A stretch of DNA of 41,150 nt from Verrucomicrobiota bacterium (lineage in GTDB: Bacteria > Verrucomicrobiota > Verrucomicrobiia > Limisphaerales > J093): assembly GCA_012517065.1 (NCBI GenBank), contig JAAYVR010000146.1, positions 1 to 41,150 of the forward strand, read 5' to 3'. The translations under genes were made by a program, and so were the position numbers. Position 1 is the first letter of the stretch, and each line of letters begins with the position of its first letter. The notes below the pieces were generated by a model. That model was given only the letters and a program-made list of their open reading frames with translations. It ran no database searches and was not told where the DNA came from. Shown here piece after piece: positions 1 through 41,150 of this stretch.

Positions 1-1
1 C

Positions 2-238
2 TATATTAACGGAGAGGAGCAATACGAGGTTGGCAGACCGGGAATACCGGCGTACAGCAGCATTGATGTCTCCAAGTTTGCAGGCCAGGAAGCGAAGCTC
101 GAGTTTGTGTTCCCCAAGGGCCCCGGTGGATTCTATCTTTTCGATATCTTCGGGTTTGTCCCGATCCCGGAACCTGAGGTCTTCGTGTTGCTTGCCGCTG
201 GCACAGTGTTCTTATGGTTTTTGAGGAGCAAAGAATGA
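2..238 (+). CDS. C-terminal part of a PEP-CTERM sorting-signal protein
   Basis: Only the last 78 codons are in the window; the reading frame is open from base 2 to the TGA at 236-238. The end of the protein has the three-part PEP-CTERM layout: the motif P-I-P-E-P-E, a hydrophobic stretch (V-F-V-L-L-A-A-G-T-V-F-L-W-F-L) and a short basic tail (R-S-K-E). In known systems such tails are cut by an exosortase so that the exported protein is released or anchored to the cell envelope, often along with exopolysaccharide. The part before the tail (YINGEEQYEVG...) is too short to name a domain. No exosortase gene is in the window. The family call rests on the tail alone but is clear. Confidence 0.85.
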   Translation, partial: YINGEEQYEVGRPGIPAYSSIDVSKFAGQEAKLEFVFPKGPGGFYLFDIFGFVPIPEPEVFVLLAAGTVFLWFLRSKE

Positions 239-273
239 GGCAAGCAAAAGGAGACAGGGGGCTCGAAAAATCG

Positions 274-283
274 GGAGAATCTT
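274..283. repeat. left target-site duplication of the IS
   Basis: The 10-mer GGAGAATCTT directly abuts the left inverted repeat and is repeated exactly at 2680-2689, directly outside the right inverted repeat. A further G on the left (273) matches the last base of the element, so the duplication could be read as 11 bp. A length of 9-12 bp suits IS4-family elements. Confidence 0.85.
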
Positions 284-306
284 CTGCAATTCAGACAGTG
301 GTGGAG
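284..306 (+). repeat. left terminal inverted repeat of the IS
   Basis: This end starts CTGCAATTCAGACAGTGG. Reading inward from the other end at 2679 gives CTGCGTCTCAGACAGTGG. The differences are clustered at positions 5-7, and the match continues as GGAG after one more mismatch. Confidence 0.85.
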
Positions 307-396
307 GGCTCTTAAAACTCGCGCAGGCGGGGCTTTTTTGAGCGCGGCGCTACCCGGACACCCCTTTTGTTGATTATTTTCACTTTTTTGCATTTT

Positions 397-426
397 TTGC
401 CTGCTAATCTGCACTCTATATATAAT
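397..426 (+). promoter_or_regulatory. predicted sigma-70-like promoter of the IS genes
   Basis: A perfect TATAAT lies at 421-426, with TTGCCT at 397-402, an 18-base spacer. The surroundings are T- and AT-rich, unlike the GC-rich neighbourhood. Transcription would be expected to start near 433, right at the first possible start codons (GTG 434, ATG 440). No Shine-Dalgarno sequence precedes them, so a leaderless message is possible. This is a sequence match only. Confidence 0.5.
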
Positions 427-439
427 ATATAACGTGCAT

Positions 440-826
440 ATGAGCGCCGACGACCTCTCCAAATTGCGCCAGCAGCTCCGCCGTGCCCACGACGCTGCGG
501 GCCGGATCCTCCAGCATCTGCTGCGCTGCCAGCCCATGACCCCAGGGTCCTTCTATCTGCAAAAACGCCGCTGTGGCAAACCCAACTGCCGCTGCGCCCA
601 GGGCCAACTCCACGCCGCCTGGGTCATCACTCGCAGTCAGGACGGCGCCACCCGCACCTTTATGGTCCCGGCCCAGGAACGCGCCCGCTTGCGCCAACTC
701 ACCTGGGAATACCGGCGCTACCATCGCGCCCGGGCACTGCTGGCCAAACGGTACGGCCAAATCCTGGCCCTGGCCGACCAACTGGCTCAGCGCAGAATGG
801 TCCCCTGGCCAACCAAACCGCGATGA
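440..826 (+). CDS. small IS-borne cysteine-motif protein (DUF6788-like)
   Basis: A basic protein of 128 residues (130 if the GTG at 434 is used). It has a helical N-terminal part (DLSKLRQQLRRAHDAAG), then a compact C-G-K-P-N-C-R-C cluster followed by a short segment ending H-A-A-W, and a basic helical C-terminal half. The cysteine cluster followed by an HxxW-like segment is the pattern I associate with DUF6788 proteins, which are often found beside transposases; the family name is from memory. The TGA stop overlaps the transposase ATG (ATGA, 823-826), so the two genes are probably translationally coupled. It may be a DNA-binding accessory protein for transposition or its control, but nothing in the sequence proves that. 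Confidence 0.75.
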   Translation: MSADDLSKLRQQLRRAHDAAGRILQHLLRCQPMTPGSFYLQKRRCGKPNCRCAQGQLHAAWVITRSQDGATRTFMVPAQERARLRQLTWEYRRYHRARALLAKRYGQILALADQLAQRRMVPWPTKPR

Positions 827-2463
827 ACCTGGAGATCATCGAACACCATCAGCAGCATGTCTTGGAGGCCTTTAGCCAGGGCCGGTTCGACCAGATCGAG
901 ATTATCGGCGAGGCCGACGAAAAGGAGTTCTTCGAACTGTGCTTTGGGGAGAAGATCCTCACCCGCCTGGCCGAGTCGATGCCCACCGCCCGCAAAAAGG
1001 AGGAGGTGCCGCTGTGGTTTGAGTTGGCCGCCAATCTGAGCCTCAAGCTGCATCTGGAGAACTCCTATTCGGCGTTCGAGCGTGTGGTGCAGTGTGGCGG
1101 CTTGCTCAGTGCCCTGCCTCCGGAACTGGCCAGCAAACATCTGGACCCGCAAACCAAGGCCATTTGGATCCAATGCAGGGGGTTCAATGGCAAGAACCAC
1201 TACCCGCGCAAAACGCCCTGCGACGACGACACGCTGCGCAAGGCGGTCAAGGACGTGTCGCACGATCGCTGGCAAGAGTGGTTCAACGGACCGGTGCAAC
1301 AAGTGCTGCAGGAATATGGCTTTTTCGACCCCCGAGGGATTTTCGTCGGCGACGCCACCTATCTGTTCGTCCCGGATAATCCGCACTACGAGGGGTCGGT
1401 GGTGATGTGGTTCGATGAGCACAATCACCCAGTGGACTACGAGAAGCTCAACCCGCAGGAGCGCAAGAAGGCACACCGGGAACGGTGCTACAAATTGGTC
1501 AGCTTGCTGCACCTGCGCGGACAGCATTACGTCTATGCCGGGCTGCGGGTCGTGTCGGGCAACAGCCACGAGGCCCCGGTGCTCTACTCGATGGTGGAGC
1601 GTTTCGTCCAAGCCGTCGGCCCAGGGGTGATGAAGTTACTGATCATGGACCGGGGCTTCATAGACGGCAAGAACATCGGTCGTTGCAAGCAACAATGGGG
1701 TCTGGAGGTGCTCATCCCCATTAAGCGCAAGATGGACATTTGGGCCGATGCATGGGCCTTGGGCCAGCGAGAGCCTTGGCAGAAGGTTCCGGTACCGCCG
1801 CCGCCCACCAAGCCTCCGGTGGTGGGACGGCCAGAGACCATTGCCCGCCGGGAGGCCAAACGGCAGGCGAAGTTGGCGCAAGGGCGTCCGGCCCCGAACC
1901 CCGCCCAGGTGCTGACCTAGTACGAATACTGTTGGATTAAGGGCTTCAACAGTTGGAGCGAACTGCTGGTGCCCATCAATGTCCTGCTGATCCGTGAGCG
2001 CTACGCCGATGGCCATTGCCAAGAGTGGGCGCTGATGACTACCCGCGATTACGCCGATCCCTCACAGGCCAGAACCCATTACCATTGTCGGGTCAAGATT
2101 GAGGAGCGGCATCGCCAGCTCAAGTGTTTCCATGATTTGAGTGGTTTTCGATCGCGCGCACAAAACGTGATTGTCGCCCAAGTCGTCTTCATCCTGCTCA
2201 GTTACACCCTGCGCCAATGGCAGTTGTGGCGTTTGCACGCGGAGGTCCTGCCCGATCAAACGCCCGAACTTATGCGCCGCCGACTCAATTTGCGCAAACA
2301 ATACATCGTGATATACCTGGCACGGTCCTACGCCCAGATACCACTGGCGCACTTCACCCGCCTTGTGTTGGAACTGGAAGGAGAGGCCAGACAAAGAGCG
2401 CTGGCCAAGATTCAGAAACTGGAGCAAAGCCTTTTGAACTCGAACGACGACGACACTTCCTGA
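823..2463 (+). pseudogene. IS4-family DDE transposase with one in-frame amber stop
   Basis: One reading frame runs from ATG 823 to TGA 2461-2463 (546 codons plus stop), broken only by TAG at 1918-1920 (codon 366). Upstream, the first catalytic Asp lies in G-D-A-T-Y-L-F (D177) and the second in I-M-D-R-G-F (D276). Downstream, Y420, R423, E427 and K434 form the exact IS4 signature Y-x2-R-x3-E-x6-K. The stop therefore separates the two Asp residues from the catalytic Glu, and the 365-residue product should be inactive. The frame after the stop is clean and well conserved, so the mutation is recent; it could have been TGG (Trp) or CAG (Gln). Readthrough or suppression cannot be excluded. A restart at GTG 1969 would give only the C-terminal part. 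Confidence 0.9.
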
Positions 2464-2656
2464 CCACCTCTGGGCACGTTCGCCCAGGTGAGTTGCTTCC
2501 CATGGGGTAGCGTTGCTGGCGAAAGCCGCAGACGCTGCCAGGCTCATTATTGTCTCGTCAGCACCGTTCTGCTCCTCCCAGACCTGGCTCAAGCCCTGTT
2601 CGCATTCTGTCCTTCCACCCAAATGAGTGGCTCCCGCTGCCCCGCCCGCAAAATCT

Positions 2657-2679
2657 CTCCCCCACTGTCTGAGACGCAG
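2657..2679 (-). repeat. right terminal inverted repeat of the IS
   Basis: Reverse-complement partner of 284-306. Beyond the 23 bp, both ends share a GC-rich stretch ending in GGCGGGGC, but with a length difference, so it is not counted in the TIR. Confidence 0.85.
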
Positions 2680-2689
2680 GGAGAATCTT
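2680..2689. repeat. right target-site duplication of the IS
   Basis: GGAGAATCTT, identical to 274-283, immediately outside the right inverted repeat. Removing the element and one copy rejoins the PEP-CTERM gene's 3' flank to the rsmD upstream region. Confidence 0.85.
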
Positions 2690-2792
2690 TTTCAGGCTTG
2701 CTGGACAGGCTTGCGTCCTGTTATTGAGTAGCGCAGACAAAGAGTTTCTTGGAAAAGGCTCAAATGGGGCTCTAACCGCAGGGGGTTCTTTT

Positions 2793-3413
2793 GTGAGAAT
2801 CACAGGTGGCATTTATGCAGGCCGAATTTTGCAGGTGCCCAAGGGCTGCGATGTGCGCCCGGCCACTGACACTGTCAAGCAGGCGATTTTCAACAGCTTG
2901 GGCACAATGATCGCGGGTGCCAGCGTGCTCGAGTTGTTCGCCGGGACGGGCGCTCTGGGGCTCGAGTGCTTGAGCCGCGGAGCAGCGCACGTTGTCGCTG
3001 TCGAGAAATCGTCCCGCCACGCATCCGTCATCCGATCTAACTACGAGGCGCTTGGCCTTGCGCGGGAATGCTTGTCGCTTCGATGCCAGGACGTGTTCAC
3101 TGCCATTCGCCAGTTGCGGGACGAAAAACGCGTTTTCAGTCTCATTTTGGCCGATCCGCCGTTCGGCGAGAAAAACATCGGATACAGATCGCGTTCACTG
3201 GCTCAGGCGTTGCTTGATAACGAGGATTTGCCGTGGCTGCTCGTCGAAGCCGACGGTCTGTTTGTCCTTCGCCACACATTTCGGGAGACACTGAGTTTCT
3301 CAGCCGCATGGGAAGAAACACGGTTGTTGCGACACGGCGATTCGGTTATTCGCTTTTTCAAGCGAACAACCTTTTTGTCCGTGGAGCAAAGCGCAGGCAA
3401 TAAGCGTCTTTGA
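2793..3413 (+). CDS. rsmD: 16S rRNA (guanine(966)-N(2))-methyltransferase RsmD
   Basis: Methylates N2 of G966 in 16S rRNA using S-adenosylmethionine. From the GTG at 2793 the protein starts V-R-I-T-G-G-I-Y-A-G-R, the usual RsmD beginning, and has 206 residues, close to the family length. It then shows R-P-A-T-D-T-V-K-Q-A-I-F-N, the SAM-binding loop L-E-L-F-A-G-T-G-A-L-G-L-E and the catalytic motif A-D-P-P-F. The frame stays open upstream to a TTG at 2724, but those 23 residues match nothing in the family, and a weak purine-rich AGGGGG precedes the GTG. The gene lies just after the IS right end, so the insertion may have replaced its native promoter. Confidence 0.9.
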   Translation: MRITGGIYAGRILQVPKGCDVRPATDTVKQAIFNSLGTMIAGASVLELFAGTGALGLECLSRGAAHVVAVEKSSRHASVIRSNYEALGLARECLSLRCQDVFTAIRQLRDEKRVFSLILADPPFGEKNIGYRSRSLAQALLDNEDLPWLLVEADGLFVLRHTFRETLSFSAAWEETRLLRHGDSVIRFFKRTTFLSVEQSAGNKRL

Positions 3414-3425
3414 ACGTTCAAAGAC
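3406..3425. terminator. perfect 20-bp palindrome over the rsmD stop codon
   Basis: GTCTTTGAACGTTCAAAGAC is a perfect inverted repeat with no central loop and contains the rsmD TGA (3411-3413). It could act as a terminator hairpin (losing the central bases as loop) or as a dimeric-protein binding site. There is no T-run after it, so the terminator reading is weak. Confidence 0.4.
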
Positions 3426-3651
3426 TCCGATCTCCGGGTTGGGCTCGATGTCACATTCCGACTCGACGCAAGAGTGCAACCCTCCCCTTGCCGAGCGCGG
3501 AGCACCCACCCTGTCTTTCATGAAACGGTGCATATGGTAGGGCACGCACTCCGCGGCAGCTTTCAAGCTGCAATTCCGCTTGAATTACCGAATAATCGAC
3601 TGATGGAAACTTGACTCGGATCCCAAACATCCGTATTCGGGAGGCACTCGA

Positions 3652-4626
3652 GTGAAACTTGGGCTGTTCATCCTGGTGTCCGCCATAGCCGTTGGCTGCC
3701 CTGCCCTTTCCCCAGGCCAACGTGTCGGACCGCCACGAGCCACGTCCGACCGTGGCCTCGATGTTGAGCTGATCCGCGACCCGACATGGGCTCTTGGGTT
3801 CACTGTGCTGGCGCCGAAGGTGGGGGGTGGCGAATTGGGGCGGATTCAATTTGCGGGTGCGGCCGGAACCCCTGTTTGGCAACTGGCCCAGTGGCACAGT
3901 CGGTTTCCGTTTACCAACGCCGTGGAAGCTGGGCCCGAGCTGTGCCTGTCCAACGCGGCCAAGTGGCTGTGTCTGAACCGCCGCGCCACCGAAAAAGCAG
4001 TGCTCACACTGGGTGTGGATTCGCGGCCGGAATACAATGGCCGGCTCCGCCGCACACCATCTGAGCCCTGGCCGCACCTTCTCGTCCAACAAACCGTCTC
4101 GGATGCACCGCCAATAGCGGCGTTGCGGTCGCTGCGGCTACGGGCGGAAGTTTGTCTCCGCGAAGCGCAAACGTTCAAGCCGGCCGAGTACTCTCCCTCT
4201 CTGCATGCCGCCCAGTTTCAGATCGTTCTCACCCTGAACAACCTCAACCGTAGCTCTCCGGGCTTCGGCGATTACCTCTGGTTTGTGGTGCCGGTGTACG
4301 ACGACCGCTATGACATCCCGCCGGAGTATATTGCGCCGGACTTTGCCGTGACCAAGGGCAAGCTGATCTACAATCCCGGCGGTGCGGCTGTCGGCCTTCG
4401 ACCACTCCAGCCAGGAAAGTGGCAAAGCTTGGACTGTGACCTGCTCCCCTCGCTCGAGCGTGCGCTGCGGACGGCCTGGGCCAAGGGCTATTTGTGCGAT
4501 TCTCGCGACCTTGCGGACTATCGCGTTGCGCACCTCAACGTCGGCTGGGAAGTCCCCGGCGCTAATCGCACGGCCATTGCCATCCGCGGCCTGAGCCTGT
4601 GCGCCACCGAAACCACAGCTCCGTGA
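3652..4626 (+). CDS. secreted protein of unknown function
   Basis: A 324-residue protein that I do not recognise. It begins with a probable signal peptide (M-K-L-G-L-F-I-L-V-S-A-I-A-V-G-C, cleavage possibly just after A-L-S). The start is GTG 3652, supported by GGGAGG at 3639-3644 seven bases upstream. The mature part is rich in aromatic and proline residues, with alternating hydrophobic stretches suggesting beta structure (for example FGDYLWFVVPVYDDRYDIPPEYI and LNVGWEVPGANRTAIAIRGLSL). Four to five cysteines are present. It has no membrane helix after the signal. It is convergent with the double-propeller gene on the other strand. A carbohydrate-binding role would suit the surroundings but is not shown by any motif. 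Confidence 0.65.
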   Translation: MKLGLFILVSAIAVGCPALSPGQRVGPPRATSDRGLDVELIRDPTWALGFTVLAPKVGGGELGRIQFAGAAGTPVWQLAQWHSRFPFTNAVEAGPELCLSNAAKWLCLNRRATEKAVLTLGVDSRPEYNGRLRRTPSEPWPHLLVQQTVSDAPPIAALRSLRLRAEVCLREAQTFKPAEYSPSLHAAQFQIVLTLNNLNRSSPGFGDYLWFVVPVYDDRYDIPPEYIAPDFAVTKGKLIYNPGGAAVGLRPLQPGKWQSLDCDLLPSLERALRTAWAKGYLCDSRDLADYRVAHLNVGWEVPGANRTAIAIRGLSLCATETTAP

Positions 4627-4781
4627 AGAACCCAATGCGGCCGTATCTGACCCGGCCAATCCCACCGCGCGAACGCGGAACAGCTCTCACAGCGATGGAT
4701 TGTGCCGCGCGAATTCTGCAGGATTGCAGTGTGGAGAGAAAACCGGTGCCATGAGCCACATTCTGTGCAGCCTTCACGCGC

Positions 4782-7700
4782 TTATGGCTGCCGCACCGCC
4801 CGGTAGAAGCGAAGCAGACTTTGTCCCGCCGAGGTATCACGAAGTCGAACGCTCGTGCCGGCGCTGACCATGTTGGTGAGCAACGTCCAGGTCTGCAGGT
4901 CACTGGACACTTCAATGCGGCACGGGCGTGGAGAAGCGTCGGTCAGGAGAGCTTCGAAGGCCCCGTCCCTCCAACAGGGTGCCGAGAGGCGGGGCGGAGT
5001 TAGGAGCGCCAAAGCGGCATTACCAGTGCGCAGCGGGTCGTGCCGAAACATTGACCAAGCGCTTTGCATTGGTCCCGTGGCTGCCTTGATTGCATAGAGG
5101 CGCTCGTCATTCGAGCCAACGTAGAGTACGCCATCGGGACTCAGCACAGGGGAGGACTTCACTGCACCGCCGGTCAAGTATTCCCACAATTTTGTGCCGT
5201 TGGCGCTGATGGCGTACACCTTCTTATCGTCCGAGCCGATATACACCGTGCCGTCCGCCCCAAGGACTGGCGAAGAATCACAACGACTTCCGGGGGTGAA
5301 ATCCCATTTCTTTTTGCCAGCTTCGTCCAGCGCATACACCCGGTTCGCACCGAAATAGATCGTGCGGTCCAATCCGACCGCCGGGGAGGACGCGACGACA
5401 CCGGAAGCGCTGTAATACCACTTCCGCGTCCCGTCCGGATTCAACGCGTACAGCCGACTCGCGTCGGACCCGACAAAGATTGTGCCGTCCACGCCGAGAG
5501 CCGGAGATGATTTGACGGCGGAGGAGCCGGAATTGTATTGCCATTTCCGTGTCCCATCGGGGTTGAGTGCCACGATCAGTCCGCCCGCCGTGCCAAAGTA
5601 GATCGTGCCGTCTTCTCCAATGGCGGGTGAGGACACAATGTCATCGCTGGTCGCATATTCCCACTTCTTCAGGCCGTTCGGGTTCAATGCGTAGAGCCGG
5701 TTATCGGTAGATCCCACATAAATGGTGCCGTCTGTGCCAACAGCCGGCGAAGACTCGACGCGTCCACCCGTGCGAAACTCCCACTGTTTTGCACCGCTTG
5801 AATCGACGGCGTAGAGTTTGCCGTCGTCCGATCCAATGTAAACGTCGCCGTTTGGGCCGATTGCGGGCGATGCGTTGATCTCGTCACCCGTCTCGAAAAC
5901 CCATTTCAGATTGCCGAGCGGGGTAACGGCATAGAGTTTTCCGTCGAGAGACCCTACATATACGGTTCCGTCTGCTCCGATGGCAGGAGAAGACTTCACC
6001 CAGAAAGTGCCACTCGCCCATGAGATGCCCGTCTTCAGGTCCCAGAGCTTGGTGCCGGGACTCACGTTGAAGTCAATGACCAGGAACTTCACCGAGTAGC
6101 TGAAGCAAGAACCAGCGGCATTGCTGACCTCGACCTGATATGAACCGGATTGAGCCGTCTGAACATTGGTCAGGAGTAGGGATGCCTGGTTGGCACCCGC
6201 CAAGGGCGTGTAATCCTTGTACCATTGGTAAGAGAGTGGTTCACTGCCCTCAGCGACGACCCGAAGGTGAACGGTATCTCCCATTACGACATTTTCAGCC
6301 TTGGGTTGGGTGACGATACGCGGTGCCTGCAGCAGCGTAAGGCTGGCGGCTGCACTTGTTACCGACCCAGCCTCGTTGCTCACCACCACCGTGTAGAGTC
6401 CCACCTGGCTTGCCGATACATTCTGAAGCACCAGCGTCGCATTTGTCGCTCCGGCGATGTTTGCACCCTCGAACTGCCACTGAAAACGCAGGGGCGGGCT
6501 GCCCGTCGCCGTGACGGAAAAACTGGCGGAACCACCTGCGACTACCGCCTGGCTATGCGGCTGCTCGGTTATGACGGGAAGCTCGATCAGCACAGTGAGA
6601 TGGGCAACCGCACTCGTGACGGTGCCACCCGAGTTGCTGATCTTAACGGTATAGTCTCCTGCATCCCTGCTCGTGACGGCTGGAATTGTCAGGGAAGCAT
6701 TTGTTGCTCCCGGCAAGGCCACGCCGTCTTTCATCCATTGATATGCGAACGGCGGCGCGCCCGACACCTCCACAACGAACGTCGCAGGAGCACCTACCGG
6801 GACACTCTGCCCTTGCGGCTGAGTGACTATCCTGGGCGGTAGCGGATTTACCGTCAGACGGGCGGCCTGGCTCAGTTCGCTCCCATATGTGTTGCTGGCC
6901 CGCAACTGATACCAACCAGCCTGAGCCAGAGTCACTGGCGTCAAATCGAGCGCCATATTGGTTGCACCCGGCAACGGTTGTCCGTTGAAAAGCCATTGAA
7001 AAAACATCGGCTCCGCGCCTTTCACCCCCGCAGCCAAAGTCACTGAGTCCCCCTCGACGGCGGTGCGGCTTTCCGGCTGTTTTATGAATTTGGGATGCTC
7101 TGGATGCCGTTGTCGTCCCGAGTGGCGAATGTCCCGCTGAAACATTGGCCAAGGCGCATCGGCCAAGGGGGCGGTGCCTTTGACCGCGTAAAGACCGCCA
7201 TACTGGGACGCGAAGTACACGGTGCCGTCAGGGGCAATGAGCGGGGACGATCGGATGGCGCTGCCGGTCGAAATCTCCCACCGCTTGGTGCCGTCTGAAT
7301 TGAGCGCAAAGAATGTCCCGTTCTCCGAGCCAATGTAAACGGTGCCATCTTCGGCCAATGCGGGAGTGCTATCAACAATCCCGCCGGGTGCAAATTCCCA
7401 TTTCAGCGTGCCCGTTGGTGTGAGAGCATAGAACTTCTTGCTCCAAGAGCCGCAGTACACCGTGCCATCGGCGCCCACGGCCGGCGCGGAAAGAATGTTT
7501 CCGCCGGTGTCGTAATCCCAAATCCGTGTTCCCCCGGACGTCAGTGAATAAACCCTACCATCAAAACCGCCCAAATAAACGCTATCTTCAGCACCGACGG
7601 ACGGATGCGGTGCGCCGAAAAAGCTGGTGGCGAAAGTCCATCGTTTGGTTCCGTCTGGATTCACGGCATAGACTGCTCCGTCGGCGTTCCCTAGGAGTAT

Positions 7701-8234
7701 GGTCCCATCAGCGCGCACGACGACCGACGAATCAAACCCGAAACCGGCTGCCAACTCCCATCGTTCCGTCCCGTCAGGATTCAGCGCGTAGAGTTTGTCC
7801 GCCGAAGAACAAATGTAAATGGTTCCGTCCGCTCCGAGAGCGGCCGTGTGAGGCACGGCTCCGGTGGTCGCAAATCTCCATCGTTCCGTCCCGTCAGGAT
7901 TCAACGCATAAACCTTCTGGTCGTCGCATCCGAAGTAAATCGTTCCGTCGTCGGCCACCACGGGTGATGAACGAACATCGCCCCCAACCTGGAATCGCCA
8001 CTGCAACTGGCCCGAGGAGCTGATTGCGCATAGGTAGCCCGACGTTCCGATGTAGATGGTACCATCGGCGCCCAACGCCGGTGACGATTCAACACCTTGG
8101 ACCCACGCATTCGTCCAGAGCACGGTGCCCGGCTCTTGAGCAATGAGTTTGAAACCGAAGAATGACAGAAGCGCCCAGAATCTGCTTTTTCGACGCGCAA
8201 GCGCCATAAGCGCGCCAGAAGCACTGCAATTCAT
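4782..8234 (-). CDS. giant secreted protein: two PQQ-like propellers flanking four Ig-like domains
   Basis: 1150 residues. After a basic N-terminus and a hydrophobic segment (F-W-A-L-L-S-F-F-G-F-K-L-I-A), residues 35-370 carry eight repeats of the type S-S-P-A-x-G-A-D-G-T-I-Y-x-G-S, each ending in LNPDGT-(K/R)-W. This is a PQQ-like eight-bladed propeller ending in W-P-M-F-Q-R-D. Residues 380-720 hold four Ig-like domains (each with QP, F/YQW and G-x-Y-x-V-x-x-S-N motifs). Residues 726-1067 form a second eight-repeat propeller with the same closing motif (W-S-M-F-R-H-D). The last 70 residues resemble a C-terminal beta domain common in Verrucomicrobia (I-E-V-S-S-D-L-Q-T-W...R-F-Y-R). Probably a cell-surface or secreted binding scaffold; ligand unknown. 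The start is ambiguous: ATG 8234, or ATG 8207, which leaves a tidier signal peptide. Confidence 0.88.
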   Translation of the reverse strand: MNCSASGALMALARRKSRFWALLSFFGFKLIAQEPGTVLWTNAWVQGVESSPALGADGTIYIGTSGYLCAISSSGQLQWRFQVGGDVRSSPVVADDGTIYFGCDDQKVYALNPDGTERWRFATTGAVPHTAALGADGTIYICSSADKLYALNPDGTERWELAAGFGFDSSVVVRADGTILLGNADGAVYAVNPDGTKRWTFATSFFGAPHPSVGAEDSVYLGGFDGRVYSLTSGGTRIWDYDTGGNILSAPAVGADGTVYCGSWSKKFYALTPTGTLKWEFAPGGIVDSTPALAEDGTVYIGSENGTFFALNSDGTKRWEISTGSAIRSSPLIAPDGTVYFASQYGGLYAVKGTAPLADAPWPMFQRDIRHSGRQRHPEHPKFIKQPESRTAVEGDSVTLAAGVKGAEPMFFQWLFNGQPLPGATNMALDLTPVTLAQAGWYQLRASNTYGSELSQAARLTVNPLPPRIVTQPQGQSVPVGAPATFVVEVSGAPPFAYQWMKDGVALPGATNASLTIPAVTSRDAGDYTVKISNSGGTVTSAVAHLTVLIELPVITEQPHSQAVVAGGSASFSVTATGSPPLRFQWQFEGANIAGATNATLVLQNVSASQVGLYTVVVSNEAGSVTSAAASLTLLQAPRIVTQPKAENVVMGDTVHLRVVAEGSEPLSYQWYKDYTPLAGANQASLLLTNVQTAQSGSYQVEVSNAAGSCFSYSVKFLVIDFNVSPGTKLWDLKTGISWASGTFWVKSSPAIGADGTVYVGSLDGKLYAVTPLGNLKWVFETGDEINASPAIGPNGDVYIGSDDGKLYAVDSSGAKQWEFRTGGRVESSPAVGTDGTIYVGSTDNRLYALNPNGLKKWEYATSDDIVSSPAIGEDGTIYFGTAGGLIVALNPDGTRKWQYNSGSSAVKSSPALGVDGTIFVGSDASRLYALNPDGTRKWYYSASGVVASSPAVGLDRTIYFGANRVYALDEAGKKKWDFTPGSRCDSSPVLGADGTVYIGSDDKKVYAISANGTKLWEYLTGGAVKSSPVLSPDGVLYVGSNDERLYAIKAATGPMQSAWSMFRHDPLRTGNAALALLTPPRLSAPCWRDGAFEALLTDASPRPCRIEVSSDLQTWTLLTNMVSAGTSVRLRDTSAGQSLLRFYRAVRQP

Positions 8235-8356
8235 ATGGTATATTGCATATGCCTATGATTGGCCGGGAGCTGTTGTCAAGGTGAAAGTGTGGTACACATA
8301 GCAGCGCAGAAAATTGTGCGTAAAACCTCGGAGCACGTGACGACACCGGTGTTGAT

Positions 8357-10249
8357 TCATCTGTTCAAGACGCTGCACAACTGCTTCGCCTCCAAGAGTG
8401 CACCTGTGGCAAAGATCAGCGGATAAAGTCGCTCGTAATACCACAGATTCGCAAAGTAAAAACCTATCGGCGACGCCGGCAATTCACACCAGTTTTTGCA
8501 CTGTTCCAGCAACCATTCAACGCCTCGGCCGACGGTTGCATCCGGATCGCGCATGAAAGCCCGTGTTGCTGGTGTGTTCCGCACCCCAGCAAGGGCCGTC
8601 ACAGCAAGCGCTGTTTCCTCGATTGAAGGCGGTCCGCCGTCGCCACCGCCGTTCCAACTGCCATCGGGGAGTTGCAGTCTGACCAAAGCCCGCGTGCCTT
8701 CCCCCAGACGCACGCCAGCCTGCGGATAGTCCGCAGCCAGGGCGTAACGCAATGCCTCGACGACCCGGGAAGTGCCATAAACCGGGTTTTCGCTTTGTGG
8801 ATGCCATTGATTGCCAAACCAGAGCGGAATCCACGTTCCGTCTTCGCGCATCGTCCGCCCGAGATACCGGAGCGCTTTGCCGATCGATTCTTCCAGTCTA
8901 TGTCGCAACCGGCCCGTGGTCTCGTCCCTCCACAAAACCCACGCGCGCACCGTATGCGCTGTGAGGTCTGGGCCACTGCGATCGAAAGGTAGATTCGTCC
9001 AGCCGCGACAGAACGTCGGGATTCCACCATCATCGTTTTGGAGGTCAATGAGCCATCGGATGCCACTTTCTGCGGCGGCAAGCACGTCAGAGGTTCTTTC
9101 ACCGAGATTGTGCAACGCAATCAAAGCGCCCGCAGTGTCGTCGGCGTCGGGAACGCCACCGGGGAGATTTGTCCATGCCCAGCCGCCCGGTGCAGCGCGT
9201 GTGTAAGGATGTTCAGTCTTGAACTGTTGATCGAGCAGCCACGTGACAATACTTCGACGGGATTCCTGATCCAGCCAAACCGCCACGCCATCTGCGCCCC
9301 GTGAACCAGCAAGCGCATTGACTGACAAAGTCGTCAACCATGTGGCAAGGTTCGAGTCAACCGCCCATGATCCGTCCGCGCGCTGGCTTTTCCTGAGGAA
9401 ATCAGCCCCCAGCCTTACCACAGGATGATCCACATATCCACACCCCGCCAGGCTCATTGTGACAAACGCTGTCAAGGGAACGGCTTCGAGAAATCCCCCC
9501 GACGATGGCTGTATTGTTTTCAGAAGCGCGAGTGTCCGTTCACGAGTCAAATCGCGCACATAACTTAACACCGGATTCCGGCTCGGAAGTTCGTGATGTC
9601 GCACGTGCCCCATGGCGATCAGCGCTGGCAACGCATAGCTCACAACAGGCAACCGAACCGCCGCAAACCACTTCGCCGGTAAAGCTGCCAGCTCGAATGG
9701 CAGTTGCGGAACAAACCGCCATGCTCCCCTGCCCTTTCCCAGCCGACCTGACAACGCGCAAGCAGTCAATATTGGCACAGCAAAGGTGCGATCTCTTCCG
9801 TACCGGCGAACGATTGCTGCGGCAAGGCGCGCCGGTTCCAACCCGCCCGCACTTCGGATAATCCATTTCTCCGCTGCAGCGACCACGGCGCCGTATCGGC
9901 CGTCCGCGCCCTGGACGGCCCCATACGCCGCCCAACACAGCGCAGTTGTGCTAATGTTGCTGAAACTGAGTGGTGTGTCACCCCAACCGCCGTCCTCGTT
10001 CACGTTTCGAGCCAGCCAGTCCAACCCCGATTCAATCGCATTCGCTGCGTCGCCCGATAGTGTCGCTCCACCTCGCTGCAAAATCGCCAGTGCACACACA
10101 GCAGTTGCGGTCGCCAGCGCGCTCGGCGCAAGTTCGCCGACCCAGTACCCTTTGTCGTTGCGCGCCGCAAGCAGCGCCACGACCGCCCGTTCGACCGCCG
10201 GCTTCAGCCTCTCGATGAGCACTTCAACTTTCGATCCTTCCATCGACAT
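8357..10249 (-). CDS. squalene-hopene cyclase family terpene cyclase
   Basis: 630 residues, near the length of short squalene-hopene cyclases, which fold squalene into pentacyclic hopanoids at the membrane. It has the class II cyclase motif D-A-D-D-T-A at residues 368-373 (usual form DxDDTA, whose middle Asp protonates the substrate). Several QW-type repeats are visible: N-E-D-G-G-W-G (84-90), Q-R-A-D-G-S-W (289-295), N-D-D-G-G-I, R-E-D-G-T-W (468-473) and L-P-D-G-S-W (527-532). The segment F-G-N-Q-W...E-N-P-V-Y-G-T-S-R also fits. No other hopanoid gene (hpn, squalene synthase) is in the window, so hopene as product is inferred; another polyprenyl substrate is possible. ATG 10249 or 10243 can start it. 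It runs divergently from the EEP gene. Confidence 0.82.
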   Translation of the reverse strand: MSMEGSKVEVLIERLKPAVERAVVALLAARNDKGYWVGELAPSALATATAVCALAILQRGGATLSGDAANAIESGLDWLARNVNEDGGWGDTPLSFSNISTTALCWAAYGAVQGADGRYGAVVAAAEKWIIRSAGGLEPARLAAAIVRRYGRDRTFAVPILTACALSGRLGKGRGAWRFVPQLPFELAALPAKWFAAVRLPVVSYALPALIAMGHVRHHELPSRNPVLSYVRDLTRERTLALLKTIQPSSGGFLEAVPLTAFVTMSLAGCGYVDHPVVRLGADFLRKSQRADGSWAVDSNLATWLTTLSVNALAGSRGADGVAVWLDQESRRSIVTWLLDQQFKTEHPYTRAAPGGWAWTNLPGGVPDADDTAGALIALHNLGERTSDVLAAAESGIRWLIDLQNDDGGIPTFCRGWTNLPFDRSGPDLTAHTVRAWVLWRDETTGRLRHRLEESIGKALRYLGRTMREDGTWIPLWFGNQWHPQSENPVYGTSRVVEALRYALAADYPQAGVRLGEGTRALVRLQLPDGSWNGGGDGGPPSIEETALAVTALAGVRNTPATRAFMRDPDATVGRGVEWLLEQCKNWCELPASPIGFYFANLWYYERLYPLIFATGALLEAKQLCSVLNR

Positions 10250-10550
10250 GCCATTGTCAGACTGACTGCACCTTTCTGCCAGTCATTTTTCCGCCGACTC
10301 ACATCGTCGGTCATGCTGTGATGCTCGGTCTAATGAAACTGTTCCGCCTAAAGGCGGTACTCGAATGGCCGCGGGTGCGGCATCGCCCAAAGTACGGGAC
10401 AACCGGTCGCTGCCGGAGTCCCGCGTGTTTACGCGAGAGTACAGGAACAAGGTGTCAGACAATATATTTCATCGGCCATCCTCCGGGATACACCCATGCT
10501 TTCAGTTGGGTGAGATTTCCGGGCCGTGAATCTCTCCCTCTTCGGTGTTC
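10250..10550. other. divergent intergenic region with hairpin repeats
   Basis: No gene is seen between the cyclase and the EEP-family gene. It holds CCGCCTAAAGGCGG near 10347-10360 (stem CCGCC, loop TAAA), a GC-rich tract, a small GCGT-GTTT-ACGC hairpin, and the 58-nt dispersed repeat at 10462-10519. Promoters for both genes should lie here but none is convincing by eye. Confidence 0.5.
10462..10519 (-). repeat. 58-nt hairpin repeat, copy 1
   Basis: Read on the minus strand it begins GAAATCTCACC and continues with TGAA and TGGGTGT at the same offsets as the other copies. The closing arm is decayed (GATGAAATA where other copies have GGTGAGATT). It lies about 30 bases upstream of the EEP gene start. 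Confidence 0.65.
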
Positions 10551-11552
10551 ATGAATCTTTTGCTTTTCAATCGGCAACCTCTGTGGAAATGCTTCTTTGT
10601 GTTTCGCCATGGCAAGGCAATAAGTTTTGCGGGTCTGCTGGAGGCATTCGGCGTGGTTCTGTGCCTTACCACCGTTCTATCGTTTATGGGCAAACTCGGG
10701 TGGTTGATCGAGCTGACCACACATTTCCGACCACAGTATGCCGTACTGCTCACGGCGTTGACCGCTATCTGGTTCTCCAAGCGGAGGTGGGGATTGATGA
10801 TCGCCTGCGGCGTTGCGACCGGCATCAACCTTGCCCCGATTTGCTCGCTCTGCTGGCCGACGCAAGATTTGAGTAACCCATCCGGCCAGCCGCTCCGAGT
10901 TGCCAGCGTCAATGTCACCAGTTCCAACAGACGCTTCGACCTTGTCCTGAACTGGATTAGAGAGGTGAAACCAGATGTGATTCTGCTGATGGAAATTCGA
11001 GACGCCCGAATACACGAAATCGACCGGCTGCGCGAGACTCACCCACATACGATTCTTGAACTGCGCGACGACGATTTCGGCATTGCACTTCTCAGTCGGT
11101 TCCCCATGACCTCAGACACCACCGTGGAGTTGGGCGACTCGGGTGTGCCGTCAATCGAGGCGGATCTCCAGATCGGAAGGACAGTGATCCACTTTATCGG
11201 ACTGCACGCTCTTCCGCCAAGCACCGCTGAGAATGCAAGACTCAGGGACGCCCAGTTTCACGCTGTCGCGACCAGAGTCCGCGCCCTGTCGGTGCCGGTG
11301 GTTGTCTGCGGCGACTTTAACTGCACGCAATGGAGCCCGTCCTTTGCGGAGCTGTTGCGCGGAACACGGTTGAAGGACACCGCCCGCGGACGTGCATTGG
11401 CCGGTTCGTGGCCTGCGCCGCTGCCGTTCTTTCGCATTCCGATCGACCACTGTCTTGTGTCGGAAACCGTGCGAGTCGTGGACCGCCGTCTGGGTCCAAA
11501 GGTTGGCGGTGATCACTTGCCTTTGCTCATAGATCTTGCGATTGCACAATGA
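10551..11552 (+). CDS. membrane-anchored endonuclease/exonuclease/phosphatase family protein
   Basis: 333 residues from ATG 10551 (GTG 10545 is two codons earlier; neither has a clear ribosome site). The first 100 residues hold three hydrophobic segments (around ISFAGLLEAFGVVLCLTTVLSF, YAVLLTALTAIWF, LMIACGVATGINLAPICSL), so the protein is membrane-anchored. The EEP domain follows from about residue 115: L-R-V-A-S-V-N-V, then V-K-P-D-V-I-L-L-M-E-I with the metal-binding Glu, then V-V-V-C-G-D-F-N near 240, and a final G-G-D-H-L-P-L-L in place of the usual SDH. Members of this superfamily cleave phosphodiester or phosphomonoester bonds in nucleic acids, lipids or inositol phosphates. The architecture resembles the YafD-type membrane EEP proteins; the substrate is unknown. 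Confidence 0.85.
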   Translation: MNLLLFNRQPLWKCFFVFRHGKAISFAGLLEAFGVVLCLTTVLSFMGKLGWLIELTTHFRPQYAVLLTALTAIWFSKRRWGLMIACGVATGINLAPICSLCWPTQDLSNPSGQPLRVASVNVTSSNRRFDLVLNWIREVKPDVILLMEIRDARIHEIDRLRETHPHTILELRDDDFGIALLSRFPMTSDTTVELGDSGVPSIEADLQIGRTVIHFIGLHALPPSTAENARLRDAQFHAVATRVRALSVPVVVCGDFNCTQWSPSFAELLRGTRLKDTARGRALAGSWPAPLPFFRIPIDHCLVSETVRVVDRRLGPKVGGDHLPLLIDLAIAQ

Positions 11553-11678
11553 AGACGCGCGGCCAGTGGCAACGCCCCAGGTAGGTTTCAACCGCGAAAT
11601 AACGCGAAAGACGCGGAAGGGAATGTAATAGGGCGGGCTTTCAGCCCTCGGATGGTGGAAGGGAATGTGGGGGCCATT

Positions 11679-11697
11679 CGTGGGGCTGCGCCCCACG
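11679..11697. repeat. perfect hairpin CGTGGGGC-TGC-GCCCCACG
   Basis: Eight-base stem with a three-base loop, followed by further GC-rich inverted pieces (GCCGCGCCGTTGGCGC). It looks like part of a dispersed REP-like sequence rather than a terminator, since it lies about 130 bp after the EEP gene and has no T-run. Confidence 0.5.
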
Positions 11698-11910
11698 CTG
11701 GTATGAGGCCGCGCCGTTGGCGCTTTGGTGCCTGCTCCTGCCACCGGCGTGGGCTAAATCCGAAGTCGGCGTCGAATGTTCAATCCCACACGTGGGCTTC
11801 ATTGTATTTCACAGCATATTTGTTCAGGAAAACACGAGCCGTGGCGGTGATTATAGTGCCGAAGGCCAGGTTCATCCCAAGCAGGTGGACTTGAGGTTCT
11901 CGTTAATGCT

Positions 11911-12290
11911 CGGCTGGCGGATTTGCTTGATCGAAACGGGTGCATTATCGGTCATGGGATTGATGCGGCCGGGGACGGCCGCGCTCCCGGCGCCGTTGCT
12001 TTCTCGAAGGCGTCGGCAGGAGCGCGGCCATTCTTGCCCGCACCCAGCCGGTTAAGGTTCGGGCGGCGCGTTTGGGTGATTGAAGCAGGTGTGCGATCGG
12101 TCATCGGGTTGAATGCGGCCGGGGACGGCCGCGCTCCCGGCGCGGTTGCTTTTTCCAGCGCGTGTAGGAGCGCGGCCATTCTTGCCCGCCCCCAGCCGGT
12201 CAAAGATCGGGCGACGGATTTGCGTGATTGAAACAGGTGTAGGATCGGTCGTCGGGTTGAATGCGGCCGGGGACGGCCGCGCTCCCGGCG
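11911..12290. repeat. 150-bp tandem repeat, about 2.5 units, each with a GC-rich hairpin
   Basis: Units begin with GAT(T/C)GAA at 11929, 12078 and 12226 (spacings 149 and 148). The third is cut off near 12290, and a partial unit end precedes the first. Each unit contains GCGGCCG-GGGA-CGGCCGC (11965-11982, 12115-12132, 12263-12280), followed by GCTCCCGGCG, and the two full units share AGGAGCGCGGCCATTCTTGC. The copies differ by scattered substitutions and a few indels, so the array is not freshly duplicated. Confidence 0.9.
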
Positions 12291-12358
12291 AGCCTGTATC
12301 GGGACAGAGTTTTGTTCCTTTGCCATTCAGCAGGATTGTTGCATCTTTGGGGCGGAAT

Positions 12359-13429
12359 ATGAGCATTACAAAAGAGTCGGTGTTGACCGCGCTCCAGTCG
12401 GTCAAGTACCCGGGTTATTCGCGTGACATTGTTTCGTTCGGGGTTGTTCGCGACGTTGCTGTTAAAGGCGACGAGGTGCGCGTGCTTTTGGAGGTTTCGT
12501 CTCAGAACCAGGGGGTTTCAGACCAAATCAAGTCGGCTTGTGAGCAGGCATTGGGAACTCTGACGGGTGTGAGCAAGGTCAGCGTTGACGTGGTACAACT
12601 TGGGTCAGGAACATCACCGCGCGGCCTTGACCCGTGGGCTGGACAACGTCGCGTCCCCGGCATCAAGCATGTCTATGCCGTGGCAAGCGGCAAGGGCGGT
12701 GTGGGCAAGAGCACCGTGTCGGTCAACCTCGCATGCGCAATCAAGCGTTTGAACAAGTCGGTTGGGCTGCTTGACTGTGACATATATGGCCCGACCATTC
12801 CGTTGATGATGGGGGTGCAACAGGTGCCGGACGTGAACCCGCAAAGCAAGATCGTGCCTCTGGAGAACTTTGGCGTGAAACTCATGAGCATAGGGTTCTT
12901 TCTGGAAGACGGTCAGCCGGTTATCTGGCGCGGCCCAATGATCAACAAGACAATCCAACAGTTTTTGTTTGAGGTTGACTGGGGTGAACTCGACTACCTT
13001 TTTGTTGATCTGCCTCCCGGCACCGGTGATGCTCAGTTGTCTCTTTGCCAGGCTGTGCCGCTTGATGGTGGCATCATCGTCACAACGCCGCAGGAAGCGT
13101 CGTTGGGTGTGGTGCGGAAGGGCATCGCAATGTTTAACAAGCTCAACGTGCCGGTTGTTGGTTTGATTGAGAACATGAGCTTTTTCACCACACCTGCGGG
13201 CGAGAACATTTACATATTTGGTCAAGGCGGCGGCAAAGCTGAAGCGCAACGCCAAAACATTCCGTTCCTGGGTGAAATACCGATATTCACCAACATCAGG
13301 GAAGGCGGTGATCGCGGCCTGCCGGTTGCCGCGTCGGAGCCCGATTCACCGGCTGGACGGGTGTTCGCCGAAATTGCCGAGCGTTTGGCAGGGCTCCGCC
13401 CCGGACCGACCGGGCATTCGGTCTCATAA
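12359..13429 (+). CDS. mrp: Mrp/NBP35-type P-loop ATPase, Fe-S cluster carrier, without the CxxC motif
   Basis: 356 residues. Residues 1-85 form a MIP18/DUF59-like domain (T-K-E-S-V-L-T-A-L...Y-P-G-Y-S-R-D-I-V). The ATPase follows with the deviant Walker A A-S-G-K-G-G-V-G-K-S-T, then D-C-D-I-Y-G-P, the W-R-G-P segment and D-L-P-P-G-T-G-D. These features place it with ApbC/Mrp proteins that bind and pass on iron-sulfur clusters in the cytoplasm. The place where many Mrp proteins have CPxCG reads F-F-T-T-P-A-G-E here, so both cysteines are absent; other bacterial lineages also have such variants. ATG 12359 is chosen because the frame upstream runs through the tandem repeat and matches nothing. 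A 58-nt hairpin repeat follows 12 bases after the stop. Confidence 0.92.
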   Translation: MSITKESVLTALQSVKYPGYSRDIVSFGVVRDVAVKGDEVRVLLEVSSQNQGVSDQIKSACEQALGTLTGVSKVSVDVVQLGSGTSPRGLDPWAGQRRVPGIKHVYAVASGKGGVGKSTVSVNLACAIKRLNKSVGLLDCDIYGPTIPLMMGVQQVPDVNPQSKIVPLENFGVKLMSIGFFLEDGQPVIWRGPMINKTIQQFLFEVDWGELDYLFVDLPPGTGDAQLSLCQAVPLDGGIIVTTPQEASLGVVRKGIAMFNKLNVPVVGLIENMSFFTTPAGENIYIFGQGGGKAEAQRQNIPFLGEIPIFTNIREGGDRGLPVAASEPDSPAGRVFAEIAERLAGLRPGPTGHSVS

Positions 13430-13441
13430 TGTCCTCACCCC

Positions 13442-13499
13442 GAAATCTCACCGGAATGAAGCTTTGGGTGTTTTGGTTTGGCCGGGCGGTGAGATTCTC
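13442..13499 (+). repeat. 58-nt hairpin repeat, copy 2 (possible bidirectional terminator)
   Basis: AATCTCACCG (13444-13453) pairs perfectly with CGGTGAGATT (13487-13496) around a 33-base loop. It lies between the convergent ends of mrp (13429) and the DUF3616 gene (13547). It is nearly identical to the copy at 20858-20915. Confidence 0.85.
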
Positions 13500-13546
13500 A
13501 GGGCAAGGACGTTCGCGGATCGCGGCCATTGGCCCGCATCGCCAAA

Positions 13547-14548
13547 TCACTCGCCATCGAGGTCAACCCATGCTGCGCGGAACTGGCGACGTCCCTCGTC
13601 CCTTAACTCCTTGCATGGGCATCCGTCTATGCGGTGCGTGCCATCATCGCTCAGCAAGAGCGCCTTGCGCGGGCCCGGCGAATCGAACAGGACGAACGCT
13701 TCCGGGTTGAACTGTTGTCCTCTGACACGTGCCAATTGTTTCGCTGTTGAGGAAACGCCGTCCCACAAGAACACCTTGCCCTGGGGTTTGCCGCCGGTTG
13801 GTCCCCCGATGATGAAGTAACCTGCATCCGTCCAAACCATGTCACGTATCCCCAGTCCGCCTAGATCGACCTGAATCGGGTCGCCAAGCCGCGGTTCTGC
13901 CCCGGCGATTACTTCTCTCGGATTAAGCAGCGGCACTATTAGTGCCAGACTGTCCGGCACTGGGTTGCGAAAACCGATCAGCAATCGCCCGTCGGGCATT
14001 GATGCAAGGCCTTCGATGTTGAGTCCGCCGGCGTCCTTGGGCGCTTTTGTGGCTGCTTCGGAGAGATCGAACTTGCGCAGGTGCGGGTGTGTTTTCATAG
14101 CCCCAAGCAGGCTTTTGCAGGGCCGCCCCTCTGGCACGAGGTCGAGTTTCTCTCCGCTTCGAACTATTCGCGTTGCAAAGAAGCGCTGGCGGCTGACCCG
14201 AGGTTTGCCTTCGGCGTTTCTGCCGTGCGAGGTTATCCAATAGACGATATCGTCAACCCTTGCAGCAGCCTCGATGTCCGTTTCGGGGTGTTGGGTGTCG
14301 AGCTCGAGGAAACCGCGCAGGTCAAACATTTGGACCGGCGGACCTGGCGCGTCGTTGCGGTAAATCCGAATCCTGCTGTCCTCGTCGCTGGCGACAAGGA
14401 AATGCTGCTGATCGATGGCGGTTGCGGCCGAAGCATCGCACAAGCCGGTGAAAACCAGATACTCCGGCCGGTTTCGTTGTGCGCAATTGGCAGTGTCAAC
14501 AAACAGAAGCGCGCCCGCGGTCAGAGCGGCAAATCGCAATGCGTTCAT
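13547..14548 (-). CDS. secreted DUF3616 domain protein
   Basis: 333 residues with a signal peptide (M-N-A-L-R-F-A-A-L-T-A-G-A-L-L-F-V-D-T-A-N-C-A). The mature part has the repeated short-strand pattern expected for a propeller: F-L-V-A-S-D-E-D-S-R-I-R-I-Y, then D-I-E-A-A-A-R-V-D-D-I-V-Y-W-I-T-S-H-G-R-N and G-G-L-N-I-E-G-L-A-S-M-P-D-G-R-L-L-I-G-F-R-N-P. The motif I-E-G-L-A-x-x-P-D-G with the early S-D-E-D block is typical of DUF3616 proteins, which have no agreed function. It is the last gene of a minus-strand run (DUF11 protein, small protein, this) and converges on mrp. Confidence 0.8.
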   Translation of the reverse strand: MNALRFAALTAGALLFVDTANCAQRNRPEYLVFTGLCDASAATAIDQQHFLVASDEDSRIRIYRNDAPGPPVQMFDLRGFLELDTQHPETDIEAAARVDDIVYWITSHGRNAEGKPRVSRQRFFATRIVRSGEKLDLVPEGRPCKSLLGAMKTHPHLRKFDLSEAATKAPKDAGGLNIEGLASMPDGRLLIGFRNPVPDSLALIVPLLNPREVIAGAEPRLGDPIQVDLGGLGIRDMVWTDAGYFIIGGPTGGKPQGKVFLWDGVSSTAKQLARVRGQQFNPEAFVLFDSPGPRKALLLSDDGTHRIDGCPCKELRDEGRRQFRAAWVDLDGE

Positions 14549-14647
14549 GGAAATAGCATATGTTGTGCCCGTGCCAGCAAGTCCTGTCGGGTGCGGGCGT
14601 GGGCACAGATCAACGCAGCAGAAACGGGTGAGGAGACGGTCGGTTTC

Positions 14648-14914
14648 CTACCGTGATCCCAGATACCATTCGTCTGACTCGAGATCGTGTTTGAGCATGT
14701 AAATGCATTGATCACAGCCTCTGACTCTGAAGTAATTTGCGCGTGGCCATTCGGGTTTGCTCTCGACCTGGTACCACCTGTCCAAGATCTCTTCGATTTC
14801 GATCACGCGCTGGTCGAGAATGAAGAGCCGGGGCTCTTCCTCACCTTTGAACCCTGCGTAGCACTGAACTTTGACGGGTGTCAGATGCAATGGACCCAGC
14901 CATGCCGTTGCCAA
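14648..14914 (-). CDS. small conserved protein of unknown function, in frame after the DUF11 gene
   Basis: At most 88 residues, rich in acidic, aromatic and tryptophan residues: V-Q-C-Y-A-G-F-K-G-E-E-E-P-R-L-F, I-E-I-E-E-I-L-D-R-W-Y, R-A-N-Y-F-R-V-R and D-E-W-Y-L-G. The pattern resembles small DUF6504-type proteins, but I am not certain. No ATG lies in a sensible place: TTG 14914 is the first usable start, and a later start near L-T-P-V-K-V is possible. The frame is the same as that of the DUF11 gene, whose TAA at 14936-14938 is separated from this ORF only by seven sense codons. It could therefore be read as a C-terminal domain cut off by a stop, or as a separate small gene. Confidence 0.6.
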   Translation of the reverse strand: MATAWLGPLHLTPVKVQCYAGFKGEEEPRLFILDQRVIEIEEILDRWYQVESKPEWPRANYFRVRGCDQCIYMLKHDLESDEWYLGSR

Positions 14915-14935
14915 GAACGGCCGTTCACGAGCGGG

Positions 14936-16423
14936 TTAATACTGCTGTGTTGCTTCAAACTCCTGTATGGGCACAGCAAATTCGTCGCTGCGCAGGTCTG
15001 TCTTGAATCGGACATCGCCGGGAGCAATGGCTTTGACAACCACACGCCACGAAACCGTGTTTCTCGGTTCAAGCAGCGGCAACGTGGACATTGCTATCGA
15101 CCGGCCGGAAGCACTCACCTGTGTTGCGCCCTCACCCGAAACGAACTCCTGTTGTTCAGGTACCTCGCAAGAAAGCTTGATGTTCGCAAGCGGCGCCGAC
15201 CCCTGATTGACCACTCTGATTTCATACGTCACATTGTCACCGACCTGAACAGGGTCTTCAAGATCGACGACTTCGAGCAGAATGCCCGCGACTCCGACCA
15301 GCTTCGTTTCGCATGCGGTTTCGGTCGCCAGCGCGCACAAACCCTGCGCTTTCGACGCAAACCTGAGTTGACCGGGTTCAGTGGCCATTAAACTGGCGCA
15401 AACCTCGCGGATTGTTCCAGGCGCAAGGTCTTGGACTTCCCATGACACATTGTTCTCCGACACCGCGCCACCTGCAGTGGTATTGACGACGGTTACCCCG
15501 CGAGGAATCGACAGCAGGAGCGTTGCTTTCCGCTCGGCTACTGTGCCGGTGTTTTTCAACGACAGACAGACGTTGAACGGCCGTCTGACCTGAGCCTGTG
15601 GCGGTGCCGTGCATACCATTTCAAGCGCAGGAGCTTGAACTCTGGTCGCTGCCAATGCCTCTGCGTTGGCGCCTTCCGCTGTCGAAACCCGCGCACGGTT
15701 CTCGTAATGTCCGGGTGATGAGGCGGTCAATTGCACTTTGAATTGCATGCCTTCGCCAGGTTTGAGATCGCCAGCCGCCAAATCCAGAGTCTTCTTGCCA
15801 GTTGTGGTTTGCCAACCATCGGGCAGATTGTCAGTGACACGGACATTCGTCAGGGCCTGGCTCGAGGTGTTTCGCACAGTGACGCTCATTTCGAAAGGCT
15901 CACACATGTTGACCTCGGGCGGCAACGTCTTGGTCAGGGCGATTGTGAGCCGCTCGGGGCCGAGGTCTTCGAGGTAGAAATTGCTGCAAGCCTTGGGCGT
16001 GATGCACTGATAACGCCGTCCCTTCGACCTGAAATCAAAGGCGTAAGCATCCGCGGGTTTGTCCCCCGCCCAAAGAACATCCACAAGCGCCACCGGCTGC
16101 CCGTTCTTGCGCGCAGACATGAACGGCATCCGCGTGCCAACGGGGATTTTGTGTTCCCTGATTTCTGCTGTGGCGGCAGCTTTATACAGATCATCAACGT
16201 TACCCTGCCAATTCACCTGCTTGAGGATCGACTCGATGTCCGGCCTGAGTTTTTCGTTCGAGAACAGATTGCGCAGGTCCTGAGACGTTTTTAGCGGGGG
16301 AGCAAAACGCGTCGAAGGATTCCCAAGACGCACAGCGCGGTGTTGTTGGGCGTGGCATGGTTCGACAGTGAAACCACAAACGATCCACGCCAGAACAAGA
16401 GCAAGGGCCAAGGGTATTTTCAT
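14936..16423 (-). CDS. secreted DUF11/CARDB-like repeat protein
   Basis: 495 residues from ATG 16423, chosen because it has GGAAG six bases upstream and begins a clean signal peptide (M-K-I-P-L-A-L-A-L-V-L-A-W-I-V-C-G-F ... C-H-A-Q). The frame is open 28 codons further up, without signal-like sequence. The N-terminal third has no recognised domain. From about residue 160 there are three beta-sandwich repeats of the DUF11 kind: R-N-T-S-S-Q-A-L-T-N-V-R-V-T-D-N-L-P-D-G-W, then K-N-T-G-T-V-A-E-R-K-A-T-L-L-L-S-I-P-R-G-V, then V-N-Q-G-S-A-P-L-A-N-I-K-L-S-C-E-V-P. Such domains usually serve as structural spacers in surface proteins. About eight cysteines are present, probably paired outside the cell. 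Confidence 0.85.
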   Translation of the reverse strand: MKIPLALALVLAWIVCGFTVEPCHAQQHRAVRLGNPSTRFAPPLKTSQDLRNLFSNEKLRPDIESILKQVNWQGNVDDLYKAAATAEIREHKIPVGTRMPFMSARKNGQPVALVDVLWAGDKPADAYAFDFRSKGRRYQCITPKACSNFYLEDLGPERLTIALTKTLPPEVNMCEPFEMSVTVRNTSSQALTNVRVTDNLPDGWQTTTGKKTLDLAAGDLKPGEGMQFKVQLTASSPGHYENRARVSTAEGANAEALAATRVQAPALEMVCTAPPQAQVRRPFNVCLSLKNTGTVAERKATLLLSIPRGVTVVNTTAGGAVSENNVSWEVQDLAPGTIREVCASLMATEPGQLRFASKAQGLCALATETACETKLVGVAGILLEVVDLEDPVQVGDNVTYEIRVVNQGSAPLANIKLSCEVPEQQEFVSGEGATQVSASGRSIAMSTLPLLEPRNTVSWRVVVKAIAPGDVRFKTDLRSDEFAVPIQEFEATQQY

Positions 16424-16561
16424 GCGTACTTCCGATAATTGGCGTCGTGGCTGATCCAAAAGCCGCGTCCGCCGATGTTGTCCATGTGCCGAGCAACTCC
16501 CTCTCAACCTTGAAGCCCGGCATTGCTCACGTCACCAATGTTACCCGAATTCGCGCCACAG

Positions 16562-19500
16562 TCACTCCCAATCGCAAATTGACTCGACATACTGCGCCGA
16601 GCCGTCACGCAGCCAACCATCAAGTTGTGCCTGATCCTTCAGTTGCTGGCCGCGGAAGCGTGGCACGACCACATACCTGCATTGCACTTCCTGCAGTCCT
16701 GTGATGTCAACCCACAACTTCTCGAACTGGCAAACGGGGAAAATGTCTTCCTGGCCGTGGCCCCACCGTTTCTTGACATCTTTGATGGTGATGTAAGTGG
16801 GCACCCGGGTGGTCATGGCCCGCACCGCAGCAGCGACTTTGTTGGAATCATCAAGGTCTGACCGGCTCAGGCCGAACACCTCGAGCAGACGGTCGATGTC
16901 GATCCAACAGGTGTTCGAATTGTAATACCTGAGATTGAATTCGTCTTCTTCGCGTGGCATAGCCAGCCCTTCGACCAGTCGCACACGGCCGTTCACGCGC
17001 GCCAGCCCGCCGCCGCGATCTTCAATCCTGCGTCCGATGACCTCAAATGTCACACACGCGTTCTGTTGGATGTGAAGCCCGAGAATTGCCGGGTCCGGAT
17101 CAGCCCCGACAGTGTCAACGTTGTGCACCATGAGGTGCTTCAATTGCGGGCGTTGCTCGAGCAACTCCTTCAAAACGCCATTCCGCAACAAATTTGGTAC
17201 CTCGTACCAATGCCCAACCGGATGCAAACACTGCGAAGGGACGTTGTCGGTGTAGTCGTTTCCTTCGCCCATCGACCGAGCCCAATTGATTAGCGCATTA
17301 CGCAGGCTGTCACGAACCTTTTGCTGTTGCTCGTCTAGCACCTGCTGTGCTGTTTCTTCCCAGAGGAATCTGAGGTCCCGTTCCATTGGAATGAGCCGAA
17401 GACCGATTGCGCGGCCCGGGGAAAGCATGAGCGGCCCAGGATAGTTGAAATTACCAGCGCGTTCCAGCCATTCCTGGATTGCGCCATGTGTCAGGTAACT
17501 GGTTGTGATTATGTGCGGCAAAGGTGTGCCGCAAATCCGCCCGGCTCGCCGGCTCTTTGCAAGGTGAGTTTCCAAGAATGACCTGTGGCGCCCGGCGAGT
17601 TTGCAGAACGGGTGCAGCCCCTTGACCACGCCTGCGCCTTGGGTCCATCTGCTGCCGATGCCTGCGGCAAGGGTCACAACTGCAACCTCACCTTGCTGCA
17701 GCGCTTTTAGCCCCGTCTCACGGCAGGTGTCAGGAAGACCGGCTGTTGCATCGGCCACATCGCCGGATTCAACGTCACGAATATCGGCGTTCACGGGAAG
17801 TCGGTTCTGGGCAAGGCCGATCCGGCCATTTCGCAGGTCTTGCCGAACCTGTTCGTGCTGAACGCGGTCGAAACCGTAGCGTTCAAGCAACGCTTCGAGA
17901 CTGTCTGTCGCGCCTTCCTCCGTCTTGAGTCGGGGCACCAACCTGTCGAAAAGCACCTGAACCATGTCATTTAGTTCCGGGCGCGTCCGACAGGCAGCGG
18001 CGAACTTGTCCAGCTCGATTCGTCTCGAGGGCGAAAGCTGCTCGGCGGGCATTCGCAGCCAACGCGGCACATGCAGAGCATAATATACGCGTGGCAACAA
18101 AGCCTCCGGCCCGGAAACAAGCTCGCACCATGTGCCGCGTTCGTTTATGGCGAAGTCGTACACCACTGGTTCCATGGCAAAAGGAAGCGCCCGTTCGAGG
18201 CTTTGTTTGGTGTTGGACATGATTTCCTGAAGCCAATCCTGAGAATTTGGTTTCTGGCGAGGAGCGAAAATGAATCCCATTCCCCCGCCCGACATGCCCC
18301 CAAGCATCCAAAACCCCCAAAACTTCTTCCCGAACCTGTTCCGAACCCGTTCGATAAGTGTTTCTGTGTAAAGGTTGGTCGCCCATGGAATGATCGTTTG
18401 GATGGGACCAAAAAAATTCCTTGTTGTCAGATCGCCAACGCGTTGCACATCGCCCCCGCGCAAAGCCTCAATAATGCCATCGAGAATCCCGGCCATCTCG
18501 AGTCGCGCTCGCCATTCAGCCTCGCAACGCAGCAGGTACTTCTCGGTTACCATCTCGAGTATGGGGCCAACGTTCTGAGCCATGCCGCCATGCACCAGCA
18601 CAAGACAGTCTTGCAGCGCCAGCCGCGTTTGTTCAGAAACTTCATCGGGGCCAAATATGCGGTGCGTCGGCATCAAACGGCCCCTGCTGATTCCGTACTC
18701 GGGATCGCCTTCGCTGGCCAGAACACCGCAGATGAGTTTCATCCCCGGCCAAAGGCCGCCTGAATCCTGCCAGCCGCCTCCGGACCCACTGAGCCATTCC
18801 CCCAACAGCGCCCGAGCCAACACAAGCCGCCGCTCGTCTTCAGCCAGTTGCCCCACAAGGGATTTCGCCTGGCCCGTGGCGCGCATGCAAACTGAAACCA
18901 ACGACGCCAGAAGCGTCGTCGATACCGCAAGCCTGGATCCCTTGGGAATGTTGTTAACATTGCTGATGATTTCCAGGCCCATTCCCGGCCCAACGATGCG
19001 CGCTAGCAGGTCAGCAAGGTCCTGCCCAGAGCCTTCTATCCCGGGAGGAATAATGCCCGACGCAATTACTGCTGCTTTCAGCAAGCCGAGGTAATCACGC
19101 GCGAAATCGAACACTTCGGACAAGTGCCTTATGTCCGTTGTGTCGCCCAAATCAACGCTGGTCAGCCGCAACACGGGCTCGTCGATAACGCGCAGGTAAG
19201 CTTCCACAGGTGGCCTCGGCGATTTGTCACGTCCGCGCACGCCAAGGTCAATCGAAACGTTCAAAACGCGTGCGCCCTCCGGGTAATCCATGCCGAGGAA
19301 GAAAATATCGCTCCAACCGCTGTGGCTGAGGTCCATGCGGACCGGCGTTTTTTCACAGAGGATTGGGAACGTGCCATCGCCGGCGCGCCTGAGCAGCTCG
19401 GGCCGAATTCGAAGCGGATGATCGGCCGGATGGCCGACGCGAAACATCCATTGATTGCCTTTGACTGATCGCACACTGCGCCGGACCTGGTCAGCAAGAG

Positions 19501-19879
19501 TTTGAAATCCGAGGCGCTGATAGCCCGCGGCGAGCGCGCTGCTGAGCGCGTCACTCGGCCCCTCGGCGGCTTGCACGCTCAGCAGAGTGTCAATCGCCTC
19601 CTCGAACCGGCGCTGCAAAAGCTGCTCATACGCCCGAAACGGTATGCGCCCGCTCGTGCTCAGATCCGGCCGGGCCGGCAAATGAAACCTGTGAATGGCG
19701 TACAGGAAAAACAAAGCCCGCACCCGTTCGTACAGGTTGCTGCTTTGGCGGCGGAACTTGTCAAGCTCCGCGCACGCCGCCATCAACTCGCCAACGGTTG
19801 CTCCCCGGCAAACGCGGTCGAGCGATGTGTTGCGTTCGTTTTGATCCGGCGAAGTGATGATCGCAACCAGGCTCTGCAT
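16562..19879 (-). CDS. fusion of an FKP-like GHMP sugar kinase and a UDPGP-type sugar-nucleotide pyrophosphorylase
   Basis: 1105 residues. Residues 1-165 are helical and unassigned. Residues 175-640 resemble the GHMP kinase half of fucokinase: [14 protein letters not shown] (178-191), [12 protein letters not shown] (311-322) where a glycine-rich ATP loop is expected, [11 protein letters not shown] (365-375) and [10 protein letters not shown] (527-536). Residues 730-1105 resemble the UDPGP family (UTP-sugar-1-phosphate uridylyltransferases): [12 protein letters not shown] (734-745), K-G-L-H-P (753-757), [11 protein letters not shown] near 919 and Y-Y-N-S-N-T near 985. Together these could turn a free sugar into its 1-phosphate and then a UDP-sugar. 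The bifunctional FKP enzyme does the same kind of chemistry with the domains in the opposite order and a different transferase family. The ATP loop has lost two glycines, so kinase activity is uncertain. The GalU-like gene lies 43 bases upstream. Confidence 0.75.
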
Positions 19880-19922
19880 ATGCTTGAGTTTGAGGGATTA
19901 GACGAGCAGGTTCAGTGCGTGA

Positions 19923-20768
19923 CTAGACTTTGCGCAATGCCAGCAACTCGACCAGATTGGTCAGGACCTCATCGCGTTCCTTGCCGGTCAAAGCGAGGGC
20001 CAATTGCGCAATCATAAAACCGTATTTGACACCGATATCGTATCGTCTTCCCGCCAGTTCGCAGGCGAGATACCGTTCTCGTGCAGCCAAACCTGCCAGC
20101 GCGTCTGAAAGATGAATCGTTTTCTTTTCCTCGGGGGGGGCATACAGACCCTCGAGTAGCCGAAACACCGTGGGCGTGAGAACGTGCATCCCGAAGAAGC
20201 ACAGGTAATGACCTGCCCTGAGCCCCGGCACAATAAGTTTTTGCTCAGCCTCGGTCGGCGTTGGTTTCTCGATGACGGTCTCGACCTTGTAAACATTCTT
20301 GCGGCCTGCGACAAGCCGTCCGCCCACAGCGCCATAGTACGGAAGCTTGCTTTCGTGTGTCGCTTGAACTGCAGAGACAGCGCATCGCTCAGCCTTTGCA
20401 ACGTCGATCAACTGGCGCGCGCACGACCGGCTCTCCATGCTCAGGTAAAGATGATCGCCAACAAGCAACAGGAACGCGTCATCCCCCGCAAACTCCCGCG
20501 CTTTCATGACCGCGTCGCCATACCCCAGTGGAGACTTCTGTTCCACAAAATGAAGCCGTGCCGCATGATCAGCCGCAGCAGTGCGGTAGGCCGGCTCGTC
20601 TCCGGGACAAATAACCACGCAGATTTCCTCGATGCCGGCGCTCAGAGTTTCCTCGATCAGAATCCGCAGGGCACTCTTTTGTTGACCATCGCGGTCAACG
20701 ACAGTTTGAAGTGGCAACAACCTTTGATTCCTTCCCGCTGCGGTTATAACGGCCTTCTTGATTTCCAC
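19923..20768 (-). CDS. GalU-like UTP-glucose-1-phosphate uridylyltransferase family protein with a degenerate signature
   Basis: 281 residues. GTG 20768 is chosen as start because AGGAGAG lies just upstream at normal spacing, and the protein then begins [12 protein letters not shown]. Matches to GalU include [31 protein letters not shown] and [12 protein letters not shown] near the C-terminus. GalU makes UDP-glucose from UTP and glucose-1-phosphate. However, the nucleotide loop that normally reads GxGTRxLP followed by a PKE lysine is G-R-N-Q-R-L-L-P...D-R-D-G-Q-Q-K here. So it may use another substrate, act in a regulatory way, or work only with the adjacent fusion enzyme. The two genes are 43 bases apart and probably co-transcribed. 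Confidence 0.78.
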
Positions 20769-20857
20769 AGTCGCTCTCCTGTTATGGGTTTCAACTGCAC
20801 AAAACAATCACACGACACAGCAACCTTCGTCAATCCAGTATGCATTCAGTCAACCCA

Positions 20858-20915
20858 GAAGCCTCACCGGAATGAAGCTTCGGGCGTGTTTGATGGGTCG
20901 GCCTGTGAGATTTCC
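20858..20915 (+). repeat. 58-nt hairpin repeat, copy 3
   Basis: Shares CTCACCGGAATGAAGCTT exactly with the copy at 13442 and ends TGTGAGATTTCC. The left arm has two changes (GAAGCCTCAC for GAAATCTCAC), weakening the stem. It lies between fba and the start of the GalU-like gene on the minus strand, so it may separate the two transcripts. Confidence 0.85.
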
Positions 20916-20963
20916 GTGTTGGGGAAGCTCAGCACGCAATGCGCAAGGTCAAACCCGCAATTC

Positions 20964-21929
20964 TCAATCAAATGCGTGTCCGGCGCAGCACACGACGCGT
21001 CGGAGTTTGTGCCGGACAAGCTCTTTGACTCTGGCGCGGGCCGGGCCGAGGTACTTGCGCGGGTCGAACTGCTCCGGCTTTTCTGCCAACGCTTTTCGGA
21101 TGCCGGCGGTCATCGCGAGCCGCAGGTCGGTGTCGATGTTGATTTTGGCGACGCCGTTGCGCCGTGCGACCTCGAGGTCTGATTCTGGCACACCTGAGGT
21201 GTCAGAGCCGAGTTTGCCGCCGTACTTGTTGATGTCATCGACCAATTCTTGCGGTACGCTCGAAGCTCCGTGAAGAACCAGTGGATAGTCGCCAAGCCCG
21301 GCATCCTTCAGAGCGTTCTTGATTGCAAGTAGGCGGTCCAGGTCCAAATGCTGGCTGCCCTTGAACTTGTACGCGCCATGCGAATTGCCTATCGCAACTG
21401 CCAGCGAGTCGGCACCGGTCAGCTTCACGAATTGCACGGCTTCATCCGGATCGGTATAAACACCGCTTTTCGAATACGCGCCTCCCTTGTCTCCGGAGTC
21501 GAACTGGGCACCAACCAACTGCCCCAGTTCGGCTTCGACCACAGCGTTGTGCTTGTGAGCGTAATCGACAACCCGCTTCGTCAACTCCACGTTCTTGTCG
21601 AACGGCAGATTACTGCCGTCGATCATCACGCTTGTAAACCCTTCATCGACGCATTGCTTGCAAAGGTCAAAAGTATCGCCGTGATCAAGGTGCACGGCAA
21701 TCGGGATGTTGGTAACACTGATCGCTGCTTCGATCAGTTTCTTCAGATACACCGGATTGGCGTATTCGCGTGCACCCCTGGATATCTGGAGGATCAAAGG
21801 CGCCTTTTCTTCTTCGCAAGCTTCAACGATGGCCTGAAGAAGTTCCATGTTGTTCACATTGAACGCGCCAATGGCGTATTTGCCCTTGATCGCCTTGGCG
21901 AACAAATCGCGCGTGTGTGTCAGTGGCAT
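20964..21929 (-). CDS. fba: class II fructose-bisphosphate aldolase
   Basis: 321 residues. It cleaves fructose-1,6-bisphosphate to dihydroxyacetone phosphate and glyceraldehyde-3-phosphate in glycolysis and gluconeogenesis, with zinc. It starts M-P-L-T-H-T-R-D-L-F. The catalytic/zinc block is V-H-L-D-H-G (D82 and H83), followed by S-V-M-I-D-G-S, V-E-A-E-L-G, the zinc His in N-S-H-G-A-Y-K and in L-V-L-H-G-A-S-S, and the phosphate-binding I-N-I-D-T-D-L-R. The Y-T-D-P-D-E-A and G-A-D-S-L-A-V-A-I-G-N segments fit the short class IIB type, so a tagatose-bisphosphate specificity cannot be ruled out. It is first in the minus-strand run leading to the nucleotidyltransferase genes, and is divergent from the pyr genes with a 216-bp gap. 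Confidence 0.93.
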   Translation of the reverse strand: MPLTHTRDLFAKAIKGKYAIGAFNVNNMELLQAIVEACEEEKAPLILQISRGAREYANPVYLKKLIEAAISVTNIPIAVHLDHGDTFDLCKQCVDEGFTSVMIDGSNLPFDKNVELTKRVVDYAHKHNAVVEAELGQLVGAQFDSGDKGGAYSKSGVYTDPDEAVQFVKLTGADSLAVAIGNSHGAYKFKGSQHLDLDRLLAIKNALKDAGLGDYPLVLHGASSVPQELVDDINKYGGKLGSDTSGVPESDLEVARRNGVAKINIDTDLRLAMTAGIRKALAEKPEQFDPRKYLGPARARVKELVRHKLRRVVCCAGHAFD

Positions 21930-22145
21930 ATGCTTTCAAAAAACCTGCTGCCGCGCTGAATCGGGCCGCAGGCCCAATCCTGCGCTGCCAGAACCGTAAT
22001 AATAGCGATCGCAATCCGAAATCAAAACAGAAAAATCGGCCACTGTTTTCGGTTGTCACTGGTGGAGCGCGTGCTAAAATTCCCATCATTCGGCACGAAG
22101 CCGGCGCGAAAACCCCGCCCTTCGTGCTGGAAACGTTTTTGAGCA

Positions 22146-22400
22146 ATGACGGATAACAGCGGCAACTTGAAAGACCCGACTTTGTATCAGGAGTTCCTGG
22201 CCGAGCGGGCAGAAATCCTGAAACACAAGTGGATCGAGTCGGAAAAGGCCGGATACGACATCGGCTTTGAACGTGCTTTGTCAGACTGGCTGGCAAACCA
22301 TCGCAATGGTTGGTTGATGCACAGGCGCGCCATGCAAAGCAACCCTTGCGAGCCAGCGCCCGCTTCTCAAACCACCGGCCAGAAATGCAGCCCCTGTTGA
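22146..22400 (+). CDS. small conserved cytoplasmic protein
   Basis: 84 residues, no signal or membrane segment. The core K-H-K-W-I-E-S-E-K-A-G-Y-D-I-G-F-E-R-A-L-S-D-W-L-A-N-H-R is strongly patterned and looks conserved. It recalls the C-terminal motif of DUF4032 proteins (W-x-x-S-E-x-A-G-x-D-V-G), but here it stands nearly alone. The last 20 residues, with three cysteines and many prolines, look unstructured. It lies 52 bases before pyrR on the same strand, so it may be first in that operon. Function unknown; a DNA- or RNA-linked role is only a guess. Confidence 0.7.
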   Translation: MTDNSGNLKDPTLYQEFLAERAEILKHKWIESEKAGYDIGFERALSDWLANHRNGWLMHRRAMQSNPCEPAPASQTTGQKCSPC

Positions 22401-22452
22401 ACGGGCCGCCCTAAACAGCCCATAACGTTGAAGGCATTTTCGAGTTAATCGC

Positions 22453-23004
22453 ATGTCCACCATCAACGAAAAAAAACGCGTATTATTTGACGCAACTGCA
22501 ATCGCCAACATCGTCCAGCGCATGGCAAACCAGGTGGCCCAAGAAAACCACCCTGGCGCCGACGTCGTCCTCGTCGGCATCCAAACCGGCGGAGTGCAAC
22601 TGGCTCACCGCCTTGCCGAACAGCTCGGCAAACTGTGGGGACGCCCAGTGCCAGTTGGACAACTCGATATCAGCATGTACCGCGACGACCTCGACCACCG
22701 GTTCGCGCCGAAAGTTCATCCGACTGATATTCTGTTCGATGTTTCCGACAAGACCGTTGTTTTGGTGGACGATGTGTTTTTCAGCGGACGCACCACACGC
22801 GCCGCCCTCGACGCGCTCGCTGAGCTGGGCAGACCAAAACGTGTTCAACTGGCCGTTCTCATTGACCGTGGGCATCGCGAGCTTCCAATTCGACCCGATT
22901 TCGTGGGGCAAACGGTTCACACCGAGCCCGGCGATCGTGTCGATGTCCAACTGCCCGATAATCCAGATGAATGCAAAGTCGTGCTTGAAAAATCAGCCGA
23001 GTAA
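22453..23004 (+). CDS. pyrR: PyrR: pyrimidine operon regulator / uracil phosphoribosyltransferase
   Basis: 183 residues of the type I phosphoribosyltransferase fold. The PRPP-binding motif is V-V-L-V-D-D-V-F-F-S-G-R-T-T-R-A-A (102-118), with I-Q-T-G-G-V near 43, D-I-S-M-Y-R-D-D-L (72-80) and V-L-I-D-R-G-H-R-E-L-P-I, all standard for PyrR. In characterised bacteria PyrR binds pyr mRNA when UMP is high and attenuates transcription, and it has weak uracil phosphoribosyltransferase activity. pyrB follows after 15 bases, so the pair fits a pyrimidine operon. I could not identify a PyrR-binding anti-antiterminator in the short gap before the gene. Confidence 0.93.
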   Translation: MSTINEKKRVLFDATAIANIVQRMANQVAQENHPGADVVLVGIQTGGVQLAHRLAEQLGKLWGRPVPVGQLDISMYRDDLDHRFAPKVHPTDILFDVSDKTVVLVDDVFFSGRTTRAALDALAELGRPKRVQLAVLIDRGHRELPIRPDFVGQTVHTEPGDRVDVQLPDNPDECKVVLEKSAE

Positions 23005-23019
23005 TAGCTCAATGCGGGC

Positions 23020-24021
23020 ATGACCTGGACCCGCAAAGACCTGCTGGACCTACAGTCACTGTCGGCCGAGGAGATTTCTACCATCCTCGACACCGCCCGC
23101 GTGTTCAAAGATATTGGCGCGCGCCCAAGAAAAGTCATGCCCGCCCTCCGTGGCAAAACTGTCGTCAACCTCTTCGTCGAGCCTTCCACACGCACTCGGA
23201 TCAGCTTCGAGCTGGCTGCACTCCGATTGGCAGCCGATGTGATCAACTTCACCGCCGAGGCGTCTTCGCTCCGAAAAGGCGAAACACTCAAAGACACCGC
23301 CCGAAACCTCGAAGCCCTGAACGCAGATTTTATTGTCATTAGACACAGCGCAGCAGGTGCACCGCATTTTCTCTCCCGCGTGCTCAAGGCACACGTCATC
23401 AACGCCGGCGATGGCGCCCATGAACATCCGACACAGGGATTACTCGATGTCTTCACGATGCTCGAGGAAAAGAAACGCATCGCCGGCCTCAGAGTAACCA
23501 TCCTTGGCGACATCCTTTACAGCCGCGTCGCACGATCAAACATCTGGGCTCTTCTCAAACTGGGCGCCCATGTCACACTCTGCGGTCCGCCAACGCTCGT
23601 CCCGCACACGTTCGAGGACCTTGGATGCCGCGTTACTCACGACCTCGAAACCGCGATCAAAGATGCCGATGTCATAAACCTCCTCCGCATCCAGCATGAG
23701 CGGCAACGCAAGACCATGTTCCCGGGCCTCGGCGAATACACGAGCCTGTTCGGCATCAACCGCGCCCGGTTGAAAGCTGCGCCCCCGGACGTTCTTATCA
23801 TGCATCCCGGGCCAATAAACCGCGGCGTTGAAGTTGACAGCGAAGTCGCCGACGGCAGCCAGTCCGTCATTCTCAAGCAGGTCACAAACGGTCTCGCTGT
23901 CAGAATGGCCATCCTTTACCTCGTCAACGGAGGTAAACTCCCACAGGAACTCATCGAAACAGATGCCGGCCGTACATCCGACGCGGTAAACTCACAGCAA
24001 GCCACGGCCACTGCCGAATGA
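23020..24021 (+). CDS. pyrB: aspartate carbamoyltransferase catalytic subunit
   Basis: 333 residues. It condenses carbamoyl phosphate with aspartate, the first committed step of pyrimidine synthesis. The carbamoyl-phosphate loop is [12 protein letters not shown] (53-64), followed by the S-L-R-K-G-E-T loop, the [11 protein letters not shown] segment, L-L-R-I-Q-H-E-R and the closing [10 protein letters not shown]. All active-site blocks are intact. The C-terminal 25 residues (after V-N-G-G-K-L-P) are a low-complexity tail rich in Thr, Ala and Gln. No regulatory subunit (pyrI) or dihydroorotase (pyrC) follows; the next gene, 70 bases on, encodes a propeller protein. ATG 23020 lacks a strong Shine-Dalgarno sequence, and coupling to pyrR is likely. 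Confidence 0.95.
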
Positions 24022-24091
24022 TCTGGTTGCGAGACTCAGTTGGGTTGCACGGACAGCGCGCTGCCCGCTAAAATCCTCGTCCGACACATTG

Positions 24092-25705
24092 ATGACGACC
24101 CGAACCTCTGATGTCCGGTATATCGCTGCCAGGGTCAGCCTGGCGATCTTTGCAGCGGCCGCCATTCAAGCGTTCTGCGCCTTTGGCGCCGATGATTGGC
24201 CAATGTGGGGCCGCACCAACCACCGTAACATGTACTCGCCCGAACGCGGGCTCCCCGCACAATTTGACCCGGGCAAATTCAAGCCCGGTTCCGACGAGGT
24301 TGATCTCGCCACAGCGGTCAATCTGCGGTGGGTCGCCAAGCTGGGTTCGCAAACTTATGGCAATGCAGTGGTCGCCGCCGGCAAGGTGCTCATCGGAACC
24401 AACAACGAAAACCCCCGCGACCCGCAGCATGTCGGCGACCGTGGCATTCTCCTGTGCCTCGACGAAAAGACGGGCGAGTTGATCTGGCAATTGGTGGTAC
24501 CAAAACTCAAAGAAGGCAGAGTCAACGATTGGGAGAGCATCGGACTTCTTTCCTCGCCCGTTGTCGAAAGCAACCGCGCTTACCTTGTCACCACCAGATG
24601 CGAGCTGATTTGCCTTGACCTCGAAGGCATGGCGGACGGCAACAACGGCCCTTTCAAGGACGAAGCTGAATACTTCGTGGCCGACACCGATAAGCGGCCA
24701 ACCACCATCGGCCCGCGCGACGCGGACATCATCTGGGTGTATAACATGATGGACGAGCTCGGCGTTTTTCCACACAACGCAGCCAACAGTTCGCCGCTCA
24801 TTATCAGCAACCTCGTGTTCACGTGCACTTCCAACGGCAGGGATTGGACACACTCAACCGTGCCATCACCGTTCTCGCCCAGTTTCATCGCCGTGGACAA
24901 ACACAGTGGCGCGTTGGCCGGCGAAGACGACACCGGCATCGGCCCTCGAATCTTTCACGGCCAGTGGAGCTCAGTCTCGAGCGGAACCGTCAAAGACCGC
25001 ACTCTTGTCTTCTGCGGCGGAGGCGATGGCGTCCTGTACGCCCTTGATTCCTGCCCAACCAAACAGGGCGCCACGTCCGTCCTTAAGAAGGCATGGTGGT
25101 ACGACTGCAATCCACCGGAATACAAAACTGACAAGAACGGCAACCAGATCGAGTACCCGTCGCCCGATGGGCCGAGCGAAATCGTCGCTACGCCTGTCTT
25201 CTATAACAACCGCGTGTATGTCGCGATCGGTCAGGACCCCGAGCAGGGCGAAGGCGTCGGCCGACTGGTCTGCGTCGATGCAACAGGTTCGGGTGATGTA
25301 ACACTGACCGGCACGGTCTGGTCCTTCAAACAAATCCGCCGCAGCGTTTCGACCGTCTCCATAGATCCGGAGACAGGTCTGCTGTTTGTCGCCGATTTTT
25401 CAGGATTTGTGTATTGTCTTGACGCCAACACGGGCAAGCTGTTCTGGACCCATGATATGAAGGCGCATGTCTGGGGTTCAACCATGGTTGCAGATGGCAG
25501 AGTTTTTGTTGCGGACGAGGACGGCGACCTCACAGTGCTTTCAGCGAAACCAGAGAAACAGGTGCTGTTCGAGGTTAACCTCGGCGCGCCTGTCTATGCA
25601 TCCCCGGTCGTCGCCAACCGCACTATCTACGTGTCATCAGCATCTCACCTTTACGCCTTTGGCGCCGCGCCGCCGCCAAACCAGCCGGGAAATCCCACCC
25701 CCTGA
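24092..25705 (+). CDS. secreted PQQ-like beta-propeller repeat protein
   Basis: 537 residues from ATG 24092 (a TTG three bases earlier is not needed). The signal peptide is V-S-L-A-I-F-A-A-A-A-I-Q-A-F-C-A-F-G-A, followed by D-D-W-P-M-W-G-R-T-N-H-R-N, the usual entry motif of PQQ-like propellers. Blades show the tryptophan-docking pattern, for example L-C-L-D-E-K-T-G-E-L-I-W-Q and Y-C-L-D-A-N-T-G-K-L-F-W-T. Others are V-Y-V-A-I-G-Q-D-P-E and V-F-V-A-D-E-D-G-D-L. The fold is shared by quinoprotein dehydrogenases and BamB-like scaffolds; no cytochrome domain is present, so enzymatic activity is unproven. The final codons (G-N-P-T-P-stop) lie within a 58-nt hairpin repeat. Confidence 0.88.
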   Translation: MTTRTSDVRYIAARVSLAIFAAAAIQAFCAFGADDWPMWGRTNHRNMYSPERGLPAQFDPGKFKPGSDEVDLATAVNLRWVAKLGSQTYGNAVVAAGKVLIGTNNENPRDPQHVGDRGILLCLDEKTGELIWQLVVPKLKEGRVNDWESIGLLSSPVVESNRAYLVTTRCELICLDLEGMADGNNGPFKDEAEYFVADTDKRPTTIGPRDADIIWVYNMMDELGVFPHNAANSSPLIISNLVFTCTSNGRDWTHSTVPSPFSPSFIAVDKHSGALAGEDDTGIGPRIFHGQWSSVSSGTVKDRTLVFCGGGDGVLYALDSCPTKQGATSVLKKAWWYDCNPPEYKTDKNGNQIEYPSPDGPSEIVATPVFYNNRVYVAIGQDPEQGEGVGRLVCVDATGSGDVTLTGTVWSFKQIRRSVSTVSIDPETGLLFVADFSGFVYCLDANTGKLFWTHDMKAHVWGSTMVADGRVFVADEDGDLTVLSAKPEKQVLFEVNLGAPVYASPVVANRTIYVSSASHLYAFGAAPPPNQPGNPTP

Positions 25706-25745
25706 CCAGACCAAGACACCCAAAGTTTCATTCCGATGAGATTTC
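25688..25745 (-). repeat. 58-nt hairpin repeat, copy 4, overlapping a stop codon
   Basis: Read on the minus strand it begins GAAATCTCATCGGAATGAAA and ends GGTGGGATTTCC, aligning without gaps to the 13442 copy. Its plus-strand left arm covers the last five codons and TGA of the propeller gene (25705). Its other arm ends 10 bases from the stop of the convergent sugar porter gene (25755), so it is well placed as a bidirectional terminator. Confidence 0.85.
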
Positions 25746-25754
25746 AGGGCTGGC

Positions 25755-27200
25755 TTACCGCACCAGTTCGTGTTCGATTGTCTCGAGGCTCTTGCCTTTC
25801 GTCTCCGGAACCCGCCTTAGTACGAAAACGAATCCGGCAAAACAAATGGCCGAATAAAGCCAGAATGTTCCCGCCATGCCGATTTTCTGCCGCAGGATCG
25901 GAAACATGAACGTGAGGATGAAACACGCAATCCAGAGCGCCGATACGGCGACAGAGATTGCTGCGCCGCGGATGCGGTTTGGAAAGATTTCCGCAATAAG
26001 AACCCACGTGACTGGTGCCAGAGACATCGCGTAACAGCCAAGCGCCGCAAGCGTTAGAAGGAGGACTATGAAGCCCTTAAGTCCCGACGCATAAGCAATG
26101 CCGATGAGCAGATGAGACAACCCTATGCCAGCGCAACCAATCAGCATCAAAATCCGCCGCCCAAATCTGTCAACCGTGCCGATCGCGACAAGTGTGAAAG
26201 CCAGATTGATGGTCCCCGTAATGACAATGTTGAACATTATGTCGCTTATTCCGTAGCCCGCTGATTTGTAGATTTCCTCGGCGTAGTTGAAGATTGAGTT
26301 GATGCCGCTCCACTGCTGAAGCACTGCCAGCAGGACACCAACAACCAGGATTTTTAGCAATCTCGGTTCAAGCAGCGTTCGAAACGACACATGCCCAACA
26401 TCGCTTGCTGCGAGTGTGCCTTTGATTTCGGCGATTTCAGATTCGGCGTGCAACGCCCCGCCGATGCGCGCCAGCGTTGCCCTCGCACGATCAACCAGCC
26501 CGTTTTTCACAAGCCATCGGGGACTCTCGGGAATCAGCAGTGCGCCCACAAAAAACAGAATTGATGGGACTGTCACCGCGGTGAACATCCATCTCCATCC
26601 CTGCTCGATGTTCCATGCGTTCCGGACTTCGTCCAGCGTTTTATCCGGTTGGGCCGAATGCGGCATGTGAACGGCAATTAGCCAGTTCACAATCTGTGCG
26701 GCAAGTATGCCAATAACAATCGTGAGTTGATTCACAGCCACCAATCGCCCTCGGAGCCGCGAGGGCGCCACCTCGGCGATGTACATGGGCGACAGGTTTG
26801 ATGCCATGCCAATTGCCACTCCTCCAACGATGCGCCACAGGACAAACATGTTGAACGTCGATGCCCAGCCGGTCAGAATCGAGGACCCGCCAAACAGCAG
26901 TGCGGCCACAGCGAGCAACCGCTTTCGCCCCAGCCAATCGCTCAATGCGCCCGTAATACTCGACCCGATCAAACAGCCTATCAGTGCGCAACTGTTCGCC
27001 CAACCGCTGAGCGCTCCGGTGTCGAGCTGGAAGTGCCTCTCGAAAAACGGTTTTGCCCCGCCGATCACCACCCAGTCGTAGCCGAACAGCAGTCCACCCA
27101 AAGCCGCCACAAGGGAGATCGTCCATACGTACCACAAATTCAGGCGGGTTTGCGCATGTGGCACATTAAAATGATCCTGTTGCGCAGTCAGTGGTTGCAT
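25755..27200 (-). CDS. MFS sugar porter (proton-coupled or facilitated sugar transport)
   Basis: 481 residues with about twelve hydrophobic segments. Sugar-porter signatures are present: G-G-L-L-F-G-Y-D-W-V-V-I-G-G-A, D-W-L-G-R-K-R after helix 2, R-I-V-G-G-V-A-I-G, P-E-S-P-R-W-L-V after helix 6, Q-Q-W-S-G-I-N-S-I-F-N-Y-A in helix 7, D-R-F-G-R-R after helix 8, and the closing P-E-T-K-G-K-S-L-E. This places it with XylE/GalP-type inner-membrane importers of hexoses or pentoses. The loop between helices 5 and 6 is longer than usual (M-P-H-S-A-Q-P-D-K-T-L-D-E-V-R-N-A-W). Exact sugar unknown. It is downstream of the TIM-barrel gene on the same strand with a 197-bp gap. Confidence 0.92.
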   Translation of the reverse strand: MQPLTAQQDHFNVPHAQTRLNLWYVWTISLVAALGGLLFGYDWVVIGGAKPFFERHFQLDTGALSGWANSCALIGCLIGSSITGALSDWLGRKRLLAVAALLFGGSSILTGWASTFNMFVLWRIVGGVAIGMASNLSPMYIAEVAPSRLRGRLVAVNQLTIVIGILAAQIVNWLIAVHMPHSAQPDKTLDEVRNAWNIEQGWRWMFTAVTVPSILFFVGALLIPESPRWLVKNGLVDRARATLARIGGALHAESEIAEIKGTLAASDVGHVSFRTLLEPRLLKILVVGVLLAVLQQWSGINSIFNYAEEIYKSAGYGISDIMFNIVITGTINLAFTLVAIGTVDRFGRRILMLIGCAGIGLSHLLIGIAYASGLKGFIVLLLTLAALGCYAMSLAPVTWVLIAEIFPNRIRGAAISVAVSALWIACFILTFMFPILRQKIGMAGTFWLYSAICFAGFVFVLRRVPETKGKSLETIEHELVR

Positions 27201-27397
27201 TTCAGTCCTACCAACAGCCCTGTTGCTGCTTGTTCGAGTGGCCGTTCGCGCGAAAATCTAACAGTCACTCCCCGGGAAAGACAACAGGCAATTCCGATCT
27301 CGCGGTTGGCAAAGACCCGAAATCTCAGGCGTTTGGTCCTCCTGCCGTTCAACGGGATTGCACGGCAAAGGTCAACCAGCCACAAGCATGGATAGAC

Positions 27398-28372
27398 TCA
27401 GATTGATCGGAGAAAAGCGATTTCGCGGGCGAGGATTACAGGGTGCTGGTCCTTGGGGAACCTGCTAAGACACTCGTTTTCGAGACACAGGTCGCCCCTG
27501 TAATTGGCCCGACGGAGAATTGTCGCGATTCGCCGGAAATCAATGTCGCCACGGTCCACCGGCGACGTGTAACGGCCGTATTCCCAGCCCATGGCTCTGC
27601 GGCGATTGCGCTGGTCTTCGGGATAATTGATGTTCTTGCAGTGGGTGTGAAAGGCACGGCTTGCGAATCGCTCGCAGATTTTATAGACCTCGTCCAGAGG
27701 ATGGCCGTACCAGTAGAAATTGCAGGCGTCCAGCGTCAGTCCAAGGCGTGACGAGTTCACGCCCGCAAAAAGTTTTTCAAGAAACTCCGGGTCGTTTGTG
27801 GTGTTCCCGTGGTTTTCAATTCCCAGCTTGACCTGCGTGTGCGACACGGCATTGCAGACGCGTTTGCAGGCCTCGATTGCAAATGGGAGGAACTGTTCGC
27901 GTGCGATGGCCCGGGGGACAACATCGATCCGGATCACAGGCACACCCAATTCCTTGGCTGCCGTGGCCAGACGCTTCATGGTCGCCACTTCTTCTTCGAG
28001 GCGTTCATCGAGCCGGTTGTGCACACAGAACGCCGTTATGACCAGTTTATTGGCACGCAAGTCTCGCTTGAGGTTCTTGATCGAATCCCGGCCGTCCACG
28101 CTGTATTTCTTGTCCGGGTGATACAATCCCGGGCACTCGAGTTTGTCGTTTACGTCAACTTCAAGCCCAGCAACACCCAACTGGTGCGCTGCAGCCCAGC
28201 AATCGATTGCACCGGTGGACTTGAGGTGAACATCACGGCAGGCAACTCGCAAACGCCGCGATGAGGCCGCAAGGGTTTCAGGTAAAAGTTGACCGGCAAG
28301 ACCAGCCCCGACAATGGCACCGCCGGCTACGCGGAAGAAAGAACGACGCGAATGGATTTTGTTCTGTTTCAT
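27398..28372 (-). CDS. Tat-exported sugar phosphate isomerase/epimerase-like TIM-barrel protein
   Basis: 324 residues from ATG 28372, giving the twin-arginine signal S-R-R-S-F-F-R-V-A-G-G-A-I-V-G-A-G-L-A-G; the frame is open 33 codons further up without signal features. The barrel has the AP-endonuclease-2/xylose-isomerase-like pattern: G-V-A-G-L-E-V-D-V, the strand L-V-I-T-A-F-C-V, then G-V-P-V-I-R-I-D-V-V, K-L-G-I-E-N-H-G-N-T, L-G-L-T-L-D-A-C-N-F, H-T-H-C-K-N-I-N and L-C-L-E-N-E-C. The Glu, Asp and His residues at strand ends form the likely metal site. Such proteins isomerise or epimerise sugars or cleave modified sugars; Tat export suggests work outside the cytoplasm with a prebound metal. 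It follows apbE after 29 bases and is probably in one operon with it. Confidence 0.85.
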   Translation of the reverse strand: MKQNKIHSRRSFFRVAGGAIVGAGLAGQLLPETLAASSRRLRVACRDVHLKSTGAIDCWAAAHQLGVAGLEVDVNDKLECPGLYHPDKKYSVDGRDSIKNLKRDLRANKLVITAFCVHNRLDERLEEEVATMKRLATAAKELGVPVIRIDVVPRAIAREQFLPFAIEACKRVCNAVSHTQVKLGIENHGNTTNDPEFLEKLFAGVNSSRLGLTLDACNFYWYGHPLDEVYKICERFASRAFHTHCKNINYPEDQRNRRRAMGWEYGRYTSPVDRGDIDFRRIATILRRANYRGDLCLENECLSRFPKDQHPVILAREIAFLRSI

Positions 28373-28401
28373 GCTGTATCGAATTCTTTTGGCTGAAAGA
28401 A

Positions 28402-29379
28402 TCACGCCAGCTCTGCTGTTTGTCCAGAGAAAGCAAGGCCGCTGTGGAGAATCTGCAAAGGCTGACCGCATGCCACATTGCAGGCCAAAAGGAACGAACA
28501 GCCGGGCCTCATCATGCTCAGTTTCTTAAAGCACTCTTTTGCCCCAGCAAGTAGTGCAGTTGAAAGTGCGTCTGCATCTGTTGCCGACTTTGCAACCACG
28601 GCGGCCAGAACTGCGGTCACGTCCGGCTTCGCAGTCAGGGGGTTGACAATGCGCGCCATTCCTCCGAGATCACTCTTTCCATCAAGGCCCGGGACTGCTG
28701 ACACCCCGAGCGATTGGTCATGCAACATTATCTCTGCGACGAATCCCGCATCTAGTTCCGCTCGCGGCGCAGGCCGCGTCGGATTCGAGATTCCAACCCG
28801 CCAACCGCCTTGATCCGGCGGGCAACCAATGCCGTGCGCGCTGCTGGTTCCGCCGTGAATAAAGGCCGACGTCACGTTGTTCTCGCGCATCACCTCAACT
28901 GCGCAGTCAATCGCGTAACCTTTGCCGATGGCGCCAAGGTCAAGAGCCATTTCGGGAACCGCAAACCGAACGGTGCGGGTTGCCTCTTGCAATTCCACCT
29001 TGTCCATACCGACCGATTTCCGTGCGCGCTCGAGCTCGGCATTGGCGGGCGTTCTGCCTTCAAGGGCCGCCGTGCGCCAGCATTCAAGCAAAGGCAAAAT
29101 CGTGGGATCAAACGCACCGCCGGATTCGTGCCATAACAGCCGAGCGCGCTCGAGCAACTCGAACACGTTTGGACTCACTCGGACCGGGCGTCGCCATGCC
29201 TCGCGGTTCACAAGGGCAATTTCACTGTCGGGACGATGCCTGCTGATTTGCCTTTCGAGCCGCTCGATTTCGTCCAATGCCGCTTCCGCAGCAGCGCGCA
29301 AAGCCGGCTCGTTTTCGCCATGAGCGACAATCTCGAACCTGGTATTCATTGCGCGTCGCGCTGCGGCGATTGATTGCAT
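28402..29379 (-). CDS. apbE: FAD:protein FMN transferase
   Basis: 325 residues. ApbE attaches FMN from FAD to a Thr or Ser of target proteins such as NqrB/RnfD-type redox subunits. Visible family motifs are F-D-P-T-I-L-P-L near 105, A-L-D-L-G-A-I-G-K-G-Y-A-I-D near 170, the H-G-G-T-S-S segment, G-V-S-A-V-P, the I-V-N-P-L-T segment (family form H-I-x-D-P) and D-A-D-A-L-S-T-A-L-L-A near the C-terminus with the magnesium-binding Asp. The signal peptide and lipobox of many ApbE proteins are absent, so this copy may work in the cytoplasm. The residue before I-V-N-P is R rather than H, a small departure. It sits between the peptidase gene (19 bases upstream) and the TIM-barrel gene. Confidence 0.88.
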   Translation of the reverse strand: MQSIAAARRAMNTRFEIVAHGENEPALRAAAEAALDEIERLERQISRHRPDSEIALVNREAWRRPVRVSPNVFELLERARLLWHESGGAFDPTILPLLECWRTAALEGRTPANAELERARKSVGMDKVELQEATRTVRFAVPEMALDLGAIGKGYAIDCAVEVMRENNVTSAFIHGGTSSAHGIGCPPDQGGWRVGISNPTRPAPRAELDAGFVAEIMLHDQSLGVSAVPGLDGKSDLGGMARIVNPLTAKPDVTAVLAAVVAKSATDADALSTALLAGAKECFKKLSMMRPGCSFLLACNVACGQPLQILHSGLAFSGQTAELA

Positions 29380-29398
29380 GCGAGCAAGGCCGCGTATC

Positions 29399-30502
29399 TC
29401 ACGCTGGCGATGGTTTGAAGCTCTCGGGCGTCAACACAGATTGAATTCGCAGAAATTCGCGGATGTGCTCCGAGGTCAAAATCCCAACCACACGCCCATC
29501 TTCAACCACCGGCAGCGAGCTGGCATCGGCCATTTCAAGTTTCATGAAAGCCCGCTGCGCTTCTTCATCAGGTGTTGCAGTGGCAAATTCCCGCTGCATG
29601 ATCTCCTCGACCTTTGTGGATGGGCCGCGCTTGGCAAGTTCGCGCAACAGGTCACGGCGATTCAGCATCCCCACAAGGCGATCGCCATCGACAACCGGAA
29701 AATCGAGGTGAAACCCGGCAAGTGTATGTTCCACGGCCTGCTGGAGCGGATCCGACGGCGACAGCGTGCGGAAATTCGATGCCATCACTCGCCGCAATGG
29801 TATTCCTTCAAGAGCTGAGCGCGCCTTGACAAGCTCGGCTTCATCCTCTGCGCCCAAATAAACGAAAAGTGCGATGAAAACCAGAATGGGATTCATTTGG
29901 TAAAGGCCGATTGCCCCTATGACAAACGCAAAAGCCTGTCCAATGTCCACCGCAATGTTCGTCGCACGCCGCGGCCCTAATCGCAACGCAAGCAAAGATC
30001 GCAACACCCGCCCGCCGTCCATCGGAAATGCCGGCACAAGATTGAACGCCGCCATGGCAACATTCGCCCACAGCAATCCTGACAAAAAATGACCGCTCGC
30101 AGGCCGGATTTCTCTGGGAAAAACAGTCGCTGCCGCTGGACCGATTGTTCCAACGATCAGAAGTATCAACAGAACATTGACAGCGGGCCCAGCCAGCGCA
30201 ATCAGCAATTCATGGCGCGGCTCGTCGGGAAGCCGATTCAGGCGTGCCAGACCGCCGATTGGCATCAGGGTAATGTCGCTTGTGCTGATGCCATACCTGC
30301 GCGCGGCAAAAGCGTGCCCCAGCTCGTGCAACAACACCACTCCGAATAACGCCGTAACAAAAACCAGCGCGTCAAGCACATCACGCGGCTGGTGTCGCCA
30401 CACATAATAGCGGTGCGCAATCCACGCCAGCAAAATGACCAGCGTGACGTGTAGATGCACGCCAATCCCTGCTATCCGAGCGATTCGCCATGACCATTTC
30501 AT
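29399..30502 (-). CDS. site-2 protease family (M50) membrane metallopeptidase with two CBS domains
   Basis: 367 residues. The membrane part carries the zinc site H59-E-L-G-H63 and the third-ligand motif N-L-V-P-A-F-P-M-D-G-G-R (Asp near 162). Five to six hydrophobic segments lie in the first 225 residues. The C-terminal half is a pair of CBS domains (about 235-355): V-M-A-S-N-F-R-T-L-S-P, V-V-D-G-D-R-L-V-G-M-L-N-R-R-D-L, then I-M-Q-R-E-F-A-T-A-T-P and V-V-E-D-G-R-V-V-G-I-L-T. These usually bind adenine nucleotides and would tune activity. Relatives of this architecture cleave membrane-bound substrates such as anti-sigma factors, but the substrate here is unknown. It is first in the apbE operon and divergent from the alpha-galactosidase. 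Confidence 0.92.
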   Translation of the reverse strand: MKWSWRIARIAGIGVHLHVTLVILLAWIAHRYYVWRHQPRDVLDALVFVTALFGVVLLHELGHAFAARRYGISTSDITLMPIGGLARLNRLPDEPRHELLIALAGPAVNVLLILLIVGTIGPAAATVFPREIRPASGHFLSGLLWANVAMAAFNLVPAFPMDGGRVLRSLLALRLGPRRATNIAVDIGQAFAFVIGAIGLYQMNPILVFIALFVYLGAEDEAELVKARSALEGIPLRRVMASNFRTLSPSDPLQQAVEHTLAGFHLDFPVVDGDRLVGMLNRRDLLRELAKRGPSTKVEEIMQREFATATPDEEAQRAFMKLEMADASSLPVVEDGRVVGILTSEHIREFLRIQSVLTPESFKPSPA

Positions 30503-30685
30503 TTGCCTGTGCGCAATTGAGACATGCCGGTCCTACTGTGCGTTCAAAGCAGGAAAATGCAAATGCTTCCGCCGCGCCAGCCGCGCCAGCCCAACAACAC
30601 AGGAAACTTGCAGAAACAGCGCCACCAGCTCACCATGAGTGCAGCTGCGCTCCCGCGCCCGACGGGTTCGCTCATTTGCGAGTAT

Positions 30686-32665
30686 ATGAAGGCAATTTTC
30701 GTTTTGGCATTATGCGTTGGTTCCTTTGCGGTGTTGGCCGCCGAGAATGTCCGGCTCTCATCTCTCGATTTGACCAAGATGCGGCAAGGATGGGGCAAAC
30801 CGCAGATTGACCGTTCGATCCGAGAACAACCGCTTTCGATTGGCGGGCGGCGGTTTGACCACGGCGTTGGCACCCATGCAAAAAGCGCGTTGTGGATCGA
30901 CCTTTCTGGCGGTTCGGAACGGTTCACGGCGTTTGTTGGCGTTGATGATGCAGCAGGCAGCCCCAAAGCATCCGTCGCATTCAAGATCGTAGCCGATGGA
31001 CGCACCCTTTGGCGGTCCGGCCCGGTCAAGCTGGGTCAGCCCCCGATCCCAGTCGATGTCGATCTCCGCGGGGTCCGAACATTGACACTGCTGGTCGGTG
31101 ACACCGGAGACGGAATCGAGTTCGATCACGCAGATTGGGCAGACGCTGTCTTCGTTGTCAACGGCCCCGCACCCAAGACAATCGATCCACCGCGCGAAGA
31201 ACCCATAATACTGACTCCGCCCCCGGCTCCGCGTCCTCGCATCAACGGCCCGCGCGTTTTCGGAGTCCGCCCCGGCTCACCGTTCTTGTTCAAGATTCCG
31301 GCTACGGGCGAACGCCCGATCCGTTTTGCAGTGGCCGGTTTGCCAAAGGGGCTGAAGCTTGACCCGTTCACCGGCATCATAACCGGCAGCATCGCCAAGC
31401 CCGGGAAATATGTCGTCACGCTCCGCGCAACCAACCTCCGCGGAACCGCAAGCCGCAAGTTCAGAATCGTTTGCGGCGACAAGCTCGCTTTAACACCCCC
31501 AATGGGGTGGAACCATTGGTACGCGCATTACGACCGTGTCACTGACAAACTTATCCGCGAAGCCGCCGACGCAATGGTCAACAGCGGCATGGCCGATGTG
31601 GGCTACCAATACGTCAGCATCGACGATTGCTGGATGAACGCGCCAAAAAACAAAGACCCTATGCGCGTCGGTCCGCTCCGCGATTCGCAGGGCAACATCA
31701 TCCCGAACCGGCATTTCCCGGACATGAAAGCCCTGACAGATTACATCCATGCCAAAGGACTCAAGGCGGGAATCTATACTTCGCCGGGGCCTTTCACGTG
31801 CGCCGGATTCGCCGGCGCCTACCAGCACGAAGCGCAAGACGCACGGCAATTCGCCGAGTGGGGCTTCGATCTGCTCAAGTACGACTGGTGTTCGTACGGT
31901 GAGATCGCAAAGAACGATCCAGACCCGGAACCGGTCAAACTGAAGAAACCATACATTCTCATGGCCAATCTCCTCAAACAACAGCCGCGCGACATCATTC
32001 TGAACCTGTGCCAGTACGGCATGGGAAACGTCTGGGAATGGGGCGCGGAAGTCGGCGGACACTCATGGCGAACGGCGGGTGACCTCGGCTTCGAGCTGGA
32101 TCGCATATTCGAGGTCGCCCTCAAAAATGCCGAGCATCGCCAATGGTCGAAACCAGGCAGTTGGAACGATCCCGATTACATCCAGATTGGCAGGATTGGT
32201 GATGCCCGCGGCATGGGCGAACCCATTGATTGCCCACTCTCACCCAATGAACAGTATGCTTTCATGTCACTGTGGTGCCTAATGGCGGCTCCGCTGTTCT
32301 ACAGCGGCGACATGGGCGCACTCGACCCGTTCACCCTCAACGTGCTCTGCAACCCGGAGGTGATCGAAATCGACCAAGACCCGCTTGGTCAGTGCGCGCG
32401 AGTAATCCACAAGGACGAGGACACTTTCGTCATGGTCAAAGATATGGAGGACGGCAGCCACGCAATTGGATTGTTCAATCGCGGTGAAGCGCCAGCCACA
32501 GTCACAGTCCGCTGGAGTGATCTTGGGCTTAAACCAAATCCGCACGTGCGCGATGTCTGGCGACAAAAAGACCTCGGCAAATTCAAGTCCTCCTTCACAG
32601 CCGAAGTCCCCCGCCACGGCGGCGTTCTCCTGCGCGTCGGTCAAAAGAGATATAAACCGCAATGA
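30686..32665 (+). CDS. secreted alpha-galactosidase: NPCBM domain, Ig-like linker, GH27 catalytic domain
   Basis: 659 residues from ATG 30686, chosen because it starts a clean signal peptide (M-K-A-I-F-V-L-A-L-C-V-G-S-F-A-V-L-A-A); the frame is open 54 codons further up. Residues 21-160 form an NPCBM-type carbohydrate-binding domain (F-D-H-G-V-G-T-H-A-K-S, F-V-G-V-D-D). Residues 185-263 look like a putative-Ig domain (G-L-P-K-G-L-K-L-D-P-F-T-G-I-I-T-G). GH27 follows: T-P-P-M-G-W-N-H-W, I-D-D-C-W, L-L-K-Y-D-W-C with nucleophile D400, W-R-T-A-G-D with acid/base D466, and W-N-D-P-D. It should release terminal alpha-galactose, or a related sugar, from oligosaccharides outside the cytoplasm. Its stop overlaps the next start (ATGA). 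Confidence 0.92.
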   Translation: MKAIFVLALCVGSFAVLAAENVRLSSLDLTKMRQGWGKPQIDRSIREQPLSIGGRRFDHGVGTHAKSALWIDLSGGSERFTAFVGVDDAAGSPKASVAFKIVADGRTLWRSGPVKLGQPPIPVDVDLRGVRTLTLLVGDTGDGIEFDHADWADAVFVVNGPAPKTIDPPREEPIILTPPPAPRPRINGPRVFGVRPGSPFLFKIPATGERPIRFAVAGLPKGLKLDPFTGIITGSIAKPGKYVVTLRATNLRGTASRKFRIVCGDKLALTPPMGWNHWYAHYDRVTDKLIREAADAMVNSGMADVGYQYVSIDDCWMNAPKNKDPMRVGPLRDSQGNIIPNRHFPDMKALTDYIHAKGLKAGIYTSPGPFTCAGFAGAYQHEAQDARQFAEWGFDLLKYDWCSYGEIAKNDPDPEPVKLKKPYILMANLLKQQPRDIILNLCQYGMGNVWEWGAEVGGHSWRTAGDLGFELDRIFEVALKNAEHRQWSKPGSWNDPDYIQIGRIGDARGMGEPIDCPLSPNEQYAFMSLWCLMAAPLFYSGDMGALDPFTLNVLCNPEVIEIDQDPLGQCARVIHKDEDTFVMVKDMEDGSHAIGLFNRGEAPATVTVRWSDLGLKPNPHVRDVWRQKDLGKFKSSFTAEVPRHGGVLLRVGQKRYKPQ

Positions 32666-33156
32666 CTACCCCGGTTTCTCTGTTTGAAAAGATAATCGCA
32701 ATCGAAAACTTGCCGGTTTGGCGCGAAAACCTCCGCAAACAAGGCCGGGTCCTGGTCGTAACAAACGGCTGCTTTGACATTCTCCACGCGGGACACGTGG
32801 CTTACCTCCATGCCGCGCGGCGTTTGGGCGATTGTTTGTTGGTTGGATTGAACAGCGACAGTTCCGTGCGCGCGCTCAAAGGCCATGACCGTCCCTTGAA
32901 TCCCGAGCAAGACCGCGCCCTCGTGCTTGCCGGCCTTGCCGACGTCGATGCTGTCTGCATATTCAACGAAATTAACGCCTTGAGGTTCTTGAGTATTGCG
33001 CAGCCCGACATTTACGTGAAAGGTGGAGATTATACGATCGATACAATAAACCAGGACGAGCGCCGGTTGATTGAAAAAATGGGCGGTCGCGTTCAAGTAC
33101 TGCCCGGGCTCCCCGGTCGTTCCACCTCCGTTATCCTCCAAAAGCTCATAGAATGA
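32662..33156 (+). CDS. rfaE2: RfaE2-type D-glycero-beta-D-manno-heptose-1-phosphate adenylyltransferase
   Basis: 164 residues of the cytidylyltransferase fold. It has V-T-N-G-C-F-D-I-L-H-A-G-H (HxGH at 42-45), V-G-L-N-S-D-S-S-V-R-A-L-K-G, the substrate loop Y-V-K-G-G-D-Y, and the closing G-R-S-T-S-V-I. This matches the adenylyltransferase half of HldE, encoded separately, which makes ADP-heptose for lipopolysaccharide. ATG 32662 overlaps the alpha-galactosidase TGA by four bases, so translation is coupled, an odd partnership. No other heptose gene (gmhA, gmhB, rfaE1) is in the window. Confidence 0.9.
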   Translation: MTTPVSLFEKIIAIENLPVWRENLRKQGRVLVVTNGCFDILHAGHVAYLHAARRLGDCLLVGLNSDSSVRALKGHDRPLNPEQDRALVLAGLADVDAVCIFNEINALRFLSIAQPDIYVKGGDYTIDTINQDERRLIEKMGGRVQVLPGLPGRSTSVILQKLIE

Positions 33157-33325
33157 AGTCTGTATCCTGACAGATTCAGACACCGATCCAGTTTTATTCA
33201 GTCCGCGATCCGGTGGTGTCAACGGTCATCGCGTGTTCAATTTCGTCCAACACCAGAACACACCGACGCGGGCAGCTCAGTGCACCCGAATTGACAACTG
33301 TCCTGCCCCGCCCGCGTTCAGTCCA

Positions 33326-33343
33326 GTGGGCTTGTTGGCCCAC
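33326..33343 (-). terminator. hairpin just after the membrane-protein gene
   Basis: GTGGGC and GCCCAC pair around a six-base loop, five bases after the stop of the minus-strand membrane gene. There is no T-run, so it may only stall or protect the transcript. The rest of 33157-33325 shows no gene; the rfaE2 side has only a weak CTGT/ACAG hairpin. Confidence 0.4.
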
Positions 33344-33347
33344 ACGG

Positions 33348-33773
33348 TCATCGTGAAACTTTGGTCTTCCAAACGTGGCGAAACTTATACCATAAGCACG
33401 CGGTAATCCCAGAGAACAGCACCACACAAAGCAAAACCTCCAAAATCCGAATAGCACCGCCAGACTCGACAATGAACGAGAAGAGCGAAATAAACTCGAA
33501 CACAGCGTAACCAACGACTGCAGTCATGATGCTGGCTGCTGCTCCCCAACCAAACACTTTGACGTGCCATTGTGCGCGAGGCGTTAGCCGGTAGAATCCA
33601 AATCCGGCCAGCCCGCCAGCGATGGCAATGGCAGCGACATAAAGCAATCGCTGCGGCTCAGCGGAGAAATAGCCAATCGTGTCGTTTGCGATGAACTCGT
33701 GAGCGACGTCCACAACTCCGAGAACCGCGAATGCCGTGACTACTATAATGACGCTCCATCTTCTTATGCGCAT
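33348..33773 (-). CDS. small membrane protein of unknown function
   Basis: 141 residues from ATG 33773 (a start six codons earlier is possible). Four hydrophobic segments are visible: V-I-I-V-V-T-A-F-A-V-L-G-V-V, then L-L-Y-V-A-A-I-A-I-A-G-G-L-A-G-F, then A-A-A-S-I-M-T-A-V-V-G-Y-A-V-F-E-F-I, then I-L-E-V-L-L-C-V-V-L-F-S-G-I. The N-terminus (M-R-I-R-R-W) and C-terminus (K-F-R-H-V-W-K-T-K-V-S-R) are basic. No catalytic or transport motif is seen. It is convergent with rfaE2 and has the broken toxin-antitoxin pair upstream. Confidence 0.6.
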   Translation of the reverse strand: MRIRRWSVIIVVTAFAVLGVVDVAHEFIANDTIGYFSAEPQRLLYVAAIAIAGGLAGFGFYRLTPRAQWHVKVFGWGAAASIMTAVVGYAVFEFISLFSFIVESGGAIRILEVLLCVVLFSGITACLWYKFRHVWKTKVSR

Positions 33774-33856
33774 AGTGTGGCCCAACGCCAAAGCTCACTC
33801 ATCCCGCCCACCGTGCGGGATTGGGTGCAGCGAATGGTACGCCAGATGGTCGTTCA

Positions 33857-34113
33857 TCAACAGACATCTCCACGATACCGCACGCGCTGAACCAGCAGCA
33901 AGAGCCATCTGTCCTCGATGCTTTACACCACCCGGTGATCGCCAACGCCAATCCGGTAAGTCTGTTCGGAGCGATCAATTTCTTGACTCCAGACGGCCTT
34001 GGCTCGGCCGCCAGTGCCTCGATTGCTTCAAGCACCTGCGCCAATATCGACCAGCCCAACCGCCACCCATCGCCCTCGCCTCAACGGGTGAACTCAATCC
34101 AGCATGAAGCCAC
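33857..34113 (-). pseudogene. broken RelE/ParE-superfamily toxin
   Basis: Translated on the minus strand in pieces. From GTG 34113: V-A-S-C-W-I-E-F-T-R-stop, then in the same frame L-E-A-I-E-A-L-A-A-E-P-R-P-S-G-V-K-K-L. A one-base shift near 33967 gives T-Y-R-I-G-V-G-D-H-R-V-V-stop-S-I-E-D, then L-L-L-V-Q-R-V-R-Y-R-G-D-V-C and a TGA at 33857-33859. The order and spacing (IEFTR, L-x-x-x-P-R-P-x-G-V-K-K-L, Y-R-I-x-V-G-D-x-R-V-V-Y, R-x-R-x-x-V) are those of RelE-type mRNA-cleaving toxins. There are two internal stops and one frameshift, so it is dead. Its start overlaps the antitoxin end by 20 bases, the usual coupled arrangement. Confidence 0.82.
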
Positions 34114-34288
34114 CTGCCCTCAATCGCTGCTTAACCTCCCCCAGAGATGCCAGAGGTTCGGCCCTGCGCTCCGCGATCACAGCCGAATCTTGAAGGTCTT
34201 CCAGCAACGCGTCTTATTCCTGAACCGGGACAACACCCGGAACCCTTTTACCGCTACTGTCCGCCAAGAATTGTCTGCCCGCACTCAT
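34094..34288 (-). pseudogene. broken Phd/YefM-like antitoxin of the same module
   Basis: From ATG 34288 the frame gives M-S-A-G-R-Q-F-L-A-D-S-S-G-K-R-V, then V-V-P-V-Q-E, a TAA at 34214-34216, and D-A-L-L-E-D-L-Q-D-S-A-V-I-A-E-R-R-A-E-P-L-A-S-L-G-E-V-K-Q-R-L, ending at TGA 34094. The stop sits where antitoxins of this type have Tyr in E-E-Y-x-x-L-L-E, so a single TAT/TAC to TAA change explains it. At 64 codons it is the expected size. Family assignment is by pattern from memory; RelB-like is the alternative. Confidence 0.75.
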
Positions 34289-34377
34289 CAATACCGACTC
34301 GCTCCCAAAGGCCACACCTTGGGGAACGTCCTACAGGCGCCCAAGCACCGGTTGTTGCAACTCAACCACGCACCCGT

Positions 34378-34435
34378 AAAACTCAGCGGCCAATTGGCCG
34401 CAGACACACAGGAACAGTGAACCCGATGAGATTCT
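34378..34435 (-). repeat. 58-nt hairpin repeat, copy 5, degenerate
   Basis: On the minus strand it starts AGAATCTCATCGG and has matches to the family around positions 20-35. The closing arm is shifted by two bases and altered (CTGAGTTTTAC). Its middle holds a separate perfect 16-bp palindrome, GCGGCCAATTGGCCGC (34386-34401). It ends five bases before the stop of the permease gene. Lower confidence than the other copies. Confidence 0.45.
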
Positions 34436-34439
34436 CAGT

Positions 34440-35678
34440 TCATCCGAGAAGCAGCAGGACAAACATGCCCGCGATCGATGTCAGAATTGTGATCGGCACA
34501 CCGAACTTGGCGTAGTCCCAAAAACCAATTTCACAGTGCCCACGCGCGGATTCCACAACGATGATGTTGGCGACAGAACCGAGAATTGTAAGGTTGCCGG
34601 CAAACGTGGTGGCCAGTGCCAGCACTTTCCACATCAGAGGCGGATTCAAGAAGTTTGGAATCCATTTGCCAGCAACAAGCACGAACGGAACATTCGAAAA
34701 GATGTTTGATCCGGCCGCTGAAAACCACGCAAGGTTCCACGCCTGGGAGGTCACATCCGTTCCGAACACCCCGCGCAAGTGGCCATATATTTGATCTGGC
34801 AAGCCCGTCTTGTTCAGGCTCTCAACAACCACGAACAACGCAGCAAAGAACACAAGCAAATGCCAGTCCACCAGCTTCAGCACTTCGTGCGTGTCGCGCC
34901 GCGCCAAAACCATTATAAGCGCGCCTCCTGCCAGCGCCGTCCATGCCAAATCAAAACCGGCGATGAACCCGCCGAACACCAGCAACAGCACAGCCCCGGT
35001 CAACCGGACCAGTTTGTAATCCAAAGGCGGCGTTGGACTGTCGCTCAGCTCAATTCTTGCTGATCGCAGAGTCTTGCGGAATCCAACCCTTAGCACAGCG
35101 TATTGGATGGCCAGCCCAACCACAGCCACAGGTGTCATCGTCCGAGCGAATTCAATAAATGGCAGCTTCGATAGATTCCCGATCATGATGTTCTGTGGGT
35201 TCCCCACCAGCGTCGCGACACTGCCAAGGTTCGCGCTCATGGCCAAAGCGAGCAAGTAAGGCGGCAGCGGAAGCCGACCCCTCACCATCACGGTCACCAC
35301 CAGCGGCGTAAGCATCAAACACACCGTGTCGTTTACAAGAACCGCTGACAGAGTTCCGGAAGTAATGATAAGGTAAAGCAACAGCCTTTGCGGGGTCTTT
35401 GCCGCGCGCAATATCCATTCCGCAGCCCAACTAAAGAAACCGGCCATTCCAAAGTACGCCGCTATTAACATCATCCCGAGCAGTAAAACGATGGTGTCAT
35501 AGTCAACTGCGCGATAGGCTTCTTCAGGTGTCATGACGCCCGAAACCACCATCAGCACGGTGCCAAGCAACGCAGCCGCTGGGCGGTAAAGCGGCAGAAT
35601 CTTCAATCGCCGCCCGCTAATCAGCAGGTACGTGAATGCAAAAATCCCTATCGCCAGTATTTCCTTCGTGTTACTCAT
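34440..35678 (-). CDS. SLC13/ArsB-type anion permease
   Basis: 412 residues with about ten to eleven hydrophobic segments over the whole length. Family signs are [18 protein letters not shown], then [14 protein letters not shown] in the first repeat, then [19 protein letters not shown], and in the second repeat [11 protein letters not shown] and [13 protein letters not shown]. These paired N-D-T and N-P-Q-N segments are typical of the ion transporter superfamily holding ArsB, NhaD and SLC13 carriers. The substrate could be arsenite, a dicarboxylate, sulfate or sodium; no arsenic gene is nearby. Its ATG overlaps the TGA of the upstream gene (ATGA, 35675-35678). Confidence 0.85.
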
Positions 35679-37237
35679 CGCGGCCGGCCATCGTCCCAGC
35701 GTCCGGACAATTCATCAAGTGGTCCGTAATCCCTCTCTCCTACCGCTAACCATGGTCTTACGTCTTCGGTCTTCTGTCTATGGTCTTTGGCCTTTGGTCT
35801 TTCCGAAAAACTAACGCTCCGGCCCAAGCTGTCTTTTGATCCGAGCGCGAGTTTGACCAATACTCTCGCATCCCATGGCGGCACTAAAATGCCCTCGCCG
35901 CCAGGCTCCTTTTCGTGGGCCGCAAAACCCGGTCCCGCGGGAACCTTGATGGATGTTTCAGTGGGGTTCACAATTACGATGCCATTTTCAAATTCGCGTG
36001 ACAGTGACCCGTGGGCGAAGCGATCAGTTCTGTAATCTTCCAAGGGCCTGCCCAAATCGAGGTTGTACTCCTCAAACCACCATAGCTGGCCGTGCAGACA
36101 GTCGCCGCGATCAAATCCAAAATAACCTCCGTCCAGCAACAGCGTCGTACCAAGACCAAGCCGGAACCTGCGCCTGTCGTTTGCGGTGAGGGTGCTCAGC
36201 CGTGCTGCATCTTGCTGTGACCGCTGGTCAGCCCGCACATCAACTTGCACAAAATGATAGGTCGGCCGATGAGCTGCTCTTGCCACGGCCATCTTGTACG
36301 AATTCCACAGAACGTTCCAATCGCCGCCAAATTGATCTCCAAGTGCATTCTCGTGCATGCACCCATTGACGAAATCGTAGTAGCGGCTTTCGTGCGGCCA
36401 TGGCAGACCGCCATTCCCGACCAGGATTGCCTGTGGGAAAGCGGCACGCAGCTCACGCAGCAGGAACAACATTGCGTCCTGCCACCCCGCTGCATCGCCT
36501 TGGTCAACCACCTTGTCACCGTTAACATCGAGCCCCGCTGGCGGCTGATGCCACAGGCAATCCAGCATTAACCCGTCGTAACGACCCGATGCAAGGCACT
36601 CTTCACGCGCGTAGCGCAGCACATGCCGCATCCACGCCCGACCTTGCGCGCAGGGATTCATGAGATTGCCGCCCCAATGCGGCACCAAGTAACTGCCGTC
36701 GGTCTTTCTGGCGTACCAGTCCCGGCTGCTCTTCTTTGGAACGCCCTTCATCATTCCATTGTTAGGACCTTGCAGTGGAACCCACGCCAGTATTCTGACC
36801 CTGGGGTTGATCCGGCGCATGCGCTCGATCGAAACTCTCCTGGCTTCAACAAGATCGTGATTAAGAATCACAACATCCCATTGCGCAAGCCGTTCTGAGA
36901 CATGGCCAACGCGACTGTCGGGAAGGTCCATGTGAAAGTAATTCGCCAGATAGCCCCGCTTGCTTGATACTGGAGAGAAATCGGGCAAACTCCATCCCCG
37001 CCCGGTTTCGGGTTCGACAGCGCGTCCTGCAATTCCTGCTTTCACACGTGCCGTCTCAGCAACAGAAACACCCAATGACTTCCAGACGAATAAGTTGGCG
37101 CAGGTAACACCGTCTCGCTGGTCGGCTTGATCGCGACCATGAGCGGACAATTGATGGATCAGGGTCATGCCGAGCGCCACGCAGGCCATCCAGTGCAAGA
37201 GGAGAATCTTGCGACCACAATCACGGGCGGTATTCAT
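35675..37237 (-). CDS. secreted putative glycoside hydrolase (GHL15-like TIM barrel)
   Basis: 520 residues from ATG 37237 (the frame is open 15 codons further up). The N-terminus is basic then hydrophobic ([17 protein letters not shown]), a signal peptide or anchor. The barrel has the putative-glycosidase pattern: [38 protein letters not shown], then [12 protein letters not shown] with the likely catalytic Asp, followed by [12 protein letters not shown], which looks like a calcium-binding loop. A beta domain follows (V-I-V-N-P-T...). Activity is predicted only. The last 35 residues are encoded partly by a heptanucleotide repeat and are probably unstructured. It overlaps trmL by 17 bases and the permease gene by four. 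Confidence 0.8.
35754..35802. repeat. heptanucleotide tandem repeat, seven units, inside a coding end
   Basis: On the plus strand GGTCTTN-type units start at 35754, 35761, 35768, 35775, 35782, 35789 and 35796, exactly seven bases apart, with variants CGTCTTC, TGTCTAT and GGCCTTT. On the coding (minus) strand this is a NAAGACC repeat encoding the basic/acidic tail [15 protein letters not shown] change of one unit would shift the reading frame just before the overlap with the permease gene. Confidence 0.85.
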
Positions 37238-37733
37238 GTGGGAAATCCAGTTGCCGGAGTGCCTCGAACAAAACCACGGCAACGCAGTTCGACAAGTTCA
37301 GCGACCTTGCCGCCGGATTGAACATTGGCAGCCGCAGCCACCGATCCGCGTTGGAATCCAATAGTCTAGCCGGCAAACCGGCGGTTTCACGCCCGAACAC
37401 GAGGTAATCCCCGCGCTCGTACTTCACAGCCGAATACAACCGTGGCCCGCCGGCTTCGACAAACCAGAACCTCGCGTTCTGTGGCTGAGCGTTCCTGAAC
37501 GCTACCCAGTCAGGCCAGCAATGCCACTCGACATGTTCCCAGTAATCCATACCGGCTCGTTTCAGTTGGGCGTCGTTGAGCCTGAAACCGAGTGGTTCGA
37601 TCAAATGCAACACCGCACCGGTCGCTGCACAAAGCCGCGCGACGTTGCCAGTATTGGGCGGTATCTCGGGCTCGAAAAGAACCACGTGAAACCCGCAGCG
37701 TCGCACAGCGCAAGTGTTGTCCAAACAGTCCAT
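37221..37733 (-). CDS. trmL: tRNA (cytidine(34)-2'-O)-methyltransferase
   Basis: 170 residues of the SPOUT family. It methylates the 2'-OH of the wobble base in certain leucine tRNAs. Motif 1 is F-E-P-E-I-P-P-N-T-G-N-V-A-R-L, motif 2 is L-V-F-G-R-E-T-A-G-L-P, and motif 3 is R-S-L-N-L-S-N-C-V-A-V-V-L-F-E-A-L-R, together forming the knotted cofactor site. The first 13 residues (M-D-C-L-D-N-T-C-A-V-R-R-C) are extra compared with most relatives, but ATG 37733 has GGGAGA upstream at a somewhat long spacing, and no better start lies between. Its end overlaps the glycosidase start, and truA lies 42 bases upstream. Confidence 0.93.
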   Translation of the reverse strand: MDCLDNTCAVRRCGFHVVLFEPEIPPNTGNVARLCAATGAVLHLIEPLGFRLNDAQLKRAGMDYWEHVEWHCWPDWVAFRNAQPQNARFWFVEAGGPRLYSAVKYERGDYLVFGRETAGLPARLLDSNADRWLRLPMFNPAARSLNLSNCVAVVLFEALRQLDFPHEYRP

Positions 37734-37775
37734 GTCAGATAAACCGTCTCCCTCTCGGCTTGCTGGAGCGACTGA

Positions 37776-38594
37776 TCATTCAATTGCGGCGTCGTCCTCG
37801 TCGCCGATGGCGGCGATGCCTTGACTGTGGACGGCGTTCTTTGACTTCGGGTACGTGACGCGCCACAGCACAAGCCCATGCGCCGGCGCTGTCATCCCGG
37901 CCAACCTCCTGTCCCGGCCAGCAAGTATTCGGCGCACGTCGGAAGACGCAAACCGTCCCAGGCCGATTTGAACCAAGGTTCCCACGATGCCACGGCACAT
38001 CTTGTAGAGGAAACCGTCCGCTTCAATTATCACAGTAAGAAGCCGCCCGCGCTTTTGCACCTCGCAACGCCTTATGCAGCGGACGGTTGACCTCCGGTCG
38101 TAACCCGGATTCGAGCTCAGTGCTCTGAAATCGTGGCGCCCGACAAATTGTTTCGCGCCTGCGCGCATCGCAGCAACGTCCAGGGCCCTTGGCACATGCC
38201 ACGCCGTGTGTCGCAGCAGCGGATTCATCGCAGGATGGTTCCAGATGTAATACCTGTATTGCTTTCCTGTCGCGCTGAACCGCGCGTGAAAATTGCTCCG
38301 GCAAAGTTGAGCAGACAATACCCTGATGTCATCGGGCAACCACGCGTTCAATGCGAGAACAAGTTTCTTAACCGGCATCCGCATTTCGCCTTTCGGCACA
38401 TCAAAATGCGCCACAAGCCCCAGTGCATGAACCCCGGCATCGGTTCTGCTCGAACTGTGCAATCGAGGCCGGGACGGAAACAGTTTTGCCAGCGCTAACT
38501 CCACCTTTTCCTGGACACCCGTGCCGGTTTTCTGCACCTGCCAGCCTGCGTACCCGGAACCGTCGTAGGCAATCGTAAGCTTCAGTCTTAACAT
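37776..38594 (-). CDS. truA: tRNA pseudouridine(38-40) synthase TruA
   Basis: 272 residues from ATG 38594, where the protein begins M-L-R-L-K-L-T-I-A-Y-D-G-S-G-Y-A-G-W-Q, the normal TruA start. The frame is open 76 codons further up, with another ATG at 38642, but those residues match nothing. The catalytic Asp is D52 in S-S-R-T-D-A-G-V-H-A-L-G. Other family blocks are N-F-H-A-R-F-S-A-T-G-K-Q-Y-R-Y-Y, H-D-F-R-A-L-S, I-I-E-A-D-G-F-L-Y-K-M-C-R-G-I-V-G-T-L and the closing A-P-A-H-G-L-V-L. It turns uridines 38-40 of the anticodon arm into pseudouridine. A short acidic tail (G-D-E-D-D-A-A-I-E) ends it. Confidence 0.94.
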   Translation of the reverse strand: MLRLKLTIAYDGSGYAGWQVQKTGTGVQEKVELALAKLFPSRPRLHSSSRTDAGVHALGLVAHFDVPKGEMRMPVKKLVLALNAWLPDDIRVLSAQLCRSNFHARFSATGKQYRYYIWNHPAMNPLLRHTAWHVPRALDVAAMRAGAKQFVGRHDFRALSSNPGYDRRSTVRCIRRCEVQKRGRLLTVIIEADGFLYKMCRGIVGTLVQIGLGRFASSDVRRILAGRDRRLAGMTAPAHGLVLWRVTYPKSKNAVHSQGIAAIGDEDDAAIE

Positions 38595-38712
38595 GCCGCC
38601 GCTGTTTTCGTCCGGTACATGCTCGGTCGCAGCCCTGCTCATGAGAAACTTAGGAATTGTAAACTGTCCGTCACTTGGCCGCCTAGAGTTTGACACTTGG
38701 CTGGCTTTGGAC

Positions 38713-39138
38713 TCACAAACCAGCCCCCGGTTCACGCGCATCCAAATAGCTTTGCAGCAGAATCGCCGCTGCAATCTTGTCCACCCGTTCTCGCGATTTC
38801 TTATGGCGCACCTTGGCTTCACGAAGGTATCTGTTCGCCTGCACGGTCGTAAGACGCTCGTCCCATGTCTTGATCGGCACGGACAGCGCGCTTCTCAGGG
38901 ATTGGACAAACTCCTGCACAGCCGCCGCAGCCGGACCGTAGCTGCCGTCCATGTTTCTTGGCATCCCGACGATCACAAGGCCAACTTCGCGTTCCTGTAC
39001 TAGTTGTCGGATTCGTTCCAGCAAGCCGCTGGCCGGTTCCGCAGGGATGTACTCCACCGGCTGCGCAATCGACAGTGTTTCGTCGCTGATGGCAACACCC
39101 ACTCGCTTGGTCCCATGATCAAGAGCAAGAATTCGCAT
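38713..39138 (-). CDS. ruvX: YqgF/RuvX family putative Holliday junction resolvase (pre-16S rRNA nuclease)
   Basis: 141 residues from ATG 39138 (M-R-I-L-A-L-D-H-G-T-K-R-V-G), preferred over an ATG ten codons upstream because the family starts here. RNase H-fold active-site residues are D7, the Glu of D-E-R-L-T-T, and the Asp of V-D-K-I-A-A-A-I-L-L-Q-S-Y-L-D. G-M-P-R-N-M-D-G-S-Y-G-P is the usual substrate loop. In E. coli the homologue trims the 5' end of pre-16S rRNA; resolvase activity has been reported in other bacteria. It lies 38 bases after hemL, with truA following at about 118 bases; together with trmL they form a dense minus-strand group. Confidence 0.93.
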   Translation of the reverse strand: MRILALDHGTKRVGVAISDETLSIAQPVEYIPAEPASGLLERIRQLVQEREVGLVIVGMPRNMDGSYGPAAAAVQEFVQSLRSALSVPIKTWDERLTTVQANRYLREAKVRHKKSRERVDKIAAAILLQSYLDAREPGAGL

Positions 39139-39176
39139 CGTAAAAACCCGCCTGGTCGGGCCATTCAATTCGCACG

Positions 39177-40469
39177 CTACGTTGTTCCAAGTGTCTGTAA
39201 AGCGTTCGCCGCCGCAGCAAGTGTCAAATCAATGTCTTCTTCGGTGTGTGCAGTCGAAATAAACCCGGCTTCGAACTGCGACGGTGCAATGTAAACGCCG
39301 GCTTCCAGCATCGCACGGAAAAACCTCGCAAAACGCTCCCGGTCACTCCGCATCGCGTCGTCGAGGTTCCGCACCGGTTCAGAAGTGAAGTAAGCGCAAA
39401 ACATCGACCCGCAACGATTGAATTGCACCGGCACACCCGCGCGCCTGGCCGCTTCTCGAAATCCTGACTCGAGTCTCGATCCAAGCTGCTCAAGTCGTTC
39501 ATAAGTAGTCTGATCAAGCATTTCAAGTGAAGCAATGCCGGCGGCCATCGCCAATGGATTCCCGCTCAAAGTCCCGGCCTGATAAACCGGCCCCTCGGGC
39601 GCCAGACAGTCCATGATTTCCCGTCGCCCGCCAAACGCACCAACAGGCAAACCGCCCCCAATGATCTTCCCAAGACACGTCAGGTCCGGTCTTACATCGA
39701 ACAATTCCTGTGCGCCGCCACGTGCCAAACGAAAACCGGTCATCACTTCATCAAAGATTAACAATGCTCCTTCCCGCTCCGTTATCTCACGCAAGAACTG
39801 GAGGTACCCCGGCTTCGGAAGGTAAACCCCGGCATTCCCGGGCACTGGTTCGAGTATGACGGCGGCTATCTTGCCCCGATTCGCCATAAAAGCAGACCGC
39901 ACAGCGCCCTCGTGATTGAAAGGCAGGACGATTGTGTGCTGCGCGAAGCTTGATGGAATGCCCGCACTGTCAGGTTGCCCAAAAGTCAGCGCACCCGAGC
40001 CAGCTTTCACAAGAAGGGAATCCACGTGCCCGTGATAACACCCTTCAAATTTGATTATCTTGTCTCTGCCAGTGTAACCGCGTGCGAGCCGCACCGCCGA
40101 CATGCAGGCTTCCGTCCCGGAATTGCAAAACCGCACTTTCTCAATGCTCGGAAACGCATCGCACACAAGTTTTGCCATTGTCACTTCAAGCGGATTCGGC
40201 GTGCCAAAGCTGGTCCCTTTGGCAGCCGTTTCCTGCACCGCCCGGACAATCCTTGGATGTGCATGCCCGTGTATGGCCGGTCCCCATGTGCACACGTAAT
40301 CGATGTACTGGTTGCCGTCTATGTCCCACATGCGGGCTCCAGACGCATGCTCAACAAAGAATGGATTGCCGCCCACGGCGCGAAAAGCACGCACCGGCGA
40401 ATTCACTCCGCCGGGCAAATGCCTCAGCGCTTCAGCAAACAATTCATCTGACCTTGCTCGCGAACCCAT
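39177..40469 (-). CDS. hemL: glutamate-1-semialdehyde 2,1-aminomutase
   Basis: 430 residues from ATG 40469, the usual length for this enzyme; a GTG six codons upstream is an alternative start. It turns glutamate-1-semialdehyde into 5-aminolevulinate for heme synthesis, using pyridoxal phosphate. Motifs include [39 protein letters not shown], the cofactor lysine in [16 protein letters not shown], and [14 protein letters not shown]. All are intact. Its presence implies the C5 route from glutamyl-tRNA; hemA is not in the window. Confidence 0.95.
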
Positions 40470-40573
40470 GGCCGCGCAGGATAACACACCCGATCACAGC
40501 CGCAACCGAATCCCGCAATAAGGCAGCGAACAGTCAATTCATCCAACTCTGCGCGCGACTCTGGCTCCAACCC

Positions 40574-40631
40574 GGAAATCTCACCAACCACCTCCTCGGA
40601 TTCAGCCATTCCTTCACTCCTGTGAGATTTC
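40574..40631 (-). repeat. 58-nt hairpin repeat, copy 6, with the best stem
   Basis: CGGAAATCTCAC (40573-40584) pairs perfectly with GTGAGATTTCCG (40622-40633), a 12-bp stem around a 37-base loop. On the minus strand the loop starts AGGAGTGAAGGAATGGCTG, aligning without gaps to the other copies. Confidence 0.85.
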
Positions 40632-40971
40632 CGCAGCCAAAACAAGATCCGCGTCCAGACCACCGAATATCAATTTCCAGACCGCACACCGTGCTCCCCC
40701 TGACGTCCCTTCCTTTGTAGCGCTGCGGTTTCCTCAGTTTCATGGCCAAAGCCCCCGTTCGCTACAGCAAGCAGATGTGCGCTGAGATTGATCCAACACT
40801 GCACGAGAATTCGTTCCGTCGAGGACTGCTGTTCTCGGGATTGTCCCGGTTTCTGGAGCGCGATGGTGACACACTACCACAACAGCCTCAACAAAGCGCC
40901 CCACTTCACCACCGCGCCTTGCCAACACACCAGCCCCGTTTGACTCCCGGAGTCTGTTGTGCGATTTTACC

Positions 40972-41002
40972 CCCAAATAGAGGGACAGACACGGTATTTG
41001 GG
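40972..41002. repeat. REP-like hairpin upstream of the Y1 transposase
   Basis: CCCAAATA (40972-40979) pairs with TATTTGGG (40995-41002) around the loop GAGGGACAGACACGG. Sequences of the type GGGACAGACACG-TATTT commonly lie near genes for REP-associated transposases, as far as I recall, so this may be the element's recognised hairpin. Confidence 0.6.
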
Positions 41003-41114
41003 CGCCCCCGGGTTCTGACCCGGACCCGCCCAACCAGTCGGCCAATGGGAGGCACGGCTGCGTGCCTGTCGCTCTGTTGCAAGGAGAACAACAATACAAA
41101 TCAAGGAGGTTGTA

Positions 41115-41150
41115 ATGAGACTGCCCAGAATCAAACTTCAGGGTAAAACC
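41115..41150 (+). CDS. start of a probable REP-associated tyrosine (Y1) transposase, cut by the window end
   Basis: Only 12 codons are visible: M-R-L-P-R-I-K-L-Q-G-K-T. The beginning (M-R-x-P-R-I-K) is typical of RAYT/IS200-like Y1 transposases, which act on single-stranded hairpins. It is preceded by a strong ribosome site, AAGGAGG, at 41103-41109. The REP-like hairpin upstream supports the call. Twelve residues alone cannot prove it; the HxH motif and catalytic Tyr would be beyond the window. Confidence 0.6.
   Translation, partial: MRLPRIKLQGKT

Follow-up and report, generated by a model that had tools for sequence, protein, structure and literature searches.

What is the element on the minus strand between positions 34288 and 33857, where two short genes of a toxin-antitoxin (TA) module can be traced but not read through, and how did it come to stand there? 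The window analysed here, 41,150 nucleotides long, is the entire contig C287 of a draft genome of a Verrucomicrobiota bacterium (5.26 Mb and 95 % complete, in 298 contigs). Scanning the window for Rfam families and tRNA genes gave no hits. The first-pass annotation, made from the sequence alone, had described the stretch as a dead RelE-type module whose antitoxin carries one stop and whose toxin carries two stops and a frameshift. We confirmed it as a dead type II TA pair, and the coordinates and lesions given in that annotation were right. The pseudogene of the antitoxin, a short RelB/Phd-YefM-like protein, occupies positions 34094 to 34288 of the minus strand, with an ATG at 34288, a stop codon at 34094–34096 and a single in-frame TAA at 34214–34216, a position at which the aligned relatives mostly have Tyr or Phe. 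The toxin pseudogene, of the RelE/ParE superfamily (33857–34113, minus strand), runs from about 34113 down to 33857, is spread over two frames and contains two in-frame stops and one frame change. Its start overlaps the end of the antitoxin, as the antitoxin stop codon lies inside the toxin frame opening near 34113, and with the antitoxin first this is the gene order of type II TA modules. Given the three in-frame stops and the frame change, the pair is not an intact type II module, and neither protein can today be made in full.

The homology of both genes is clear from an intact pair found in another genome of the same family (G012), which has the same gene order and overlap. In whole-genome searches, the window antitoxin was 65 % identical to the G012 antitoxin (E 1.8e-19), and the two pieces of the toxin matched residues 2–49 (52 % identity, one TGA, E 1.8e-6) and residues 44–84 (61 % identity, one TAA, E 1.1e-9) of the G012 toxin. 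When the intact G012 proteins were searched by tblastn against positions 33774–34440, the antitoxin scored 77.0 bits and the toxin 50.8 and 42.4 bits, while the best of 1000 dinucleotide shuffles reached 22.7 and 26.2 bits, respectively. The real matches are far above the shuffles, and a chance match is thus excluded. The earlier description of the surroundings as a stretch without an intact gene applies to positions 33774–34439 only, since the adjoining region 33351–33773 of the minus strand is an intact ORF with relatives in other genomes. Opposite the dead pair, the plus strand has an open frame of 199 codons (33821–34420) without any Pfam match; it is probably a shadow ORF, which might be wrongly annotated by a gene caller.

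The lesions could in principle be sequencing or assembly errors in a live module, and the window is indeed a contig of a fragmented draft genome. To judge the state of the genes beyond the stops, we compared them with 20 intact members and counted a position as conserved if 80 % or more of these shared it. The toxin of the window departs from 10 of 28 such positions (seven substitutions, two stops and one X, which we placed ourselves at the frame change) and the antitoxin from 7 of 23, all by substitution. Intact members, when left out in turn, depart at 0–5 positions in the toxin and at 0–4 in the antitoxin, with one divergent member at 7 of 22. Counted at sites where two of the three sequences from the window, G012 and G142 agree, the branch of the window carries 73 changes and that of G012 29. 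Moreover, the neighbouring genes for the transporter and for RfaE2 are both undamaged and share 96 % and 94 % identity, respectively, with their counterparts in a congener. The seven substituted conserved positions in each gene, the long branch and the intact neighbours all speak against errors. Sequencing error is unlikely as the source of the lesions, and we see hardly any chance that the module is alive.

Regarding the families, scans of the broken pieces were weak, and the assignment of the pair rests on the intact G012 homologue. The broken pieces remained below every Pfam cut-off: the ParE_toxin family (PF05016) gave 13.2 bits against a cut-off of 23 (E 0.14), and Phd or RelB gave no match. 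A RelE-like toxin in PHROG matched the broken toxin with E 0.024, the NCBIfam scan of the pieces returned nothing and searches against PDB sequences returned nothing decisive on the family. The intact G012 toxin, on the other hand, passes the ParE_toxin cut-off of 23 with 44.8 bits (E 2e-11) but stays below that of RelE_StbE in NCBIfam (14.4 vs 27.9 bits). The label "RelE-type" is thus right at the superfamily level. The situation is less simple for the antitoxin. The G012 protein scored 26.5 bits with the RelB-like family PF18506 (cut-off 27; positions 5–59 of 62), 24.0 bits with PhdYeFM PF02604 (cut-off 29.8; positions 31–72 of 74 only) and 18.2 bits with phd_fam of NCBIfam, just under the cut-off of 20.8. 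A Phd/YefM protein would be expected to exceed the PF02604 cut-off and to cover the N-terminal part of the profile, of which the first 30 positions were unmatched here. By its profile scores, the antitoxin is best described as a short form that fits RelB-like slightly better than PhdYeFM, and the "Phd/YefM-like" of the first-pass annotation was half right.

The same annotation had judged the decay to be recent and the toxin to have been lost first. As to age, the pN/pS ratio between the window and G012 is 0.32, and from these substitution counts most of the divergence seems to have been constrained and to predate the decay, which agrees with the first claim. The larger number of changes on the window branch (73, compared with 29 for G012) does not, and the decay of the pair is not a last-minute one. 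As to order, the gross lesions are three in the toxin and one in the antitoxin, the single antitoxin defect having been the argument for early toxin loss. However, toxin and antitoxin have lost conserved positions to a similar extent (10 of 28 in the former, 7 of 23 in the latter), and the claim is not supported. We also tried changes by codon position as a clock, but the counts of the window branch (22, 18, 33) were not separable from those of the G012 branch (9, 6, 14); being alike, they neither date the decay nor show the order of loss.

A probable answer to how the pair came to be here lies directly behind the toxin, in a setting absent from the first reading. A DNA search with the flank of the pair revealed a repeat at 33240–33340 common to several related genomes, and its copies were read as integron attC sites; in one of these genomes (G005), an integron integrase gene (intI) scoring over its cut-off has similar sites at distances of about 2 and 3.5 kb. 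From 17 attC sites of six genomes (G001, G002, G005, G006, G007 and G016), none of them the genome of the window, we built a covariance model (R1), which is trained on this order, and other types of attC may escape it. RNAalifold predicted 16 pairs for the 17 sites. For 14 of these pairs, one or more sequences have changes on both sides, and the 5′ arm contains two columns that are unpaired. Extrahelical bases are expected in attC sites, and the unpaired columns fit this. Two simpler approaches were dropped: a hairpin scan, whose many pairs resembled those that arise by chance in coding sequence, and a more stringent pattern search, which picked up nothing in the window and failed to recover many sites of the hairpin scan.

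On the 41 kb window, model R1 recovered two sites, the third match having E=1. Both are on the minus strand: attC1 at 33245–33340 (63.6 bits, E 1.4e-12) and attC2 at 33780–33843 (40.3 bits, E 2.5e-7). With filters off between 33100 and 34700, the same two sites stood out and the next match had 8.3 bits. An attC site of a gene cassette is characterised by a hairpin, R and L boxes, unpaired bases and a location 3′ of a gene on the same strand. We found these features at both places, except that in attC2 the R′ box GTTGGGC is present while the R″ box is degenerate and has lost its AAC; attC1 looks the fitter of the two if integrase were supplied in trans. The order on the minus strand is antitoxin, toxin, 13 bases, attC2, 6 bases, an ORF of 141 amino acids, 7 bases and attC1. 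The module thus looks like an integron gene cassette with its attC directly behind the toxin. Upstream of the antitoxin, model R1 (33100–34700, filters off) found no attC, leaving the TA cassette without a visible 5′ end.

The 141-aa ORF (33351–33773, minus strand) is intact and resembles a small membrane protein. Its ATG lies 6 bases past attC2, and attC1 begins 7 bases past its end. Counting our own, 18 of the 320 genomes of the order contain a match to it; no Pfam family matched it when it was scanned with seven extra residues. The closest relative found, with 70 % identity, is in G262 (locus L198, contig C538, 628–1450), where an attC of 74.4 bits follows 10 bases past the end of the match. 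Both ends of the second cassette lie at the GTT recombination point and match those in G262. Nine other loci of the ORF were scanned, and in three of them an attC lies no more than about 20 bases from the gene: downstream in L198 and upstream in L201 and L202, the last with just 24.7 bits. G262 belongs to another family than the genome of the window, and yet pS of the 141-aa gene between the two is 0.24, below the values of 0.27 and 0.37 for two core genes between congeners. This comparison of substitution rates suggests that the 141-aa cassette moved horizontally between families.

We conclude that the stretch 34288–33245 of the minus strand is very probably the remnant of a small integron cassette array of the CALIN kind, with the dead TA pair as its first cassette. 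We observed the homology and lesions of the pair, two correctly oriented and placed attC sites and the same arrangement in some intact relatives. A CALIN is defined by at least two attC sites with no intI nearby, and here we found two sites and, among the matches listed, no match to the integrase profile TIGR02249 on contig C287.

The relatives of the pair bear on both the cassette reading and its main competitor, an ordinary chromosomal TA locus that died, with attC2 belonging to the surroundings of the neighbouring cassette and standing behind the toxin by chance. Toxin matches with E 1e-5 or better were present in 81 of the 320 genomes, our own included (124 match rows). Thirty of these loci were examined with model R1, and an attC was found directly 3′ of the toxin in four (G012, G142, G250 and G140), the site of G012 being the weakest (27.8 bits, E 3.6e-4). 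Among 80 named loci, the best 80 of 485 relatives, two carry such a site, and we took them as the same records as two of the four. Most scanned relatives (26 of 30 and 78 of 80) are without an attC directly behind the toxin, including the close loci L119 and L121, in which model R1 gave no attC match, and the TA cassette lacks an upstream boundary; an ordinary locus would account for both. However, attC2 is fitted between the two genes, 13 bases after the toxin stop and 6 bases before the ATG of its neighbour on the same strand, and the same toxin-attC junction is carried by the closest intact pair, G012, and by G142. Of 110 loci, 35 were compared with the window copy. Each of its three pieces was most similar to the G012 counterpart; the summed score put G142 second, followed closely by L119 and L121, which both outscored G142 on the toxin pieces. 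Taking this together, we consider an ordinary dead locus improbable.

Scans of ten transporter loci and seven other antitoxin-type loci gave no attC match. In three loci with relatives of the toxin (L120, L123 and L153, from an unclassified bacterium, Opitutaceae and Nitrospiraceae) we noticed attC-like matches up to about 0.6 kb away, none of them immediately behind the toxin. The intact pair of G012 (L087/L004), which shares with the window the gene order, the overlap and the attC-like site directly behind the toxin, differs in being intact and in sitting at another genomic place; there (L004, contig C103, 68–2043) it lies between a full gene of 339 aa and a partial copy of the 3′ end of that gene. 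By hand count, 9 of 122 toxin match rows besides the two of the window have an in-frame stop inside the match, and broken toxin copies are not rare in the order.

The flanks give some indication of the history of the site. Neither gene of the pair is matched in the same-genus genome G001. After RfaE2, G001 shares with the window the flank 33157–33256 (plus strand), where homology reaches into the end of attC1 and stops 12 bases inside its terminus; on the transporter side, homology reaches 34423. This fits an ancestral insertion of the cassettes that was later lost or overwritten in G001, in which the two flanks are on different contigs. A dispersed repeat at about 34280–34345, with the core GGCCTTTGGGAGTGAGTCGG, directly abuts the start of the antitoxin and occurs at several places in our genome and the congener (copies L047 and L050–L059). 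We considered it as the 5′ boundary of the TA cassette or as an insertion boundary.

Concerning the integrase, the genome contains elsewhere only partial or Xer-like matches to TIGR02249, the best match to the intI profile having 85 bits against a cut-off of 265. On contigs C79 and C6, other attC arrays stand beside partial intI pieces; judging from this assembly, the integrons resident in the genome look dead. The pieces themselves are located at 5666–6015 on C79 (L082) and at 476–721 on C6 (L083). Among the genomes with the TA-attC junction, which are just four, G142 and G250 have an intI over the cut-off, while G012 and G140 have partial ones only.

From these data we would propose the following scenario. 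The first cassette would have consisted of a RelE/ParE-family toxin with the short antitoxin upstream, followed by the now degenerate attC2, and the second of the small membrane-protein-like ORF with the well-kept attC1. An integron integrase presumably inserted both at this place, either from a distance or while a local platform, since lost, still existed. While alive, the pair may have served as an addiction cassette, as a cell losing the cassette would be left with the stable toxin but no longer with the labile antitoxin, which would disfavour excision. Once selection on the pair was gone, both genes would have decayed. One might ask whether a part of the antitoxin is still in use, i.e. whether its C-terminal part is made and neutralises an invading related toxin (anti-addiction). 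The antitoxin frame after the in-frame TAA is open for 39 codons; however, this part is short, 7 of the 23 conserved antitoxin positions are changed, and a simple scan limited to sigma-70-type promoters found no promoter-like site in 33100–34700. We regard such a residual function as extremely improbable, and the DNA of the stretch 34288–33245 is most likely inert now.

It is known that chromosomal integrons can carry TA cassettes and that these help to maintain the arrays, and the excision of a TA cassette has been described as giving cell death or arrest (PMC11023631). As in the Vibrio superintegrons covered there, the window has a two-gene type II TA inside a gene cassette; it differs from them in belonging to Verrucomicrobiota, in being a two-cassette remnant with no integrase on the contig and in having both genes broken. 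CALINs, as well as integrons in Verrucomicrobiota, are named in PMC8618304. Like the CALIN elements treated there, the window contains attC sites while its contig has no integron integrase, and it departs from them in having just two attC sites, one of them degenerate. In the open-access literature, outside which many journals lie, no dead TA cassette in Verrucomicrobiota was found among the matches listed.

A decayed integron gene cassette, a non-functional example of a well-known mobile unit, is the best explanation for the dead pair. The pair adds a well-bounded case of a TA cassette that is dead inside the integron remnant of an uncultured bacterium, and an annotation that takes no account of pseudogenes and attC sites would overlook its presence as well as its cassette setting. 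A more general possibility, which we put forward with considerable doubt, is that a working integrase is what keeps TA cassettes alive: addiction would pay only while excision is possible, and after the integrase breaks the TA genes would decay while other cassettes persist. In an early survey, pseudogenes made up nearly a third of the intI genes (PMC2426708), and a related idea in the opposite direction, in which the loss of toxin cassettes leads to the decay of the integrase, is voiced in the same paper. That the survival of TA cassettes is tied to a working integrase is predicted by the idea that they stabilise arrays. If this is true, the genome of the window, with its broken intI pieces and a dead TA pair next to a cassette that is intact, would preserve a single instance of linked decay in frozen form, and counting many such cases could test whether the survival of TA cassettes requires a working integrase.
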